DNA of 64,000 nt from Janthinobacterium sp. 61 (GTDB lineage: Bacteria; Pseudomonadota; Gammaproteobacteria; Burkholderiales; Burkholderiaceae_D), in NCBI RefSeq assembly GCF_002846335.1, contig NZ_PJMQ01000001.1:310001-374000 (forward strand), read 5' to 3'. A program made the position numbers and the translations under genes. The notes beneath the pieces were generated by a model, which did no database searches, was not told where the DNA came from, and saw only the letters and a list, made by a program, of their open reading frames with translations. Below, piece by piece: positions 1 through 64,000 of the stretch (position 1 is the first letter of the stretch; the number at the start of each line of letters is the position of its first letter).

Positions 1-623
1 TAGGTCCAGGCTTCTTTCAGTCCGGAAATATTGGCCGGCGTGATCTGCGCAGCCGGGGCATAGCGGTCGCCATAGCCGGAGCGGCCATACGCGGACCAGT
101 CGTTGTGCTCGACGCCGGGCGCCAGGTCGCCAGTGGCGGTAGCCGCCATGTTGTCGGCTGGTACGTCGCCATGCAAGTCATGGTAGTCCTGGAACAGGGC
201 GATGACGCCGGCGATGACGGTCAGGGCCACGGCGGCGCTGAGGGCCGTCTTTCCCCCTTGCGGCTGTTTCGCTGCGGCGGGTGGCGCCAGGCGGCGGCTG
301 ACGAAGGGCAGCAGCAGCCAGACGGCGGCGGCAAACCAGATGTCGAGGCGCGGCAGCAATTGCCACCAGTCGAATTTCACTTCAATGACGGACCAGATGA
401 GGGTGGCGATCAGCAGCAGCGCCATGAACGGTTGCGCACTGCGCTTGCCCTGGAACACCAGCACGCCGGCAACGAGTATGCCTATGCCTGCCAGCAAGTA
501 GTACCAGGAGCCGCCGAGACTGGCCAGCCAGATGCCGCCGCCCAGCAGGGCGAGGCCAAACAGAATGAAAATAACACCGGTGACCTTTAATAAAGGACCG
601 GGTCGGAAAGAGGGAATCATCAT
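1..623 (-). CDS. gcd: Membrane-bound PQQ-dependent glucose dehydrogenase, N-terminal part
   Basis: Partial gene running off the left edge; about 207 N-terminal residues are visible. Membrane quinoprotein dehydrogenases of this type oxidise aldoses in the periplasm and pass electrons to ubiquinone. The visible part starts with a short basic stretch and then several hydrophobic segments (about residues 10-30, 33-55, 58-75, 85-100, 125-140), matching the N-terminal membrane anchor. It then runs into the start of the propeller domain, with NDWSAYGRSGYGDRYAPAAQ and PANISGLKEAWT, typical of PQQ dehydrogenases. Two adjacent ATG codons (623 and 620) are possible starts, and neither has a strong ribosome site. 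The substrate is inferred from the family; the PQQ and catalytic residues lie outside the window. Confidence 0.85.
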   Translation of the reverse strand, partial: MMIPSFRPGPLLKVTGVIFILFGLALLGGGIWLASLGGSWYYLLAGIGILVAGVLVFQGKRSAQPFMALLLIATLIWSVIEVKFDWWQLLPRLDIWFAAAVWLLLPFVSRRLAPPAAAKQPQGGKTALSAAVALTVIAGVIALFQDYHDLHGDVPADNMAATATGDLAPGVEHNDWSAYGRSGYGDRYAPAAQITPANISGLKEAWT

Positions 624-1293
624 ATTCCTTTTTGCAAGGATTTATCGGTGGCGCGTTGAGAACGCCATATTGAATTCAGGGAAGGCGTCGATTGCAGAAT
701 ATACAAAGTTTGGAATCACCAGAATGTTATAGTTTATCAGAATTGATGATTGTCTTCTGGTTGCGCCATTTTTTGGCGGGGTCGCCATTTGAATCAATTG
801 AAGGCTTCAAATAAGAACAAATATTATGCTCGATGGTGGGTTTGCCGGGCTGGAAGGTTCCCTGCCGGGCGATGATCGACGGGTCTTGACATGGCGGCGC
901 AATAACAGGGATTTATTGGGTATAGATTAATCGGCAAAACCGTTGCCATAAGTGGCTGTAAAAATTGCAATTCCACATATAATAACCATATTATCGGCAT
1001 GGTGATATTGAAGTGAAAATATGCAGATGCTTCCTGTATTAATTCAGGGTTCCCGTAGTATTACTTAAGTGTTTTCACTTATTATGTTCGGCGGCCGCTT
1101 TATTCTCTCGTTGGCCGGCTGCGGCGGACAGTAAAGCCGGGCGGGCGGCAGGCTGCGCGGGCGAGGGGGCCGTGCATGCCACTGTTGTTGGCGTGATGCG
1201 CAATACGCCGGCGGGCCGCTGCTGCATCGCACAAGCCGCCTGTACTTCGCTATAATTGCGCGGTTAAAACACAATCCGCTAATGAGGAACCCC
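624..1293. other. Intergenic region between gcd and ppa
   Basis: About 670 bases without a convincing gene. The left two thirds is AT-rich compared with its surroundings. A 9-base inverted repeat, AAGTGAAAA at 1011-1019 and TTTTCACTT at 1071-1079, is the only conspicuous dyad. The right end carries the ppa promoter. Short open frames here have no ribosome site or recognisable protein. Confidence 0.6.
1251..1256 (+). promoter_or_regulatory. Probable -10 box of ppa
   Basis: A perfect TATAAT lies 37 bases upstream of the ppa start codon. No good TTGACA-like -35 is seen at the usual distance, so the assignment rests on the -10 box and its position. Confidence 0.5.
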
Positions 1294-1836
1294 ATGAGTT
1301 TGAATAACGTCTCTTCCGGCCGCGACCTGCCGAACGATTTCAACGTCGTCATCGAAATCCCGATGAATGCCGATCCGATCAAGTACGAAGTTGACAAGGA
1401 AAGCGGCGCGATCTTCGTCGATCGCTTCATGGGTACCGCCATGCATTACCCGTGCAACTACGGCTATGTGCCGAACACCCTGTCGCCGGACGGCGACCCG
1501 GTTGACGTGCTGGTCATCACCCCATTCCCGCTGATCCCGGGCGTTGTCGTGCGCTGCCGTCCTATCGGCGTGCTGAAAATGACCGACGAGTCGGGCGAAG
1601 ACGCGAAAGTACTGGCCGTGCCAGTCGACAAGGTCCTGTCGATCTACAGCCACTGGCAAAAGCCGGAAGACTTGAACGAACTGCGCCTGCGCCAGATCCA
1701 GCATTTCTTCGAGCACTACAAAGACCTGGAAAAAGGCAAATGGGTCAAGATCGACGGCTGGTATGGTCCAGACGTGGCCAAGGAAGAAATCCTGAACGGC
1801 GTCGCCGCCTTCAAGAAAGATGCTGAAAAAGCATAA
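1294..1836 (+). CDS. ppa: Inorganic pyrophosphatase
   Basis: Soluble family I pyrophosphatase of 180 residues. It hydrolyses PPi to phosphate and so pulls biosynthetic reactions forward in the cytoplasm. The family signature is clear: [18 protein letters not shown] near the N terminus, then [11 protein letters not shown] and the metal-binding DGDPVDVLV with its aspartates, then DESGEDAK and a C-terminal [19 protein letters not shown]. The length matches bacterial hexameric enzymes. An ATG at 1282 is in frame, but TGAGGAA at 1283-1289 is well placed as the ribosome site for the ATG at 1294, so that start is used. A perfect TATAAT precedes it and a strong hairpin terminator follows, so it is probably monocistronic. 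Confidence 0.97.
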
Positions 1837-1849
1837 CAGCACCTGGTAA

Positions 1850-1889
1850 AAAAAACGCTCCCCGCCAGCGATGGCCGGGAGCGTTTTTT
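1850..1889. terminator. Bidirectional rho-independent terminator after ppa
   Basis: The hairpin arms AACGCTCCC and GGGAGCGTT are flanked by an A-run on the left and a T-run on the right. It therefore works for ppa on the plus strand and for the converging acyltransferase gene on the minus strand. Confidence 0.85.
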
Positions 1890-1895
1890 ATTTTT

Positions 1896-3044
1896 CTAGC
1901 CGCGAAACGGGCTGTGGTCGTTCAATTCGTCGAGGTAGGCATCGATGCCGCCCCGTTCGCGCTCGAGGAAGCGCTGCACGGCGTCGGCGAAAGCCGGATG
2001 CGCCAGCCAGTGGGCGGACCAGGTCTTCTGCGGCAGGAAGCCCCGCGCCATCTTGTGCTCCCCCTGGGCGCCCCCTTCGAAGGTGGTGATGCCGTTAGCG
2101 ATGCAAAATTCCAGCGGCTGGTAATACGCCGTCTCGAAATGCAAGCAGGGCACGTGCTCGAGCGCGCCCCAGTAGCGGCCATACAGGGTGTCAGTCGTGT
2201 GGATCACCAGCGAGGCGGCAATGGCCCGGCCTTCGCGCTCGGCGATCACCAGTAAAATGTTCTGCGGCATGCTGGCACCGATGCGCCGGAAGAAGTCCAA
2301 CGACAAGTAAGGCGAGGAGCGGTGTTCCGCATAGGTATTGCTGTAGCAGCGATGGAACAGTGTCCAGTCGGCGTCAAGGGCGTTCACCCCGCGCACCTGG
2401 CGCATGGTCACACCCGCTTCCTGTACCTTGCGCCGCTCGGCGCGGATATTCTTGCGCTTCTTGTTTTCCAGAGTGGAGAGGAATTGCTCGAAATCCGTGT
2501 AGCCGGGATTGATCCAGTGAAATTGCACGCCACTACGCATCAGGTAGCCGGCTTGCGCCAGCAGGCGCGCCTCGTTTTCCGGCGGGAACAGGATGTGGCA
2601 GGACGAGACGGCGCTGGCTTGCTGCTGGGCCTGCAGGAAGGCCAGCAGGGCGGCGCGTGCCTGGCCATCGCGGGCCAGCAAGCGCGCGCCGCTGACGGGC
2701 GTGAAGGGTATCGCGGACAATAGTTTCGGGTAATATTCAAGGCCATGCTGCTGATACGCGTCGGCCCAGGCCCAGTCGAACACATATTCGCCATACGAGT
2801 GCATCTTCAGGTACAGGGGCAGGGCGGCAGCCAGGGTCTCGCCTTGCCACAACGCCAGGTAATTCGGCTGCCAGCCCGTCTCTGCGCTGGCGCAGCCGGA
2901 CTCATGCAGCGCGTGCAGAAAGGCGTAGGAGAGGAAGGGAGTGGCGTCCGCCTGGCTGGCCAGCAGTTCAGTCCAGGCCGCTTCGCCAATTTCAGCCAGA
3001 GTGGAGACGATAGCCGTGCGATAATTCATTGTTGTAGTGTGCAT
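1896..3044 (-). CDS. GNAT-like acyltransferase of the COG3146/DUF482 family
   Basis: A 382-residue protein recognised as a DUF482 (COG3146) member, relatives of FemAB/GNAT enzymes often called peptidogalycan biosynthesis proteins. The real substrate is not established. The N-terminal half has the conserved PFLSYAFLHALHESG block and WYGE-like variants (KMHSYGEYVFDWAWADAYQQ). The central ENKKRKNIRAERRKV is basic, and the C-terminal GNAT-like half carries GRYWGALEHVPCLHFETAYYQ and FEGGAQGEHKMARGFLP, the most diagnostic piece of the family. It converges on ppa and shares its terminator, and diverges from nadE across a 90-base gap. An ATG six codons downstream is an alternative start. The family is confident; the function is not. 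Confidence 0.85.
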   Translation of the reverse strand: MHTTTMNYRTAIVSTLAEIGEAAWTELLASQADATPFLSYAFLHALHESGCASAETGWQPNYLALWQGETLAAALPLYLKMHSYGEYVFDWAWADAYQQHGLEYYPKLLSAIPFTPVSGARLLARDGQARAALLAFLQAQQQASAVSSCHILFPPENEARLLAQAGYLMRSGVQFHWINPGYTDFEQFLSTLENKKRKNIRAERRKVQEAGVTMRQVRGVNALDADWTLFHRCYSNTYAEHRSSPYLSLDFFRRIGASMPQNILLVIAEREGRAIAASLVIHTTDTLYGRYWGALEHVPCLHFETAYYQPLEFCIANGITTFEGGAQGEHKMARGFLPQKTWSAHWLAHPAFADAVQRFLERERGGIDAYLDELNDHSPFRG

Positions 3045-3131
3045 TCTTCACTCTCGGGGCGCCACCATCGGCCTGCGCGCCCCTGTCTTGTTCTTGTTTA
3101 ATAAAATTAATAAAACGAAATTTCCACCATC

Positions 3132-4748
3132 ATGACAGTCAAAGTCGCAATTGCTCAAATGAATAGTACGGTCGGCGATCTGGCCGGCAACCGTGCCAAG
3201 ATCTTCGACCTTTCCCGCCGCGCCTTTGAGGCGGGCGCCGATATCGTGCTCACGCCGGAACTGTCGCTGGTCGGCTATCCACCCGAGGACCTGTTGCTGC
3301 GCAATGCATTCTACGCAAAAACGCAGGAAGTGTTTGCGGGGCTGGCCTTGGAGCTGGCCCAGTTCAAGGATTTGCACGTGGTGGTGGGCTTGCCCCTGCA
3401 AGATGAGAAGGGCGTGCGCCACAATGCCGCCTCCGTGCTGCTGAACGGCGAAGTGCTGGGCACCTACCGCAAGCACGACTTGCCGAACACGACCGTTTTC
3501 GATGAAAAGCGTTACTTTACGTCGTCGGACCAGGCCTTTGTGTTTGGCGTGAAAGGCGTGCGTTTCGGCATCAATATCTGCGAAGACACGTGGTTCCAGC
3601 ACGCGCCCATGCGTGCCCGCGCGGCTGGCGCGCAAGTGCTGCTGGTACCGAACGGCTCGCCGTATCACATGAACAAGCAGCATCTGCGCTATGAAACCAT
3701 GCGCAAGAACGTCAGCGCGCAAGGCATGGCCCTGGTCTACGCCAACCTGGTCGGTGGCCAGGATGAGCTGATTTTCGATGGCGACTCGTTTGTCATGGAT
3801 GCGGCCGGCACGATTTGCGCCCAGCTGCGCCATTTCGAGGAAGATTTGCAGCTGGTCGAGTTCGACGGCGCCACGCCCGTGCCGCAAGCCCTGGCCGCTC
3901 CGTTGACGATCGAGGCGCAGGTGTACCAGGCGCTGGTGCTGGGCGTACGCGACTATATCGGCAAGAATGGCTTCCCTGGCGTGCTGATCGGCATGTCGGG
4001 CGGCGTCGATTCCGCCCTGACCCTGGCCATCGCCGTCGATGCACTGGGCGCCGACAAGGTGCGCGCCGTGATGATGCCATCGCAGTTTACGGCCGATATC
4101 TCGTGGATCGATTCGCGCGACATGGTAAAACGCCTCAATGTGCGCTACGATGAAATTCCGATCAAGCAAACCTTCGATGCCTTCCGCGCCACCCTGGCAG
4201 GGGAATTCGCGGGACTGGCGGAAGACGCGACGGAAGAAAACATCCAGGCGCGCATCCGCGGCACCTTGCTGATGGCCCTGTCGAACAAGCATGGCAGCAT
4301 CGTGCTGACGACGGGCAACAAGAGCGAGATGGCCGTCGGTTATTGCACGCTGTACGGCGACATGGCGGGCGGCTTTGCCGTCATCAAGGATATCGCCAAG
4401 ACGCTGGTGTACCGCCTGTGTGCCTGGCGTAACAGCGTGTCGGACGTGATACCCGAGCGTATCCTGACGCGCGGACCGTCGGCCGAGCTGCGCGCCGACC
4501 AGCTGGACCAGGATTCCTTGCCGCCGTATGAGGTACTCGACGGCATCATGCAGCTGTACATGGAAGAAAACCGTCCGATCGCCGAGATTATCGAGGCTGG
4601 CTACCCGCCGGCCGATGTGGCCCGGGTCACGCGCCTGATCAAGATCAACGAATACAAGCGGCGCCAGTCGCCGGTGGGCATCCGCGTCACGCACCGTGGC
4701 TTCGGCCGCGACTGGCGCTATCCGATTACCTCCAAGTTCTACGAGTAA
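3132..4748 (+). CDS. nadE: Glutamine-dependent NAD+ synthase
   Basis: A 538-residue two-domain enzyme for the last step of NAD synthesis, amidation of deamido-NAD using glutamine. The N-terminal nitrilase-like domain (about 1-245) supplies ammonia and shows its Glu-Lys-Cys triad: Glu in LTPELSLVGYPPEDLL, Lys in YRKHDLPN, Cys in GINICEDTWF. The C-terminal synthetase domain (about 265-538) has the pyrophosphatase-loop motif GMSGGVDSALTLAI, then TGNKSEMAVGY and DQDSLPPYEVLD. The length matches the fused form common in betaproteobacteria. The PII gene follows after 41 bases, so the two may be cotranscribed. The ATG at 3132 begins the conserved MTVKVAIAQMN. Confidence 0.97.
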   Translation: MTVKVAIAQMNSTVGDLAGNRAKIFDLSRRAFEAGADIVLTPELSLVGYPPEDLLLRNAFYAKTQEVFAGLALELAQFKDLHVVVGLPLQDEKGVRHNAASVLLNGEVLGTYRKHDLPNTTVFDEKRYFTSSDQAFVFGVKGVRFGINICEDTWFQHAPMRARAAGAQVLLVPNGSPYHMNKQHLRYETMRKNVSAQGMALVYANLVGGQDELIFDGDSFVMDAAGTICAQLRHFEEDLQLVEFDGATPVPQALAAPLTIEAQVYQALVLGVRDYIGKNGFPGVLIGMSGGVDSALTLAIAVDALGADKVRAVMMPSQFTADISWIDSRDMVKRLNVRYDEIPIKQTFDAFRATLAGEFAGLAEDATEENIQARIRGTLLMALSNKHGSIVLTTGNKSEMAVGYCTLYGDMAGGFAVIKDIAKTLVYRLCAWRNSVSDVIPERILTRGPSAELRADQLDQDSLPPYEVLDGIMQLYMEENRPIAEIIEAGYPPADVARVTRLIKINEYKRRQSPVGIRVTHRGFGRDWRYPITSKFYE

Positions 4749-4780
4749 GCAGCCATCTGTCCACAATCCAACAATGTTAA

Positions 4781-5128
<348 letters not shown>

Positions 5129-5156
5129 GTTTTTGCTGGTGGGTGCGCCAGCGATG

Positions 5157-5253
5157 TTGTCGGATTGCGGCTCTTCGAGCCTCATCCGACCTACGTATAG
5201 CAATGTGTGTCATGCCGTAGGTCGGGTTAGCGCGCCAGCGCGTTAGCCGACGC
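5157..5253. repeat. REP-like paired palindromes (copy 1)
   Basis: Two hairpins, each about 37 bases and about 21 bases apart. The first reads TGTCGGATTGCGG...TCATCCGACCTACG, and the second CGTAGGTCGGGTTAGCG...CGTTAGCCGACG. The paired arrangement and core (GTCGGATT / CCGACCTAC) recur at 40597-40705, so this is a dispersed intergenic family resembling BIMEs. It may also end nadE-glnB transcription. Confidence 0.75.
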
Positions 5254-5294
5254 TGCTGAGCCACCAAAGCTGCCCGATTGCGCAGCAGCGCGCT

Positions 5295-5957
5295 TCACCG
5301 CCCCAGCCGCATGTCGAATTTCCAGCATATCAGGCGCAAGATTGTGATGCCGCTGGCGCTGGTCCACAGCGCGAAGTCGTGCTCGGCGCCGAAGTGCATC
5401 TGCAGCAGGTAGGCCCAGCAGCCGAAAAACGCGCAAATGGCGTACGGTTTGCCGTCGCGAAATACCATCGGTACTTCATTGCAGACGATGTCGCGCATCA
5501 CGCCGCCAAAAATCCCCGTAATTACCCCCATCATTGAGGCGATGAAGATCGGCATGCCGGCGCGCATGGCTTCGGCCACGCCCGCGATGGCGAACATGCC
5601 CAGGCCGATGGCGTCGGCAATGACGATCAGGCGTTCCGAGACGATCTGGCGCAAATGCTGGATCAATGGCGCGGCCGTCAGGGCCAGCACGAAGATGAGA
5701 ATGGCGTATTCCTGGTGCGAGACCCAGAACAAGGGCCGCTTGTCGAGCAGGATATCGCGCAAGGTGCCGCCGCCAAACGCCGTAATGAATGCCACGACGA
5801 ACACGCCGACCAGGTCCATGCGCTTGCGGCGCGCTTCGATGAAGCCGGAAAACGCGCCCACCAGGATGGCGATGACCTCAATGATCTTGATCAGCGAGCC
5901 AGGCGGCAATTGGGGTGGCATCATGGGTGGAGCGCTTGAGCTGGAAATAATTGTCAC
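5295..5957 (-). CDS. TRIC/UPF0126 family membrane protein (YicG-like)
   Basis: A 220-residue inner-membrane protein with seven hydrophobic segments, built as two related three-helix repeats plus one extra helix. Each repeat carries the glycine-rich signature followed by Arg-Asp: AFGGGTLRDILLDKRP in the first half and GIFGGVMRDIVCNEVP in the second. That is diagnostic of UPF0126, whose members are prokaryotic TRIC-type trimeric cation channels. The upstream GTG at 5957 gives the full frame. An ATG at 5924 (starting MMPPQLPPGS) is an equally plausible start, and neither has a clear ribosome site. It follows the Smr gene on the same strand but is separated from it by an 11-bp stem hairpin. The physiological ion is unknown. 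Confidence 0.85.
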   Translation of the reverse strand: MTIISSSSAPPMMPPQLPPGSLIKIIEVIAILVGAFSGFIEARRKRMDLVGVFVVAFITAFGGGTLRDILLDKRPLFWVSHQEYAILIFVLALTAAPLIQHLRQIVSERLIVIADAIGLGMFAIAGVAEAMRAGMPIFIASMMGVITGIFGGVMRDIVCNEVPMVFRDGKPYAICAFFGCWAYLLQMHFGAEHDFALWTSASGITILRLICWKFDMRLGR

Positions 5958-5968
5958 AGGTTAACATG

Positions 5969-6002
5969 ACACGGCCCCGAATGGTGACAAACGGGGCCGT
6001 GT
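5969..6002. terminator. Perfect 11-bp hairpin between smr and the TRIC gene
   Basis: The arms ACACGGCCCCG and CGGGGCCGTGT surround a 12-base loop. It lies in the 101-base gap on the path from the Smr gene to the TRIC gene. There is no T-run on either side, so terminator activity is uncertain; it could equally be an mRNA-stability or pausing element. Confidence 0.4.
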
Positions 6003-6058
6003 GCATGGGACTTAATTGGGCTAACCTGTTACTGAATTGTGTTTTCTTGCTGGCAAGC

Positions 6059-6733
6059 TCAGCGAATGGGCTGAAGAGCGGAAGAAAGCAATACCACCAG
6101 CGCGCCATCGCCCCCTTCGGAGCGGCGTGCCTGGCAAAAGGCGATGACTTCATCCTTTTGCACGAGCCAGCTGTGCACCATCGATTTCAAGACCGGTTCC
6201 TGGCCTTTCGAGCCAAAACCCTTGCCGTGGATCACGCGCACGCAGCGCAGCTTGCGCCGCGTGGCCTGGTTCAAAAAGGCACCGATGCCGTCGCGCGCCT
6301 CGTCGCGGCGCAAGCCATGCAAGTCCAGCTCATCCTGGATGGGCCAGTGGCCCTTGCGCATCTTCTTCACCACGTCCGGTCCCACGCCGGGGCGGGCGTA
6401 ATTCAGGGCCGGATCGTTTTCCAGGTAATGGTCGACCTCGAACAAGTCCGACAGCGACTCGCGCAGCACGGCCGCATGATCCTCTTCGGGCGTCAGCTTG
6501 CGCGCTGGCTGCTGGGCCGCCATGGCGCCCGCCTTGGGCAGGCTGGGCACGTAGCGATCCGACTCGGGCAGGCGCTTGACGCCGCCGATGCTCGCCTTGA
6601 ACAGATTGCTTTCCACGGCCTGCACCTTGACCTGCTGGGCGCGTTCAGCCGCAGCTTGCGCGCGCGCGTCCGCCTGCTCCTTGAGCTGCTTGCTGACCGC
6701 TTTCAGGTCGGCAAAGTCTTTCATCGACGCCAT
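6059..6733 (-). CDS. Smr-domain (MutS2 C-terminal-like) protein
   Basis: A 224-residue protein with a charged, probably coiled N-terminal region (about 1-120, rich in Ala, Gln and Lys) and a C-terminal Smr domain (about 130-215). The Smr signature LDLHGLRRDEARDGIGAFL (an LDLHG motif) and the RVIHGKGFGS loop are both present. These are the parts associated with nuclease or nucleic-acid binding in MutS2/YdaL-type proteins. The start at 6733 has AGGAG about 12 bases upstream, inside the end of trxB; the ATG three codons further in is an alternative. The gap to trxB is 7 bases, so the two form an operon. The biological role of stand-alone Smr proteins is poorly defined. Confidence 0.88.
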   Translation of the reverse strand: MASMKDFADLKAVSKQLKEQADARAQAAAERAQQVKVQAVESNLFKASIGGVKRLPESDRYVPSLPKAGAMAAQQPARKLTPEEDHAAVLRESLSDLFEVDHYLENDPALNYARPGVGPDVVKKMRKGHWPIQDELDLHGLRRDEARDGIGAFLNQATRRKLRCVRVIHGKGFGSKGQEPVLKSMVHSWLVQKDEVIAFCQARRSEGGDGALVVLLSSALQPIR

Positions 6734-6740
6734 GCGACGC

Positions 6741-7718
<978 letters not shown>

Positions 7719-7909
7719 CTATCCGAATTGGGGGCATACGCGCGAAGAACAAGGGCGTATTGCGCTTGCGCAAGCAATCCACGATTATAGACCAAGCCGC
7801 CTGTAGCGACGAATCGTGGGGCCGTCCGGGGCATATATGGCTTAGAATACTTCCTTATTATGGGAAATTCCCTTTCAGAAACATTTATCACCTTGCAGCG
7901 CTTCCCAGA

Positions 7910-10270
7910 ATGACTAAACCAGCCCAGGCCAATCAAAATAGCTACACCCGTAAACCGGTCGAACGCCGGCCTCTGCCGAACCGGCTGGTACGGCTGCTGT
8001 CCGAGGCGCGCTGGTTCGCGCTGGCCGCGTTTGCCCTGTACTTTGTGCTGATACTGGCCAGCTTCCACAAGCTTGACCCGGGCTGGTCGCATGCGACCTC
8101 CGTCGACAAGGTGGCCAACCTGGGCGGCAAGCTGGGTGCGACCTTCTCCGATCTGTTGCTGTATATCTTCGGCTTTTCCGCCTGGTGGTGGTGCGTGTGG
8201 CTGCTGCGCACGGTGTGGAATGGCTATCGCCGCCTGAGCAAGCGCTTCCTGCTGGAAGAGGAAGAGGTGGAGCGCGAGCACCATGTCGAGATGCTGATCC
8301 GCATCGTCGGCTTCTCCATCATGCTGATCGGCAGCATGGGCCTGGAATACCTGCGCATGGCGAAGAGCCTGCACGTGCAGCTGCCGCGCGAGCCGGGCGG
8401 CGTGCTGGGCCAGCTGGTGGGCCACTCGGCCCACGTGGCGTTTGGTTTCACGGGCGCCACCTTGTTGCTGCTGCTGCTGTTTGGCCTGGGGTTCAGCCTG
8501 TTCTTCCATGTGTCCTGGTTGCAAGTAGCCGAGCGCATCGGCGGCACCATCGAAGACGCCTTCAACTGGTTCGTGCTGCGCTACCAGGACCGCGAAGACC
8601 GCCGCCAGGGCGAAGTGGCTGCCGTGCGCCGCGACGAAGTGGTGGTCATCGAGCGGGCCAAGCACGTGGAAAAGCACGTGGCCGCGCCGCCCGTGAAGAT
8701 CGAGCCGCAAGTCGTTACCGTGGTGAAATCGGAGCGCGTGGAAAAAGAGCGCCAGGCGCATCTGTTTGAAACCCCCGGCGATGGCAAGCTGCCGCCGCTG
8801 TCCCTGCTTGACGAGGCGCCGCCCGTGGTGGAAACGGTGTCCGTGGAAACGCTGGAATTTACGAGCCGCCTGATTGAAAAGAAATTGTCGGACTTTGGCG
8901 TGGATGCCAAGGTAGTGGCCGCTTACCCCGGCCCCGTGGTGACGCGCTATGAAATCGAGCCGGCCACTGGCGTGAAGGGTAGCCAGATCGTGGGCCTGGC
9001 GCGCGACCTCGCCCGTTCGCTGTCGCTGACCTCGATCCGCGTTGTGGAAACCATTCCCGGCAAGAATTACATGGCGTTGGAATTGCCGAACAGCAAGCGC
9101 CAGATCGTGCGCCTGACGGAAATCCTCGGCTCCAAGGTCTACAACGATGGCGTGTCCAGCCTGACGATTGCGCTGGGCAAGGATATCGCCGGCAAGCCCG
9201 TCGTGGCGGACCTGGCCAAGATGCCCCACTTGCTGGTGGCCGGCACGACCGGTTCCGGTAAATCCGTGGGCATCAATGCGACGATCCTGTCGCTGCTGTA
9301 TAAATCCGACCCGCTCGACGTGCGCCTGATCCTGATCGATCCGAAGATGCTGGAAATGTCCGTCTACGAAGGCATCCCGCATTTGCTGGCGCCCGTGGTC
9401 ACCGACATGCGCCAGGCCGGCCACGCGCTGAACTGGGCCGTGAACGAGATGGAACGCCGCTACAAGCTGATGAGCAAGATGGGCGTGCGTAACCTGGCCG
9501 GCTACAACGCGAAGATTGCCGATGCGAAAAAGCGCGAAGAACATATCCCCAATCCGTTCAGCCTGACGCCGGATTCGCCGGAACCGCTGGATAAACTGCC
9601 AACCATCGTCATCATCATCGACGAGTTGGCCGATTTGATGATGGTGGTGGGCAAAAAAGTCGAGGAATTGATCGCGCGTATCGCGCAAAAGGCGCGTGCC
9701 GCCGGCTTGCACTTGATTCTGGCCACGCAGCGCCCATCTGTAGACGTGATCACGGGCTTGATCAAGGCCAACATTCCTACGCGTATCGCCTTCCAGGTAT
9801 CGTCGAAGATCGACTCGCGCACCATTCTCGACCAGATGGGCGCGGAAACCCTGCTGGGCATGGGCGACATGCTGTACATGCCGCCCGGCACCGGTTTGCC
9901 GATGCGCGTGCACGGTGCGTTTGTGTCTGATGAAGAAGTGCACAGGGTCGTCAGCCATTTGAAGCTGCAGGGCGAACCGAATTACATCGAGGGCATCCTC
10001 GAAGGCGGCACCCTGGAAGGCGATGGCGCCGAAGGCGGCGCGCCGGGCGAGGGCGGCGGCGAGGCCGATGCCCTGTACGACCAGGCGGTGGCGGTGGTGC
10101 TGAAAAACCGCCGCGCGTCGATTTCGCTGGTGCAGCGTCATTTGCGCATCGGCTACAACCGCGCCGCCCGTCTGCTCGAGCAGATGGAGCAGAGCGGGGT
10201 AGTATCAACCATGCAATCCAATGGCAACCGGGAAATCCTGGTGCCGGCGGCAAGTAGCGAACAAGGGTAA
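7910..10270 (+). CDS. ftsK: DNA translocase FtsK
   Basis: A 786-residue septal DNA translocase that pumps chromosome ends through the closing septum and activates XerCD at dif. The N terminus has four membrane segments (about residues 30-50, 75-95, 125-145 and 175-200). A linker shorter than in E. coli FtsK follows, then the alpha/beta motor with Walker [14 protein letters not shown] and Walker [13 protein letters not shown], the conserved [20 protein letters not shown] and the [13 protein letters not shown] block. A C-terminal winged-helix gamma domain (about 720-780, [19 protein letters not shown]) reads KOPS. The open frame extends to 7712, but the ATG at 7910 starts the conserved protein (MTKPAQANQ). 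lolA follows after 5 bases. Confidence 0.95.
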
Positions 10271-10275
10271 ATAGA

Positions 10276-10932
10276 ATGAAAAGCAATACTTTCGCAACAA
10301 AAATGATGATAGGCGCGGCCAGCGTCGCCTGCAGCCTGCTGTTCGCGGCCAGCGCCTCGGCCAGTGCATTGGAACAGTTCAAAAGCTTTGCCGCCGGCAC
10401 CAAGTCGGCCAAGGGCGAGTTCGTGCAGCGCCAGGTCAAGAAGGCGGACGCCAGCGGCAAGGCGAAAGTGTCGACCCCGGCCAGCGGCACATTCGAGTTT
10501 GCCCGTCCAGGCAAGTTCATCTGGACCTATCTGAAACCGTACGAGCAGCTGCTGCAAGCCGATGGCGACAAGTTGTATATCTACGACAAGGATTTGAGCC
10601 AGGTGACGGTCAAGAAACTGGGCGACGCGCTCGGTTCCTCTCCGGCGGCCATCTTGTTTGGCAGCAACGACCTGGAAAAGAATTTCACCCTGGCCGAAGC
10701 GGGTACGCGCGACGGCCTGGAATGGCTGAAAGCGACGCCGAAGGCCAAGGATACGACGTTTGATGAAATCACCATCGGCCTGCGCAATGGCGTGCCCGAA
10801 GCGATGGAATTGCGTGACTCGTTCGGCCAGACCTCGGTGCTGGCGTTCAAGAATTTCCAGAAGAATCCAGCGCTATCTGTCAATCACTTTAAATTTGTCA
10901 TGCCCAAGGGTGCGGATGTGATTAATAATTAA
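10276..10932 (+). CDS. lolA: Outer-membrane lipoprotein carrier protein LolA
   Basis: A 218-residue periplasmic chaperone that takes lipoproteins from the LolCDE complex to LolB in the outer membrane. A cleavable signal peptide occupies about residues 1-27 (hydrophobic VACSLLFAASASASA before LEQF). The mature part has the LolA pattern: KSAKGEFVQRQ, GTFEFARPGKFIWTYLKPY, QLLQADGDKLYIYDKDLSQVTV and the C-terminal VNHFKFVMPKGADVI. The gene sits 5 bases after ftsK, the usual ftsK-lolA-rarA order in this group. A hairpin with a T-rich tail follows it. The length is normal. Confidence 0.95.
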   Translation: MKSNTFATKMMIGAASVACSLLFAASASASALEQFKSFAAGTKSAKGEFVQRQVKKADASGKAKVSTPASGTFEFARPGKFIWTYLKPYEQLLQADGDKLYIYDKDLSQVTVKKLGDALGSSPAAILFGSNDLEKNFTLAEAGTRDGLEWLKATPKAKDTTFDEITIGLRNGVPEAMELRDSFGQTSVLAFKNFQKNPALSVNHFKFVMPKGADVINN

Positions 10933-10958
10933 CGTCATTCGCGCTTCATTATCGACCG

Positions 10959-10986
10959 GCCTCGCAGCGATGCGGGGCTTTTGCTT
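10959..10986 (+). terminator. Terminator between lolA and rarA
   Basis: GCCTCGCA pairs with TGCGGGGC (one G-T wobble) around a GCGA loop, followed by a T-rich tail (CTTTTGCTTTTC). It probably ends the ftsK-lolA transcript. Confidence 0.65.
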
Positions 10987-11004
10987 TTCTTACTGGACAT
11001 TGTC

Positions 11005-12309
11005 ATGGCGGATCTGTTTTCGCAAAAGCCCGTGGCGCCGCTCGCAGAAGCGTTGCGCCCCAAGACCCTCGATGAGGTTGTTGGCCAGTCACATTTGCTG
11101 GGGGAAGGCAAGCCTTTAAGGCTTGCCTTCCAGTCGGGCCAGCCGCACTCCATGATTTTTTGGGGACCTCCGGGTGTTGGTAAAACCACTCTGGCGCGCC
11201 TGACTGCGTCGGCCTTCAAGTGCGAGTTCATTGCCCTCTCTGCCGTCTTCTCTGGCGTAAAGGATATTCGTGCCTCAATGGAGCAGGCTGAGCAGAATTT
11301 GGCTCTGGGTAAGCACACGATCTTGTTTGTGGACGAAATTCACAGGTTCAACAAGTCTCAACAGGATGCTCTTCTACCCTATGCGGAAAGCGGCTTGGTG
11401 ACCTTCATTGGAGCTACAACCGAGAACCCTTCTTTTGAGGTGAATTCCGCCTTGTTGTCACGTGCTCAGGTCTATGTCCTGAAATCGCTGACAGAGGAAG
11501 AACTCAAGCTGTTATTGACACGTGTTCAAGAGGAAGGCGTTCTTGGCGCTCTCAAGTTTGAAGACCAGGCTGTCGATACTATTATTGGCTATGCAGACGG
11601 TGACGCCCGGAGATTCTTGAATCTTCTGGAGCAGGCCAATACAGCGGCCAAGACCTCTGGTATCACGCTTATCACCGCTGACTTTCTTCAAAACGCGCTG
11701 ACCTTGAATAGTCGGCGGTTTGACAAAGGCGGGGATAATTTCTATGACCAGATTTCGGCCCTGCACAAATCTGTTCGCGGCTCCAATCCTGATGCGGCCC
11801 TTTACTGGCTAACGAGAATGTTGGACGGTGGTGCTGATCCTCGTTATTTGTCCCGGCGCATTGTTCGCATGGCATGGGAAGATATTGGTCTTGCCGATCC
11901 AAGGGCCATGCAGATTGCCAACGATGCAGCGTTGACGTATGAGCGCCTTGGCAGTCCGGAGGGTGAATTGGCCTTAGGCCAAGCGGTAATCTATCTGGCT
12001 GTTGCTGCTAAAAGCAATGCGGGCTACAACGCATATAACCAGGCCAGGGCATTTGTGAAGAAAGACAAAAGCCGTGAAGTACCCGTTCATTTGCGTAATG
12101 CTCCGACCAAGCTCATGAAAGAACTTGGCTATGGGCATGAATACCGATATGCTCATGATGAACCCAATGCTTATGCTGCTGGTGAAACCTATCTTCCTGA
12201 CGGTATTGGTGATCCAGGGTGGTACCAACCCGTACCAAGGGGGTTAGAGATCAAAATTGGTGAAAAGCTTGCTGTGCTCAGGAAGTGGGATAAAGAAGCG
12301 AGCAAGTAG
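11005..12309 (+). CDS. rarA: Replication-associated recombination protein A (RarA/MgsA), mosaic gene
   Basis: A 434-residue AAA+ ATPase of the clamp-loader-like RarA family, acting at stalled forks. Walker A is WGPPGVGKTTLAR; Walker B and box VII region are ILFVDEIHRFNKSQQDALLP; sensor 1 is FIGATTENPSFE. The C-terminal tetramerisation part includes YDQISALHKSVRGSNPDAALYW and HLRNAPTKLMKELGYGHEYRYAHDE. The ATG at 11005 matches the family N terminus (MADLFSQKP); an in-frame ATG at 10981 would add eight residues. Base composition changes inside the gene. The first 80-100 bases use GC-rich codons like the neighbours, while the rest uses many A/T-ending codons, continuing into the next two genes. 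A 29-base palindrome sits at the transition. The protein looks complete and functional. Confidence 0.93.
   Translation: MADLFSQKPVAPLAEALRPKTLDEVVGQSHLLGEGKPLRLAFQSGQPHSMIFWGPPGVGKTTLARLTASAFKCEFIALSAVFSGVKDIRASMEQAEQNLALGKHTILFVDEIHRFNKSQQDALLPYAESGLVTFIGATTENPSFEVNSALLSRAQVYVLKSLTEEELKLLLTRVQEEGVLGALKFEDQAVDTIIGYADGDARRFLNLLEQANTAAKTSGITLITADFLQNALTLNSRRFDKGGDNFYDQISALHKSVRGSNPDAALYWLTRMLDGGADPRYLSRRIVRMAWEDIGLADPRAMQIANDAALTYERLGSPEGELALGQAVIYLAVAAKSNAGYNAYNQARAFVKKDKSREVPVHLRNAPTKLMKELGYGHEYRYAHDEPNAYAAGETYLPDGIGDPGWYQPVPRGLEIKIGEKLAVLRKWDKEASK
11103..11131. repeat. 29-base perfect palindrome inside rarA
   Basis: GGAAGGCAAGCCTT and AAGGCTTGCCTTCC are perfect arms around a single central T. 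It encodes part of GEGKPLRLAFQ, a conserved stretch of RarA, so it is coding, but this length of perfect symmetry in a CDS is unusual. Confidence 0.9.
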
Positions 12310-12333
12310 GGATTTTCCAAGCACGAAACTGGT

Positions 12334-12370
12334 CATTGTTACCATTACATGATAGCGTTTGATAACAATG
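12334..12370. repeat. Dyad after rarA
   Basis: CATTGTTA and TAACAATG form 8-base arms around 21 bases, shortly after the rarA stop and within a 212-base AT-rich gap before the nuclease-like gene. It could be a weak terminator or an operator for the downstream pair. The remainder of the gap has several A/T-rich hexamers that could serve as a promoter, but none is decisive. Confidence 0.35.
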
Positions 12371-12521
12371 AAGTAGATGGTGCATATACGAGGAGTGAGT
12401 TGCTGAGGCTAATCAAAAAACTTTAATTTCCATGCTGTTAATTAGATAATTGTAAAATTACATATCGGGGAAAAGTTACTTTTGGCAATATTATCATTAA
12501 CTCCCTTTTAGCTAATTGAAC

Positions 12522-13181
12522 ATGAAAAAGCTCTTACTTGTTGATCTGGAAAACAAGCACAAGGTTGATTTGTCTACCCTCGATGAGAGCTTCCGAGCCA
12601 TCATCTTCGTCGGCGCCAATCAGAACCCTCCAAAAGCTGCCAGGAAGCCAGCAACGGCTCACAGGTTCAGCCGTGTGGACTTCCTGAAAATATCAGGTAG
12701 CGGCAAGAATGCCTTGGACTTCCATATAGCTTTTGAATTAGGTAGGACGTTTGAAACAGCTCCTGATACCCAATGCTTCGTACTCAGTGGCGATAAGGGT
12801 TTTGATCCGCTTCTGAACCACTTGAACATCAACGGCATGAGTTGCAAACGGGTGGAGAGCATTGCAGAGCTCGTGAGCACCAACATGGCGCCGGCCACGG
12901 TGCATGACCAAGTTGTCTGTCCTCATTGCAAGAAGGCCAGTACGATTGAGCACCACGGTGGTCATTGGTGTAGCAACTGCGGCAGGTTTGCTACACCACC
13001 CGATCCGAAGCTGTTGCCGTCTCATCAGGCGGGCTACACAGAGCCGAAACGATTTAAGTATGAAGATACCCATGCTTCCCATGAGTGTGGCTGGTGCAAC
13101 CAGCATACCGATATGACTGGAGGGATTTATGACGATGGCGAATGGATGTGTGGGAACTGTATAGCTCGTTATGCGACATAA
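12522..13181 (+). CDS. PIN/NYN-like nuclease with two zinc ribbons (putative defence gene)
   Basis: A 219-residue protein. Residues 1-120 look like a PIN/NYN-type RNase fold: an N-terminal strand ending in acidic residues (LLLVDLEN, Asp8 and Glu10), a helix with GKNALDFHIAFELGR (Asp66), and a strand with CFVLSGDKGFDPLLNHL (Asp91 and Asp95). Together these give the acidic cluster expected of the metal site. The C-terminal half has two CxxC pairs making one ribbon (Cys133/136/150/153) and two making another (Cys189/192/210/213), probably for nucleic-acid or protein binding. A TTG at 12516 is in frame; the ATG at 12522 is preferred, but the ribosome site is weak. Composition is low-GC like its partner 18 bases downstream. 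The family assignment comes from motif pattern, not from a search; the defence role is inferred. Confidence 0.7.
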   Translation: MKKLLLVDLENKHKVDLSTLDESFRAIIFVGANQNPPKAARKPATAHRFSRVDFLKISGSGKNALDFHIAFELGRTFETAPDTQCFVLSGDKGFDPLLNHLNINGMSCKRVESIAELVSTNMAPATVHDQVVCPHCKKASTIEHHGGHWCSNCGRFATPPDPKLLPSHQAGYTEPKRFKYEDTHASHECGWCNQHTDMTGGIYDDGEWMCGNCIARYAT

Positions 13182-13199
13182 ATTACAGTTTGGTGATAA

Positions 13200-14048
13200 A
13201 TGAAATTGTCGGATTTTTCAGCCCAAAGGATTGCTGAGTTCATTGCCGGTGATCTCAGCGGCTGGCCCTACAGAAGTGGGCCGAAGCTCGTTGCCTTTTT
13301 CAATAAAATGGGCTTCAGAGATGTCTATCAGCAAGGGTTTCCTAGTAGATCTGCTTTTTCCAAAGAAAAAGTAGCTGAACTTAATGGGAAACCTAAACTG
13401 AAGGACGTCATAAGAGAGATGCTTGATCCGAGACTGTGGATTGAGCTTGCTGCGAACGGACATGTTGTTGAAGCATGTGCGATCCAGCTAAACGAGATAT
13501 TACGCTATGACGGCTATGAAGCTATCCGTGATGGAAATTTCTATAAGGTTCGTGAATTAGCTGGTGGGATCATTGAAGTAGAAAATCGCTTTGAAGAGTC
13601 GCAAGAACTCGGTGAGCTCCTAATTGAAGAGCAGATTCAAAAGTGTCGAGAAAAAATTGATGTGGGTGATTATTCAGGTGCAATCACCAATGCTAGAAGC
13701 TTGATAGAGGCAGTATACGTCAAAATTGAGGCTGAGCTCGATCCCTCACAATCGGTAGGAAACGACGGTGATTTAGTGAAAATGTTCAACCGAACTCGTA
13801 AGCTACTTCAGTTAGATCCCAGTAGGCAAGACATTTCCGACTCACTCAAGCAGGTTTTAACTGGGCTAAGTAATATCATCAATGGTTTGGCGGCAATGCG
13901 AAATAAAATGTCCGATGCTCATGGCGTTACCTATAAGCCTAGTCGACATCATGCCAAACTTGCGGTTAATTCGGCCAAAACATTAGCTGATTTCCTCTTC
14001 GATTCTATGAGCTATCAAATCGGAAAAGGAAGCCTAACAAAGAAATAA
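13200..14048 (+). CDS. Abi_C (HEPN-like) abortive-infection family protein
   Basis: A 282-residue protein. The C-terminal part (about 145-275) matches the abortive-infection C-terminal domain: YSGAITNARSLIEAVYVKI, then a linker, then LKQVLTGLSNIINGLAAMRN and HHAKLAVNSAKTLADFL. Within it Arg234-Asn235 and His241 (RNKMSDAH) form an R-polar-x-H motif of the Rx4-6H type that marks HEPN RNases. The N-terminal 140 residues are not recognised. Abi_C proteins are known from phage-exclusion systems, where they shut down translation or cleave RNA. The gene starts 18 bases after the PIN-like gene, shares its low GC and ends at a good terminator, so the two form a compact operon. The substrate is unknown. 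Confidence 0.75.
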   Translation: MKLSDFSAQRIAEFIAGDLSGWPYRSGPKLVAFFNKMGFRDVYQQGFPSRSAFSKEKVAELNGKPKLKDVIREMLDPRLWIELAANGHVVEACAIQLNEILRYDGYEAIRDGNFYKVRELAGGIIEVENRFEESQELGELLIEEQIQKCREKIDVGDYSGAITNARSLIEAVYVKIEAELDPSQSVGNDGDLVKMFNRTRKLLQLDPSRQDISDSLKQVLTGLSNIINGLAAMRNKMSDAHGVTYKPSRHHAKLAVNSAKTLADFLFDSMSYQIGKGSLTKK

Positions 14049-14072
14049 AGAGCACCTTCGGGTGCTTTTTTG
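14048..14072 (+). terminator. Terminator of the putative defence operon
   Basis: A short GC stem, AGCACC-TTCG-GGTGCT, with a UUCG-type tetraloop followed by TTTTTT, directly after the Abi_C stop codon. Confidence 0.9.
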
Positions 14073-14216
14073 TACCCGGCACTTCAGCACCGCAAGTGCT
14101 TTTCCTATATGGATAAAAATTTTGAGGAAGTACATGAAGCTCAACATCGATCTTAGCACATGCCTTTATGAATCATAAAACATCAGCAATTGCTTTTGGC
14201 GGGGCAAGGGCTGAGG

Positions 14217-14960
14217 CTACAAACCCAGCAATGTAAAACCGTCATCCTGCGGCGCGTAGCCCACCAGCTGGCGCGTCGCCGTAATCGACAACCGTTTATA
14301 GCGGTTCTCCGATACCCCATGCACGACGTGGTAGCCGGCCGGCACCTGTGCACTCACGCAGCGGGCCAGCAGCTGTACTACGTCGCGTTCGCTGATAAAG
14401 GCGGCGATGTCGCGCGCGCTGTGCTGTTGACCTGGCGCAAAGTGGGCCACGTTGGCGATGCGCACGGCTATCGTCGTCATGCCATGCTGTTGCGCGAACG
14501 CGCAAGCCACGCCTTCGCCGAAGGCCTTGCTGGCGCCATACATGTTGGCTGGCCGGGCCGGCATGTTTTCCTGCACCTGCATATCCAGCGGATAGCCTTC
14601 CACGGCTTGCGCGCTGCTGGCAAACACCACTCTTTTCACTCCCTGCGCCTGTGCCGCGCGGAAGATGTTGTGCGTGCCGATGATGTTCGGCTGCAGCAAT
14701 TGCGCATCGAAGTCGGCGCTGGCGTGCGGCACGCCGGCCAAGTGCAGTACCACGTCGACGTCCGCGCAGGCAGCCAGGCAGGCGGCGTAGTCGGCCACAT
14801 CGAGCCGAGTGGAGGGGCAGGGCGCTTCAGCCAATCCCTCAGGGTGCAGGTCGGCCAGGCGCAGGGAGAATTCCCCGTGCCGGCGCTTCCAGAAAGCGGT
14901 GCCGATGATGCCGGCCGCGCCCGTGACGAGGACGCGTAATGGTGTGGCTGCTAGAGTCAT
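14217..14960 (-). CDS. NAD(P)-dependent epimerase/dehydratase, uronate dehydrogenase-like
   Basis: A 247-residue extended-SDR protein. The Rossmann motif is VLVTGAAGIIGTAF (GxxGxxG). HLAGVPHASADFD, FASSAQAVEGYP and the catalytic YGASK follow, a pattern close to bacterial NAD-dependent uronate dehydrogenases (Udh), which oxidise galacturonate or glucuronate to the lactone. The protein is slightly shorter than typical Udh (about 265), and there are no uronate catabolic neighbours, so the substrate is open. Its ATG overlaps the stop of the upstream DUF2917 gene by ATGA at 14957-14960, so the two are translationally coupled. It ends close to the boundary of the low-GC island. Confidence 0.75.
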   Translation of the reverse strand: MTLAATPLRVLVTGAAGIIGTAFWKRRHGEFSLRLADLHPEGLAEAPCPSTRLDVADYAACLAACADVDVVLHLAGVPHASADFDAQLLQPNIIGTHNIFRAAQAQGVKRVVFASSAQAVEGYPLDMQVQENMPARPANMYGASKAFGEGVACAFAQQHGMTTIAVRIANVAHFAPGQQHSARDIAAFISERDVVQLLARCVSAQVPAGYHVVHGVSENRYKRLSITATRQLVGYAPQDDGFTLLGL

Positions 14961-15247
14961 GTATTCCTTGTATTCAGTGTGTGAGGCAGTGCCAGGTTCA
15001 GCCAGCGCAGCAGGGCGGGACGGGGTGCGGCTGTCCCATGCACGCGGATGTGGCCGCTACCCACGGCTTCGACCAGCACCAGGCCGTCATTCGGTATCGT
15101 GTAGCGTTCGCCGCTTCGCAGCACACAATCCTCGAACTGGGCATAGGCCGTAATCCAGGCCGTGCCGGACAGGCATTCGATGACCTTGGTGCGCGCTTTT
15201 TCCAGGCGTAAAGGTCGTTCGCTGCGTAATTCGTGGTCGGTATGCAT
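14957..15247 (-). CDS. DUF2917 family protein
   Basis: A 96-residue protein of the DUF2917 type, small cupin-like beta proteins of unknown function common in Burkholderiales. Visible hallmarks are the alternating hydrophobic strands: VIECLSGTAWITAYAQFEDCVLRSGERYTIP and GLVLVEAVGSGHIRVH. The open frame extends further upstream, but the ATG at 15247 follows GGAGCGATGCC, a good ribosome site. It overlaps the epimerase start by 4 bases and diverges from the MocR regulator, which probably controls the pair. Confidence 0.75.
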   Translation of the reverse strand: MHTDHELRSERPLRLEKARTKVIECLSGTAWITAYAQFEDCVLRSGERYTIPNDGLVLVEAVGSGHIRVHGTAAPRPALLRWLNLALPHTLNTRNT

Positions 15248-15300
15248 GGCATCGCTCCTGTTGTGCTGACAGGAACAGCTTAGGCGCTTGCCTTGAACCA

Positions 15301-15390
15301 TGACAGATGCAGGAAAACGAAATTGTAATGATCACAGTGACCTTTGCCGTACACTGTGCTTGTCAAAAAATTGGGCAACTGTATCTGTGC
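15301..15390. promoter_or_regulatory. Operator-like repeats between DUF2917 and the MocR gene
   Basis: Two nested symmetric elements occupy the divergent gap. CACAGTG (15333-15339) and CACTGTG (15352-15358) form an exact inverted repeat. Further out, CTGCATCTGTCA on the minus strand (15301-15312) and CTGTATCTGTGC on the plus strand (15379-15390) are inverted near-copies. MocR/GntR regulators commonly bind repeats in such divergent gaps; the assignment here is inference. Confidence 0.45.
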
Positions 15391-15427
15391 GGGCCGCGCG
15401 CGGCAGCCGCATACTGAAGGGATGAAC

Positions 15428-16849
15428 ATGAGCGCGCATTTGAATCTGTACGAGCACCTGGCCAACGAGCTGGGCGCCCTGATCGACTCGCGCGTGTTCG
15501 CGCCCGGCGACCGGCTGCCGTCGATCCGCCACCTGGCGCAGCAAAAGCGCATCTCCGTGAGCACGGTGATGCAAGCCTTGCGCCTGATGGAAGACCGGGG
15601 GCAAGTCGATGCGCGGCCCCAGTCCGGCTATTTCGTGCGCCACCGCGCGCCGCGCCGGCCCTGCAGCGCGGACGCCCAGCACTTGAAGGAACCGGCCTTT
15701 GTCGGCATCAATAATCTCTTGATGCGCGTGCTGAAGGACAACGAAACGGCGAATATCGTGCAGCTGGGCACGGCCTGGCCGCCCGACGAAATCCTGCCCG
15801 TCAAGCGCATGCAGCGCACCATCAGCGCGGTGGCTCGGCGCGAACCCGCTTTATTGAGCAAGGTTAGTTGCTACGACGTCAGCGAAGGCAATTTCTTGCG
15901 CCAGGTCACGCGCCGGGCGCTGGACTGGGGCAAGCTGGACCCGCACGAGATCGTCGTGACGAATTCCTGCACGGAAGCGATCAGCCTGTGCCTGCGCGCC
16001 GTGGCCAAACCGGGCGACACCATCGCCATCGAGTCTGCCACGTATTTCGTGCTGCTGCAGATGATAGAAAGCCTGGGCATGAAGGCGCTGGAAATTCCCA
16101 CCGACCCGAAGACAGGACCGTCGCTCGATGCGCTGGAGCTGGCCTTGCGCGCCGGCCTCGTGCAAGCCTGCCTGTTCGTGCCGAATGCGAATAACCCCCT
16201 CGGTTGCGTCATGCCGGAAGCAAACAAGAAGCGCCTGGCCAGTCTGCTGTCGGAGTTCAATATTCCGCTGGTGGAAGACGATGTGTATGGCGACCTGTGC
16301 TTTGCGCCGCAGCGTCCGTGGCCCGTGAAAGCCTATGATACGAGCGGCAACGTCTTATTGTGCTCCTCGTTTTCCAAGGCCATCACGCCCGCCTCGCGCG
16401 TGGGCTACGTGCTGGCAGGGCGCTTCGCGCAGGAAGTGGCCCTGCTGAAAACCGTGTCGAGCGGCGCCACCAGCCATTTCTTCCAGGCCGTGCTGGCCGA
16501 TTTTTTGGAGGGCAGCAGCTACGACCAGCAGCTGCGCAAGATGCGGCGCACCCTGGTGCAGCGCATCGCCTGCATGTCCGACGCCGTGGCGGCCCACTTT
16601 CCGGCGGACTGCATGCTGTCCGAGCCGCAGGGCGGCTTCGTGCTGTGGGTGCAGATGCCGCCGCAAGTCGATGCGCTGGCCCTGCATGGCCAGGCCATCG
16701 CGGACGGCGTGGCGTATATGCCGGGCCAGTTGTTCTCGGCTTCGGGCAAGTTCAGTAATTACCTGCGCCTCAATTGCGGCAATGCCTGGACGCCGCGCAT
16801 CGAGCAGGCGATCGGCCGTTTGGGCCGCCTCGTCAAGGACGCCTTGTAA
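15428..16849 (+). CDS. MocR-type transcriptional regulator (GntR HTH fused to class I aminotransferase)
   Basis: A 473-residue chimera. Residues 1-75 are a GntR winged helix (LANELGALIDSRVFAPGDRLPSIRHLAQ, then SVSTVMQALRLMEDRGQV). Residues 110-470 are a fold-type I aminotransferase-like domain with VTNSCTEAISLCLRAV, VPNANNPLGCVMPE, VEDDVYGDLCF and the PLP-lysine region LCSSFSKAITPASRVGYVLAG. Such proteins sense PLP or amino compounds and usually act on a divergent neighbour, here the DUF2917/epimerase pair. The ATG at 15428 has AAGGG 7-8 bases upstream; the ATG at 15422 is too close to it. The effector is unknown. Confidence 0.88.
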   Translation: MSAHLNLYEHLANELGALIDSRVFAPGDRLPSIRHLAQQKRISVSTVMQALRLMEDRGQVDARPQSGYFVRHRAPRRPCSADAQHLKEPAFVGINNLLMRVLKDNETANIVQLGTAWPPDEILPVKRMQRTISAVARREPALLSKVSCYDVSEGNFLRQVTRRALDWGKLDPHEIVVTNSCTEAISLCLRAVAKPGDTIAIESATYFVLLQMIESLGMKALEIPTDPKTGPSLDALELALRAGLVQACLFVPNANNPLGCVMPEANKKRLASLLSEFNIPLVEDDVYGDLCFAPQRPWPVKAYDTSGNVLLCSSFSKAITPASRVGYVLAGRFAQEVALLKTVSSGATSHFFQAVLADFLEGSSYDQQLRKMRRTLVQRIACMSDAVAAHFPADCMLSEPQGGFVLWVQMPPQVDALALHGQAIADGVAYMPGQLFSASGKFSNYLRLNCGNAWTPRIEQAIGRLGRLVKDAL

Positions 16850-16998
16850 CTATTCTTTGCGCTTCAGTCCCCGTTTTTCACCGTTCGCTCCCTGTTTTTT
16901 GCTGCTGGTCGCAAGCCGGTGGCGTTGTTTGTCGCGGTTGGCTAAAGTACCACCATACCAGCAGCAGTCAACGACGCAAACTAACCAGGAGTCACATC

Positions 16999-17202
16999 AT
17001 GCACGCACTGAAAAACATGGAAATCACCTTTGTCGCCGCCGCCATCATCGCCATCGGCGCCAGCTTCGCCACCGCCGGTGCGAATACCGTGGAAGTGAGC
17101 GCCAATAACACCGTGATCGCCCAGGCTGCCGACAGCACGATGCCCGTCGTCACCGTCAGCGCCCGCCGCCTCACCGCTGCCGAAAAAGCCGCCTTTATTT
17201 GA
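16999..17202 (+). CDS. Small exported protein of unknown function
   Basis: A 67-residue ORF with an excellent ribosome site (CCAGGAG 10-13 bases before the ATG). After a short N-terminal piece there is one hydrophobic segment (ITFVAAAIIAIGASFATAGA) that could be a signal peptide or anchor. The mature part is Ala/Val/Thr-rich (VVTVSARRLTAAEKAAFI). No family is recognised. It lies between the MocR regulator and serS on the same strand, with 150 bases before it and about 150 after. The ribosome site and GC-rich third positions support coding; function cannot be guessed. Confidence 0.6.
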   Translation: MHALKNMEITFVAAAIIAIGASFATAGANTVEVSANNTVIAQAADSTMPVVTVSARRLTAAEKAAFI

Positions 17203-17316
17203 GCCGCAACCTGAGCACCAGCCGTAAAGCGGGCGCGAGTGCCCAGCCATGCCGCCATGACGATGGTTGGCCATGTGCAAAACTCATAAAGAACTGAACG
17301 GGTCTTGGTACAATGA

Positions 17317-18639
<1,323 letters not shown>

Positions 18640-18660
18640 AAGGTTTGCGCAGACTGTGCA

Positions 18661-18692
18661 ATGGAAGGCTGAAAATAGTCCTTCCATTTTTT
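18661..18692 (+). terminator. serS terminator
   Basis: ATGGAAGG pairs with CCTTCCAT around an 11-base loop, followed by a T-run. The TATAAT at 18704-18709, just downstream, is probably the -10 of the first tRNA-Ser gene. Confidence 0.8.
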
Positions 18693-18703
18693 CAAGCGGC
18701 TGC

Positions 18704-18709
18704 TATAAT
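18704..18709 (+). promoter_or_regulatory. Probable -10 box for the first tRNA-Ser
   Basis: A perfect TATAAT 41 bases before the tRNA. The -35 would fall in the arm of the serS terminator (TTCCAT, 16-base spacing), so the two signals overlap. Confidence 0.5.
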
Positions 18710-18750
18710 CTTGCCTTCCCGCAGCAATGCGGGAAAAGACCGCAGTAAAT

Positions 18751-18897
<147 letters not shown>

Positions 18898-18958
18898 AGT
18901 ACGCCCCCTGCGGGGCGTACGCGTGGGATTCGAAGCTCCGCGCATATGTGCGCGGAGC
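18898..18958. repeat. Inverted tRNA-Ser fragment split by a small palindrome, then a second palindrome
   Basis: GGCGGAGAGG (ending at 18897) and GTGGGATTCGAA (18923-18934) together are the reverse complement of the tRNA-Ser T-arm and acceptor strand. They are separated by a 25-base insert (18898-18922) that is itself a hairpin (GTACGCCCC/GGGGCGTAC). A second hairpin, GCTCCGCGCA/TGCGCGGAGC, follows at 18935-18958. Confidence 0.8.
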
Positions 18959-19034
18959 TCTCCGAATCGTCCAATTGGTTTTTGCCTTGGCGTATGCGGG
19001 CGCGGAGCTCCCCGAATCGCCCATATGGGTTTTG
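18950..19034. repeat. Two 35-base degenerate direct repeats between the tRNA-Ser genes
   Basis: 18950-18984 and 19000-19034 align with five mismatches over 35 bases. Each begins GCGCGGAGCTC and contains CCGAATCG followed by a small palindrome (CCAATTGG or CCATATGG) and TTTTG. The period is 50 bases. Confidence 0.7.
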
Positions 19035-19160
19035 GTTTTAATTACCAGCCCTCAGTTGCAATTCACCAATAAAACCCCTACCCAAGCCAACAATGCCCAT
19101 GCTAAAATAGCGCCTCGTTCAAACCGGCATGCCAGTTTGAATGAATAGACCGCAGTAAAC

Positions 19161-19252
<92 letters not shown>

Positions 19253-19262
19253 ATACATAAGA

Positions 19263-19288
19263 GAAGCTCCCGCAAGGGAGCTTTTTTT
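19263..19288 (+). terminator. Terminator of tRNA-Ser copy 2
   Basis: AGCTCCC-GCAA-GGGAGCT followed by TTTTTT, the same design as the terminator of copy 1 but without the outer inverted tRNA fragment. Confidence 0.88.
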
Positions 19289-19474
19289 ATGCCCGCCACA
19301 GATGCCAACCGACCTGCGAGGTATCAAAGCAGGTTGAAAAACCGCCCAAAGCGCGCAGCGCAAGGCGTTTTTTCCTCCATTCAAGCGCTAATGGCCAGCG
19401 CCCCGCCACCTTGATCTATCCCAGCCATGGTAATCTACCCGATCACCATCCTGCCCCCATACCAAAGCAAAGCA

Positions 19475-20530
19475 ATGAGCCGATTCTGGAGCAACATCGT
19501 CAGCGAGCTGACCCCCTACATCCCCGGTGAGCAACCCAAACTGCCCGACCTGGTCAAACTCAACACCAACGAAAACCCCTATGGTCCGTCGCCGCAGGTG
19601 CTGGCCGCGCTGCGCGAAGCCGCCAACGACAGCCTGCGCCTGTACCCGGACCCGTCCGCCAGCGAATTGAAGCAAACCCTGGCCGCCTACCACGGCTTGA
19701 CCAGCGCGCAAGTGTTCGTCGGCAACGGTTCCGACGAAGTGCTGGCACTGGCCTTCATGGCCTTGCTCAAGCACGATGCGCCGCTGTTGTTCCCCGACAT
19801 CAGCTATAGCTTCTATCCCGTGTACTGCAAGCTGTACGGCATCGATTACCGCACCGTGCCCCTCGACGACGCCATGCGCATACGCCCGGAAGACTATCAG
19901 GGCCCATGCGGCGCCATCATCTTCCCCAATCCCAACGCGCCCACGGGCGTGGACTTGCCTTTGGCCGGCGTGGAAACCTTGCTGCGCGAGCATCCCGATG
20001 CCGTGGTGGTGGTCGATGAAGCATATGTGGATTTCGGCGGCGAGAGCGCCGTGGCCTTGGTCGACCGTTATCCTAACTTGCTGGTGGTACAGACGTTCTC
20101 GAAATCGCGCTCGCTGGCCGGCTTGCGCGTGGGCTGTGCCTTCGGGCATGCGGACCTGATCGAGGCGCTCGAACGGGTCAAGAACAGTTTCAACTCGTAT
20201 CCGCTGGACCGGCTGGCGCTGGCCGGCGCCGTCGCTTCGCTGCACGACGAAGCGTATTTCCAGCAGACGCGCCAGGCCGTCATCGCCAGCCGCGAACAGC
20301 TGACGGCGGACTTGGCGGCGCTGGGCTTCGAGGTGCTGCCTTCGGTGGCCAATTTTGTCTTTGCCCGCCACCCGCAGCATGACGCGGCGCAGCTGGCGGC
20401 CGGCTTGCGCGCCCGCTCCGTCATCGTGCGCCATTTCAATGCACCGCGCATCAGCCAGTATTTGCGCATCAGCATCGGTAACCCGGCCGAGTGTGCAGCC
20501 TTGATGATCGCATTTCGCGAAGTGCTTTGA
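19475..20530 (+). CDS. hisC: Histidinol-phosphate aminotransferase
   Basis: A 351-residue fold-type I PLP enzyme that transaminates imidazole-acetol phosphate in histidine synthesis; related enzymes also act on aromatic amino acids. Signature pieces are [56 protein letters not shown] and the PLP-lysine segment [20 protein letters not shown]. The frame is open from 19427, but [12 protein letters not shown] at 19475 fits the family start; the ribosome site is weak for both. No other his genes are near, so this may be a stand-alone or second hisC. The next gene follows after 56 bases. Confidence 0.9.
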
Positions 20531-20586
20531 TCTTGTGCAAGGTAATGCAACAATAATCGGATTCATTCATCGACAGGACGGACAAT

Positions 20587-21456
20587 ATGGCAAAAGTGGC
20601 ATTCATCGGTTTGGGCGTCATGGGTTTCCCCATGGCAGGTCACCTGGCGGCGGGCGGACATGACGTCACCGTGTACAACCGCAACCCGGCCCGCGCGGCC
20701 GCCTGGCTGGAGCAGCACAAGGGCAGCAGCGCCGCCACGCCGGCCGCGGCCGCTGCGGGCGCCGAGTTTGTCTTCACCTGCATCGGCAACGATAACGATC
20801 TGTATCAAGTCATCCTGGAAGAGGGCGGCCTGCTGTCGGCCATGGCGCCGGGCAGCATACTGATCGACCACACGACGGCCTCGGCCGAAGCGGCGCGCAC
20901 CATCCACGCGGCGGCGAAAGAGAAGGGCGTGTTCTTCCTTGACGCGCCCGTGTCCGGCGGCCAGGCGGGCGCGGAAAACGGCAAGCTGACGGTGATGGTA
21001 GGCGGCGACGCGCAAGCCTATGCGCGCGCCGAACCCGTCATCGCCTTGTTTTCGCGCGCAGTCACCTACATGGGCGCGTCCGGTTCCGGCCAGTTGACGA
21101 AGATGGTCAACCAGATCTGCATCGCCGGCCTGGTGCAGGCGCTGAGCGAAGGCATCGCCTTTGCGGAAAACGCGGGCTTGGACGCGGCGCTGGTGGTGGA
21201 CGTCATTTCCAAGGGCGCGGCGCAGTCGTGGCAGCTGGAAAACCGGGGCAAGACCATGATCGAACGCAAGTTCGACTTCGGTTTTGCCGTCGACCTGATG
21301 CGCAAGGACCTGGGCATCTGCCTCGCCGAAGCCAGGCGCAACGGCAGCGACTTGCCCGTGACGACCTTGACGGACCAGTTCTATGGCGAAGTGCAGCAGG
21401 CGGGCGGCAACCGCTATGACACGTCCAGCCTGATCACCCGCCTCAGCAAGAAATAG
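20587..21456 (+). CDS. NAD(P)-dependent beta-hydroxyacid dehydrogenase (3-hydroxyisobutyrate dehydrogenase family)
   Basis: A 289-residue member of the family of 3-hydroxyisobutyrate, tartronate semialdehyde and succinic semialdehyde reductases. The N-terminal Rossmann motif is VAFIGLGVMGFPMAGHL. The substrate-binding DAPVSGGQAGAENGKLTVMVGG and the catalytic-lysine segment GSGQLTKMVNQ are both intact. The C-terminal helical domain ends in MRKDLGICLAEARRNG. The family is certain, but substrate choice cannot be read from sequence; neighbours hisC and a YeiH-type exporter give no pathway. A hairpin follows the gene. Confidence 0.85.
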   Translation: MAKVAFIGLGVMGFPMAGHLAAGGHDVTVYNRNPARAAAWLEQHKGSSAATPAAAAAGAEFVFTCIGNDNDLYQVILEEGGLLSAMAPGSILIDHTTASAEAARTIHAAAKEKGVFFLDAPVSGGQAGAENGKLTVMVGGDAQAYARAEPVIALFSRAVTYMGASGSGQLTKMVNQICIAGLVQALSEGIAFAENAGLDAALVVDVISKGAAQSWQLENRGKTMIERKFDFGFAVDLMRKDLGICLAEARRNGSDLPVTTLTDQFYGEVQQAGGNRYDTSSLITRLSKK

Positions 21457-21474
21457 ATCGTCACAACGTCAATG

Positions 21475-21506
21475 AGCGGCGCGTCCCTGCAAAGGGCCGC
21501 GCCGCT
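21475..21506 (+). terminator. Hairpin after the hydroxyacid dehydrogenase
   Basis: AGCGGCGCG pairs with CGCGCCGCT around 14 bases, followed by a moderately T-rich tail (TGTCGTTT). A probable terminator. Confidence 0.6.
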
Positions 21507-21659
21507 TGTCGTTTACGCCAGTATCAACATCAAAACGTCAGTTTCCGGAACATCCGGTTTCGATTTTCATGGAAAAGCATGGACTTCGCTAGCTCATCGT
21601 GTATTATTAAAAAACGAGATGAAATGTCCCAATTTTTAAAACATTATGAGCGGACCCGC

Positions 21660-22724
21660 ATGAAAACCAACTCCTCAGCGATAACACGCGTTGTCGACAA
21701 AAACATTCCCTACCTGTCTTCCGCCGTTGCCATCTGGCGCCCACGCGCTGTGCTGCGCAGCTGGCCCGGCGTCGCCATCGCGCTGGTGATCGCCCTGTCG
21801 GCCACCTTTATTTCCAGCAATTACGGCGGCCCCCAACTGCTGTATGCGCTGTTCTTCGGCCTGGCCTTCCACTTCCTCGCCTCCGATCCCACCTGCAAGC
21901 CCGGCATCGAGTTTTGCAGCAAGGTGCTGCTGCGCACGGGCGTGGCCCTGCTGGGCGCGCGCATCACCTTCAATCAGATCGCTTCCGTGGGCGTGACGCC
22001 CCTGCTGATCGTCGTCGGCGGCCTGATTGCCACCCTGGGTTTCGGTTATTTGCTGGCCAAGTGGCTGAAACGCCCCATCACGGAAGGTATTTTGTCGGGC
22101 GGTTCCGTGGCCATCTGCGGCGCCTCGGCCGCGCTGGCCATCTCGGCCGTGCTGCCGCAAACCAAGGAAAATGAAAAATTCACCCTGCTGACGGTGGTGG
22201 GCGTGACGTCGCTGTCGACCCTGGCCATGATCGTCTACCCGCTGCTGGTCAAACTGCTGGGCTTTGACCCCACGGAAGCGGGCGTGTTCATCGGCGGCAC
22301 CATCCATGACGTGGCGCAAGTGGTGGGCGCCGGCTATCTGGTGAGCAACCATACGGGCGACGTGGCCACCTTCGTCAAATTGACGCGCGTGGCTTGCCTC
22401 GTGCCCGTCGTGCTGGGCCTGTCGATCATGTTCAAGCGCAAGGATGGCAAGAGCGAAGTCGATGCGCCGCCGCTGGTGCCTTTCTTCCTGATCGGCTTTG
22501 TCTGGCTGGTGATTACCAACAGCCTGGGCCTGATCCCGCAGGAAGTGAATGGCTGGATCAACAATGCCTCGCGCGCCTGCCTCGTCATCGCCATCGCCGC
22601 GCTGGGCGTGAAAACGTCGTTCCAGTCGCTGGCCTCGCTGGGCTGGCGTCCCGTGATCATGCTGGTAATGGAAACGGTGTGGATCGCCGCCTTCGTCGCC
22701 ATCGCCGTGCTGCTGACGCGCTAA
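21660..22724 (+). CDS. YeiH-type putative sulfate exporter (UPF0324/PSE family)
   Basis: A 354-residue inner-membrane protein with about ten hydrophobic segments. Conserved blocks are LALLFGLAFH-like (LYALFFGLAFHFLASD), KVLLRTGVALLGARITFNQI, LSGGSVAICGASAALAISAV and GGTIHDVAQVVGAGY. These are the signature of UPF0324, annotated as putative sulfate exporters. In-frame ATGs at 21579, 21624 and 21660 exist. 21660 gives the usual family length, while 21624 has a slightly better ribosome site (GAG six bases before). It sits about 3.5 kb before xsc1, so a role in disposing of sulfonate-derived sulfate is possible but unproven. The next gene starts after 16 bases. Confidence 0.82.
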   Translation: MKTNSSAITRVVDKNIPYLSSAVAIWRPRAVLRSWPGVAIALVIALSATFISSNYGGPQLLYALFFGLAFHFLASDPTCKPGIEFCSKVLLRTGVALLGARITFNQIASVGVTPLLIVVGGLIATLGFGYLLAKWLKRPITEGILSGGSVAICGASAALAISAVLPQTKENEKFTLLTVVGVTSLSTLAMIVYPLLVKLLGFDPTEAGVFIGGTIHDVAQVVGAGYLVSNHTGDVATFVKLTRVACLVPVVLGLSIMFKRKDGKSEVDAPPLVPFFLIGFVWLVITNSLGLIPQEVNGWINNASRACLVIAIAALGVKTSFQSLASLGWRPVIMLVMETVWIAAFVAIAVLLTR

Positions 22725-22740
22725 GCGAGTCGAGCCCGCC

Positions 22741-24090
22741 ATGAAGATCCTTGTCCTCGGCGCCGGCGTGGTCGGCACTGCATCGGCCTGGTACTTGCGC
22801 CAGGCGGGCCACGATGTGCGCGTGCTTGAGCGCCAGGCGGGCGCCGCGCAGGAAACCAGTTTTGGCAATGGCGGGCAGATTTCCGTCTCGCACGCAGAAC
22901 CGTGGGCCAACCCCGCCACCTTGCGCAAGGTGCTCACGTGGCTGGGCAAGGATGATGCGCCGCTGCTGTTTCGTCCACGCCTTGATGTGCTGCAATGGCA
23001 GTGGGTGCTGCATTACCTGCGCGAATGCCTGCCGTCGCGCGTGTCGCGCAATATGCGCCAGATCGTCGCCCTGGCCGAGTACAGCCGCCAGAGCCTGCAA
23101 GCGTTGCGCCGCGAGACGGGCATACCCTATGACCACCTGGAGCGGGGCATCTTGCATTTCTATACAGACCAGCAGGAATTTGACAAATCGCAAGCAGGTG
23201 CCGCGCTCTTGCGCGCACTGGGCTGCCCGCGCAACACCGTCAGCGCCAATGAAGTGATACGGCTGGAACCTGCCCTGCGCCACGTGCGCAGCCGCATCGT
23301 CGGCGGCGACTTTACTGCCAGCGACGAGTCGGGCGACGTGCATTTGTTTACCACGGCCCTGGCCGCGCGCGCCGTTACGGCGGGCGTGGATTTCCGGTAC
23401 GGCACGACGGTGACGCGCTTGCTGGCAGATGGCGAGCGCATCATTGGAGTGGAATGCATCGATGCGCAAGGGCGTCATCGCCTCGAGCATGCGGATGCCG
23501 TGGTGGTGGCCATGGGCAGCTTTTCCGCGCCCCTGCTGCAGCCGCTGGGCATCCGCTTGATGCTGTATCCGGGCAAGGGATACTCTGCCACCTATCCGAT
23601 TGTCGACCCCGTCAGCGCACCTTCCGTCTCGCTGACGGACGACGGCCACAAACTGGTGTTTTCGCGCCTGGGCGAGCGCCTGCGCGTGGCGGGAACGTGC
23701 GAGTTGAACGGCTACACGCGCGAACTTAATTCCGTGCGCTGTGCCGCCATCACGCGCCGCGTGCAAGCGCTGTTTCCCCACGCCTGCGATTACAGCGACC
23801 CCGTCTACTGGGCCGGCCTGCGTCCCCTGACGCCCTCGAACGTGCCGTACATCGGCGCCACGCGCTACCGCCAGCTCTTCCTCAACACGGGCCACGGCAC
23901 CCTGGGCTGGACCATGGGCTGCGGCGCGGGCAGGGCGATTGCCGATCTCGTGTCAGGACGGCGGCCCGAAGTCGATTTTGCGTTTTGCGGGGAGCGCTTG
24001 GCGCCGCCGTCTGCAGCAGAGGAATTCCGGGGTCAGACCCGCTGGGGGAATGTGCCTCAGTGGGGCATATTCCGATCCCGAAGGGACTGA
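22741..24090 (+). CDS. dadA: D-amino-acid dehydrogenase small-subunit-like FAD oxidoreductase
   Basis: A 449-residue DadA-type flavoprotein that oxidises D-amino acids to keto acids and feeds electrons to the chain. The FAD motif [20 protein letters not shown] starts the protein. [21 protein letters not shown] and the C-terminal [17 protein letters not shown] and [16 protein letters not shown] are diagnostic. The last 20 or so residues and the stop codon lie inside a dispersed repeat (24029-24094), so the native end has been replaced by repeat-encoded sequence; the conserved domain is complete before it. It is placed just before thiG, but it resembles DadA more than glycine oxidase ThiO. Confidence 0.85.
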
Positions 24091-24094
24091 CCCC
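24029..24094. repeat. GGGGTCAG-type dispersed palindromic element (copy 1)
   Basis: A 66-base element with inverted ends GGGGTCAG...CTGACCCC and inner inverted GGGGAATGTG / CATATTCC blocks. A second copy in the opposite orientation lies at 56512-56575. This copy provides the end of the dadA reading frame. Confidence 0.85.
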
Positions 24095-24125
24095 AGCTTC
24101 GGTTAAGTCAACAAAGGAGATCGAG

Positions 24126-24941
24126 ATGAGAGACGACGCCACCCCCAGCCAAGCACCTACCGGCCTGACCCTGGCCGGCACCACTTACCAGTCGCGCCTG
24201 CTGGTGGGTACAGGAAAATACAAGGATTTCGAGGAAACGCGCCTCGCCATCGAAGAGAGCGGCGCCGAGATCGTCACCGTCACGATTCGCAGGGTCAACA
24301 TTGGCCAGGAAAAGGGCGAGCCGAATTTGCTGGACTTCATTCCGCCGTCGAAATATACGATTTTGCCCAACACGGGCGGCTGCTACAACGCCCGCGACGC
24401 CGTCTACACCTTGCAACTGGCACGCGAACTGCTGGGCGGCCACCCGCTGTGCAAGCTGGAAGTGCTCGGTGATGAAAAGACCCTGTTCCCGAACATGCCG
24501 GAAACGTTAAAAGCGGCCGGGGAGCTGGTGCGCGACGGCTTCCAGGTGATGGTGTATTGCAGCGACGATCCCATCCAGGCGCTCATGCTGGAAGACCTCG
24601 GCTGCATCGCCGTCATGCCGCTGGCGTCACTGATCGGCTCGGGCATGGGCATTTTGAATCCGTGGAATCTGTCGCTGATCATCGAGCAAGCCACGGTACC
24701 CGTGCTGGTCGATGCCGGCGTCGGCACGGCGTCGGATGCGGCCATCGCCATGGAGCTCGGTTGCGACGGCATCCTGATGAATACCGCCATCGCGGCGGCG
24801 CGCGAACCGATACGCATGGCGCGCGCCATGAAACTGGCAGTGCAGGGCGGACGCGAGGCTTATCTGGCCGGACGCATGCCCCGGAGAGCGGGCGCCATGA
24901 GCGCCTCGCCCTCGTCGCCGATGGCCGGGCTGATCGCCTGA
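24126..24941 (+). CDS. thiG: Thiazole synthase ThiG
   Basis: A 271-residue TIM-barrel enzyme forming the thiazole ring of thiamine from DXP, ThiS thiocarboxylate and dehydroglycine. Key pieces: [19 protein letters not shown] with the Schiff-base Lys region, [51 protein letters not shown] and [21 protein letters not shown]. The long upstream frame is not coding; AAGGAGA is well spaced before the ATG at 24126. No thiC, thiS or thiE is adjacent and no TPP riboswitch is seen in the leader, so the other thiamine genes must be elsewhere. Confidence 0.93.
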
Positions 24942-25021
24942 GCCGTCGCATTACCGCATTTGCAGCACCGTTGTTGATTCCTGTTTGAAGCACGATAAAA
25001 ACCACAATACCTGGAGATGAC

Positions 25022-26032
25022 ATGAAACACACACTCGTAGCGGCGGCCGTCCTGGCCACACTCTTCGCTGGCAGCGCCAGCGCCCAATCGTCCGTCACCG
25101 TGTACGGCTTGCTCGACGCGGGCCTGACGTCCGAACACGGCGGCGCGGACGGTTCCGTCACCAAGCTGGCCACCGGCGTGCAGTCGGGCAGCCGCATCGG
25201 CTTCAAGGGTACGGAAGACCTGGGCAATAACTTAAAAGCCAACTTCTTGCTGGAAAATGGCCTCGACCTCGATACGGGCGCTTACCGCCAGGGCGCCTTG
25301 TTCGGACGCAAGGCCTACGTGGGCCTGTCGGGTGACTTCGGCGCCGTGAATATCGGCTTGCAGCACAATCCGCTGTTCACCGCGCTGGACAATATCGACC
25401 CCTTCGAGACGGGCCTGACGGGCGCCTCGATCAACCTGATGAGCGTGGCCAGCCTGCGCACGAAAAACTCCATCATGTACGAAACGCCGAAGGTGAACGG
25501 CTTGTCGGCCGCCATCATGCTTGGCCTCGGCGAAAAGCCGGACAGCAACACCCTGGGCCGCACTATCGACTTTTCCATCGATTACGCCAACGGCCCGCTG
25601 GTGCTGACCCTGGCGCACGACAACCGCAAGGACACGCCGCTGAACACGGCGAAAGTCACCTTGCTGGGCGGTACCTACGACTTCGGCCCCGCCAAGCTGC
25701 ACGCCGCGTATGAAACGGACAAGGATGATGCGGGCACGGATTTCCGCGATGTCATGCTGGGCGTGTCGGCCCCCGTGGGCGTGGCTGGCAGCGTGATGGC
25801 GTCTTACATCAAGAAGGATGACCGCACGAATGCGCGCCGCGGCGGGCGCCAGCTGGCCATCGGCTATACCTATGCCTTGTCCAAGCGCACCAATCTGTAC
25901 ACCTCGTACGGACGTATCAGCAACGATGGCGCGGGCACCAACTTCGTTGGCGACGCATCGAGCGGCGGCAGCGTGCCCTTGCCGGGCCATAACTCGAGCG
26001 CCTTCACGGCCGGCATGCGCCTGAAGTTCTAG
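25022..26032 (+). CDS. Outer-membrane porin (Gram-negative general porin family)
   Basis: A 336-residue beta-barrel protein typical of betaproteobacterial general porins. A signal peptide is clear (residues 1-21, ending SASA before QSSVTVYG). The mature N terminus SSVTVYGLLDAGLT and the loop GSRIGFKGTEDLGNNLKANF are family hallmarks, and the last residues end in aromatic Phe (FTAGMRLKF), the outer-membrane insertion signal. Specificity cannot be read. It stands alone between thiG and xsc1 with its own terminator. Confidence 0.92.
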   Translation: MKHTLVAAAVLATLFAGSASAQSSVTVYGLLDAGLTSEHGGADGSVTKLATGVQSGSRIGFKGTEDLGNNLKANFLLENGLDLDTGAYRQGALFGRKAYVGLSGDFGAVNIGLQHNPLFTALDNIDPFETGLTGASINLMSVASLRTKNSIMYETPKVNGLSAAIMLGLGEKPDSNTLGRTIDFSIDYANGPLVLTLAHDNRKDTPLNTAKVTLLGGTYDFGPAKLHAAYETDKDDAGTDFRDVMLGVSAPVGVAGSVMASYIKKDDRTNARRGGRQLAIGYTYALSKRTNLYTSYGRISNDGAGTNFVGDASSGGSVPLPGHNSSAFTAGMRLKF

Positions 26033-26054
26033 GACGCAGCGCACGAGGTATCGA

Positions 26055-26085
26055 TGGCGGGCTGTCTTTTGCGGATAGCCCGCCA
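26055..26085 (+). terminator. Porin terminator
   Basis: TGGCGGGCT pairs with AGCCCGCCA around 13 bases, followed by TTGTTGTTTC. Confidence 0.7.
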
Positions 26086-26162
26086 TTGTTGTTTCAGGAG
26101 TGGGTCAAAGCCACGGATTCCGGATTCAGGAATGAAACAGTCCGATTTTTCATGAATTTTCA

Positions 26163-26233
26163 TTGACAGCGCATTTCGCAACCGTTAAATTGAACACGTA
26201 TTTCAAATATCGGAACAAAATATACCGATTTTT
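26163..26233 (+). promoter_or_regulatory. xsc1 promoter and downstream operator-like block
   Basis: -35 TTGACA (26163-26168), exactly 17 bases, -10 TAAATT (26186-26191). Just downstream, AAATATCGG (26205-26213) and CCGATTTTT (26225-26233) form an imperfect dyad around AACAAAATATA. The same arrangement precedes xsc2 and, in part, tauX, so it is probably a repressor or regulator site for a sulfonate regulon. Confidence 0.75.
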
Positions 26234-26258
26234 TATAAAACCGTAAGGAGACTGTGCC

Positions 26259-28085
26259 ATGACCGATTTGTCCGACCAAAAAGCCGCCGCCGCTGCCACT
26301 ACCGCAGCAACCCCGGTGGGCCCGCAAAAGATGACGCCTTCCGAAGCGTTCGTGGAAACCCTGGCCGCCAATGGCGTGACCGACATGTTCGGCATCATGG
26401 GATCGGCCTTCATGGACCCGATGGATATCTTTGCTCCCGCCGGCATCCGATTGATTCCCGTCGTGCACGAGCAGGGCGCCGGCCACATGGCCGACGGTTA
26501 CGCCCGCGTCTCGGGCCGCCATGGCGTGGTCATCGGCCAGAACGGCCCTGGCATCAGCAATTGCGTCACAGCCATCGCCGCCGCCTACTGGGCGCACACC
26601 CCGGTCGTCATCATTACCCCTGAGACGGGCACCATGAGCATGGGCCTGGGCGGCTTCCAGGAAGCGAACCAGCTGCCGATGTTCGAGGAATTCACGAAAT
26701 ATCAAGGCCACGTGACCAATCCTGCCCGCATGGCCGAATTCACGGGCCGCTGCTTTGACCGCGCCATGTCGGAAATGGGCCCGACCCAGCTGAACATCCC
26801 GCGCGACTATTTCTATGGCGAAATCAAGGCCGAGATTCCAAAACCGAACCGCCTGGACCGTGGCGCCGGCGGCGAGCAAAGCCTCAACGATGCGGCCGAA
26901 CTGCTGGCGAAAGCCAAGTTCCCCGTGATCATCTCGGGCGGCGGCGTCGTCATGGGCGAAGCGATCGAAGAATGCAAGGCACTGGCCGAACGCCTCGGTG
27001 CCCCCGTCGTCAACAGCTATCTGCACAACGACTCGTTTCCCGCCAGCCACCCGCTGTGGTGCGGTCCGCTCGGTTACCAAGGGTCCAAGGCGGCCATGAA
27101 ACTGATCGCCAAGGCCGACGTCGTCGTCGCCCTCGGTTCGCGCCTGGGCCCGTTCGGCACCTTGCCGCAGCACGGCATGGATTACTGGCCGAAGAACGCC
27201 AAGATCATCCAGATCGATGCGGACAACAAGATGCTGGGCCTGGTGAAAAAGATTTCGGTGGGCATCTGCGGCGACGCCAAGGCGGCCGCGAAAGCCATCC
27301 TGGCCCGCCTGGATGGAAAGAGCCTCGACTGTGACGCGACGCGCGACGAGCGCTATGCCACCGTGCAGGCGGAAAAGGCCGCGTGGGAAGAGGAATTGAC
27401 GAACTGGACGCATGAAAAAGATGCGTACAGCCTGGACATGATCGAAGAGCAAAAGAAGGAGCCGGGCAATTACCTGCACCCGCGCCAGGTCTTGCGCGAG
27501 CTGGAAAAAGCCATGCCGGAAGACGTGATGGTGTCGACCGACATCGGCAACATCAACTCGGTGGCGAACAGTTATTTGCGCTTCGAAAAGCCGCGCAGTT
27601 TCTTTGCAGCGATGAGCTTTGGCAACTGCGGCTATGCGTTTCCGACCATCATCGGTGCGAAAGTGGCCGCACCGCACCGTCCGGCCGTGTCGTATGCGGG
27701 CGACGGCGCCTGGGGCATGAGCTTGATGGAAACGATGACCTGCGTGCGCCACAACATTCCCGTGACGGCCGTGGTGTTCCACAACCGCCAGTGGGGCGCG
27801 GAAAAGAAAAACCAGGTCGATTTCTACAATCGCCGCTTCGTGGCCGGTGAACTCGACAACCAGAGCTTCGCGGAAATCGCGCGGGCCATGGGCGCCGAAG
27901 GCATCACGGTCGACAAGCTGGAAGACGTGGGGCCAGCCTTGAAAAAGGCCATCGACATGCAGATGAATGAAGGCAAGACCACCATCATTGAAATCATGTG
28001 CACGCGCGAGCTGGGCGATCCGTTCCGCCGCGATGCGCTGAGCAAACCTGTGCGTCACCTGGACAAGTACAAAGACTACGTGTAA
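26259..28085 (+). CDS. xsc: Sulfoacetaldehyde acetyltransferase, copy 1
   Basis: A 608-residue ThDP enzyme that converts sulfoacetaldehyde plus phosphate to acetyl phosphate and sulfite, the desulfonating step of taurine and isethionate degradation. The N-terminal PYR domain has VHEQGAGHMADGYARVSG, the catalytic-Glu region being VHEQGAGHMA. The central domain has FPVIISGGGVVMG, and the ThDP-binding motif begins GDGAWGMSLME and ends at VVFHNRQWG. After residue 27 (MTPSEAF onward) it is identical in protein to the copy at 38770; only the first 25 or so residues differ. The start has GGAG nine bases upstream. It is followed by two hairpins and pta. Confidence 0.96.
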   Translation: MTDLSDQKAAAAATTAATPVGPQKMTPSEAFVETLAANGVTDMFGIMGSAFMDPMDIFAPAGIRLIPVVHEQGAGHMADGYARVSGRHGVVIGQNGPGISNCVTAIAAAYWAHTPVVIITPETGTMSMGLGGFQEANQLPMFEEFTKYQGHVTNPARMAEFTGRCFDRAMSEMGPTQLNIPRDYFYGEIKAEIPKPNRLDRGAGGEQSLNDAAELLAKAKFPVIISGGGVVMGEAIEECKALAERLGAPVVNSYLHNDSFPASHPLWCGPLGYQGSKAAMKLIAKADVVVALGSRLGPFGTLPQHGMDYWPKNAKIIQIDADNKMLGLVKKISVGICGDAKAAAKAILARLDGKSLDCDATRDERYATVQAEKAAWEEELTNWTHEKDAYSLDMIEEQKKEPGNYLHPRQVLRELEKAMPEDVMVSTDIGNINSVANSYLRFEKPRSFFAAMSFGNCGYAFPTIIGAKVAAPHRPAVSYAGDGAWGMSLMETMTCVRHNIPVTAVVFHNRQWGAEKKNQVDFYNRRFVAGELDNQSFAEIARAMGAEGITVDKLEDVGPALKKAIDMQMNEGKTTIIEIMCTRELGDPFRRDALSKPVRHLDKYKDYV

Positions 28086-28116
28086 TCAGTCAGCAGTCTA
28101 CCCGATCCTTGTATGA

Positions 28117-28197
28117 CCCCGGCTTGCCGGGTTTTATGTGCCGGAACCATGGTTCATTCTTCATGCTTCATGCTTCCATGGTTCCGGCACTTTTTTT
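28117..28197 (+). terminator. Two tandem terminators between xsc1 and pta
   Basis: First CCCGGC-TT-GCCGGG with a TTTTA tail (28117-28135). Then a 15-bp perfect stem, GTGCCGGAACCATGG / CCATGGTTCCGGCAC (28138-28152 and 28176-28190), followed by seven T residues. Both lie inside the 129-base gap, so xsc1 transcription should be reduced or stopped before pta. Confidence 0.88.
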
Positions 28198-28214
28198 ACC
28201 GAATTGGAGTACCC

Positions 28215-29216
28215 ATGAAAGCCCTGCACCGCATCATCGCCCAAGCCCGCGCCGTGCCGAAAAACATCGTGTTGTGCGAGGGCGACGATGCGCGCGTGCT
28301 GCAGGCGGCCGCGCGCGCAGCAAGCGAAGGCCTGGCGCATATCACCATTGTGGGCAAGCCGGCCGCCATCCTGGCCCTGGCGCATGAACATGCGCTGAAC
28401 CTGGACGCCGTGCGCCTGGTGGACCCTGCCACTTCCGAGGAGTCGGAACACTATGCCCAGCAATTGTTTGTGCTGCGCCAGGCCAAGGGCATGACGGTGG
28501 AGCAGGCCAGGCTCGCCGTGCAAGACCCGCTGTGCTACGCCAACCTGATGGTGCGCCTGGGCGATGCCGACGGCTGCGTGGCGGGGGCCGTGCATACGAC
28601 GGCCGACGTGGTGCGCAGCGCTATCCAGATTATCGGCGTTGACCCAGCCTTCAAGCTGGTGTCCAGTTTTTTCCTGATGATGCTGTGCGAACCTTTTCAC
28701 AGCCTGAAGGGCGGTTTCATCTTTTCCGATTGCGCCCTCGTCGTCGATCCGAAAGCGGAGGAATTGGCCGACATCGCCATGGCCGCCGCCGACAGCGCGC
28801 AAGCCTTGCTGATGGAAGCGCCCCGAGTCGCCATGCTGTCGTTTTCCACCAGCGGCAGCGCCCATCACGCGGCCGTCGACAAGGTGCATGCGGCCACGGA
28901 CCGGGTCAAGGCCCAGCGTCCGCTGCTGGCCATCGATGGCGACGTGCAGCTCGACGCGGCCATCGTGGCCGAGATTTCCCAGCGCAAGGTCAAGGATTCC
29001 GTCGTCAACGGACGCGCGAACGTGCTGGTATTCCCGAACCTCGATGCAGGCAATATCGGCTACAAGCTGGCCGAGCGCATGGGCGGCGCCGTCGCCATCG
29101 GCCCCTTGCTGCAAGGCTTGAACAAGCCGGCCAATGATTTGTCGCGCGGTTGCAGCGCCGACGATGTGTATAACGTCATTGCCGTGACGTCCGTGCAGGC
29201 CCAGGGTGGGCGCTGA
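28215..29216 (+). CDS. pta: Phosphate acetyltransferase
   Basis: A 333-residue short-form Pta (PTA/PTB domain only, without the N-terminal DRTGG extension of E. coli). It turns acetyl phosphate from Xsc into acetyl-CoA, the carbon exit of taurine degradation. Typical parts are IVLCEGDDARVLQAAARA, ADGCVAGAVHTTADVVRSAIQI, FIFSDCALVVDPKAEELADIA, MLSFSTSGSAHHAAVDKV and the C-terminal NVLVFPNLDAGNIGYKLAERMGGA with the Pta signature. GGAG precedes the ATG at 28215. Its stop overlaps the GTG start of the exporter gene by 11 bases, so the two are coupled. Confidence 0.94.
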   Translation: MKALHRIIAQARAVPKNIVLCEGDDARVLQAAARAASEGLAHITIVGKPAAILALAHEHALNLDAVRLVDPATSEESEHYAQQLFVLRQAKGMTVEQARLAVQDPLCYANLMVRLGDADGCVAGAVHTTADVVRSAIQIIGVDPAFKLVSSFFLMMLCEPFHSLKGGFIFSDCALVVDPKAEELADIAMAAADSAQALLMEAPRVAMLSFSTSGSAHHAAVDKVHAATDRVKAQRPLLAIDGDVQLDAAIVAEISQRKVKDSVVNGRANVLVFPNLDAGNIGYKLAERMGGAVAIGPLLQGLNKPANDLSRGCSADDVYNVIAVTSVQAQGGR

Positions 29217-29979
29217 GTTGTTCAGCCTGTCCGTGCTGGCGCTGCTGGGCGTGGTGGCGGTGGGTACATATTTCCAGACCGTCACGGGCTTTGGCCTGGG
29301 CATGATCGTCATGGGCGTGGCCAGCGGACTGGGCCTGGCGCCCGTGCCCGCGCTGGCAGCCCTCGTCAGTTTGTTGTCGTTGGCTAACTGCCTGGTGGCA
29401 TTGCCGGGTGCCTTGCACCACCTGGACTGGCGCGCCATCCGCGCGGCCAGCATCGGCTTGCTGCCGGCCATGGCGGCCGGCGTGTTGTTGTTGGGATATC
29501 TGGACCAGGCATATGCGCCCTTGCTGAAGCTGCTGCTGGGCGCGGCCATCGTGTATGGCGGCGTCAGCATCCTGCTGCAGGCGCCGCCTGGACCGGGCGC
29601 GGCCGATAAACGCAGCTTTTTCATCAGCGGCGTGTGCGGCGGCCTGTTCTCGGGCCTGTTTTCGCTGGCCGGGCCACCGCTCGTGTACCAGTTTTACCGC
29701 CAGGAAATGAGCTTGACCACCATCCGCTACAGCCTGATCTTCCTGTTCGCCATCAGCGCGGGCGGACGCTCGCTGATGGCGGGCAGCCAGGGCCAGCTGG
29801 ACGCGAAAGTCCTGCTGCTGTGCGCGCTGGCCTTGCCCGTCGGCGTGCTGGCCACGATGGCCGGCAAGCGCTACCCGCCACCGATCGCCCAACGTGGCAT
29901 GCGCCGCATTGCGTTTGCCGTGCTGACCGCCATCGGTATCTCATTGATGGCGGCCGCCGTGCCGCAATTGCTGCATTAG
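29206..29979 (+). CDS. TauE/SafE family sulfite exporter
   Basis: A 257-residue inner-membrane protein with about eight hydrophobic segments in two homologous halves, as in the TauE/SafE/YfcA family. FQTVTGFGLGMIVMGVASGLG in the first half and VCGGLFSGLFSLAGPPLVYQF in the second are the paired glycine-rich signatures. Members near xsc/pta are implicated in exporting sulfite or sulfoacetate, and this position (overlapping pta by 11 bases) supports that. The GTG at 29206 is the only reasonable start. It is adjacent to and convergent with rtcB, 9 bases apart. Confidence 0.88.
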   Translation: MGAELFSLSVLALLGVVAVGTYFQTVTGFGLGMIVMGVASGLGLAPVPALAALVSLLSLANCLVALPGALHHLDWRAIRAASIGLLPAMAAGVLLLGYLDQAYAPLLKLLLGAAIVYGGVSILLQAPPGPGAADKRSFFISGVCGGLFSGLFSLAGPPLVYQFYRQEMSLTTIRYSLIFLFAISAGGRSLMAGSQGQLDAKVLLLCALALPVGVLATMAGKRYPPPIAQRGMRRIAFAVLTAIGISLMAAAVPQLLH

Positions 29980-29988
29980 ACCTTGCCC

Positions 29989-31395
29989 CTAGGCCTTGAA
30001 CGTCAATAAAGGTTTCAGTCGCGCCACCGATTGCAGCAAGCCCGCTTCCTCCTGCGCGGCGATGACGGGACCGATCTTCTTGTACGCCATCGGCGCTTCC
30101 TCGACGCGGCGTTCTTCGCGCAGGGTCACGCACTGGAAGGCCATTTCGTCGCTACCCACCGTGGGCCTGATCGCGCGCATGGCCTGGCGGCGGATGCTGC
30201 GCCCCGCGCCATGGGAACACGACCACAGCCAGTCTGGATTGCCCATCCCCGTTGCTACATAGGAATAGTCGCCCATGGAGCCGGGGATCAGCGCCAGGTC
30301 GCCTTCGCGCGCCGGCGTGGCGCCCTTGCGGTGGATGTTCATGCCGTGCTCGCGCAAGATGACGTTGTGCGGCACGTCCACCACCAGGCGCGAGCTATCG
30401 TGCGCATACACCTGCGACAGGCTGTCACGCACCAGCTCGGCCAGCACCATGCGGTTGAGCCAGGCGTAGCGCGACGCCACGCCCATGGCGTCCATGTAGT
30501 CGCCGGCCAGTTCGCCCGTCAAGCCGTACAGGCCCGATTGCGGGTGGCGCATGCCTGTCGGCCAGGCTTCTTTGGCGCGGTCCATCCAGCGGCTGCCGAC
30601 GAAAAAGCCCACGTCGCGGCTGCCGCTGTGGATCATGACGACTACTTCGCCGGGCACCAGTCCGTGCCGGTACGCGGCGTGGCGGTCCATGACAGTATCG
30701 ACCAGCTGGATTTCCACGAAATGGTTGCCCGATCCCGTGGTGCCCAGGCTGGGGTCGCGTATCACTTCGCGCGCGCCCACCATCGCTTCGGGCGCATGGC
30801 GCAAGCCGCCGCCCAGTTCGCGCAGGGCAATGCAATCGTCGAGTTCGCGCAGCAGCCGCGCCTTGTCGACCCGGGGCCACAAGCCGCACATGCCATCCTT
30901 GTGCAAGCTGTCGATGAACGCTTCCGGCCCCACGTCGAACAGGGCGGCAAACGCTTTCGAACGCAGCGGCACGTTGCGGCCGTCTTCCAGCAGCACATGC
31001 TTGAGCTTGCTCAACAGCTGCGGCTTGCGCGCTTCGAACTGCGCCAGGGTCAAGCCTGTTGTGATCAGGCGCATGCCGCAAGCGATGTCCGTGCCGGGGA
31101 TGGCGGGGATCACCATGTCGGCACTGGTGGCGACGATGCTGCCCACGGGCGCGATGCTGCCAGGGTGAAAGTCGGGCGTGGCGCAGGCCTTGCACACATG
31201 GCCATCCTGGCCGGGCACGGCGACGGCGGCAAACTCCATCAGTTGACGCACGGCTTTTTCCTCGAGGGGAAAGTTGTGGGGCAGCAGCACGGACGCCTGG
31301 GCGTGCGGATTGCTGAGTGTATAAATGCCGTCGGCATAGGCGACAGCGATGCCCTGGCGGCGCAGGGCTTTTTGTAATCTGGATAGGGGAAACAC
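29989..31395 (-). CDS. rtcB: RNA-splicing ligase RtcB
   Basis: A 468-residue RtcB family GTP- and Mn-dependent ligase joining 2',3'-cyclic phosphate or 3'-phosphate ends to 5'-OH ends in RNA repair. Metal and guanylylation motifs are all visible: CATPDFHPGSIAPVGS, IPAIPGTDIACGMRLI (Asp and Cys ligands), TTGSGNHFVEIQLVD, VVMIHSGSRDVG, and SCSHGAGRSIRR with the histidine that carries GMP. The GTG at 31395 has GGAG seven bases upstream and is preferred; an in-frame ATG at 31443 would add 16 residues. It diverges from an ATP-dependent RNA ligase and a kinase gene, which together look like an RNA-repair locus. No rtcA or rtcR is adjacent. Confidence 0.9.
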   Translation of the reverse strand: MFPLSRLQKALRRQGIAVAYADGIYTLSNPHAQASVLLPHNFPLEEKAVRQLMEFAAVAVPGQDGHVCKACATPDFHPGSIAPVGSIVATSADMVIPAIPGTDIACGMRLITTGLTLAQFEARKPQLLSKLKHVLLEDGRNVPLRSKAFAALFDVGPEAFIDSLHKDGMCGLWPRVDKARLLRELDDCIALRELGGGLRHAPEAMVGAREVIRDPSLGTTGSGNHFVEIQLVDTVMDRHAAYRHGLVPGEVVVMIHSGSRDVGFFVGSRWMDRAKEAWPTGMRHPQSGLYGLTGELAGDYMDAMGVASRYAWLNRMVLAELVRDSLSQVYAHDSSRLVVDVPHNVILREHGMNIHRKGATPAREGDLALIPGSMGDYSYVATGMGNPDWLWSCSHGAGRSIRRQAMRAIRPTVGSDEMAFQCVTLREERRVEEAPMAYKKIGPVIAAQEEAGLLQSVARLKPLLTFKA

Positions 31396-31831
31396 GATTC
31401 TGCTCCGGAAATAACGAATGCACGGCCTTTTTGCAAGGGCCATGTTTGTTTTCCACGCAGCAGCGACAGGAAGTGCCGCCAGCTTAGCAAATTTCGTGGT
31501 GATTGCAAAGCGAGGGTCAGCACTGGAGTGCGCACGATACGCGGAGCCACTTGCAAAATAATCAAACAGCCTTTATATTCCACGTTCTTTCTCGAACCTC
31601 TTCCTTATTGGAGCCAAAAGTGCCTCGCTACTTCGCCATCACCTGCTAACGCTGACGAAATGCTCTCTGCAGCATCGTTCGGCGCGTTGACGCCCCCGAT
31701 TGCTGCGGCACTGTTTTTGCTCCATCCGCACACGTATCCGTGACGCTAGTCTCGATCGTCCACGCCCGAACACGTCGTCAGCACCCCTGACCCTGTATGG
31801 ACACGCCCCGGTGAACGCGGCGTGGGACGCT

Positions 31832-32719
31832 ATGTTTTTACAATCTTTACCCTTATTCAAATACCCGCGCACGCCGCACCTGGAAGGCTCGCGCCTGCAG
31901 GACGGCGACGACGGTTCCGACCAGATGCCCCTGAAAAAGCTGGCCGGCCAGTACGTCGTCATCGAGGAAAAAATCGATGGCGCCAACTCTGCCGTGTCGT
32001 TCAGCGATGCGGGCGAGGTGCTGCTGCAGTCGCGCGGTCACTACCTGGCAGGCGGCGGCAGCGAACGCCAGTTCAACCTGTTGAAACCGTGGGCGCATGC
32101 GCATGAACACGCCTTGCTGCATTTGCTGGAAGATCAATTTGTGCTGTTTGGCGAATGGTCTTACAGCAAGCATTCCGTGTTTTACGACCGCCTGCCCCAT
32201 TATTTCAACGAGTTCGACGTGTATTGCCGGCGTACGCAAAGGTTTTTGTCGACGGCGCGCCGCCACGCCATGCTGGCCGGCTCGCCCGTGCTATCGGTTC
32301 CCGTGCTGTATGCGGGCAAGATGCCTACGTCGCCCAGGCAGCTGTGGCAGCTGCTGCGCCATTCGCTGGCCAAGTCCCTGCTGTGGCGCGATGCTTTTGA
32401 ACACGCGGTGGCGCGCGAGCGCCTGCCGCTGGACCTGTGCTGGAAACAGACGGACAAGTCGGACCACGCGGAAGGGCTGTACCTGAAAGTGGAAGACGAC
32501 GAGCAAGTGCTGGCCCGCTACAAGCTGGTGCGGCATGACTTTACGCAAACCATCCTCGACAGCGGTTCGCACCACAGCACGCGGCCATTGATCCCCAACC
32601 AGCTGGCCGAGGGCGTGGACCTGTACGCGCCGCAGCCGCTGGTCACGTGGGAGAGCCTGGGCTTGCACACCTGCCAGTCGCTGGACGAACTGGCTGCCTT
32701 CTCAAGGAGTACAAAATGA
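31832..32719 (+). CDS. ATP-dependent RNA ligase (nucleotidyltransferase superfamily)
   Basis: A 295-residue RNA ligase-like protein. Nucleotidyltransferase motifs are ordered as expected: motif I EEKIDGAN with the adenylated Lys (about residue 40), motif III in VLFGEWSYSKHSVFYDRLPH followed by FNEFDVY, motif IV EGLYLKVEDD and motif V YKLVR. This sealing chemistry needs 5'-phosphate and 3'-OH ends, complementary to RtcB. The open frame extends upstream to 31700, but the conserved part begins near the ATG at 31832; other starts are possible. The stop overlaps the next gene's ATG (ATGA at 32716), so the ligase and the HD/kinase protein are made together, as in the Deinococcus DRB0094 locus as I recall it. 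Confidence 0.82.
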   Translation: MFLQSLPLFKYPRTPHLEGSRLQDGDDGSDQMPLKKLAGQYVVIEEKIDGANSAVSFSDAGEVLLQSRGHYLAGGGSERQFNLLKPWAHAHEHALLHLLEDQFVLFGEWSYSKHSVFYDRLPHYFNEFDVYCRRTQRFLSTARRHAMLAGSPVLSVPVLYAGKMPTSPRQLWQLLRHSLAKSLLWRDAFEHAVARERLPLDLCWKQTDKSDHAEGLYLKVEDDEQVLARYKLVRHDFTQTILDSGSHHSTRPLIPNQLAEGVDLYAPQPLVTWESLGLHTCQSLDELAAFSRSTK

Positions 32720-33858
32720 TGCACTGGAAAACCCTGCAACAACTGGTGCCGCCAGCGGGGCGCTCACCCGACTTTAGCGCCTGCCTGGCTGCCTTTCCGC
32801 AACTGGAACTGGCGAAGACGACGCCGCAAAATCCCGTCTACCACGCGGAAGGCGATGTGTGGACGCATACCATGATGGTGGTGGAATCCCTGCTGGCCAT
32901 GCCCGACTACCAGGCTGCCACGCGCGCCGAACAGGAAATCGTGTTTCTCGCCGCCTTGCTGCATGACGTGGCCAAGTGCAGCACCACGGTGATCGACCCG
33001 GCGACGGGCGCCATCGGCCAGCCCGGCCATTCGCGCAAGGGCGCGCTCGATGCGCGCATCGCGCTGTGGGACTGCGACGTGCCATTTGCCGTGCGCGAGG
33101 AAATCTGCCGCCTGATCAATGTGCACCAGGTGCCCTTCTTTGCGCTGGAAACATCGCGGCGCGGCGTGACGCCGGAATTTACCGTGCGCGAACTGTCGTG
33201 GCAGGTCGATATCCGCTTGCTGGCCATGCTGGCCGAGGCGGATATTCGCGGACGCATCTGCCCCGATCCGCAGCGCATACTTGACGCCATCGAGCTGTTC
33301 AGAGAGCTGGCGCGCGAGGAGGGTTGCTATGGACAGCGGAGGGTTTTTGTTGACGACCACACGCGCGTGAAATACTTTCGCGGCGCCGAGGCGCATCCCG
33401 ATTATCCCCTGTTCCAGGAGCCGGGTTCGCACGTGATCGTCATGTCGGGCTTGCCCGCGTCCGGCAAGAATACGTGGGTGGACAAACACCATCCGCGCCT
33501 GCCCGTCGTGTCCTTCGACGATGCGCGCACGGCCTTGGGCTTGAAGCACGGCAAGAACGAGGGGCAGGTGGGTGATTATGCGGAAGAACGGGCGCGCGAA
33601 CTGTTGCGCAAGGGCGAACCGTTCGTGTGGAACGCCACGCATCTGTCGAAACTGATGCGCGAAAAGACGCTCAATCTGCTGTACAAATACCACGCGCAGG
33701 TGGAGCTCGTGTACCTGGAACAGCCACGCAAGGAATTACTGCGGCGCAACGGTCAGCGCGACACCTCGCTGAGCAACAAGAAGCTGCAATCGATGCTGTG
33801 GAACTGGGAAATCCCGCTGCCGATGGAAGCGCATGCCGTGCGCTATTGCGTCAGTTAG
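32716..33858 (+). CDS. HD-domain phosphohydrolase fused to P-loop polynucleotide kinase
   Basis: A 380-residue bifunctional protein. Residues about 1-200 are an HD domain: DVWTHTMMVVESLL, then LAALLHDVAKCST (HD pair), and RLINVHQVPFF. Residues about 235-380 are a kinase of the AAA_33/Pnk type: Walker A VIVMSGLPASGKNTWVDKH, then VSFDDARTALG, and RDTSLSNKK near the end. Together these could heal RNA ends (remove 3'-phosphate or cyclic phosphate, add 5'-phosphate) for the upstream ligase. AAGGAGT precedes the ATG, which overlaps the ligase stop by ATGA. The combination is known from bacterial RNA-repair operons; substrate ends here are inferred. Confidence 0.85.
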   Translation: MMHWKTLQQLVPPAGRSPDFSACLAAFPQLELAKTTPQNPVYHAEGDVWTHTMMVVESLLAMPDYQAATRAEQEIVFLAALLHDVAKCSTTVIDPATGAIGQPGHSRKGALDARIALWDCDVPFAVREEICRLINVHQVPFFALETSRRGVTPEFTVRELSWQVDIRLLAMLAEADIRGRICPDPQRILDAIELFRELAREEGCYGQRRVFVDDHTRVKYFRGAEAHPDYPLFQEPGSHVIVMSGLPASGKNTWVDKHHPRLPVVSFDDARTALGLKHGKNEGQVGDYAEERARELLRKGEPFVWNATHLSKLMREKTLNLLYKYHAQVELVYLEQPRKELLRRNGQRDTSLSNKKLQSMLWNWEIPLPMEAHAVRYCVS

Positions 33859-33866
33859 CCCAGCAG

Positions 33867-33896
33867 CGGTCAAGCGCAGTTGAAAGCGCTTGACCG
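33867..33896 (+). terminator. Hairpin after the HD/kinase gene
   Basis: CGGTCAAGCGC and GCGCTTGACCG form an 11-bp perfect stem eight bases after the stop codon. There is no T-run, so termination would be weak or factor-dependent. The rest of the gap to 34080 shows nothing else. Confidence 0.5.
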
Positions 33897-34079
33897 GCCC
33901 CGCGCCACGCGCCATGATGGGCGCATGACCCTTGTTTTCCCTTCTTTCCTGTAAGCCTGCCGCAGATCCGCCCCGCAGGGGGCGGGCCGCTGCATGGCTG
34001 CCTTTGATTCCCTTACATCATCGTCGTGCGTTGCCGCCCCCGCATGGGGTACGCCTGCGCGCGCCACAAGGAAAAGAAC

Positions 34080-34994
34080 ATGAAAACAATGCATCTCGCC
34101 GTCGCCGGCGCCTCCGGCCAACTGGGCACCCTGGTCGTCAATGAACTCATCCGGCAGCGCGCCATCCATCCGGGCATGGCGCTCACGGCTATCACCCGCA
34201 CACCCGGGCACCACGCGGCGTGGCAGGAGCAGGACATTGATGTGCGCTTCGGCGACTACGACCAGCCGCAGGGCCTGGCCGCCGCCTTCCAAGGCGTCGA
34301 GCGCCTGCTGTTGATCAGTACAAATGCCATCGATGGCACGGGGCGGCGCCTGGAGCAGCACCGCCATGCCATTGCGGCGGCGCGGCTGGCGGGCGTGGAC
34401 CATATCGTCTACACCTCGTTCCTGCAGCCGGAGGAGGGGAAAAGGTCGTTGCTGAACGACGACCACCTTGCCACGGAAGCGCTGCTGCAAGAGAGCAGCA
34501 TCGGCCACACGATTTTGCGCAATGCGTTTTACCAGGACTTGCTGCTGGTGGTATTGGGCACTGCCGCCATGGATGGCCAGTTGCGCACGGCCATGGGACA
34601 AGGCCATGTGTCCTGCGTGGCGCGCGAGGATTGCGCGCATGCGGCCGCCGCAGCCCTGGCGGCTGACTACCGTGGCAACCGCATCCTGGATATCACAGGT
34701 CCCGCCGCCCTCGATGCACGGGCGCTGGCCGCCATCGCCGCCCAGGTATTCGGCAAGTCCATCGAGGTCGTGGCCCTTGATGCGGATTCGCGCGCGCGCC
34801 ATTTCATCGCTGCCGGCATGCCCGCGCCGATGGCAACGATGCTGGCCGGTATCGAGCGCTGGCTGGCCACCGATGCCATGCACCTGGTCAGCGATGACTT
34901 TACCCGCTCGACGGGCAGGCAGGCGTCGCCAGTGCAAGCGTTTTTGCAGGCGCATCGCCGGCAGTTGCTGGCGCCGACGCTGCCGCCGGCATAG
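34080..34994 (+). CDS. NmrA-like/QorB-like NAD(P)-binding protein
   Basis: A 304-residue atypical SDR. The Rossmann motif is HLAVAGASGQLGTLVVNELI, followed by TAITRTPG, VRFGDYDQPQGLAAAFQGVERLLLIST, then AGVDHIVYTSFLQ and TILRNAFYQDLL, the usual pattern of QorB (NAD(P)H:quinone oxidoreductase 2) and NmrA-like proteins. The active-site Tyr-x3-Lys of classical SDRs is absent, as is normal for this group. AAGGAAAAG precedes the ATG at 34080. It is convergent with the VWA gene, leaving only 4 bases. It could be an oxidoreductase or a redox sensor. Confidence 0.8.
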   Translation: MKTMHLAVAGASGQLGTLVVNELIRQRAIHPGMALTAITRTPGHHAAWQEQDIDVRFGDYDQPQGLAAAFQGVERLLLISTNAIDGTGRRLEQHRHAIAAARLAGVDHIVYTSFLQPEEGKRSLLNDDHLATEALLQESSIGHTILRNAFYQDLLLVVLGTAAMDGQLRTAMGQGHVSCVAREDCAHAAAAALAADYRGNRILDITGPAALDARALAAIAAQVFGKSIEVVALDADSRARHFIAAGMPAPMATMLAGIERWLATDAMHLVSDDFTRSTGRQASPVQAFLQAHRRQLLAPTLPPA

Positions 34995-34998
34995 GACG

Positions 34999-36729
34999 CT
35001 ATTTTTTTCGTCCGGCGAGCAGCTGGGCGATCTCGCTGAACAGCTCATTGTTCAGCGAGGCGGGCAGGGTGGTGGCCAGGCTGCGGCTGTAGTAGGCGCC
35101 CAGGTCCAGGCCCAGTCCCAGGCCGCGGATTTCCACGGCACCCTGCGCTTCGCGGCCCGCCACCACTTGTTTTAAATGCTGCGCCAGGTAAAACTCGTCG
35201 TTGGCCAGATTCGTGGCCGTGTCCATCGGGCAACCGTCGGAGACGACGAGCAGGATGCGCCGCCGCTCCGGGCGGGCCAGCATGCGCTTGCACGCCCAGT
35301 CCACGGCTTCGCCATCGACGCCTTCGCGGTACAGATCTGCCTTTAACAGGGCCGCGATGTCGGGACGCGCGCGGCGCCAGTTCGTGTCGCCATCCTTGAA
35401 GACCATGTGCACGCGTTCGTTCAAGCGGCCCGGGTTGACGGGTGAGCGGGCGCGCATCCAGTCGCGTTTGACTCGTCCCCCGTTCCAGGCGCCCGTCGTA
35501 AAGCCCAGCAACTCTGTCTTGATGCCAGCCTGGTCCAGCGCGCGCAGCAGGATGTCCAGCAACACGGCCACGGATTCCGCATGCGTCTTCATGGAACCGG
35601 AGCAATCGACGAGGAAGGTGACCAGGCAATCGGCCTGGGGCAGGAATTGTTCTTTGCGAAACAGCCGGCGCTCGGACGGCGAGCTGATCAGCTGCGCCAG
35701 GCGGCGACCATCGATAGTCCCTTCTTCCTCGCCGAACGACCAGCCGTCGCGTTGGGGCACGGCCAGCAGTTGCGTAAAACGCCGTGCCAGGCGCGCCGTG
35801 TTGATGCCCAGGCTGGCGATGCGCGCATCCATGCGCTCGCGGTATTCGAGCAGCAGGGCGCGGCGTACCAGTTCGCCCGCTTTTTCTTCCCGGTCGTATG
35901 CCGTGGAGTAAGCCCTGTAGGCGCCATCGCCGTCGCCGAAGGCACGGCTGTCGCCCAGCGGGGCGCTATCGGGAAAATTGTCGTTGTCGCTGTCGAAATC
36001 GAGCAGCAGCTTGAAGGCCGCCTGCGCTTTCGCGTCCTCGGCCGCGTTTTGCTGGTCATCCTGCGCCGCTTGCGCCTCTTTCAGCATGGCGTCGACGGCA
36101 TGGGCGATGGCCAGCGCGTGGCGGGCAAAGGCAGCCTGGGCCAATCGGTGGCGGCGCAATCCCGCCAGGTCGCCACTTAGTTGCGAAGAAACGGACCAGC
36201 GCGTGGCCTCGATGAAATCTTCCGTCTTTTCCAGCACGGGCCGGGCCGTCAGGCGCGACCAGCACATCTGGAACACTGTATACAAGAGCAAGCCGGAAGC
36301 GCCTTCGGCCAGGCCGGAATCGTAAAACGCATGCGACCAGGCCGTGAAGCGGTGGCGCAGGTTATTGATCACTCCGGCATGTTGATCTGGCGCAAGCGTT
36401 TCCACTCTTAACTGCTCCAGCAGTTCGAACACCAGACGCGCCACGGGTTCTGGCGGACACAGCGTTTTGTGCAGGGCAGCGTCCGTATGCAGCAAACGCA
36501 GGGCCACGCTGTCGGCCGCGCCGCGCAGCGAGGGCAAATCCTGCAGCGCCGCATCGGGCTGCAGATGGGCCGAATGGATGGGCAGGGGGCGGTGGCCGTC
36601 GTGCAGGCGCCGGCCCCGGTAGCGGATGGCGGCAACGCCGCTCAGCGCGCGGATGGCGCCAGCGCACAGCTCATCCGTTTCCTGCTGTTCGCGCGTGTAG
36701 GGGGCAGGCGCGGTCGCTTCGGCGCTCAT
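34999..36729 (-). CDS. CobT-like VWA-domain protein
   Basis: A 576-residue protein resembling the CobT subunit of aerobic cobaltochelatase. The N-terminal 250 residues are helical; an acidic stretch follows (LDFDSDNDNFPDSAPLGDS); the C-terminal von Willebrand A domain carries the MIDAS motif VTFLVDCSGSMKTHAES, then RILLVVSDGCPMD. The start ATG overlaps the AAA+ gene stop (ATGA, 36726-36729), so the two subunits are coupled. No large CobN subunit or cobalamin gene is in the window. The pair may therefore be a chaperone for another metalloenzyme or complex, as for MoxR/VWA pairs. Function is inferred only by family. Confidence 0.8.
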   Translation of the reverse strand: MSAEATAPAPYTREQQETDELCAGAIRALSGVAAIRYRGRRLHDGHRPLPIHSAHLQPDAALQDLPSLRGAADSVALRLLHTDAALHKTLCPPEPVARLVFELLEQLRVETLAPDQHAGVINNLRHRFTAWSHAFYDSGLAEGASGLLLYTVFQMCWSRLTARPVLEKTEDFIEATRWSVSSQLSGDLAGLRRHRLAQAAFARHALAIAHAVDAMLKEAQAAQDDQQNAAEDAKAQAAFKLLLDFDSDNDNFPDSAPLGDSRAFGDGDGAYRAYSTAYDREEKAGELVRRALLLEYRERMDARIASLGINTARLARRFTQLLAVPQRDGWSFGEEEGTIDGRRLAQLISSPSERRLFRKEQFLPQADCLVTFLVDCSGSMKTHAESVAVLLDILLRALDQAGIKTELLGFTTGAWNGGRVKRDWMRARSPVNPGRLNERVHMVFKDGDTNWRRARPDIAALLKADLYREGVDGEAVDWACKRMLARPERRRILLVVSDGCPMDTATNLANDEFYLAQHLKQVVAGREAQGAVEIRGLGLGLDLGAYYSRSLATTLPASLNNELFSEIAQLLAGRKK

Positions 36730-37700
36730 GGCGCCGTCGCCAGCAATTCCTCGTTAAAACAGCGCTGGTAATACTCGGCCACCATGGGCCGTTCGGCCTC
36801 GTCGCATTTGTTGAGGAAGGACAGGCGGAAAGCCAGCGCCGGATCGCGGAAGATCTGGCAATTCTCGGCCCAGGTAATCACCGTGCGCGGCGACATCAAA
36901 CAGGCCAGGTCGCCCGCCGCATAGCCGTGGCGCGTGAGGCCGGCCACGGCCACCATGCTGCTTGCCAGCTGGCGGCCCGCCTCGTCATTCATGGCGGGGA
37001 CACGCGCCAGCACGATCTCCGTTTCTTCCGCCTGCGGCAGATAGTTCAAGGTGGCAACGATGTTCCAGCGGTCGATCTGCGCGTGATTGAGCACCTGCGT
37101 GCCGTGGTACATGCCGTTCAAGTTGCCGAGGCCCACGGTGTTCGAGGTGGCAAACAGGCGGAAATGGGGATGCGGTGTGATGACCCGGTTCTGGTCCAGC
37201 AGAGTGAATTTGCCGTCGCGCTCCAAAATGCGCTGGATGACGAACATCACGTCCGGGCGGCCCGCGTCGTACTCGTCGAAGATCAGGGCCACGGGGCGCT
37301 GCAATGACCAGGGCACGATGCCCTCCTGGAACTCCGTCACCTGCTGCTGCTCGCGCAGCACGATGGCGTCCTTGCCGACAAGATCGAGGCGGCTGATGTG
37401 GCCGTCGAGGTTGACGCGCACGCAGGGCCAGTTCAGGCGCGCCGCCACCTGCTCGATATGCGTGGACTTGCCCGTGCCATGCAAGCCTTGCACCATCACG
37501 CGGCGGTTGTGGCTGAAGCCGGCCAAAATCGCCAGGGTCACATCCTCGTTGAAGCGGTAGGCGGGATCGATGTCTGGCACATGCGGATCGCGCTCCGTAA
37601 AGACGGGCACGAGCAGGTCGCTGTCGATATTGAACAGGCTGCGCACGGACTGCAAGGTTTGCGCCGCTGCGGCGGGGGGATGTTGGCGTGAATCTGGCAC
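36726..37700 (-). CDS. CobS-like AAA+ ATPase
   Basis: A 324-residue MoxR/CobS-type AAA+ protein. After VPVFTERDPHVPDIDPAYRF, Walker A is VMVQGLHGTGKSTHIEQVAA, Walker B is PVALIFDEYDAGRPDV, and sensor 1 is FRLFATSNTVGLGN, the last being very typical of CobS. The GTG at 37700 has AGGAG six bases upstream (CCAGGAGAACAAG) and is preferred; an ATG nine codons upstream is also in frame. It is 41 bases downstream of the IclR gene and overlaps the VWA gene by 4, giving the operon iclR-cobS-like-cobT-like. Its partner enzyme is not identified. Confidence 0.83.
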   Translation of the reverse strand: MPDSRQHPPAAAAQTLQSVRSLFNIDSDLLVPVFTERDPHVPDIDPAYRFNEDVTLAILAGFSHNRRVMVQGLHGTGKSTHIEQVAARLNWPCVRVNLDGHISRLDLVGKDAIVLREQQQVTEFQEGIVPWSLQRPVALIFDEYDAGRPDVMFVIQRILERDGKFTLLDQNRVITPHPHFRLFATSNTVGLGNLNGMYHGTQVLNHAQIDRWNIVATLNYLPQAEETEIVLARVPAMNDEAGRQLASSMVAVAGLTRHGYAAGDLACLMSPRTVITWAENCQIFRDPALAFRLSFLNKCDEAERPMVAEYYQRCFNEELLATAP

Positions 37701-37741
37701 CTTGTTCTCCTGGTCTAGCCGCAGCATGGGTGCCGCAGCGG

Positions 37742-38584
37742 TTATGAATTACCTGCCTGCAATGCGTCGTCGTCCCCGCCCGTCGTCGGCATGGTTTCCG
37801 ATTCGATGGCGGCCAGGGCTTGCGCGGCGCGTTGCAATGCTGGTAAGAAATGTAAAGCCTTGTCGTGCGTCAAACGGATGATGGGTGCCTGGATCGCCAC
37901 GGCCAGGTTCGAGCGGCCGTTCGGGTTCGGCACCAGCACGGCCACGCACAGCAGGCCGGGCAGGAATTCCTCGTCGTCCAGCGCGTAGCCGTTGCGGCGC
38001 ACCAGTTCCAGTTCGCGTTCCAGCTTGACGGGGTCCGTTTCCGTCTTGTCCGTAAAGCGCGTCAATTCCATATGGCCCAGCAGGCGGCGCCGTTGCACGG
38101 GCGTCATTTGCGCCAGGAACAGCTTGCCGCTCGACGAGCAGTGGGCCGGCACCCTCGAACCGGGATGCAGGTAGAAGCGCAGCGGGGCCGCCGTTTCCAC
38201 CCTGTCCAGGTACACCACTTCGCTGCCGCTGAAGGCCGTCAGGTTGCAGCTTTCGCCCACTTCCTCGACCAGCTGGCGCAAGACCATGCGGCGGGCGCCA
38301 TGGAAAGTGTTGTTAATCAGCAGGTTCGATGCCAGCCGGCGCAGGCGCACGCCCGTGCTGTAGTGGCGGCCATCGCTTTCGCGCTGCAGCACGCCCACGC
38401 TTTCCAGCTGTTGCAGCATGCGGTGCAAGGTGGGTTTTGGCAGCCCCGTTTCTTCCACCAGCGCTTGCAGCGACAGCAACTGGTCCTTCTCGGCAATCAC
38501 TTCCAGCAAGGCAAACAAACGCATTGTGGGCGTGTCGCCTTCCAGCTTTTCTGGCTCAAGTTTTGGGGATGAAATCATGTCCAT
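37742..38584 (-). CDS. IclR family transcriptional regulator of the xsc region
   Basis: A 280-residue regulator. Residues 20-85 form the winged helix (MRLFALLEVIAEKDQLLSLQ, then EETGLPKPTLHRMLQQLESV). Residues 95-260 are the IclR effector domain, with VYLDRVETAAPLRFYLHPGS, PAHCSSSGKLFLAQMTP and GYALDDEEFLPGLLCVAVLV. It diverges from xsc2 with both promoters in a 185-base gap that contains the putative operator at 38688-38716, so it is the best candidate regulator of the three matching promoters. Taurine loci in alphaproteobacteria use a MocR-type TauR instead; IclR regulators are known beside isethionate genes. The effector is unknown. Confidence 0.88.
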   Translation of the reverse strand: MDMISSPKLEPEKLEGDTPTMRLFALLEVIAEKDQLLSLQALVEETGLPKPTLHRMLQQLESVGVLQRESDGRHYSTGVRLRRLASNLLINNTFHGARRMVLRQLVEEVGESCNLTAFSGSEVVYLDRVETAAPLRFYLHPGSRVPAHCSSSGKLFLAQMTPVQRRRLLGHMELTRFTDKTETDPVKLERELELVRRNGYALDDEEFLPGLLCVAVLVPNPNGRSNLAVAIQAPIIRLTHDKALHFLPALQRAAQALAAIESETMPTTGGDDDALQAGNS

Positions 38585-38646
38585 GGTGGCCTCGGTGTGT
38601 TATTTCATTTTCGAACTCAAATTGTACCGTTTCCTTGAAAATCTGT

Positions 38647-38716
38647 TTGACTTTTGATTCCCGAACGCTTAAATTGAATTGTATATCAAATTTCGGAACA
38701 AAATATACCGATTTTT
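38647..38716 (+). promoter_or_regulatory. xsc2 promoter and downstream operator-like block
   Basis: -35 TTGACT (38647-38652), 17 bases, -10 TAAATT (38670-38675). AAATTTCGG (38688-38696) and CCGATTTTT (38708-38716) enclose AACAAAATATA, identical in the inner 23 bases to the xsc1 site. It also lies upstream of the divergent IclR gene, so autoregulation is likely. Confidence 0.75.
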
Positions 38717-38769
38717 AATAAATGAGTTGATCATTTCAACAGCCTCACACCACAGACCAGGAGACACCC

Positions 38770-40584
38770 ATGAATGACATGACTGAGCAAAAAGCCGCCG
38801 CAGCCGCGATACCTGTAGGCCCGCAAAAGATGACGCCTTCCGAAGCGTTCGTGGAAACCCTGGCCGCCAATGGCGTGACCGACATGTTCGGCATCATGGG
38901 ATCGGCCTTCATGGACCCGATGGATATCTTTGCTCCCGCCGGCATCCGATTGATTCCCGTCGTGCACGAGCAGGGCGCCGGCCACATGGCCGACGGCTAT
39001 GCCCGCGTCTCGGGCCGCCACGGCGTGGTCATCGGCCAGAACGGCCCCGGCATCAGCAATTGCGTCACCGCCATCGCCGCCGCCTACTGGGCGCACACCC
39101 CGGTCGTCATCATTACCCCTGAGACGGGCACCATGAGCATGGGCCTGGGCGGCTTCCAGGAAGCGAACCAGCTGCCGATGTTCGAGGAATTCACGAAATA
39201 TCAAGGCCACGTGACCAATCCTGCCCGCATGGCCGAATTCACGGGCCGCTGCTTTGACCGCGCCATGTCGGAAATGGGCCCGACCCAGCTGAACATCCCG
39301 CGCGACTATTTCTATGGCGAAATCAAGGCCGAGATTCCAAAACCGAACCGCCTGGACCGTGGCGCCGGTGGCGAGCAAAGCCTCAACGATGCGGCCGAGC
39401 TGCTGGCGAAAGCCAAGTTCCCCGTGATCATCTCGGGCGGCGGCGTCGTCATGGGCGAAGCGATCGAAGAATGCAAGGCACTGGCCGAACGCCTCGGTGC
39501 CCCCGTCGTCAACAGCTATCTGCACAACGATTCCTTCCCCGCCAGCCACCCGCTGTGGTGCGGCCCGCTCGGTTACCAAGGGTCCAAGGCGGCCATGAAA
39601 CTGATCGCCAAGGCCGACGTTGTCGTGGCCCTCGGTTCGCGCCTGGGCCCGTTCGGCACCTTGCCGCAGCACGGCATGGATTACTGGCCGAAGAACGCCA
39701 AGATCATCCAGATCGATGCGGACAACAAGATGCTGGGCCTGGTGAAAAAGATTTCGGTGGGCATCTGCGGCGACGCCAAGGCGGCCGCGAAAGCCATCCT
39801 GGCCCGCCTGGATGGAAAGAGCCTCGATTGCGACGCGACGCGCGACGAGCGCTATGCCACCGTGCAAGCGGAAAAGGCCGCGTGGGAAGAGGAATTGACG
39901 AACTGGACGCATGAAAAAGATGCGTACAGCCTGGACATGATCGAAGAGCAAAAGAAGGAGCCGGGCAATTACCTGCACCCGCGCCAGGTCTTGCGCGAGC
40001 TGGAAAAAGCCATGCCGGAAGACGTGATGGTGTCGACCGACATCGGCAACATCAACTCGGTGGCGAACAGTTATTTGCGCTTCGAAAAGCCGCGCAGCTT
40101 CTTTGCAGCGATGAGCTTTGGCAACTGCGGCTATGCGTTTCCGACCATCATCGGCGCGAAAGTGGCCGCACCGCACCGTCCGGCCGTGTCGTATGCGGGC
40201 GACGGCGCCTGGGGCATGAGCTTGATGGAAACGATGACCTGCGTGCGCCACAACATTCCCGTGACGGCCGTGGTGTTCCACAACCGCCAGTGGGGCGCGG
40301 AAAAGAAAAACCAGGTCGATTTCTACAATCGCCGCTTCGTGGCCGGTGAACTCGACAACCAGAGCTTCGCGGAAATCGCGCGGGCCATGGGCGCCGAAGG
40401 CATCACGGTCGACAAGCTGGAAGACGTGGGTCCGGCCTTGAAGAAAGCCATCGACATGCAGATGAATGAAGGCAAGACCACCATCATCGAAATCATGTGC
40501 ACGCGCGAACTGGGCGACCCGTTCCGCCGCGATGCGCTGAGCAAACCTGTGCGTCACCTGGATAAATATAAAGACTACGTCTGA
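38770..40584 (+). CDS. xsc: Sulfoacetaldehyde acetyltransferase, copy 2
   Basis: A 604-residue second Xsc. From MTPSEAF to the C terminus it reads identically to copy 1. The DNA differs at roughly 30 scattered third positions, all synonymous by eye, while the first 20-25 codons and the leader are clearly different (MNDMTEQKAAAAAIP against MTDLSDQKAAAAATTAA). That pattern fits an older duplication kept uniform by gene conversion or strong selection. It has the same ThDP motif and active-site regions as copy 1. AGGAG precedes the start. It leads into a REP-like element and tauXY, and diverges from the IclR gene. Confidence 0.96.
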   Translation: MNDMTEQKAAAAAIPVGPQKMTPSEAFVETLAANGVTDMFGIMGSAFMDPMDIFAPAGIRLIPVVHEQGAGHMADGYARVSGRHGVVIGQNGPGISNCVTAIAAAYWAHTPVVIITPETGTMSMGLGGFQEANQLPMFEEFTKYQGHVTNPARMAEFTGRCFDRAMSEMGPTQLNIPRDYFYGEIKAEIPKPNRLDRGAGGEQSLNDAAELLAKAKFPVIISGGGVVMGEAIEECKALAERLGAPVVNSYLHNDSFPASHPLWCGPLGYQGSKAAMKLIAKADVVVALGSRLGPFGTLPQHGMDYWPKNAKIIQIDADNKMLGLVKKISVGICGDAKAAAKAILARLDGKSLDCDATRDERYATVQAEKAAWEEELTNWTHEKDAYSLDMIEEQKKEPGNYLHPRQVLRELEKAMPEDVMVSTDIGNINSVANSYLRFEKPRSFFAAMSFGNCGYAFPTIIGAKVAAPHRPAVSYAGDGAWGMSLMETMTCVRHNIPVTAVVFHNRQWGAEKKNQVDFYNRRFVAGELDNQSFAEIARAMGAEGITVDKLEDVGPALKKAIDMQMNEGKTTIIEIMCTRELGDPFRRDALSKPVRHLDKYKDYV

Positions 40585-40596
40585 TTTGCTGGTGTT

Positions 40597-40705
40597 GTTG
40601 GATTACGCCCTCTGGGCCTCGGCGGCCCCGCTAATCCAACCTACCCAACCTGCGCGACTGTGTAGGTCGGATTAGCCGGGCCTCTGCCCGGCGTAATCCG
40701 ACACA
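40597..40705. repeat. REP-like paired palindromes (copy 2)
   Basis: Hairpin 1 has arms TGTTGGATTA/TAATCCAACC; hairpin 2 has GTCGGATTAGCC/GCGTAATCCGAC with a GGGC...GCCC inner stem. It has the same two-hairpin layout and cores as 5157-5253, immediately after xsc2, where it may act as terminator or mRNA-end protector. Confidence 0.78.
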
Positions 40706-40794
40706 GCGTTGTGACCAAATTCTCACAGATTGTCACTGAAGCATCATAATTTCATTAAAGAATACAAGGCGTCCCGTTTTTTGGATTATTTGAT

Positions 40795-40846
40795 TTGACA
40801 AGGCCATACTTAAGGCTTAAATTCAATAAAAGACAAAAAACGGAAC
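40795..40846 (+). promoter_or_regulatory. tauX promoter with partial xsc-type operator
   Basis: -35 TTGACA (40795-40800), 17 bases, -10 TAAATT (40818-40823), then CGGAAC at 40841-40846. CGGAAC begins 18 bases after the -10, against 19 and 20 in the two xsc promoters. The second half-site is weak (ACGATTT near 40860), so binding could be weaker. Confidence 0.65.
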
Positions 40847-40879
40847 GTATCGTATCAAAAACGATTTACGGAGACAAAA

Positions 40880-41305
40880 ATGAACACACGAGTACCTACC
40901 GACGCCGTCACCACCGCCGTGACTACTGATTTCCTGCAAGCGTTCGGCGATGCCTGGAACCGCCACGATGTCGACGCCCTGATGGCCGCCATGGCCGATG
41001 ACTGCGAATTTCACGCCGTGGCCGGTCCTGACTTGCTGGGCAAGAGCTTCATCGGCCGCGACGCCGTGCGCGCCGGCTTCGAGCTGGCCTGGCAAACCTT
41101 CCCCGATGCCGCCTGGCTCAACCCCGTGCACTTCGTCAGCGGCCAGCACGGCGTGACGGAGTCGACCTTTGCCGGCACCAAGGCGGACGGCACGCGCATC
41201 GAAGCGCGCATGGTCGACATCTTCACCTTCCGTGACGGCAAGATCGCCGTGAAGAATGCCTTCCGCAAGGATCGCCCACCGGTCGTCACGGCTGCCAAAG
41301 CCTGA
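40880..41305 (+). CDS. tauX: Probable taurine dehydrogenase small subunit (NTF2-like)
   Basis: A 141-residue protein with an NTF2/SnoaL-like fold pattern: DFLQAFGDAWNRHDVDALMAAMADDCEFHA, then VRAGFELAWQTFPDA and RMVDIFTFRDGKIAVKNAFR. In taurine degraders a small protein of this size precedes the FAD subunit TauY, and the pair oxidises taurine to sulfoacetaldehyde and ammonia. The placement here, 25 bases before the FAD oxidoreductase and downstream of xsc2, together with a promoter resembling those of xsc, makes TauX the best call. On sequence alone it could be any NTF2-like protein. Confidence 0.72.
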   Translation: MNTRVPTDAVTTAVTTDFLQAFGDAWNRHDVDALMAAMADDCEFHAVAGPDLLGKSFIGRDAVRAGFELAWQTFPDAAWLNPVHFVSGQHGVTESTFAGTKADGTRIEARMVDIFTFRDGKIAVKNAFRKDRPPVVTAAKA

Positions 41306-41330
41306 GCCAGCACGTTCACCAGGAATGATC

Positions 41331-42770
41331 ATGAACAAACCTGTCGACACCCCGCCTGGCGTACTGGGCAACAGCACCGCCGCCCGCACGCCCTACGATC
41401 CCGCCTTTGATCCGCTGGTGGCCCAGCGTCCCGGCCACGGCAATGCCTACGCGCCCACCTACTGGATCGGCACGGCCGGCGAGCCGCCTGCCGACGATGG
41501 CCCCATCACGCATGACATCGACGTCGACGTGGCCATCATCGGCTCGGGTTTTACCGGTCTCTCCTGCGCCATCTTCCTGGCCCAGGAACACGGCATCAAG
41601 GCGACGGTGCTGGAAGCGAACCGCGTCAGCTGGGGCTGCAGCACGCGCAATGGCGGCCAGGCCCAATGCACGACGGGTCGCCTGAAGCGCTCGCAGTGGA
41701 TAGACCGCTACGGCATGGATACGGCCCTGAAACTGCACACGGAAGTGTGTGACGCGATGGAAACGTTCAAGAAGATCACGGCCGACATCGATTGCGACCC
41801 GCAACCGGGCGGCCACCTGTACATCGCCCACAAGGCGAAAGCCATGCCCGCGCTGGAAAAAGAAGCCAAGGTCATGCGCGAGATCTTCAAATACGACGCG
41901 CGCATACTCGACGCCGACACCGTCAAGCGCGAATTCGTCGACGACAAGGAAGCGGCCGGCGCGCTGCACGAGCCGGAAGGCATCGGCATCCACGCGGGCA
42001 AGCTGGCTTTCGGCTACCTGCGCAAGGCGCGCGCGCTGGGCGCCAAGGTGCATCCGTCCAGCCCCGTGATGGGCTGGGAAACGCGCAACGGCGTGCATTA
42101 TCTGCAAACGCCGGGTGGCGTGGTGCGTGCACGCTCCGTGGCCGTGGCCACGGGCGGCTACACCTCGCCCCATCTGCATCCGCAAGTGAAAAACCGCTTG
42201 CTGCCGATTTTGTCGAACTCGCTCGTCACGCGTCCGCTGACCCCGGCGGAAATCGAGGCGTGCAACTTCCGCACCCACCAGGTGATCACGGATACGCGCA
42301 TCCTGCGCCACTACTACCGCTTGATGCCGGACAATCGCGTGCAGATCGGCAGCCGTAGCGCCATCACGGGCGCCGACGCGCCGGACGACAAGTACAAACA
42401 GTTTTTGATCAACGATCTGCACCGCAAGTTCCCCGCGCTGACGGGCATCGCCATCGATTATTCGTGGTGGGGCTGGGTCGACGTCAGTCACGACATGATG
42501 CCGCGCATCGTGCAACCGGACCCCAGGCAATCGATTTTCTATTCGCTCGGTTACGGCGGCAACGGCGTCATGTACTCGGCGCAGGCTGGGCGGCGCATGG
42601 CCGAGCGCATCGCGGGCAAGGCCAGCGACACGGGCTTGCCGATCTTCAATTCGAAACTGCCGTATCCCAACATGATGGAACTGGTCGAGTCGCAAGCCTT
42701 CGCCCCGTTCCGCCGCCTGGGCCAGCGCTTCCTGTACCGCTGGTATCACTTGAAGGATGAAGTGTTTTAA
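41331..42770 (+). CDS. tauY: Probable taurine dehydrogenase large subunit (FAD-dependent)
   Basis: A 479-residue DAO-type flavoprotein. After about 55 residues comes the FAD motif VDVAIIGSGFTGLSCAIFLA, then CSTRNGGQAQCTTGRL, and near the C terminus YSLGYGGNGVMYSAQAGRRM, the second FAD contact. The long N-terminal extension (NAYAPTYWIG) resembles gamma-glutamylputrescine-oxidase-like members of the family. It is paired with the NTF2-like gene and followed by tauABC and sulfite dehydrogenase, so its likely reaction is taurine to sulfoacetaldehyde. AGGAA suits the ATG at 41331 better than the ATG at 41325. Confidence 0.8.
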   Translation: MNKPVDTPPGVLGNSTAARTPYDPAFDPLVAQRPGHGNAYAPTYWIGTAGEPPADDGPITHDIDVDVAIIGSGFTGLSCAIFLAQEHGIKATVLEANRVSWGCSTRNGGQAQCTTGRLKRSQWIDRYGMDTALKLHTEVCDAMETFKKITADIDCDPQPGGHLYIAHKAKAMPALEKEAKVMREIFKYDARILDADTVKREFVDDKEAAGALHEPEGIGIHAGKLAFGYLRKARALGAKVHPSSPVMGWETRNGVHYLQTPGGVVRARSVAVATGGYTSPHLHPQVKNRLLPILSNSLVTRPLTPAEIEACNFRTHQVITDTRILRHYYRLMPDNRVQIGSRSAITGADAPDDKYKQFLINDLHRKFPALTGIAIDYSWWGWVDVSHDMMPRIVQPDPRQSIFYSLGYGGNGVMYSAQAGRRMAERIAGKASDTGLPIFNSKLPYPNMMELVESQAFAPFRRLGQRFLYRWYHLKDEVF

Positions 42771-42893
42771 ATAGTAATAGCAGTAGCCGTACTAAGCCGC
42801 CGCATGCGTTGACATAGATCGACCAGCGGCGCCTCCCGCGAGGGATGAGATTGCCCGCACGTTCACACATAACAATAAATCTTGGAGTGAGAC

Positions 42894-43946
42894 ATGAACA
42901 CAAATACGAGCAAAAACACGGTTTTTTCAACGATGCGCCGCGCCGTCCTCGGCACCCTGGTGCTGGGCGTTACCCTTGCCTCCAGCGGTACGGCCTTTGC
43001 GCAAAGCAAGGAAGTGACGATTGCCTATCAGGAAATCAACGGTCCCTTCCTGGTGGCGATCGCCAGCGGTGAAGTGGAAAAAACCACCGGCTATAAAATC
43101 AACTGGCGCAAGTTCGATTCGGGTGCCAAGGTGGCCACCGGCATGGCTTCCGGCGACGTGCAGATCGGCGTCATCGGTTCCAGCCCCCTGACGGCGGCTG
43201 TCAGCCGCGGCGTCGATCTGCAACTGTTCTGGATCATCGACGACATCAATGAAGCCGAAGCAATGGTGGCCCGCAACGGCGCCGGCATCAGCAAGCCTAC
43301 TGACTTGCGCGGCAAGAAGATTGCCGTGCCATTCGTTTCCACAACGCACTTCCACACCATGTTCGCGCTGGAAACCTGGGGCATCAAGCCCACGGAAGTG
43401 AAGTTGCTCAACATGCAGCCGAATCAGATCGCCGCTGCCTGGGAACGGGGCGACATCGATGCCGCCTTCGTGTGGGATCCGGCTTTGAGCAAACTCAAGC
43501 AAAACGGCAAGGTGCTGGTGACCTCCGGTGAACTGAGCAAGAAGGGCAAGGCCACGTTTGACGGCATGGCCGTCGAGCGCGCCTGGGGCGAAGCGAATGC
43601 CGATTTCATGGCCAAGTTCGTCAAGGTGATGGCCGCGGCCGACGCCGACTACCGCGCCAATCCGAAGGCGTGGACCATCGATTCGCCGCAAGTGAAAGCC
43701 AACGTCAAGCATTCGGGCGCTGCCGCCAAGGACGTGGCCGCTTCCGTGGCCCTCTACGCCTACCCATCGCTGCAGGAGCAGGCTTCGCCGGCCTGGCTCG
43801 GTGGCGGCGCGAAGGGCGGCGTGGCGCAAGCCTTGCTGGCCACGGCGCAATTCCTCAAGGGCGAAGGCAAGATCGACACCCTGGCAACAGATTACGCCAA
43901 ATATGTGACCCCCAAGTATGCACAGGCCGCCGGCCTGCTGAAGTAA
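42894..43946 (+). CDS. tauA: Taurine ABC transporter, substrate-binding protein
   Basis: A 350-residue periplasmic binding protein with a signal peptide (residues 1-36, cut after TAFA before QSKEVTIAYQ). The family pattern of TauA/SsuA-type proteins is clear: EINGPFLVAIASGEVEKTTG, MASGDVQIGVIGSSPLTAAV and NMQPNQIAAAWERGDIDAAF followed by VWDPAL. The gene order with tauB and tauC is standard. A GC-rich hairpin in the 80-base gap to tauB (43960-43977) probably stabilises the tauA message or lets part of transcription stop, raising binding protein over the membrane parts. Confidence 0.93.
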   Translation: MNTNTSKNTVFSTMRRAVLGTLVLGVTLASSGTAFAQSKEVTIAYQEINGPFLVAIASGEVEKTTGYKINWRKFDSGAKVATGMASGDVQIGVIGSSPLTAAVSRGVDLQLFWIIDDINEAEAMVARNGAGISKPTDLRGKKIAVPFVSTTHFHTMFALETWGIKPTEVKLLNMQPNQIAAAWERGDIDAAFVWDPALSKLKQNGKVLVTSGELSKKGKATFDGMAVERAWGEANADFMAKFVKVMAAADADYRANPKAWTIDSPQVKANVKHSGAAAKDVAASVALYAYPSLQEQASPAWLGGGAKGGVAQALLATAQFLKGEGKIDTLATDYAKYVTPKYAQAAGLLK

Positions 43947-43959
43947 ACGTTGTGCGATG

Positions 43960-43977
43960 GCGCGCCTGCGGGCGCGC
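43960..43977 (+). other. GC hairpin between tauA and tauB
   Basis: GCGCGCC-TGC-GGGCGCGC in the intercistronic gap, without a T-run; a typical place for differential expression of the binding protein. Confidence 0.5.
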
Positions 43978-44026
43978 TGACTGAACAGAATGCGTTGAAC
44001 TGAAGTATTACCTATGCGGGGACATC

Positions 44027-44842
44027 ATGGAAAATCTGTACGTCAAGGATGTCAGCGTGATTTATCCGGGCAAGACGGCCGGTGAACGCGTACATGCCTT
44101 AAATAACATCAATCTGACCATCAATAGCGGCGACTTCGTCGTTGCGCTGGGTGCATCAGGTTGCGGCAAGACAACCTTGCTGAGCCTGATGGCGGGCTTT
44201 ATCGCCCCGTCCAAGGGCGAAATCATGCTGGGCGACAATAAAGTGGAAGGGCCGGGCGCCGACCGTGGCGTGGTGTTCCAGAAACATGCTTTGCTGCCAT
44301 GGCTGAACGTGATGGAAAACGTGGAATTCGGCTTGAAGCTGCAAGGCGTGCCTAAAGCCGTGCGGCGCGAACAGGCGGCCAAGAACCTGGCGTTGGTGGG
44401 CTTGAAGGACTTTCACGACAATATGATTTATCAATTGTCGGGCGGCATGCAGCAAAGGGTAGGCATCGCCCGCGCCCTGACCAGCAATCCCGCCATGCTG
44501 CTGATGGATGAACCGATGGCGGCGCTCGATGCGCTGACGCGCGAAACCATCCAGGAATTGCTGCTCGATATCTGGGCCAAGTCCAGCACCATGTTCTTCT
44601 TCATTACCCACAGCGTCGACGAGGCGCTGTTCCTGGCGAACCGGCTGATCGTCATGTCGCCCCGTCCGGGCCGCATCACGCACACGTATGAACTCGATTT
44701 CAACAAGCGCTTCCTCGAATGCCGCGATGCGCGCGCCGTGAAATCGAGCCCGGACTTCATCAAGATGCGCGAAACGGTGCTCAACATCATTTATGGCGAC
44801 GAGCGCGCAGTCAACAAAGAGCTGGAGGTGTCCCATGCATAG
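44027..44842 (+). CDS. tauB: Taurine ABC transporter, ATP-binding protein
   Basis: A 271-residue ABC ATPase. Walker A is ALGASGCGKTTLLSLMAG, Q-loop GVVFQKHALLPWLNVMENV, signature LSGGMQQRVGIARAL, Walker B MLLMDEPMAALDALTRE, and switch histidine FFITHSVDEALFLA. It is the nitrate/sulfonate/taurine subtype (FTxxH-like spacing and length). The start is at 44027. The tauC start lies 8 bases inside its 3' end, giving translational coupling. It powers uptake of taurine across the inner membrane with TauC. Confidence 0.94.
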   Translation: MENLYVKDVSVIYPGKTAGERVHALNNINLTINSGDFVVALGASGCGKTTLLSLMAGFIAPSKGEIMLGDNKVEGPGADRGVVFQKHALLPWLNVMENVEFGLKLQGVPKAVRREQAAKNLALVGLKDFHDNMIYQLSGGMQQRVGIARALTSNPAMLLMDEPMAALDALTRETIQELLLDIWAKSSTMFFFITHSVDEALFLANRLIVMSPRPGRITHTYELDFNKRFLECRDARAVKSSPDFIKMRETVLNIIYGDERAVNKELEVSHA

Positions 44843-45716
44843 CCCATCCGTCGTGGGATTTCCTCCCACCACCGCCAAGCGCGCCGGCTTTTTTGCGCGC
44901 CTGTTCGCTCCCCGCTGCGCCATGCCTGGCGAAGCGTTCGGCGCGCCGGGGCAGGGCAATTCCAGCCGCATCGCCACCGTTACCGTCATCGCCGTGCTGC
45001 TGCTGTGGTTAGCCGTGACGGCCAGCGGCATGGTCAAGCCGCTGTTCCTGCCGTCGCCGCAAGCCGTGTACGAGAAATTCATCATGGCGGCCACGACCGG
45101 TTTCGGCGGCGCCACTTTGTGGGAACACACGGTGGCCAGCCTGGTCCGGGTGTTCGGCGCCTTCGGTCTGGCTTGCCTGTTTGCCATCCCCGTCGGCGTG
45201 ATGATGGGCGTCAATCGCGTGGCACGCGGCATCTTCGATCCCTTGATCGAGTTCTACCGTCCGCTGCCGCCGCTTGCTTACTTGCCACTGGTCATCATCT
45301 GGTTCGGTATCGGCGAATTCTCGAAGGTCTACCTGATCTTCCTGGCCATCTTCGCCCCGATGGCGATTGCGGCCCGGGCCGGCGTCAGCTCCGTATCGCT
45401 GGAGCAAATCCACGCGGCCTACTCGATGGGTGCTACCCGCTTCCAGGTCATCGTGCATGTGATTCTGCGTGCCGCCATCCCGGAAATTCTCACCGGCATG
45501 CGCATCGGCATCGGCGTGGGCTGGACCACCCTGGTGGCGGGCGAGATGGTGGCGGCCACGCGCGGCCTAGGCTACATGGTGCTCAGCGCCTCCGAGTTCC
45601 TGGCCAGCGATGTGGTGATCATGGGCATTATCGTGATCGGCTTCTTTGCTTTCCTGTTTGATTTGATGATGCGTTACCTCGAACGTACCCTCGTGCCATG
45701 GAAGGGCAAGGTGTAA
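44835..45716 (+). CDS. tauC: Taurine ABC transporter, permease
   Basis: A 293-residue inner-membrane permease of the SsuC/TauC type with about six hydrophobic helices and the EAA loop EQIHAAYSMGATRFQVIVHV, where the ATPase docks. SPQAVYEKFIMAATTGFGGATLWEHT and the conserved GVGWTTLVAGEMVAATRGLGYMV confirm the subfamily. GGAGG at 44823-44827 suits the ATG at 44835, overlapping tauB by 8. It has a slightly long basic N-terminal tail. A good terminator follows, ending the tau transport transcript. Confidence 0.93.
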   Translation: MHSPSVVGFPPTTAKRAGFFARLFAPRCAMPGEAFGAPGQGNSSRIATVTVIAVLLLWLAVTASGMVKPLFLPSPQAVYEKFIMAATTGFGGATLWEHTVASLVRVFGAFGLACLFAIPVGVMMGVNRVARGIFDPLIEFYRPLPPLAYLPLVIIWFGIGEFSKVYLIFLAIFAPMAIAARAGVSSVSLEQIHAAYSMGATRFQVIVHVILRAAIPEILTGMRIGIGVGWTTLVAGEMVAATRGLGYMVLSASEFLASDVVIMGIIVIGFFAFLFDLMMRYLERTLVPWKGKV

Positions 45717-45725
45717 GACGTTCCC

Positions 45726-45770
45726 GGGAGTGGCGCGCACGCCACGAGTGTTGCCGCCGCTCCCTTTTTT
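45726..45770 (+). terminator. Terminator after tauC
   Basis: GGGAGTGGCG pairs with CGCCGCTCCC (one G-T wobble) and is followed by TTTTTT. The rest of the gap to 45995 shows no gene. Confidence 0.72.
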
Positions 45771-45994
45771 CAACCGCCATACCCCGTAGGTATCCTCCTG
45801 CGCGCTTGTCCCTTGGGCGCCGCGCCGGGCCGCTGCATTTCCAGATTGACTTCTGGCATGCAGCCAACCAGACTGATTTGATGATGTATCGATGCTGCTT
45901 GACGGTGTTGCCCAAATAAAACAAAGCCGCGCGGCACTTCCCCGCCGCAGCAGGCCAGGGTGCACCGAGCTTCAGATATTACTAGGAGACAAAA

Positions 45995-47428
45995 ATGATT
46001 AGCGACAACCACAACAACACGGGCTTGCAGCACTCGCTGAAGCAACGCCATATGAGCATGATCGCCATCGGCGGCGTGATCGGCGCCGGCCTCTTTGTCG
46101 GCAGCGGCGTCATCGCCAAGGCCGCCGGACCGGCAGCCATCCTTTCTTTCTTGCTCACGGGCGGCCTGGTCGTCCTGATCATGCGTATGCTGGGCGAGCT
46201 GGCCTCGTCCCTGCCCGTGGTCGGCTCCTTTTACGAATATGCGCGCCTGGCCTTCGATGACAAGCCGAAAGTGTCGAAATTCCTCGGCTTCATGAGCGGC
46301 TGGATGTACTGGTATTTCTGGGTCGTCGTCGTCGCCCTGGAAGCCATTGCCGGCGCCAAGCTGGTCAACTTCTGGCTGCCCGACGTGCCATCGTGGTCCA
46401 TCAGCCTGGTGCTACTCGTGTCGATGACCATCCTGAACCTGTTTTCCGTGAAGGCCTTCGGTGAATTCGAGTTCTGGTTCGCCTCGATCAAGGTGGTTGC
46501 CATCGTCGTCTTCCTCTTTGTCGGTGCTCTGTTCATCACAGGCAGCTTGCCCAACAGCATCCCTAGCCTGGGTTTCCTGACCAGCAACGGCGGCTTCATG
46601 CCCCATGGCTGGGGGCCTGTATTGAGTGGCGCCGTCGCCGCCACGGCCTTTTACTCTGGCGCCGAGATCGTCACCATTGCCGCCGCCGAAACGTCGGACC
46701 CGGCCAAGGCCATCGCCCGCGCCACCAATTCCGTCATCACGCGCGTGCTGATGTTTTATGTGGGGTCCATGTTTGTCGTCGTCTGCATCGTGCCCTGGGA
46801 TTCGCCGGCCATCGCCACGCCCTTCGTCAGCGCCCTGACCGTCATGAACATTCCGTACGCGGCCCACATCATGAACGCCATCATTTTGACGGCCGTGCTG
46901 TCGGCCTTGAATTCCAGCCTGTACGCTTCGTCGCGCATGATCTTTGCGCTGACGCGCCGCGGCGACGCGCCCACGGGCCTGGTCAAACTGAGCAAGAACG
47001 GCGTGCCCATTCGCGCCATACTGTTCAGCACCCTGTTTGCCTATTTCGCCATTGCCGTCTCGTATGTGTCAGCCGACCTGGTGTTTCCCTTCATCGTCAA
47101 TTCCTACGGCATCCTGATCCTGTTTGTCTACCTGCTCATTGCGATATCTCAATTGCGTCTGCGCCGTCGCCTGGAGCGTGAATGCCCGGAACGCATCAAG
47201 GTGCGCATGTGGCTGTTCCCCTACCTGACGTATTTCACCATCATCGCCATGCTGGTGATCCTGGGGGCCATGAGCGTGTCCTCCGATACGGAGCAGCGCG
47301 TGTCGTTCTGGTTCGGCCTGTTGAGCGTGGTCATCATGAGTGTCATGTATTACATCAAGAAGCTGGTCAACGACGACCGCAACGGCGGTGAAGCGGCCGA
47401 CACCAAAGTGGAGCTCAAACATGTCTGA
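45995..47428 (+). CDS. APC-family amino-acid permease
   Basis: A 477-residue transporter with twelve predicted hydrophobic segments. The N-terminal motif LKQRHMSMIAIGGVIGAGLFVGSG marks the amino-acid transporter (GabP/AroP) group, supported by EIVTIAAAETSDPAKAIARA and LNSSLYASSRMIFAL. The short loop and C-terminal tail are typical. The gene lies between tauABC and the sulfite dehydrogenase genes and its stop overlaps sorA by 8 bases, so it probably moves an amino compound linked to taurine use, possibly taurine itself. The substrate is not readable from sequence. Confidence 0.9.
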   Translation: MISDNHNNTGLQHSLKQRHMSMIAIGGVIGAGLFVGSGVIAKAAGPAAILSFLLTGGLVVLIMRMLGELASSLPVVGSFYEYARLAFDDKPKVSKFLGFMSGWMYWYFWVVVVALEAIAGAKLVNFWLPDVPSWSISLVLLVSMTILNLFSVKAFGEFEFWFASIKVVAIVVFLFVGALFITGSLPNSIPSLGFLTSNGGFMPHGWGPVLSGAVAATAFYSGAEIVTIAAAETSDPAKAIARATNSVITRVLMFYVGSMFVVVCIVPWDSPAIATPFVSALTVMNIPYAAHIMNAIILTAVLSALNSSLYASSRMIFALTRRGDAPTGLVKLSKNGVPIRAILFSTLFAYFAIAVSYVSADLVFPFIVNSYGILILFVYLLIAISQLRLRRRLERECPERIKVRMWLFPYLTYFTIIAMLVILGAMSVSSDTEQRVSFWFGLLSVVIMSVMYYIKKLVNDDRNGGEAADTKVELKHV

Positions 47429-48647
47429 TGCGACCTTGTTGCCTGCAAGCAGGCGCCGCTTTCTGCGCACCACGACCGCTCTGGGCGCCGCTGCAGTGGC
47501 GGGGCCTGGGTCAGCCTTGGCTGCTTCCGTCACCTTGCCGTTTGAAAATGGCGAGCGCGAACTGGTGGCCTTCCCGCAAAAGCGCCCGCTGATCCTGCTG
47601 ACCAGCCGTCCGCCCCAGCTGGAAACGCCGTTCAGCGTCTTCAATGAAGGCGCGATTACTCCCAACGACGCGTTTTTCGTGCGCTATCACTGGAGCGGCT
47701 TGCCTACCAGCATCGATGGCGGCAGCTACCGCCTGCGCATTGCCGGCCTGGTCAAGACACCTTTGGAGCTGTCGCTGGCGGAACTGAAACAGCTGGCCGA
47801 ACCCGTCGACGTGGTGGCCGTGACGCAATGCTCGGGCAATAGCCGCGGCTTTTTTGCCCCGCGCGCCAACGGCGGGCAGCTGGGCAATGGCGCCATGGGG
47901 AATGCCCGCTGGACGGGCATTCCCCTGAAAACCGTGCTGGAAAAGGCCGGCATCGGGGCCGGCGCCGTGCAGGTGGCCTTCAATGGACTGGAAACGCCGC
48001 CCGTGGGCGACGGCCCCGATTTTCAGAAAGCCTTGTCCGTCGAGCACATCATGGCCGGTGACGTACTGCTGGCCTGGGCCATGAATGGCGAAGACATTCC
48101 CTTCCTTAACGGCTATCCGCTGCGCCTGATCGTGCCCGGCTATTACGGCACTTACTGGGTCAAGCACCTGAGCGACATCACCGTGCTCGACAAACCCTTC
48201 GACGGCTTCTGGATGAGCACGGGCTACCGCATCCCCGACAATGGCTCCGGTTTCATCGAGCCGGGTGCGCCCGTAGGCAAGACGACGCCCATCAGCCGCC
48301 TCAACGTGCGCTCCTTCATTACCAGCGTGCAAGATGGCGCGCAAGTCAAGGCCGGGCGCGACCTGGCCTTGCGCGGCATCGCTTTTGATGGCGGGCAGGG
48401 CATCAGCGAAGTGGCGATTTCAGCCGATGGCGGCCAGAGCTGGCAGGAAGCAAAGCTGGGCAAGGACCTGGGGCGCTTTTCGTTCCGCGAATGGACGCTG
48501 GTCCTGAAGGCGCCGCGCAAGGGAAAACACGTGCTGATGGTGCGCGCCGTCAACCGCGTTGGCCAGAGCCAACCGATGAAAGCCCTGTGGAATCCCATGG
48601 GTTATATGCGCAATGTGGTGGAAACCACGCGCATCCAGGCAGTGTGA
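47421..48647 (+). CDS. sorA: Sulfite dehydrogenase, molybdopterin subunit (SorA-like)
   Basis: A 408-residue enzyme of the sulfite oxidase family. A twin-arginine signal (SRRRFLRTTTALGAAAVAG) exports it folded to the periplasm. The Moco-binding domain has FFVRYHWSG and VVAVTQCSGNSRGFFAPR with the cysteine ligand to molybdenum, plus MNGEDIPFLNGYPLRLIVPG and YWVKHLSDI. A C-terminal dimerisation domain (GQGISEVAISADGGQSW) follows. With the cytochrome c encoded 10 bases downstream it would oxidise sulfite, released by Xsc, to sulfate. The ATG at 47421 overlaps the permease stop by 8 bases. Confidence 0.9.
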   Translation: MSDATLLPASRRRFLRTTTALGAAAVAGPGSALAASVTLPFENGERELVAFPQKRPLILLTSRPPQLETPFSVFNEGAITPNDAFFVRYHWSGLPTSIDGGSYRLRIAGLVKTPLELSLAELKQLAEPVDVVAVTQCSGNSRGFFAPRANGGQLGNGAMGNARWTGIPLKTVLEKAGIGAGAVQVAFNGLETPPVGDGPDFQKALSVEHIMAGDVLLAWAMNGEDIPFLNGYPLRLIVPGYYGTYWVKHLSDITVLDKPFDGFWMSTGYRIPDNGSGFIEPGAPVGKTTPISRLNVRSFITSVQDGAQVKAGRDLALRGIAFDGGQGISEVAISADGGQSWQEAKLGKDLGRFSFREWTLVLKAPRKGKHVLMVRAVNRVGQSQPMKALWNPMGYMRNVVETTRIQAV

Positions 48648-48657
48648 GGAGAGTGCC

Positions 48658-49278
48658 ATGCTGATAAGAACACTTGCCACCGCCGTGGCCCTGATGCTAA
48701 CGGGCAGCGCGGGCGCGCTGGAAATCCATTTGCCGCCGGAAACGGCAACTTACAAACCCAGCGAATTACCCGGCTACCAGTTGGTGCAGCGTAATTGCAT
48801 GACGTGCCATGCGGCCCAGTATGCATCGAGCCAGCCGCCTGCCTCGCCGCGCGCCTACTGGGAAGCGACTGTCAAGAAGATGAAAAAGCCGTTTGGCGCC
48901 CAGTTTGACGACGCGGACATGCCGGCCATGGTCGATTACCTGGTGAAAACCTATGGAGCGGAGCGGGGCGCCGCCGTCCCTGCAGCGGAAGTGGGCAGGC
49001 CAGCCGCAGCGGCTGTCCAGGCCGCCAGCGGCAAGGATGTCAAAACCTTGCTGGCTGCGAATGGCTGCATGGCATGCCACGCCCTGGACCAGAAAGTGGT
49101 CGGCCCCGGCTTTGCCGAGGTGGCAGCCAGATACAAGGGCAAGGACCGTGCCGCTGTCGTGGCGGCGAACATCCGCAGTGGCGGCGCAGGCAAATGGGGC
49201 CCTGTGCCCATGCCGCCATTCAGCCAGCTTAGCGTAGCCGATGCGGAGACCCTGGCGAAATACGTGCTGAACAGATAA
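48658..49278 (+). CDS. sorB: c-type cytochrome partner of sulfite dehydrogenase (SorB-like)
   Basis: A 206-residue periplasmic cytochrome with a signal peptide (about residues 1-19, ending SAGA before LEIH). Two haem-binding CxxCH motifs are present, QRNCMTCHAAQY near residue 48 and NGCMACHALDQ near residue 140, with candidate Met ligands in MPAMVDYLV and VPMPPFSQL. SorB of Starkeya is a monohaem protein; this one is longer and dihaem, apparently two cytochrome domains joined by an Ala-rich linker. GAGGAG precedes the start. It accepts electrons from the SorA-like subunit. Confidence 0.85.
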   Translation: MLIRTLATAVALMLTGSAGALEIHLPPETATYKPSELPGYQLVQRNCMTCHAAQYASSQPPASPRAYWEATVKKMKKPFGAQFDDADMPAMVDYLVKTYGAERGAAVPAAEVGRPAAAAVQAASGKDVKTLLAANGCMACHALDQKVVGPGFAEVAARYKGKDRAAVVAANIRSGGAGKWGPVPMPPFSQLSVADAETLAKYVLNR

Positions 49279-49580
49279 GTTCGTCCTTGTTGCGCGGCAA
49301 CCCTTAATACCACTTGCCGCCACGCCTCCTGCGCGGTATTGCCCGCTGCCATCATGCAGCGGGCTTTTTATTACTTCCGCCATTCGCCGACGCATCGCTT
49401 GCCAGCGCAGTGATTGCTACCACTGGTATTGTAAAAAACACCGTTATATAAAACCACTTGACTACCAATTTTCGGCGTCGCATTCTCTGTGCAGAAAGCC
49501 GATGCTTCGCTGCGCTTTCTTTACGTACAACATAAAAAGCTACTTCGATAGTTTTCGTATAACGTTCAGGAGACAATGTG
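49279..49580. other. Intergenic region between sorB and the GH19 chitinase
   Basis: About 300 bases. The left part holds the terminator at 49341-49369; the right part is AT-richer and probably contains the chitinase promoter, but no clear -35/-10 pair stands out. Confidence 0.6.
49341..49369 (+). terminator. Terminator after sorB
   Basis: GCCCGCTGC-CATCAT-GCAGCGGGC followed by TTTTT, a strong intrinsic terminator closing the permease-sorAB transcript. Confidence 0.9.
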
Positions 49581-50768
49581 ATGACACGGCAATCAAGCCG
49601 GCTGGCTACGCCATTCATGGCTGGCCTGCTGGGCAGCGCGCTGCTTGCTTGCGGCGGCAATTCCATCACCGAACCCCCGGCGACCCTGCTGGCCGCCGCC
49701 ACCACCGCCAGCGACAGTTGCGCGGCCTGGAGCGCCAGCGCTGTCTACACGACGGGGCAGTGCGCCGTGTACGACGGCAAGGTGTATCGGGCCAAATGGT
49801 GGGTGCAGGGCACGGCACCGAGCAACGACCAATGGGGACCGTGGAGCCTCGACATCACCACCCCGACACCGACGCCTACCCCGACACCCACCCCGACACC
49901 GACACCCACCCCAGGCGTGCCCACCAAAGCCCAGGCCGAGGCGAACGAGGCGGCGCTGACGAACAACGATTTCTTCCGCAAGGTAAAAGCGTCGATCCGC
50001 ACCCTGGGCAATACGGCCGTCGAAGCCGTGCAGCCTGGCCTGGCCAGCAATCCGCTCAACGTCAAGCGCGTCGAACGCCTGCTGCCGGCGGCTAAGTGGG
50101 AATACTATTTTGCTGCGCGCGACGCCAGCTATACCTACCAGCGCTTCCTGCAAGCCGTCGCCAAGTTCCCCGCCGTGTGCGACGACTACAGCGACGGGCG
50201 CAATGCGGATGCCATTTGCCGCCACAGCCTGGCCACCATGTTTGCCCACTTCGGGCAAGAAACGGGTGACCATAATGCCAGCAGCCCCTTGCCGCAATGG
50301 CGCCAGGGATTGAAGTATCTGCGCGAGCTGGGCTGCGATGAAACGGGCGCGGGCTGCGGCTACAACATCGAATGCGCGGACCCCGTCTTCAACAAGGTGT
50401 GGACCTGTGGCAAGAATGCCGACGGCAGCTTCAAGAAATACTTTGGTCGCGGCGCCAAGCAGCTGTCCTACAACTACAACTATGGGCCGTTTTCGCAAGC
50501 GATGCATGACGGCGATCAATCCGTCCTGCTGAAAAATCCGGACCTGGTGGCATCGACCTGGCTGAACCTGGCATCGGCCACGTTCTTCTTTGTCTATCCG
50601 CAACCACCAAAACCATCGATGCTGCATGTGCTCGACGGCACGTGGGTGCCGAACGCGGCCGATACGACGGCCGGCGCGGGCAATAATTTCGCCACCACCA
50701 TCATGATCATCAATGCGGAATGCGGGCAGGGCACGGAAAAACAGGCAGCGCAAAACCGCATCGATTAA
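49581..50768 (+). CDS. GH19 chitinase with CBM5/12 domain, truncated by an in-frame stop
   Basis: A 395-residue product as read. The N-terminal signal with lipobox-like LLAC (LLGSALLACGG) suggests a lipoprotein or secreted protein. A CBM5/12 chitin-binding domain follows (CAAWSASAVYTTGQCAVYDG, then YRAKWWVQG and QWGPWS), then a short Thr-Pro linker, then a GH19 catalytic domain with AHFGQETGDHNAS carrying the catalytic Glu and FGRGAKQLSYNYNYGPF. The frame hits TAA at 50766, but the same frame continues for 80 codons with clear GH19 sequence, so the enzyme is cut short by one codon change. GGAG lies eight bases before the ATG at 49581; a GTG at 49578 is also open. Confidence 0.85.
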   Translation: MTRQSSRLATPFMAGLLGSALLACGGNSITEPPATLLAAATTASDSCAAWSASAVYTTGQCAVYDGKVYRAKWWVQGTAPSNDQWGPWSLDITTPTPTPTPTPTPTPTPTPGVPTKAQAEANEAALTNNDFFRKVKASIRTLGNTAVEAVQPGLASNPLNVKRVERLLPAAKWEYYFAARDASYTYQRFLQAVAKFPAVCDDYSDGRNADAICRHSLATMFAHFGQETGDHNASSPLPQWRQGLKYLRELGCDETGAGCGYNIECADPVFNKVWTCGKNADGSFKKYFGRGAKQLSYNYNYGPFSQAMHDGDQSVLLKNPDLVASTWLNLASATFFFVYPQPPKPSMLHVLDGTWVPNAADTTAGAGNNFATTIMIINAECGQGTEKQAAQNRID

Positions 50769-51008
50769 TACAAGCAGTTTGCCGCCGACATGGGCTGGGA
50801 TTATTCCGGCGAACAATTGTCTTGCGCCAACATGCAACGCTTCACCCCGGCCAGTTCCGCTTCCTACAACATTTACTGGGAAAAAAACTGGAGCGCCGGT
50901 GGCGACAACCAATGCCAGCTGGTCAGCTATCAAACCCCGTACAGCGCCTTGCTGGCCGGGAACTACGTGAAATGTGTGGAAGCCAACTGGAATGTGAAGT
51001 TGCAGTAG
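50769..51008 (+). pseudogene. Stranded C-terminal part of the GH19 chitinase
   Basis: In the same frame as the preceding chitinase, directly after TAA at 50766-50768. It encodes YKQFAADMGWDYSGEQLSC and continues to CVEANWNVKLQ before TAG. Cysteines and aromatic residues continue the GH19 domain naturally, so the full gene would be 49581-51008 (about 475 residues). TAC or TAT to TAA is the simplest explanation, either a real nonsense mutation or a sequencing error. Confidence 0.85.
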
Positions 51009-51111
51009 CAGCAAAGGCAGGACCAGCCGGCCAGGGATAACAGTTGACAAGAGCCTCTCGAGGGGCCTGCAACAGCTCTCGATGTAAAACCATAACGGAG
51101 ACCAATACAAC

Positions 51112-53508
<2,397 letters not shown>

Positions 53509-53529
53509 GTTGGTGATGCAGTAAAGTAA

Positions 53530-53558
53530 AAGGGCGGAACCGAGGTTCCGCCCTTTTT
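53530..53558. terminator. Terminator between the GH18 chitinase and lamB
   Basis: GGGCGGAACC-GAGG-TTCCGCCC with an A-run before and a T-run after; serves the chitinase and possibly the converging lamB gene. Confidence 0.9.
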
Positions 53559-53580
53559 TAATTGCGACCGTTAAGCTGGC

Positions 53581-54849
53581 TTAAAACCACGTTTCTACCT
53601 GGAAACCGTAGGAAGTGCCGCTGGTATTGTTGTTATAGATCGGGCCGCCGTTGTTCGACGCGTTGACCGACGCGGTGGCCGCATCGTTCCATTTGCCGTA
53701 GGTGACGAAAGCGCGCAGTTCAGGACGCGACCACAGGCCAGGGCCGGCGGAGATCGTCGGTGCGATGGTCAGCTTGGTCAAACGCTTGGCTGGCAGGCCG
53801 CCCGCTTGCGTTACGCGGTCCGTGCCCAGTTCGCCCACCAGCTTGAAGTTGTCGGTGAACGCGTACACGGGACGCACGCCAACCGAGGTCCAGGTTGAGG
53901 AACCGGTGGCATTCGACTCGTCTTTTTGCCACAGGGCGACGAATTCCATGCCGAAGTTGGCCATCGGCTGGATCGCCATGTCATTGAAGATGCGCGTGCG
54001 TTTCACGTCCGAACCGAAATTGGTGTCGCCCGAAGCGCCGAACTGCGCGCCCTTGCCGGTGCCAGGACCGACGCCGTATTGCACGCCGAAGGTATTGCCG
54101 CCGCCAAATACTTTACCTTGACGGTGGAATGCCGACAACTGCCAGCCATTGTGTTTCTGGCCAAAAGCGTCGTTGTCCTTGCCTTCACCGATGATGTAGG
54201 TCGCAGCCAGGTCCAGCGTGCCGTTTTCATTGACGGGAATTTCACCGAAAATGAAGTTCTGGCGCACGGCAGACTTGGTGCTCACGACGCCGGTCGGCGA
54301 CACGGTATTGATATCGTTGTCCTTGAAGAAGGCATACGAGAATTTACCCGGGCCTGCAGGAATGCGGTCCAGGCCGGCGCCCGTGCCGTTCATGTTGATG
54401 TATTGCAAGTCCAGCATGTGGATGTCAGGACGGTAGTAGAAGCGCTTACCGATCCAGGCCGTGCCGCCGTTCAGGAAATCGAGTCCCTGCGCTTCGACAT
54501 AGGCCTTGACGATGCCCAGCTTGTTGTCGCCGAAATCGGAATTTGGCGCGTAGGCGTTGACCCAGATGGTGGCCAGGTAGTTCACGCCGCCGGACTTGGC
54601 GACGGACTTGGTGTAGCCAAATTCCGTGTAGGCGTCGCACTCATTGCCCAGACGGTATTTCATGGTATTGCCACCAAGGCCGAAGCAGCCTTGCGAACCG
54701 CCGTCGCCCGATGTATTGCTGCCGGCGCCAGCGCGCAGGTAGCCATGGAAGCCTTCGGAATCACTTGGGTACATGGGGTCGGCCAGGGAGGAAGCGCTGG
54801 CGATGGCCAGGAGCAAGGCAGGTAAGGTTTTCAATGCAGTGCGATTCAT
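53581..54849 (-). CDS. lamB: Maltoporin-like carbohydrate porin (LamB family)
   Basis: A 422-residue outer-membrane barrel. Signal peptide residues 1-23 (ending SSLA before DPMYPSD). Mature features: GFHGYLRAGAGSNTSGDGG, CFGLGGNTMKYRLGNECDAY with two cysteines as in LamB, AWIGKRFYYRPDIHMLDLQY, and a C terminus ending in Phe (FQVETWF). The length and these blocks match LamB/ScrY-type channels for sugars or polyols. It diverges from the polyol ABC operon across a 310-base gap filled with repeated half-sites, so it probably supplies the outer-membrane route for the same substrate. Confidence 0.88.
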   Translation of the reverse strand: MNRTALKTLPALLLAIASASSLADPMYPSDSEGFHGYLRAGAGSNTSGDGGSQGCFGLGGNTMKYRLGNECDAYTEFGYTKSVAKSGGVNYLATIWVNAYAPNSDFGDNKLGIVKAYVEAQGLDFLNGGTAWIGKRFYYRPDIHMLDLQYINMNGTGAGLDRIPAGPGKFSYAFFKDNDINTVSPTGVVSTKSAVRQNFIFGEIPVNENGTLDLAATYIIGEGKDNDAFGQKHNGWQLSAFHRQGKVFGGGNTFGVQYGVGPGTGKGAQFGASGDTNFGSDVKRTRIFNDMAIQPMANFGMEFVALWQKDESNATGSSTWTSVGVRPVYAFTDNFKLVGELGTDRVTQAGGLPAKRLTKLTIAPTISAGPGLWSRPELRAFVTYGKWNDAATASVNASNNGGPIYNNNTSGTSYGFQVETWF

Positions 54850-55159
54850 GCAGTCTCCAGAATAATGTAGGTGGTAGCGCTGGCGCCCCCGAGGACGGCC
54901 ACCGCATACGGTCTAATGCCGAAAACCAAGTCTAGCAGCGCTTTTTTAACCACCCTGATACAAAACGAACAAGTGACGATACTTTCTTTCAGAGTGTTGT
55001 TTTTGCTGCATATCGATACTCTCGCGCATAGTGGGCTTGCAAAAGAGTATCGAATTGCGGTTTTGGAGTATCAGAAAGTATCAAAGGCCGGTGCTACATT
55101 GTGGTCGTGGTGCTAAGTATCTGAGCATTGCCAACGACAAAAAACACTGGAGACACGCA
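54850..55159. other. Divergent regulatory region lamB/mtlE
   Basis: A 310-base gap without a gene, AT-richer than its surroundings. It contains the GATACT-type half-sites listed separately; both promoters must lie here but no strong -35/-10 pair is obvious. Confidence 0.7.
54978..55082. promoter_or_regulatory. Cluster of five GATACT-type half-sites
   Basis: GATACTTTC (54978), GATACTCTC (55015), then in reverse AAGAGTATC (55043), GGAGTATC (55065) and GAAAGTATC (55074). The two left sites point right and the three right sites point left, giving nested symmetry. This suits an AraC-type activator, and two such genes end the neighbouring operon. Confidence 0.65.
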
Positions 55160-56464
55160 ATGAAACGTTCCGCCATCGCCGCGCTATGCGCCGCCTGCCT
55201 CAGCTCGTCCGCCTTTGCCGCCACCGACCTGGTCATCGCCACCGTCAACAACGGCCACATGATCGAAATGCAAAAGCTCGGCAAGTTCTTCGAGCAAGCC
55301 AATCCCGACATCAAGCTCAAATGGGTGACCCTGGAAGAGGGCGTCTTGCGCCAGCGCATGACCACCGATATCGCCACCAAGGGCGGCCAGTTCGACGTGA
55401 TGACCATCGGCTTGTATGAAACGCCCATCTGGGGCAAGAAAAACTGGCTGATCCCCATCAAGCCTGACGCCAGATACGATATCGACGACTTGCTGCCGGC
55501 CATCCGTGAAGGACTCTCCGGCGACGGCAAGCTGTACGCGTCGCCATTCTATGGCGAAAGCTCGATGATCATGTACCGTAGCGACCTAGTCAAAAAAGCG
55601 GGCATGACTATCGAAGACCGCCCCACCTGGAACCAGTTGCGCGACGTTGCTGCCAAGCTGCACGATCCGGCCAACGGCGTGTACGGCATCTGCCTGCGCG
55701 GCAAGCCGGGCTGGGGCGACAACATGGCCCTGATCACCACCATGGCCAATTCCTACGGCGGCCAGCTGTTCGATATGCAATGGAAGCCGCAATTTACCAG
55801 CAAGCCGTGGAAGGATGCGGTCACCATGTATGTCGACCTGATGAAGAAGTACGGCCCGCCGGGCGCAGCCGCCAACAGTTTCAATGAAAACCTGGCGCTG
55901 TTTAACCAGGGCAAGTGCGGCATCTGGATCGACGCGACGATCGCCGCCTCCTTCATTACCGACCCCAAACAAAGCAAGGTGGCCGACAAGGTGGCGTTCG
56001 CCCAGTCGCCCGTGGGCGTGACGGAGCGGGGCGCCAACTGGCTGTGGATCTGGTCGCTGGCCATCCCGTCGAGCTCCAAGCACCCGAATGAAGCGCAACG
56101 CTTCATCAACTGGGCAACTTCGCCCGACTACGTGAAACTGGTGGCCAAGGAAACGAGCTGGGCCAACGTGCCGACGGGTACGCGCAAATCGACGTATGCC
56201 AGCCCCGAGTTCCAGAAAGTGGCGAAATTTGCCGCCGCCGAAGGCAAGGCTCTGGCCACCACGCGCGCCGTGCAAAGCACCATGCTGCCATCGCCATACG
56301 TGGGCGTGCAATTTGCGTCCATCCCCGAATTCCAGGTGATCGGCGTGGCTGCCGGCCAGCAGATGGCGGCAGCGCTGCTGGGCAAGGTAACGGTGGACCA
56401 GGCGCTGGAATTGTCGCAGCAGACGGCGGAGCGCGAGATGCGTAAAGGTGGCTACTACAAATAA
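55160..56464 (+). CDS. mtlE: Polyol ABC transporter, substrate-binding protein
   Basis: A 434-residue periplasmic binding protein with a signal peptide (residues 1-20, ending AFAA before TDLVIATVNNG). It follows the family-1 pattern: MQKLGKFFEQANPDIKLKWV, LPAIREGLSGDGKLYASPFY, MIMYRSDLVKKAGM, and a C-terminal PNEAQRFINWATSPDYVKL. A mannitol or sorbitol substrate is inferred from the mannitol-dehydrogenase gene in the operon and resemblance to SmoE/MtlE. GGAG lies before the ATG at 55160. A dispersed repeat separates it from mtlF, an unusual intra-operon insertion. Confidence 0.87.
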   Translation: MKRSAIAALCAACLSSSAFAATDLVIATVNNGHMIEMQKLGKFFEQANPDIKLKWVTLEEGVLRQRMTTDIATKGGQFDVMTIGLYETPIWGKKNWLIPIKPDARYDIDDLLPAIREGLSGDGKLYASPFYGESSMIMYRSDLVKKAGMTIEDRPTWNQLRDVAAKLHDPANGVYGICLRGKPGWGDNMALITTMANSYGGQLFDMQWKPQFTSKPWKDAVTMYVDLMKKYGPPGAAANSFNENLALFNQGKCGIWIDATIAASFITDPKQSKVADKVAFAQSPVGVTERGANWLWIWSLAIPSSSKHPNEAQRFINWATSPDYVKLVAKETSWANVPTGTRKSTYASPEFQKVAKFAAAEGKALATTRAVQSTMLPSPYVGVQFASIPEFQVIGVAAGQQMAAALLGKVTVDQALELSQQTAEREMRKGGYYK

Positions 56465-56511
56465 GGCAGTGTCTTTGTCGAGTAGCTTGCTTACCCCAAT
56501 GGCGTAAAGCA

Positions 56512-56575
56512 GGGGTCAGTCCTTCGGATCGGAATGCGTCCCATTGGGCCGCATTCCCCCGCCGGGTCTGACCCC
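56512..56575. repeat. GGGGTCAG-type dispersed palindromic element (copy 2)
   Basis: Sixty-four bases in the opposite orientation to 24029-24094. Reverse-complemented, it matches with only scattered differences, including both ends (GGGGTCAGACCCG and ACTGACCCC) and the central GGGGGAATG / CATTCCGATCC blocks. It lies between mtlE and mtlF. Confidence 0.88.
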
Positions 56576-56603
56576 AGACTTCCCCTTGTCCCAAGAGAAC
56601 ATT

Positions 56604-57464
56604 ATGAAACGCATTATCCCCCGGACTTTGCTGACGCCGGCCGTGGTCGCCGTCTCCGTCATTTCCGTCATTCCGCTGCTGATTACCCTGTTTTACTCGT
56701 TCGTGCGCTATTCCATGCTCGATCCGAGCGGCCATCCTTTCCATGGCCTGGCCAATTTCCACTTTTTCTTTACCGATGCCTCGTTCCTGCCGGCATTGCA
56801 GAACACCTTTACCCTGCTGTTTTCCGTCATGCTGATCACGGTGGTGCTGGGTACGGCGCTGGGGCTGCTGATCAATGAAGCCTTCCCGGGGCGCGCCATC
56901 GTGCGCGTGCTGTTGATCTCGCCGTTTCTTGTCATGCCGGCCGTGAATGCCCTGATGTGGAAAAACATGCTGCTCAACCCGATCTACGGCCTGTTTGCGC
57001 AAATCAGCATCTTCTTTGGCGCCACGCCCGTCGACTGGCTGTCGGCCCACCCCCTGTTTTCCATCATCATGATGGTGTCTTGGCAATGGCTGCCGTTTGC
57101 CTGCCTGATCTTCATGACTGCCCTGCAATCGATGGACCGCGAGCAGCTGGAAGCGGCGCGCATGGATGGCGCCACCTACCTGCAGCAGTTGCGCTACCTC
57201 TACATTCCCCACCTGGGCCGCGCCGTTTCGGTGGTGCTGATGATCGAGATGATCTTCCTGTTGTCGATATTTGCGGAAATATTCACCACCACGGGCGGCG
57301 GTCCCGGCTTCGATACGACCACCATCACCTTCATGATTTATCAGCAGGCATTGCTGTCGTATGACGTGGGAGCGGCCTCGGCCGGTGCCCTGTTCGCCGT
57401 GCTCATCGCCAACATCGCCGCCTTCTTCCTGATGCGCGTCATCGGCAAGAATTTGTCGAAATAA
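56604..57464 (+). CDS. mtlF: Polyol ABC transporter, permease 1
   Basis: A 286-residue MalF-type permease with six hydrophobic segments. The EAA loop reads EQLEAARMDGATYLQQLRYLYIP, where the ATPase docks. The N terminus (MKRIIPRTLLTPAVVAVSVIS) and the conserved FTTTGGGPGFDT before the last helices are typical of sugar and polyol systems. The ATG at 56604 begins the natural protein; the open frame continues upstream into the repeat element but is not coding there. Followed 10 bases later by the second permease. Confidence 0.9.
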   Translation: MKRIIPRTLLTPAVVAVSVISVIPLLITLFYSFVRYSMLDPSGHPFHGLANFHFFFTDASFLPALQNTFTLLFSVMLITVVLGTALGLLINEAFPGRAIVRVLLISPFLVMPAVNALMWKNMLLNPIYGLFAQISIFFGATPVDWLSAHPLFSIIMMVSWQWLPFACLIFMTALQSMDREQLEAARMDGATYLQQLRYLYIPHLGRAVSVVLMIEMIFLLSIFAEIFTTTGGGPGFDTTTITFMIYQQALLSYDVGAASAGALFAVLIANIAAFFLMRVIGKNLSK

Positions 57465-57474
57465 GGAGACCTTG

Positions 57475-58293
57475 ATGCCTAGCAAATTCAATCTGGTTGG
57501 CCGCACGGCCGCCGCCTGGCTGTGCGCGCTGCTGCTGTTCTTTCCCATTTTCTGGCTGGGCCTGATGGCTTTCAAGACGGAAGGGCAAGCCATTTCCACG
57601 CCGCCCCTGCTGTTTTTCACGCCGACCCTCGACAGCTTCCGCGAAGTGCTGGCGCGCGACAATTACTTCGGCTACGCGTGGAACTCGCTATTTACCAGCG
57701 TGGTGTCGACCGCCATCGGCCTGTTGATCGCCATTCCCGCCGCGTATTCGATGGCCTTCTTCCCTACGGGCGGCACCATCGGTTTGCTGAAATTCATGCT
57801 CAGCTCGCGCTACATGCCCGGCGTGGGCGCCCTGATGCCGATCTATATCTGCTACCAGTACTTCGGCCTGCTCGACACGCGCATTGGCCTGACCATCATG
57901 TTCATGCTGATGAATTTGCCCATCATGATCTGGCTGCTGTACACGAGCATGAAGGAGTTGCCGCGCGAAATCCTGGAAGCGTCGCGCATGGATGGCGCCA
58001 CCGTGTGGGATGAATTCCGCCACGTCGTGCTGCCCCTGTCCGTGGGCGGCATCGCTTCCACGGCCCTCGTGTGCATGGTCTGGTCGTGGAATGAATCGTT
58101 CTGGTCGCTGAACCTGGGCGCGTCCAACGCGGGCACCCTGGCTTGGCTCATCGCCTCGTATTCCAGCCCGGAAGGCTTGTTCTGGGCCAAATTGTCGGCC
58201 GCTTCCCTGATGGCGATCGCCCCCATCATGGCGCTGGGCTGGTTCTGCCAAAAACAATTGGTCCAGGGTATGACCTTTGGCGCAGTCAAGTAG
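57475..58293 (+). CDS. mtlG: Polyol ABC transporter, permease 2
   Basis: A 272-residue MalG-type permease with six hydrophobic segments. FFPIFWLGLMAFKTEGQAIS at the N terminus, STAIGLLIAIPAAYSMAFFP, and the EAA loop REILEASRMDGATVWDEFRHV are all in place, with VCMVWSWNESFWSLNLG near the end. AAGGAG is seven bases before the ATG at 57475; the TTG just before it is not needed. It pairs with the preceding permease, and the ATPase gene starts 31 bases later. Confidence 0.9.
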   Translation: MPSKFNLVGRTAAAWLCALLLFFPIFWLGLMAFKTEGQAISTPPLLFFTPTLDSFREVLARDNYFGYAWNSLFTSVVSTAIGLLIAIPAAYSMAFFPTGGTIGLLKFMLSSRYMPGVGALMPIYICYQYFGLLDTRIGLTIMFMLMNLPIMIWLLYTSMKELPREILEASRMDGATVWDEFRHVVLPLSVGGIASTALVCMVWSWNESFWSLNLGASNAGTLAWLIASYSSPEGLFWAKLSAASLMAIAPIMALGWFCQKQLVQGMTFGAVK

Positions 58294-58324
58294 CATCGAA
58301 AAACAAATCAGAAATGAGACAATC

Positions 58325-59373
58325 ATGGCTTACCTTCAACTGAGCAATATCGAAAAATTCTTTGGCGAGCACCGCGCCATCAAGGGCATCGACCTGGACA
58401 TCCAACAGGGCGAGTTCGTCGTCTTCGTGGGACCGTCAGGTTGCGGAAAATCAACCCTGCTGCGCCTGATCGCGGGGCTGGAGCCGATCGACGGCGGCAA
58501 GCTGTCGCTCGACGGGCGCGACATCACGAACGTGCCGTCGTCCAAGCGCGACCTGGCGATGGTGTTCCAGTCGTATGCGCTGTACCCGCACATGACGGTG
58601 TTCCAGAACATGTCGTTCGCCTTGAAACTGGCCGGCGTCGATCCGGCCATCATCCGCGAGAAAGTCGACAAGGCGGCCGCCATCCTTGACCTGGGGAAGT
58701 ACCTGGAACGCACGCCGAAGGAGCTGTCGGGCGGCCAGCGCCAGAGGGTGGCCATCGGCCGCGCCATCGTGCGCGACCCGAAAGTGTTTTTGTTCGATGA
58801 ACCGCTGTCGAACCTCGATGCGGCCCTGCGCGTGCAGACGCGCATCGAGATCGCCAAGCTGCACCGCGAGCTGGGCGCCACCACCATCTATGTCACGCAC
58901 GACCAGGTCGAGGCGATGACCCTGGCCGACAGGGTGGTGGTGCTGCGCGACGGCCAGATCGAGCAGCATGGCGCGCCACTGGAACTGTATGACCATCCCG
59001 CCAACCGTTTTGTCGCGCAATTCATCGGCACGCCCAGCATGAACGTGGTACCCGCCGACGCGGCACCGCAGCTGCTGGCGCAGGCGGGCAGCGCGGCGCA
59101 GGCCGATGGTTTTGTCGGCATCCGCCCCGAACACGTGCACCTGGGCGCGGCGCAGCCGGGCAGCGTGCCCGTCACCGTCGACCTGGTAGAGTCCCTGGGC
59201 GTGGAAACGCTCACTTATGTGCGCTTGCCGAACAATGTGCAGCTGGTCTCGCGCGGAGCAGAACGCAGCAGCCTGCAGCCGGGCCAGCAGACGCATTTGA
59301 CGTTCGAACCGGGCTTCGTGCATTATTTTGACCGCGCCGGCAAGACTTACGCGGCGGCGAAAGGAGCGCTGTA

Positions 59374-59374
<1 letters not shown>
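58325..59374 (+). CDS. mtlK: Polyol ABC transporter, ATP-binding protein
   Basis: A 349-residue MalK/UgpC/SmoK-type ATPase. Walker A VFVGPSGCGKSTLLRLIAGL, Q-loop AMVFQSYALYPHMTV, signature LSGGQRQRVAIGRAI, Walker B VFLFDEPLSNLDAALRVQ, switch VTHDQVEAMTLADR. A C-terminal OB-type regulatory domain follows (about 235-349, GFVGIRPEHVHLG). The start at 58325 gives MAYLQLSNIEKFF. Its last base is shared with the next gene's start (TAATG), so mannitol dehydrogenase is coupled to it. Confidence 0.92.
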
Positions 59375-60849
<1,475 letters not shown>

Positions 60850-60863
60850 CGGGGAGGCGCGCC

Positions 60864-61781
60864 ATGCCACGCAAAGCCGATGCCGCATTGCCGCAGATGG
60901 AGCTGGAACAGCAGCGCGACGCCACGCCCGGCTTCGAGCCGAAAGGCAGTTTCGGCTTCATCCGCTACCTGGAGCACGGCTTTCCGAATGCGCTGGTGCG
61001 CTGGCATTACCACGACGAGTACGAGCTGCACCTGATCGTCAAGACGAGCGGCAAGGTCTTCGTGGGCGACTACATCGGCCAGTTTGCACCCGGCCACCTG
61101 GTGCTGACGGGGCCGCGCGTGCCGCACAACTGGGTCTCGCTCGACACGCCTCCCGAAGGCGTGGCCCTGCGCGACATGGTGATCCAGTTTTCGCATGCGC
61201 CGCTCGCTTCGATGGCGGCCGCCATCCCGGAACTGAAAGGAATTTTTCCGCTGCTGCAGCGCGCCCTGCACGGCGTGGAGTTTTTCGGGGCCAGCGAGCA
61301 GTCGCTGCGGCGCTTCCGGCGCATCCGCGACAGCAGCGGTTTGCCGCGCTTCATCGAGTTTCTGACCTTGCTGGGCGAACTGGCGCAGACGAGCGACTAC
61401 CAGCTGCTGTCGACGGTGCCCATGCAGTCGAGCGACGACGACGTGGCTTTGGCGCGCATCAGTTCAGCCATCAACTTCATCGTGCACAATTACAGCAGCC
61501 AGTTTTCGCTGAAACAGCTGGCTGAGCAGGTGGACATGCCAGAGCGGACGTTTTCGCGCTTCTTTCGCAGCGCCACGGGCAACAGCTTCACGGACTTCGT
61601 CAACCGCCTGCGCATCAACAAGGCGTGCCAGCTGCTGATGGAGACGGAGCGCTATGTCAGCAACATCTGCTACGAAGCGGGATTCAATAATGTGGCCAAC
61701 TTCAACCGGCGCTTCCTGGAATTGAAGGGCATGACGCCGAAGGAGTTTCGCCAGCAGGCGCTGGGCCGCTTTGGGGAATGA
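60864..61781 (+). CDS. AraC-family regulator 1 of the polyol operon
   Basis: A 305-residue regulator with an N-terminal cupin-type sensing domain (about 30-120: NALVRWHYHDEYELHLIVKT, FAPGHLVLTGPRVPHNW) and a C-terminal pair of helix-turn-helices (about 195-300: FSLKQLAEQVDMPERTFSRF, CYEAGFNNVANFNRRF). A very strong ribosome site (GGGGAGG) precedes the ATG at 60864. It lies in the operon immediately after mtlD and is the likely activator acting at the lamB/mtlE half-sites. A closely related gene follows, so one of the two may be specialised or redundant. Confidence 0.9.
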   Translation: MPRKADAALPQMELEQQRDATPGFEPKGSFGFIRYLEHGFPNALVRWHYHDEYELHLIVKTSGKVFVGDYIGQFAPGHLVLTGPRVPHNWVSLDTPPEGVALRDMVIQFSHAPLASMAAAIPELKGIFPLLQRALHGVEFFGASEQSLRRFRRIRDSSGLPRFIEFLTLLGELAQTSDYQLLSTVPMQSSDDDVALARISSAINFIVHNYSSQFSLKQLAEQVDMPERTFSRFFRSATGNSFTDFVNRLRINKACQLLMETERYVSNICYEAGFNNVANFNRRFLELKGMTPKEFRQQALGRFGE

Positions 61782-61835
61782 CGGTAATTGGAGTACATTG
61801 GATGGCACAGGCGGGACAGCCTGGGAGGGACAAGC

Positions 61836-62762
61836 ATGGAACACCTGTGGCAAAAGGACAGCGATCGCAAGGCGCCCGAACTGGAGCGCGAAAGCTACGA
61901 CGGCATCATCAATTACCTGGAACATGGCTATCCCAGTTCGCGCGTGCGCTGGCACTGCCATGAAGAGTATGAACTGCACCTGATCGTCGCCACCAGCGGA
62001 CGATTGTTCGTGGGCGACTATATCGGCGAGTTCTCGCCCGGCCACCTGGTGCTGACGGGGCCGCGCCTGCCGCACAACTGGATTTCCAACGTGGTGCCGG
62101 AAGGGGGCGTGGCCTTGCGCGACATGATCGTGCAATTCGCCCACGCGCCGCTGGCCGGCGCCGCGCGTGTCATCCCCGAATTGCGCGAACTGCTGCCGCT
62201 GCTGGAGCGCTCCAGCTATGGCGTGGAGTTTTTTGACATGGGCCACGAGGCCGAGCAGCACCTGGCGCGCATCCGCGTCACGCATGGCGCCGAGCGCTTC
62301 GCCGAATTCGTGCAATTAATGAGCAAGCTGGCGCGCACCGCCAATTACCGTTTGCTGTCGAGCGCCTCCCTGCGTTCGTACGACGATGACGCCACCCTGG
62401 CCAAGGTCAATGCCGTCCTCAACTACATCACGGACAATTACCGCGAGCCGATTTCGGCGGAAATGCTGGCCGAGCAGGTCGGCATGTCCCTGAGCAAATT
62501 CTCGCGCTTCTTCCGCAAGGCGACAGGCAACAGCTTCACGGATTTCATCAGCCGCCTGCGCATCAACAAGGCCTGCCAGCTGCTGATGGATACCGATCAT
62601 TATGTGTCGAACGTCTGCTACGACGTGGGTTTTCAGAACGTGGCCAACTTCAACCGCCGCTTCCTGCAGGTGAAGGGCGTCACGCCCAAGGAATTCCGGC
62701 GCCAGGCCGACGGCCGCTTTGGCGGCATCGGCGGGCCTGTTGCGGATACGCCACTGGCCTAG
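61836..62762 (+). CDS. AraC-family regulator 2, paralogue of the preceding gene
   Basis: A 308-residue regulator with the same design as its neighbour and long stretches in common: YELHLIV, VGDYIG, GHLVLTGPR, the HTH core SKFSRFFRKATGNSFTDFIS and LRINKACQLLM. The sensing half is less alike (WHCHEEYELHLIVATSGRLF; FEFFDMG region). That suggests tandem duplication followed by divergence of ligand preference. GGGAGGG precedes the ATG at 61836. The C terminus has a short Gly-rich tail absent from the first copy. It may respond to a different polyol or act on its own targets. Confidence 0.88.
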   Translation: MEHLWQKDSDRKAPELERESYDGIINYLEHGYPSSRVRWHCHEEYELHLIVATSGRLFVGDYIGEFSPGHLVLTGPRLPHNWISNVVPEGGVALRDMIVQFAHAPLAGAARVIPELRELLPLLERSSYGVEFFDMGHEAEQHLARIRVTHGAERFAEFVQLMSKLARTANYRLLSSASLRSYDDDATLAKVNAVLNYITDNYREPISAEMLAEQVGMSLSKFSRFFRKATGNSFTDFISRLRINKACQLLMDTDHYVSNVCYDVGFQNVANFNRRFLQVKGVTPKEFRRQADGRFGGIGGPVADTPLA

Positions 62763-62834
62763 CCGCTGTCATTACCTTGTCATTATGCCCAGCTAATCTC
62801 CTCGGTTTCACTCTCAACCTGAACCGAGGAATGC

Positions 62835-64000
62835 ATGAACGTCGCAGCGACCCTGATACCGACCCCGAAACTGACCCTGCTGGCCATCGCCGCCGGCTTG
62901 TGCCTGTCCGCTTGCGGCGGCAGCGATAATACGCCGGCGGAACCGGCCAAGCCCGTGGCGCAGACGGGCGTCTTCCTCGACGGCGCGGTGGAGGGCCTCG
63001 ATTACGTGGCCGGTAGTGCGGCCAAGGCCAGCACCAATGCCAAGGGCGAATTCATTTGCAACCCTGGCGAGACGGTGGCTTTCAGTGTGGGCGGCCTGGC
63101 CCTGGGTTCGGCGCCATGCGGCGCCGTCGTCACGCCGCTGGCGCTGGCCGGCAGCACGAATGTGGCGGACGACAAGGTCGTCAACCGCCTGCTGGCGCTG
63201 CAACTGCTCGATGACGACAGCGATCCGTCGAACGGCATCAAGCTCACGGCCGAAGTGAAGACGGCGCTGGCCGGCAAGACACTGGACTTTGCCAGCGCCC
63301 CCGCCGTATTCAATACGGCCCTGGCCGCACACTTGAGCAGCGCGGGCGGAAAATTCGCCAGCCGCACGGTCGACGGGGAGCGCCGCGCCCTCGTGCGCGA
63401 GCATTTCGAAGACACCCTCGCTTCCAAGGTGGGTGCGCCCTTCAATGAAGCGCTGACGCAGGCTAATTCGGTCGGCGAAGTGAAAGTCACGGTGACGCGC
63501 TACCAGATCCAGGCGGCGGACAAATACTATGTACCGTACGAAGGCGCGAATGCCAAGATCAAGGGCGAGTTCCCGAACGGCTTTTTGCCGTCGTACGGCT
63601 CCGGCCTGGCCTACAAGGGCAAGAATGCGGCGGGCGACCTGGAGTTCTATGGCTTGACGGACCGCGGCCCGAACGGCGACGGTCCGCTGGTGCCCGATCC
63701 ATCGGGCAAGGGCACCATCGGCAGCAAGATCTTCCCGTCGCCCAGCTTTACTCCCTCTTTTGGCGTGCTCACGGTGGGCAAGAACGGCGCCATCTTGACT
63801 TCGTCGACGCCGATCAAGGTGTCCGCCACGGTGAACACCTCGGGCTTGCCCGTGCCGGTGGGCGCGGTGGGCAATTCGGCCGAGATTCCCGTCATGGATG
63901 TGATGAAGTTCGACCCGGCCGGCAAGGCCGTCTTCAACGCGGGCGGCCTCGATTCGGAAGCCATCGTCGTCGATGCGAAGCGCAACGCGCTGTGGGTGTC
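62835..64000 (+). CDS. Phytase-like esterase domain lipoprotein, 5' part
   Basis: Incomplete at the right edge; about 388 residues visible. A lipoprotein signal is clear (LLAIAAGLCLSACGGSDN, lipobox LSAC). Residues about 45-210 are a separate domain of unknown function (FLDGAVEGLDYVAGSAAKAS; such GlyAsp-rich modules with two cysteines occur in surface lipoproteins). After that comes a YVPYEG...GSGLAYKGK region and YGLTDRGPNGDGPLVPD, the start of the esterase-like activity of phytase (Phytase-like) propeller. Substrate unknown. GAGG is six bases before the ATG at 62835. Confidence 0.75.
   Translation, partial: MNVAATLIPTPKLTLLAIAAGLCLSACGGSDNTPAEPAKPVAQTGVFLDGAVEGLDYVAGSAAKASTNAKGEFICNPGETVAFSVGGLALGSAPCGAVVTPLALAGSTNVADDKVVNRLLALQLLDDDSDPSNGIKLTAEVKTALAGKTLDFASAPAVFNTALAAHLSSAGGKFASRTVDGERRALVREHFEDTLASKVGAPFNEALTQANSVGEVKVTVTRYQIQAADKYYVPYEGANAKIKGEFPNGFLPSYGSGLAYKGKNAAGDLEFYGLTDRGPNGDGPLVPDPSGKGTIGSKIFPSPSFTPSFGVLTVGKNGAILTSSTPIKVSATVNTSGLPVPVGAVGNSAEIPVMDVMKFDPAGKAVFNAGGLDSEAIVVDAKRNALWV

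Follow-up and report, generated by a model that had tools for sequence, protein, structure and literature searches.

A foreign rarA gene followed by PIN7 and AbiJ genes in Janthinobacterium sp. 61: a probable derivative of a rarA-targeting integrative and mobilizable element

Structure of the Locus

The window, i.e., the whole 64-kb stretch of Janthinobacterium sp. 61 DNA that was analyzed, contained two plus-strand genes separated by 18 bp, in agreement with the original prediction as to their coordinates and spacing. The first gene (12522–13181, from the ATG at 12522 to the stop at 13181; 219 aa) encoded a PIN7-family protein with two four-cysteine zinc-ribbon-like segments, and the second (13200–14048, from the ATG at 13200 to the stop at 14048; 282 aa) encoded an AbiJ-type protein with a largely helical N-terminal part and a C-terminal Abi_C (HEPN-like) domain carrying R234-x6-H241. 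The low GC content ascribed to the pair was found as well, namely, 0.507 for the PIN gene and 0.433 for the Abi gene vs. 0.61–0.65 for ftsK, the SDR gene, a regulator/aminotransferase-like gene, and serS. As to the joint terminator proposed for the two genes, a hairpin with a T-run (14050–14071, plus strand) was read from the sequence and is a probable terminator, whereas the terminator scan reported this hairpin solely for the minus strand, its total of 5 sites being not clearly above the 3.3 expected. The 26 bp with this hairpin (14047–14072, behind AbiJ) were identical to positions 2889–2914 of locus L040, just 3' of the integrase gene of an element; this shared stretch may be a carried-over cassette border.

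The pair was preceded by a 212-bp spacer (12310–12521), in which no consensus promoter was found, and by a complete rarA gene, hereafter rarA' (11005–12309, plus strand), with a GC content of 0.516 vs. 0.61–0.63 in ten congeners, to whose native rarA products (10 of 10) it had a protein identity of 78.8–80.7%. The neighboring genes had identities of >99% (ftsK), 97.7–99.1% (lolA, the native left flank; 10276–10932, plus strand), 98.4–98.6% (serS), and 87.7–92.8% (SDR) in the four closest congeners, with minima over all ten of 91.5% for ftsK, 83.3% for lolA (range 83.3–99.1%), and 90.7% for serS. The SDR/epimerase gene, which is the native right flank (14217–14960, minus strand), was found 3' of native rarA in 7 of the 10 congener loci (identity 72–93%), the other three giving no tblastn match.

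According to blastn, DNA identity to the ten congener loci dropped at ~10.9 kb and resumed at 14,203, and the insert leftover behind the terminator (14072–14202) aligned with none of these loci. In the fine alignment, native sequence extended to approximately the 17th base of rarA, comprising the retained lolA–rarA intergenic region and the first ~17 nt of native rarA (10933–11021, plus strand; aligned with native rarA of two congeners and with the native remnant of congener G696). On the right side, the last 12 bases of native rarA, i.e., its last codons and stop (GGCAAGGGCTGA; 14203–14214, plus strand; aligned with three congeners and G696), were left behind before the SDR gene. Since the start and the last 12 bp of native rarA flank the foreign stretch, native rarA has been replaced by rarA'–PIN–AbiJ. 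Thus, the original view of an insertion in a run of housekeeping genes was right in that the segment is foreign, but it placed the start too late, because the upstream rarA is also foreign and the insert spans ~11.0–14.2 kb.

Phylogenetic analysis of the C-terminal region of rarA (34 rows) grouped the window rarA with rarA' of G696 (support 93/90, just below the strict mark of the tree), and the ten native congener sequences together with the G696 native remnant formed a separate clade (100/97); 16 of the 31 inner branches of this tree were open, and four rows had long branches. The best 120 of 8000 protein matches included Janthinobacterium rivuli and Janthinobacterium sp. MDB2-8 (98–99%), as well as Alcaligenes, Herbaspirillum, Aquitalea, and Niveibacterium (90–91%). 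In a genus sample of 40 genomes, a single native-type rarA (70–81%) was present in 37, no match was obtained in one, G696 had both types, and the remaining genome was that of the window (G000). In plasmids, rarA was found in 100 records with a best identity of 73%, and the 90% allele was found in none of them. Judging by these comparisons, the window rarA is foreign and has replaced the native gene.

Predicted Proteins

Both proteins belong to the families named in the original prediction, PIN-type and Abi_C-type. The first one matched Pfam PIN7 (PF18475, E-value = 2e-19, 70.5 bits vs. a cut-off of 34). The acidic cluster singled out earlier (D8, E10, D66, D91, and D95), which we take to be the catalytic set of PIN-like nucleases, was invariant in 68 of 68 rows (the query and 67 of 120 listed hits), and so were, in the same rows, the cysteines of the two four-cysteine ribbons (C133, C136, C150, C153, C189, C192, C210, and C213). 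This protein had no PADLOC match, and neither it nor AbiJ reached an NCBIfam cut-off. The AlphaFold2 model of the PIN protein was weak (pLDDT 69.3, pTM 0.42), and no PIN structure was present among the top 50 listed of its 394 Foldseek matches; the matches obtained, mostly phosphoribosyltransferases, were discarded (E-values of 0.047 and above). Comparison with the sequences of solved structures returned only BURRH (1e-4), which was judged to be a chance match.

The second protein matched Pfam Abi_C (PF14355, E-value = 1e-21, 77.2 bits vs. a cut-off of 24), and R234, N235, and H241 of the R-N-...-H motif pointed out earlier were invariant in 55 of 55 rows (the query and 54 of 120 listed hits); the HEPN motif has the form R-x4-6-H. 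Residues 69–267 matched PADLOC AbiJ (3.2e-23). Residues 9–110 matched the N-terminal stretch of PADLOC Stk2 (5e-10), and this part may belong to AbiJ-NTD1, an N-terminal domain of ~140 aa; kinases fused to AbiJ-NTD1 are listed in a survey of the HEPN superfamily (PMC3710099). The top four Foldseek matches of the AbiJ model (pLDDT 81.5) were HEPN domains (probability 0.91–1.00, TMt 0.52–0.71, E-value 0.18–0.44); the best of them, 2hsb (probability 1.00, TMt 0.71, E-value 0.18), was not significant alone, and none of the 256 matches had an E-value ≤ 0.001. Designed, TPR-like, and other unrelated proteins found among the sequences of solved structures at E-values of 0.015 and above were judged to be chance matches. 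PIN7 and AbiJ would be expected to have RNase activity and an anti-phage effect.

Distribution of the PIN7 and AbiJ Genes

The expectation of a conserved two-gene system was not borne out. In the survey of 399 genomes of the order (E-value ≤ 0.001), relatives of the PIN gene were found in 29 and relatives of the Abi gene in 16, with only the window genome having both (~1.2 expected by chance); in the family survey, PIN relatives occurred in 11 of 392 genomes. Each gene has near relatives that are not accompanied by the other. The window genome contains a second PIN copy (92% protein identity, and 88% DNA identity over the gene alone), which lies in a different mobilizable element, 8 bp 3' of GajB in a Gabija system and without an Abi gene. 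This element (L004, G000:C1:5884000-5903000) carried an integrase, Gabija (GajA 1.4e-202, GajB 1.6e-168), the second PIN copy, a 209-aa ORF, a relaxase, and MobC, and adjoined an ABC-F-like gene. AbiJ relatives were detected 2 bp behind a type III restriction enzyme in Methylophilus and 38 bp behind PDC-M53B (candidate PDC-M53) in L040, and Abi homologues with 74–81% identity were detected on Acinetobacter plasmids, with no adjoining PIN gene in five regions inspected. The presumed defense neighborhood was only partly found: some homologues of each gene adjoin Gabija, SMEK, type III R-M, or candidate PDC-M53, but no PADLOC match was obtained for the neighbors of PIN relatives that were tested, two in G389 and one in G459, which counts against a general defense context.

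A dedicated two-protein RNA-targeting defense or toxin-type system, in which PIN7 and AbiJ act jointly or one restrains the other, is quite improbable in view of this distribution, with relatives of both genes in 1 of 399 genomes and near relatives alone, with Gabija, type III R-M, SMEK, or PDC-M53, or on plasmids without PIN. It is nevertheless suggested by the common strand, the 18-bp gap, the single probable terminator, and the assignment of both proteins to putative RNase families, as well as by protein clusters P0007 and P0162, whose longest contigs both measure 40582, so that the PIN–Abi pair may recur once, adjacency not having been seen. Most likely, PIN7 and AbiJ would be two independent accessory ribonucleases acting on RNA in phage infection and not an obligate pair.

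The scan of viral contigs with PIN and Abi revealed no locus, and phage records gave only distant matches, all below 60% identity. A distant PIN relative (~30% in the listed rows) was found in 2936 plasmid records, 2301 of them from Klebsiella; in the one record inspected, Ig-like genes adjoin it. The 11-kb record of Acinetobacter johnsonii plasmid pAcsw19-1 (L054) contained the AbiJ gene and the adjoining relaxase gene twice each, and the AbiJ relative of L047 (G058:C2:727029-727886; 68%) had an in-frame stop and was apparently broken.

Elements Inserted in rarA of Related Bacteria

In congener G696, rarA' (93%) was accompanied by the C-terminal part of native rarA (83%) located ~31 kb further on. 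The left side of this locus was ordered as lolA, the N-part of native rarA, rarA', a 75-aa ORF, a 315-aa ORF, and a C5-methyltransferase with a 384-aa ORF; on the right side, a relaxase-like gene, MobC, another methyltransferase, an integrase, the C-part of native rarA, and the SDR gene followed. The same plan was repeated in Limnohabitans 2KL-17 (G779), with SMEK and AbiJ. Both elements were inserted at the same rarA codons: the core TTCAACAA(A), which corresponds to the F-N-K codons of HRFNK in native rarA, was present at both ends of both elements, at a core-to-core distance of 32.3 kb in G696 and 22.0 kb in G779. The longest word common to the two G696 ends was the 9-bp TAATTGTGC, not the 8-bp core TTCAACAA, and TTGTGCA-like words near both of these ends could be integrase arm sites.

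The integrase assignment is based on a Pfam match of the G779 copy (7.9e-13), to which the G696 copy was 82% identical. MobC had a Pfam match of 4.3e-7 in related elements, and the relaxase matched Pfam on the L004 homologue alone (2.4e-5), the L041 relaxase having no match. Relaxase (68–74%) and MobC (72–87%) were common to the rarA elements and to the Gabija/second-PIN element of the window genome; the latter and L040 shared an integrase (90%), and both shared relaxase and MobC with G779 and G696. Thus, an exchange of cargo between element classes is probable.

The rarA-class integrase had no match at an E-value ≤ 1e-40 in 340 genomes of the order, a blank that says little since neither known carrier (G696, G779) was in that sample. 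This integrase was found in no plasmid, neither it nor the left-end pattern revealed a locus in viral contigs, and the element relaxase was found in a single plasmid record (29.6%). Loss of element parts was also observed: the PIN gene of G400 (L068 9025-9693) was cut at approximately residue 161, with native rarA sequence resuming there, and the C-part of native rarA was not found in G121 (Sulfuriferula), which indicates that decay occurs.

Left End and Possible Translational Coupling

The left junction was located at the same codons in all five loci in which the native N-part was found (G696, G779, G400, G223, and G121), and the distance from the core to the ATG of rarA' was 94 bp in the first four and 106 bp in G121. 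In the former, the native frame remained open through the left end, and its TGA overlapped the start of rarA' (ATGNCTGA), which suggests coupled translation of rarA'; the native frame of G121 ended 13 bp before this start. The left ends were 67–82% identical to one another; being homologous, they are not independent cases. Variable sites were distributed as 11, 10, and 13 over the three codon positions, i.e., with no third-position bias, on which ground a selected peptide encoded by the 94-bp left end was ruled out. The other two frames had 0–3 stops, and 13–23% of the shuffled left ends stayed open; these figures caution against reading too much into the open frame.

Genes Located Behind rarA'

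Cargo was recognized behind rarA' in eight loci and varied in kind. In addition to PIN7 and AbiJ of the window, it comprised AbiJ in G121; SMEK followed by AbiJ in G779; SMEK, a GHKL ATPase, a 250-aa ORF, and PIN7 in G400; a C5-methyltransferase with a NotI-like enzyme in G077; and PADLOC Hp1 in G223. In G205, where rarA' was only 74% identical, an Eco29kI-like enzyme and a C5-methyltransferase were followed by the native rarA C-part before serS, and in G696 the 75-aa ORF of unrecognized kind was followed further on by a methyltransferase. The distance between the rarA' stop and the first ORF was −4 to +60 bp in seven of the eight cargo loci and 212 bp in the window. The rarA' and cargo clusters shared the longest-contig figures 45015, 45732, 16994, and 10686, which fits linkage, adjacency not being shown by such figures.

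A set of 16 loci was mostly chosen for high rarA identity or two rarA matches and not at random, so no prevalence follows from it. Three of its members had clear intact cargo, 12 did not (eight as inspected by eye, with rarA at 84–91%, and four near serS), and rarA of G058 was unremarkable (62%). No defense gene was recognized by eye in G178, where ordinary-looking genes lie behind rarA, or in G133, G101, G377, G326, G007, and G009, which are outside the cargo count; in G238, G285, G112, and G308, rarA (79.8–85%) was located within ~90–540 bp of serS. Consequently, a high-identity rarA allele is not by itself indicative of the element, and the proposal that every rarA at 80–91% identity is element-borne was ruled out by the high-identity loci without clear cargo. 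In G327 (L125 16145-16382), the eighth of the loci inspected by eye and likewise outside the cargo count, broken SMEK pieces lie right behind rarA (86%) with a transposase-like ORF nearby, which is possibly decayed cargo.

Origin of the Segment

The segment is best explained, with a probability of roughly 70%, as being derived from a rarA-targeting integrative and mobilizable element (IME) that collapsed and lost its mobility. Judging from the junctions in the relatives, such an element would insert by site-specific recombination into the F-N-K codons of native rarA, near Walker B. The insertion would break native rarA, and the element would supply a complete diverged rarA' starting ~94 bp inside its left end, with the host thereby retaining RarA protein. 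The broken native frame would cross the left end and stop on the start codon of rarA', where ribosomes would probably re-initiate, and the cargo, lying on the same strand behind rarA', would probably be expressed with it; this cargo is interchangeable (type II R-M, SMEK, GHKL ATPase, AbiJ, and PIN7). A later recombination or deletion event in the window would have joined the native rarA start to rarA' with loss of the integrase and mobilization genes, leaving rarA'–PIN–AbiJ in the native rarA position. The collapse would have taken place in the lineage of the window, although replacement by a donor already carrying rarA'–PIN–AbiJ fits the window equally well.

The two integrases, the relaxase, and MobC had no match in the 64-kb window (tblastn, E-value ≤ 0.001), for which reason the segment is called a derivative of an IME and not an IME itself; this blank, together with the 12 of 16 chosen loci in which no clear intact cargo was seen, slightly reduces confidence in the explanation. 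Between 10.9 and 14.3 kb, the sole TTCAACAA was inside rarA' (11347), not at an element end. Such an absence of remaining element genes, together with the clean ends at the start and stop of rarA, would also be expected of plain allelic exchange, in which donor DNA with its own rarA and two accessory genes replaced native rarA homologously, with no rarA-targeting element in the lineage. This course of events is unlikely, however, considering that congener G696 has the element in this very gene, that its rarA' groups closest to that of the window, and that 26 bp of the window are identical to the stretch behind the element integrase in L040.

It is very improbable that rarA' is itself part of the defense function (e.g., guarding replication forks during the action of a cargo nuclease) and not a mere replacement. 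The close position of the first ORF behind rarA' in seven of eight cargo loci agrees with such a role, but cargo of these types is also found without rarA' in L004, L040, L043, and plasmids, and rarA' sits where the loss of native rarA needs making good.

Returning to the derivation from an IME, a wider proposal, which we consider evenly balanced, is that a proteobacterial element family breaks rarA near its Walker B codons and supplies its own translationally coupled rarA and swappable defense genes read from a housekeeping promoter; after decay of the mobility genes, the host would keep the foreign rarA as its sole copy together with the defense cargo, which would be a route to fixation. If true, this would explain defense genes behind a core gene that annotation takes as ordinary. 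The fixed site, the supplied gene, and the stop/start overlap make up a testable scheme of how a conserved gene can be hit in its middle with the host keeping a working copy.

It should be noted that the HRFNK codons of the window rarA' contained TTCAACAA, and those of rarA' in G696 and G779 contained TTCAATAA, a silent change; native genes also vary at this site. This change might protect the element copies from re-insertion.

Comparison with Known Systems

IMEs usually use gene ends. The relatives in G696 and G779 resemble IMEs in having a tyrosine integrase, a relaxase-like gene, MobC, and a specific site, whereas the window copy has no integrase, relaxase, or MobC, and the rarA element differs from IMEs in being inserted in the middle of a gene with a whole replacement gene.

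An insert that interrupts rarA and brings a rarA of its own has already been published for clostridia, in the form of a cassette located at codon 102 of the split gene and containing an intact diverged copy (Hill 2009, PMC2764570; Carter 2016, PMC4824171; also PMC8310154). As described in the relevant parts of these reports, it shares with the rarA element a fixed codon in rarA, a native gene in two parts, and a complete diverged rarA supplied; it differs in cargo and phylum, and these parts do not describe defense genes as cargo. They describe no relaxase inside the cassette, mentioning an IS element, a resolvase, and a site-specific recombinase nearby (in one strain, an integrase/transposase). 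The recognition site proposed there is TTCATC vs. TTCAACAA(A) here; this motif may fall within the Walker B codons, near the present site. If the clostridial and proteobacterial elements use rarA independently, the question arises as to why rarA is a preferred target. No report of a rarA-targeting, defense-carrying proteobacterial counterpart was found in the literature searched, which did not extend to most subscription journals or to any preprints, and the main text of a paper on E. coli defense islands (PMC10121019) mentions none of rarA, serS, lolA, and ycaJ.

AbiJ has been placed in the HEPN superfamily, with fusions and a proposed suicide-RNase role (Anantharaman 2013, PMC3710099). The AbiJ proteins in the relevant account there are similar to the second gene product of the window in the Abi_C domain, R-x6-H, and a separate N-terminal domain, and a PIN neighbor such as that in the window is absent from this account. 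DS-3 and DS-5 are validated PIN-containing phage defense systems (DefensePredictor, PMC13092281); in the portions of that paper dealing with them, no cognate antitoxin is reported for DS-3, and DS-5 is judged likely not to be a toxin–antitoxin system. They are comparable to the PIN7 gene of the window in that a PIN ribonuclease is described in a one- or two-gene defense system, and they differ in the partner. Another rarA on a mobile element is that of Ralstonia RSM-type inoviruses, which are stated to encode RarA in the part of PMC9535894 concerning them.
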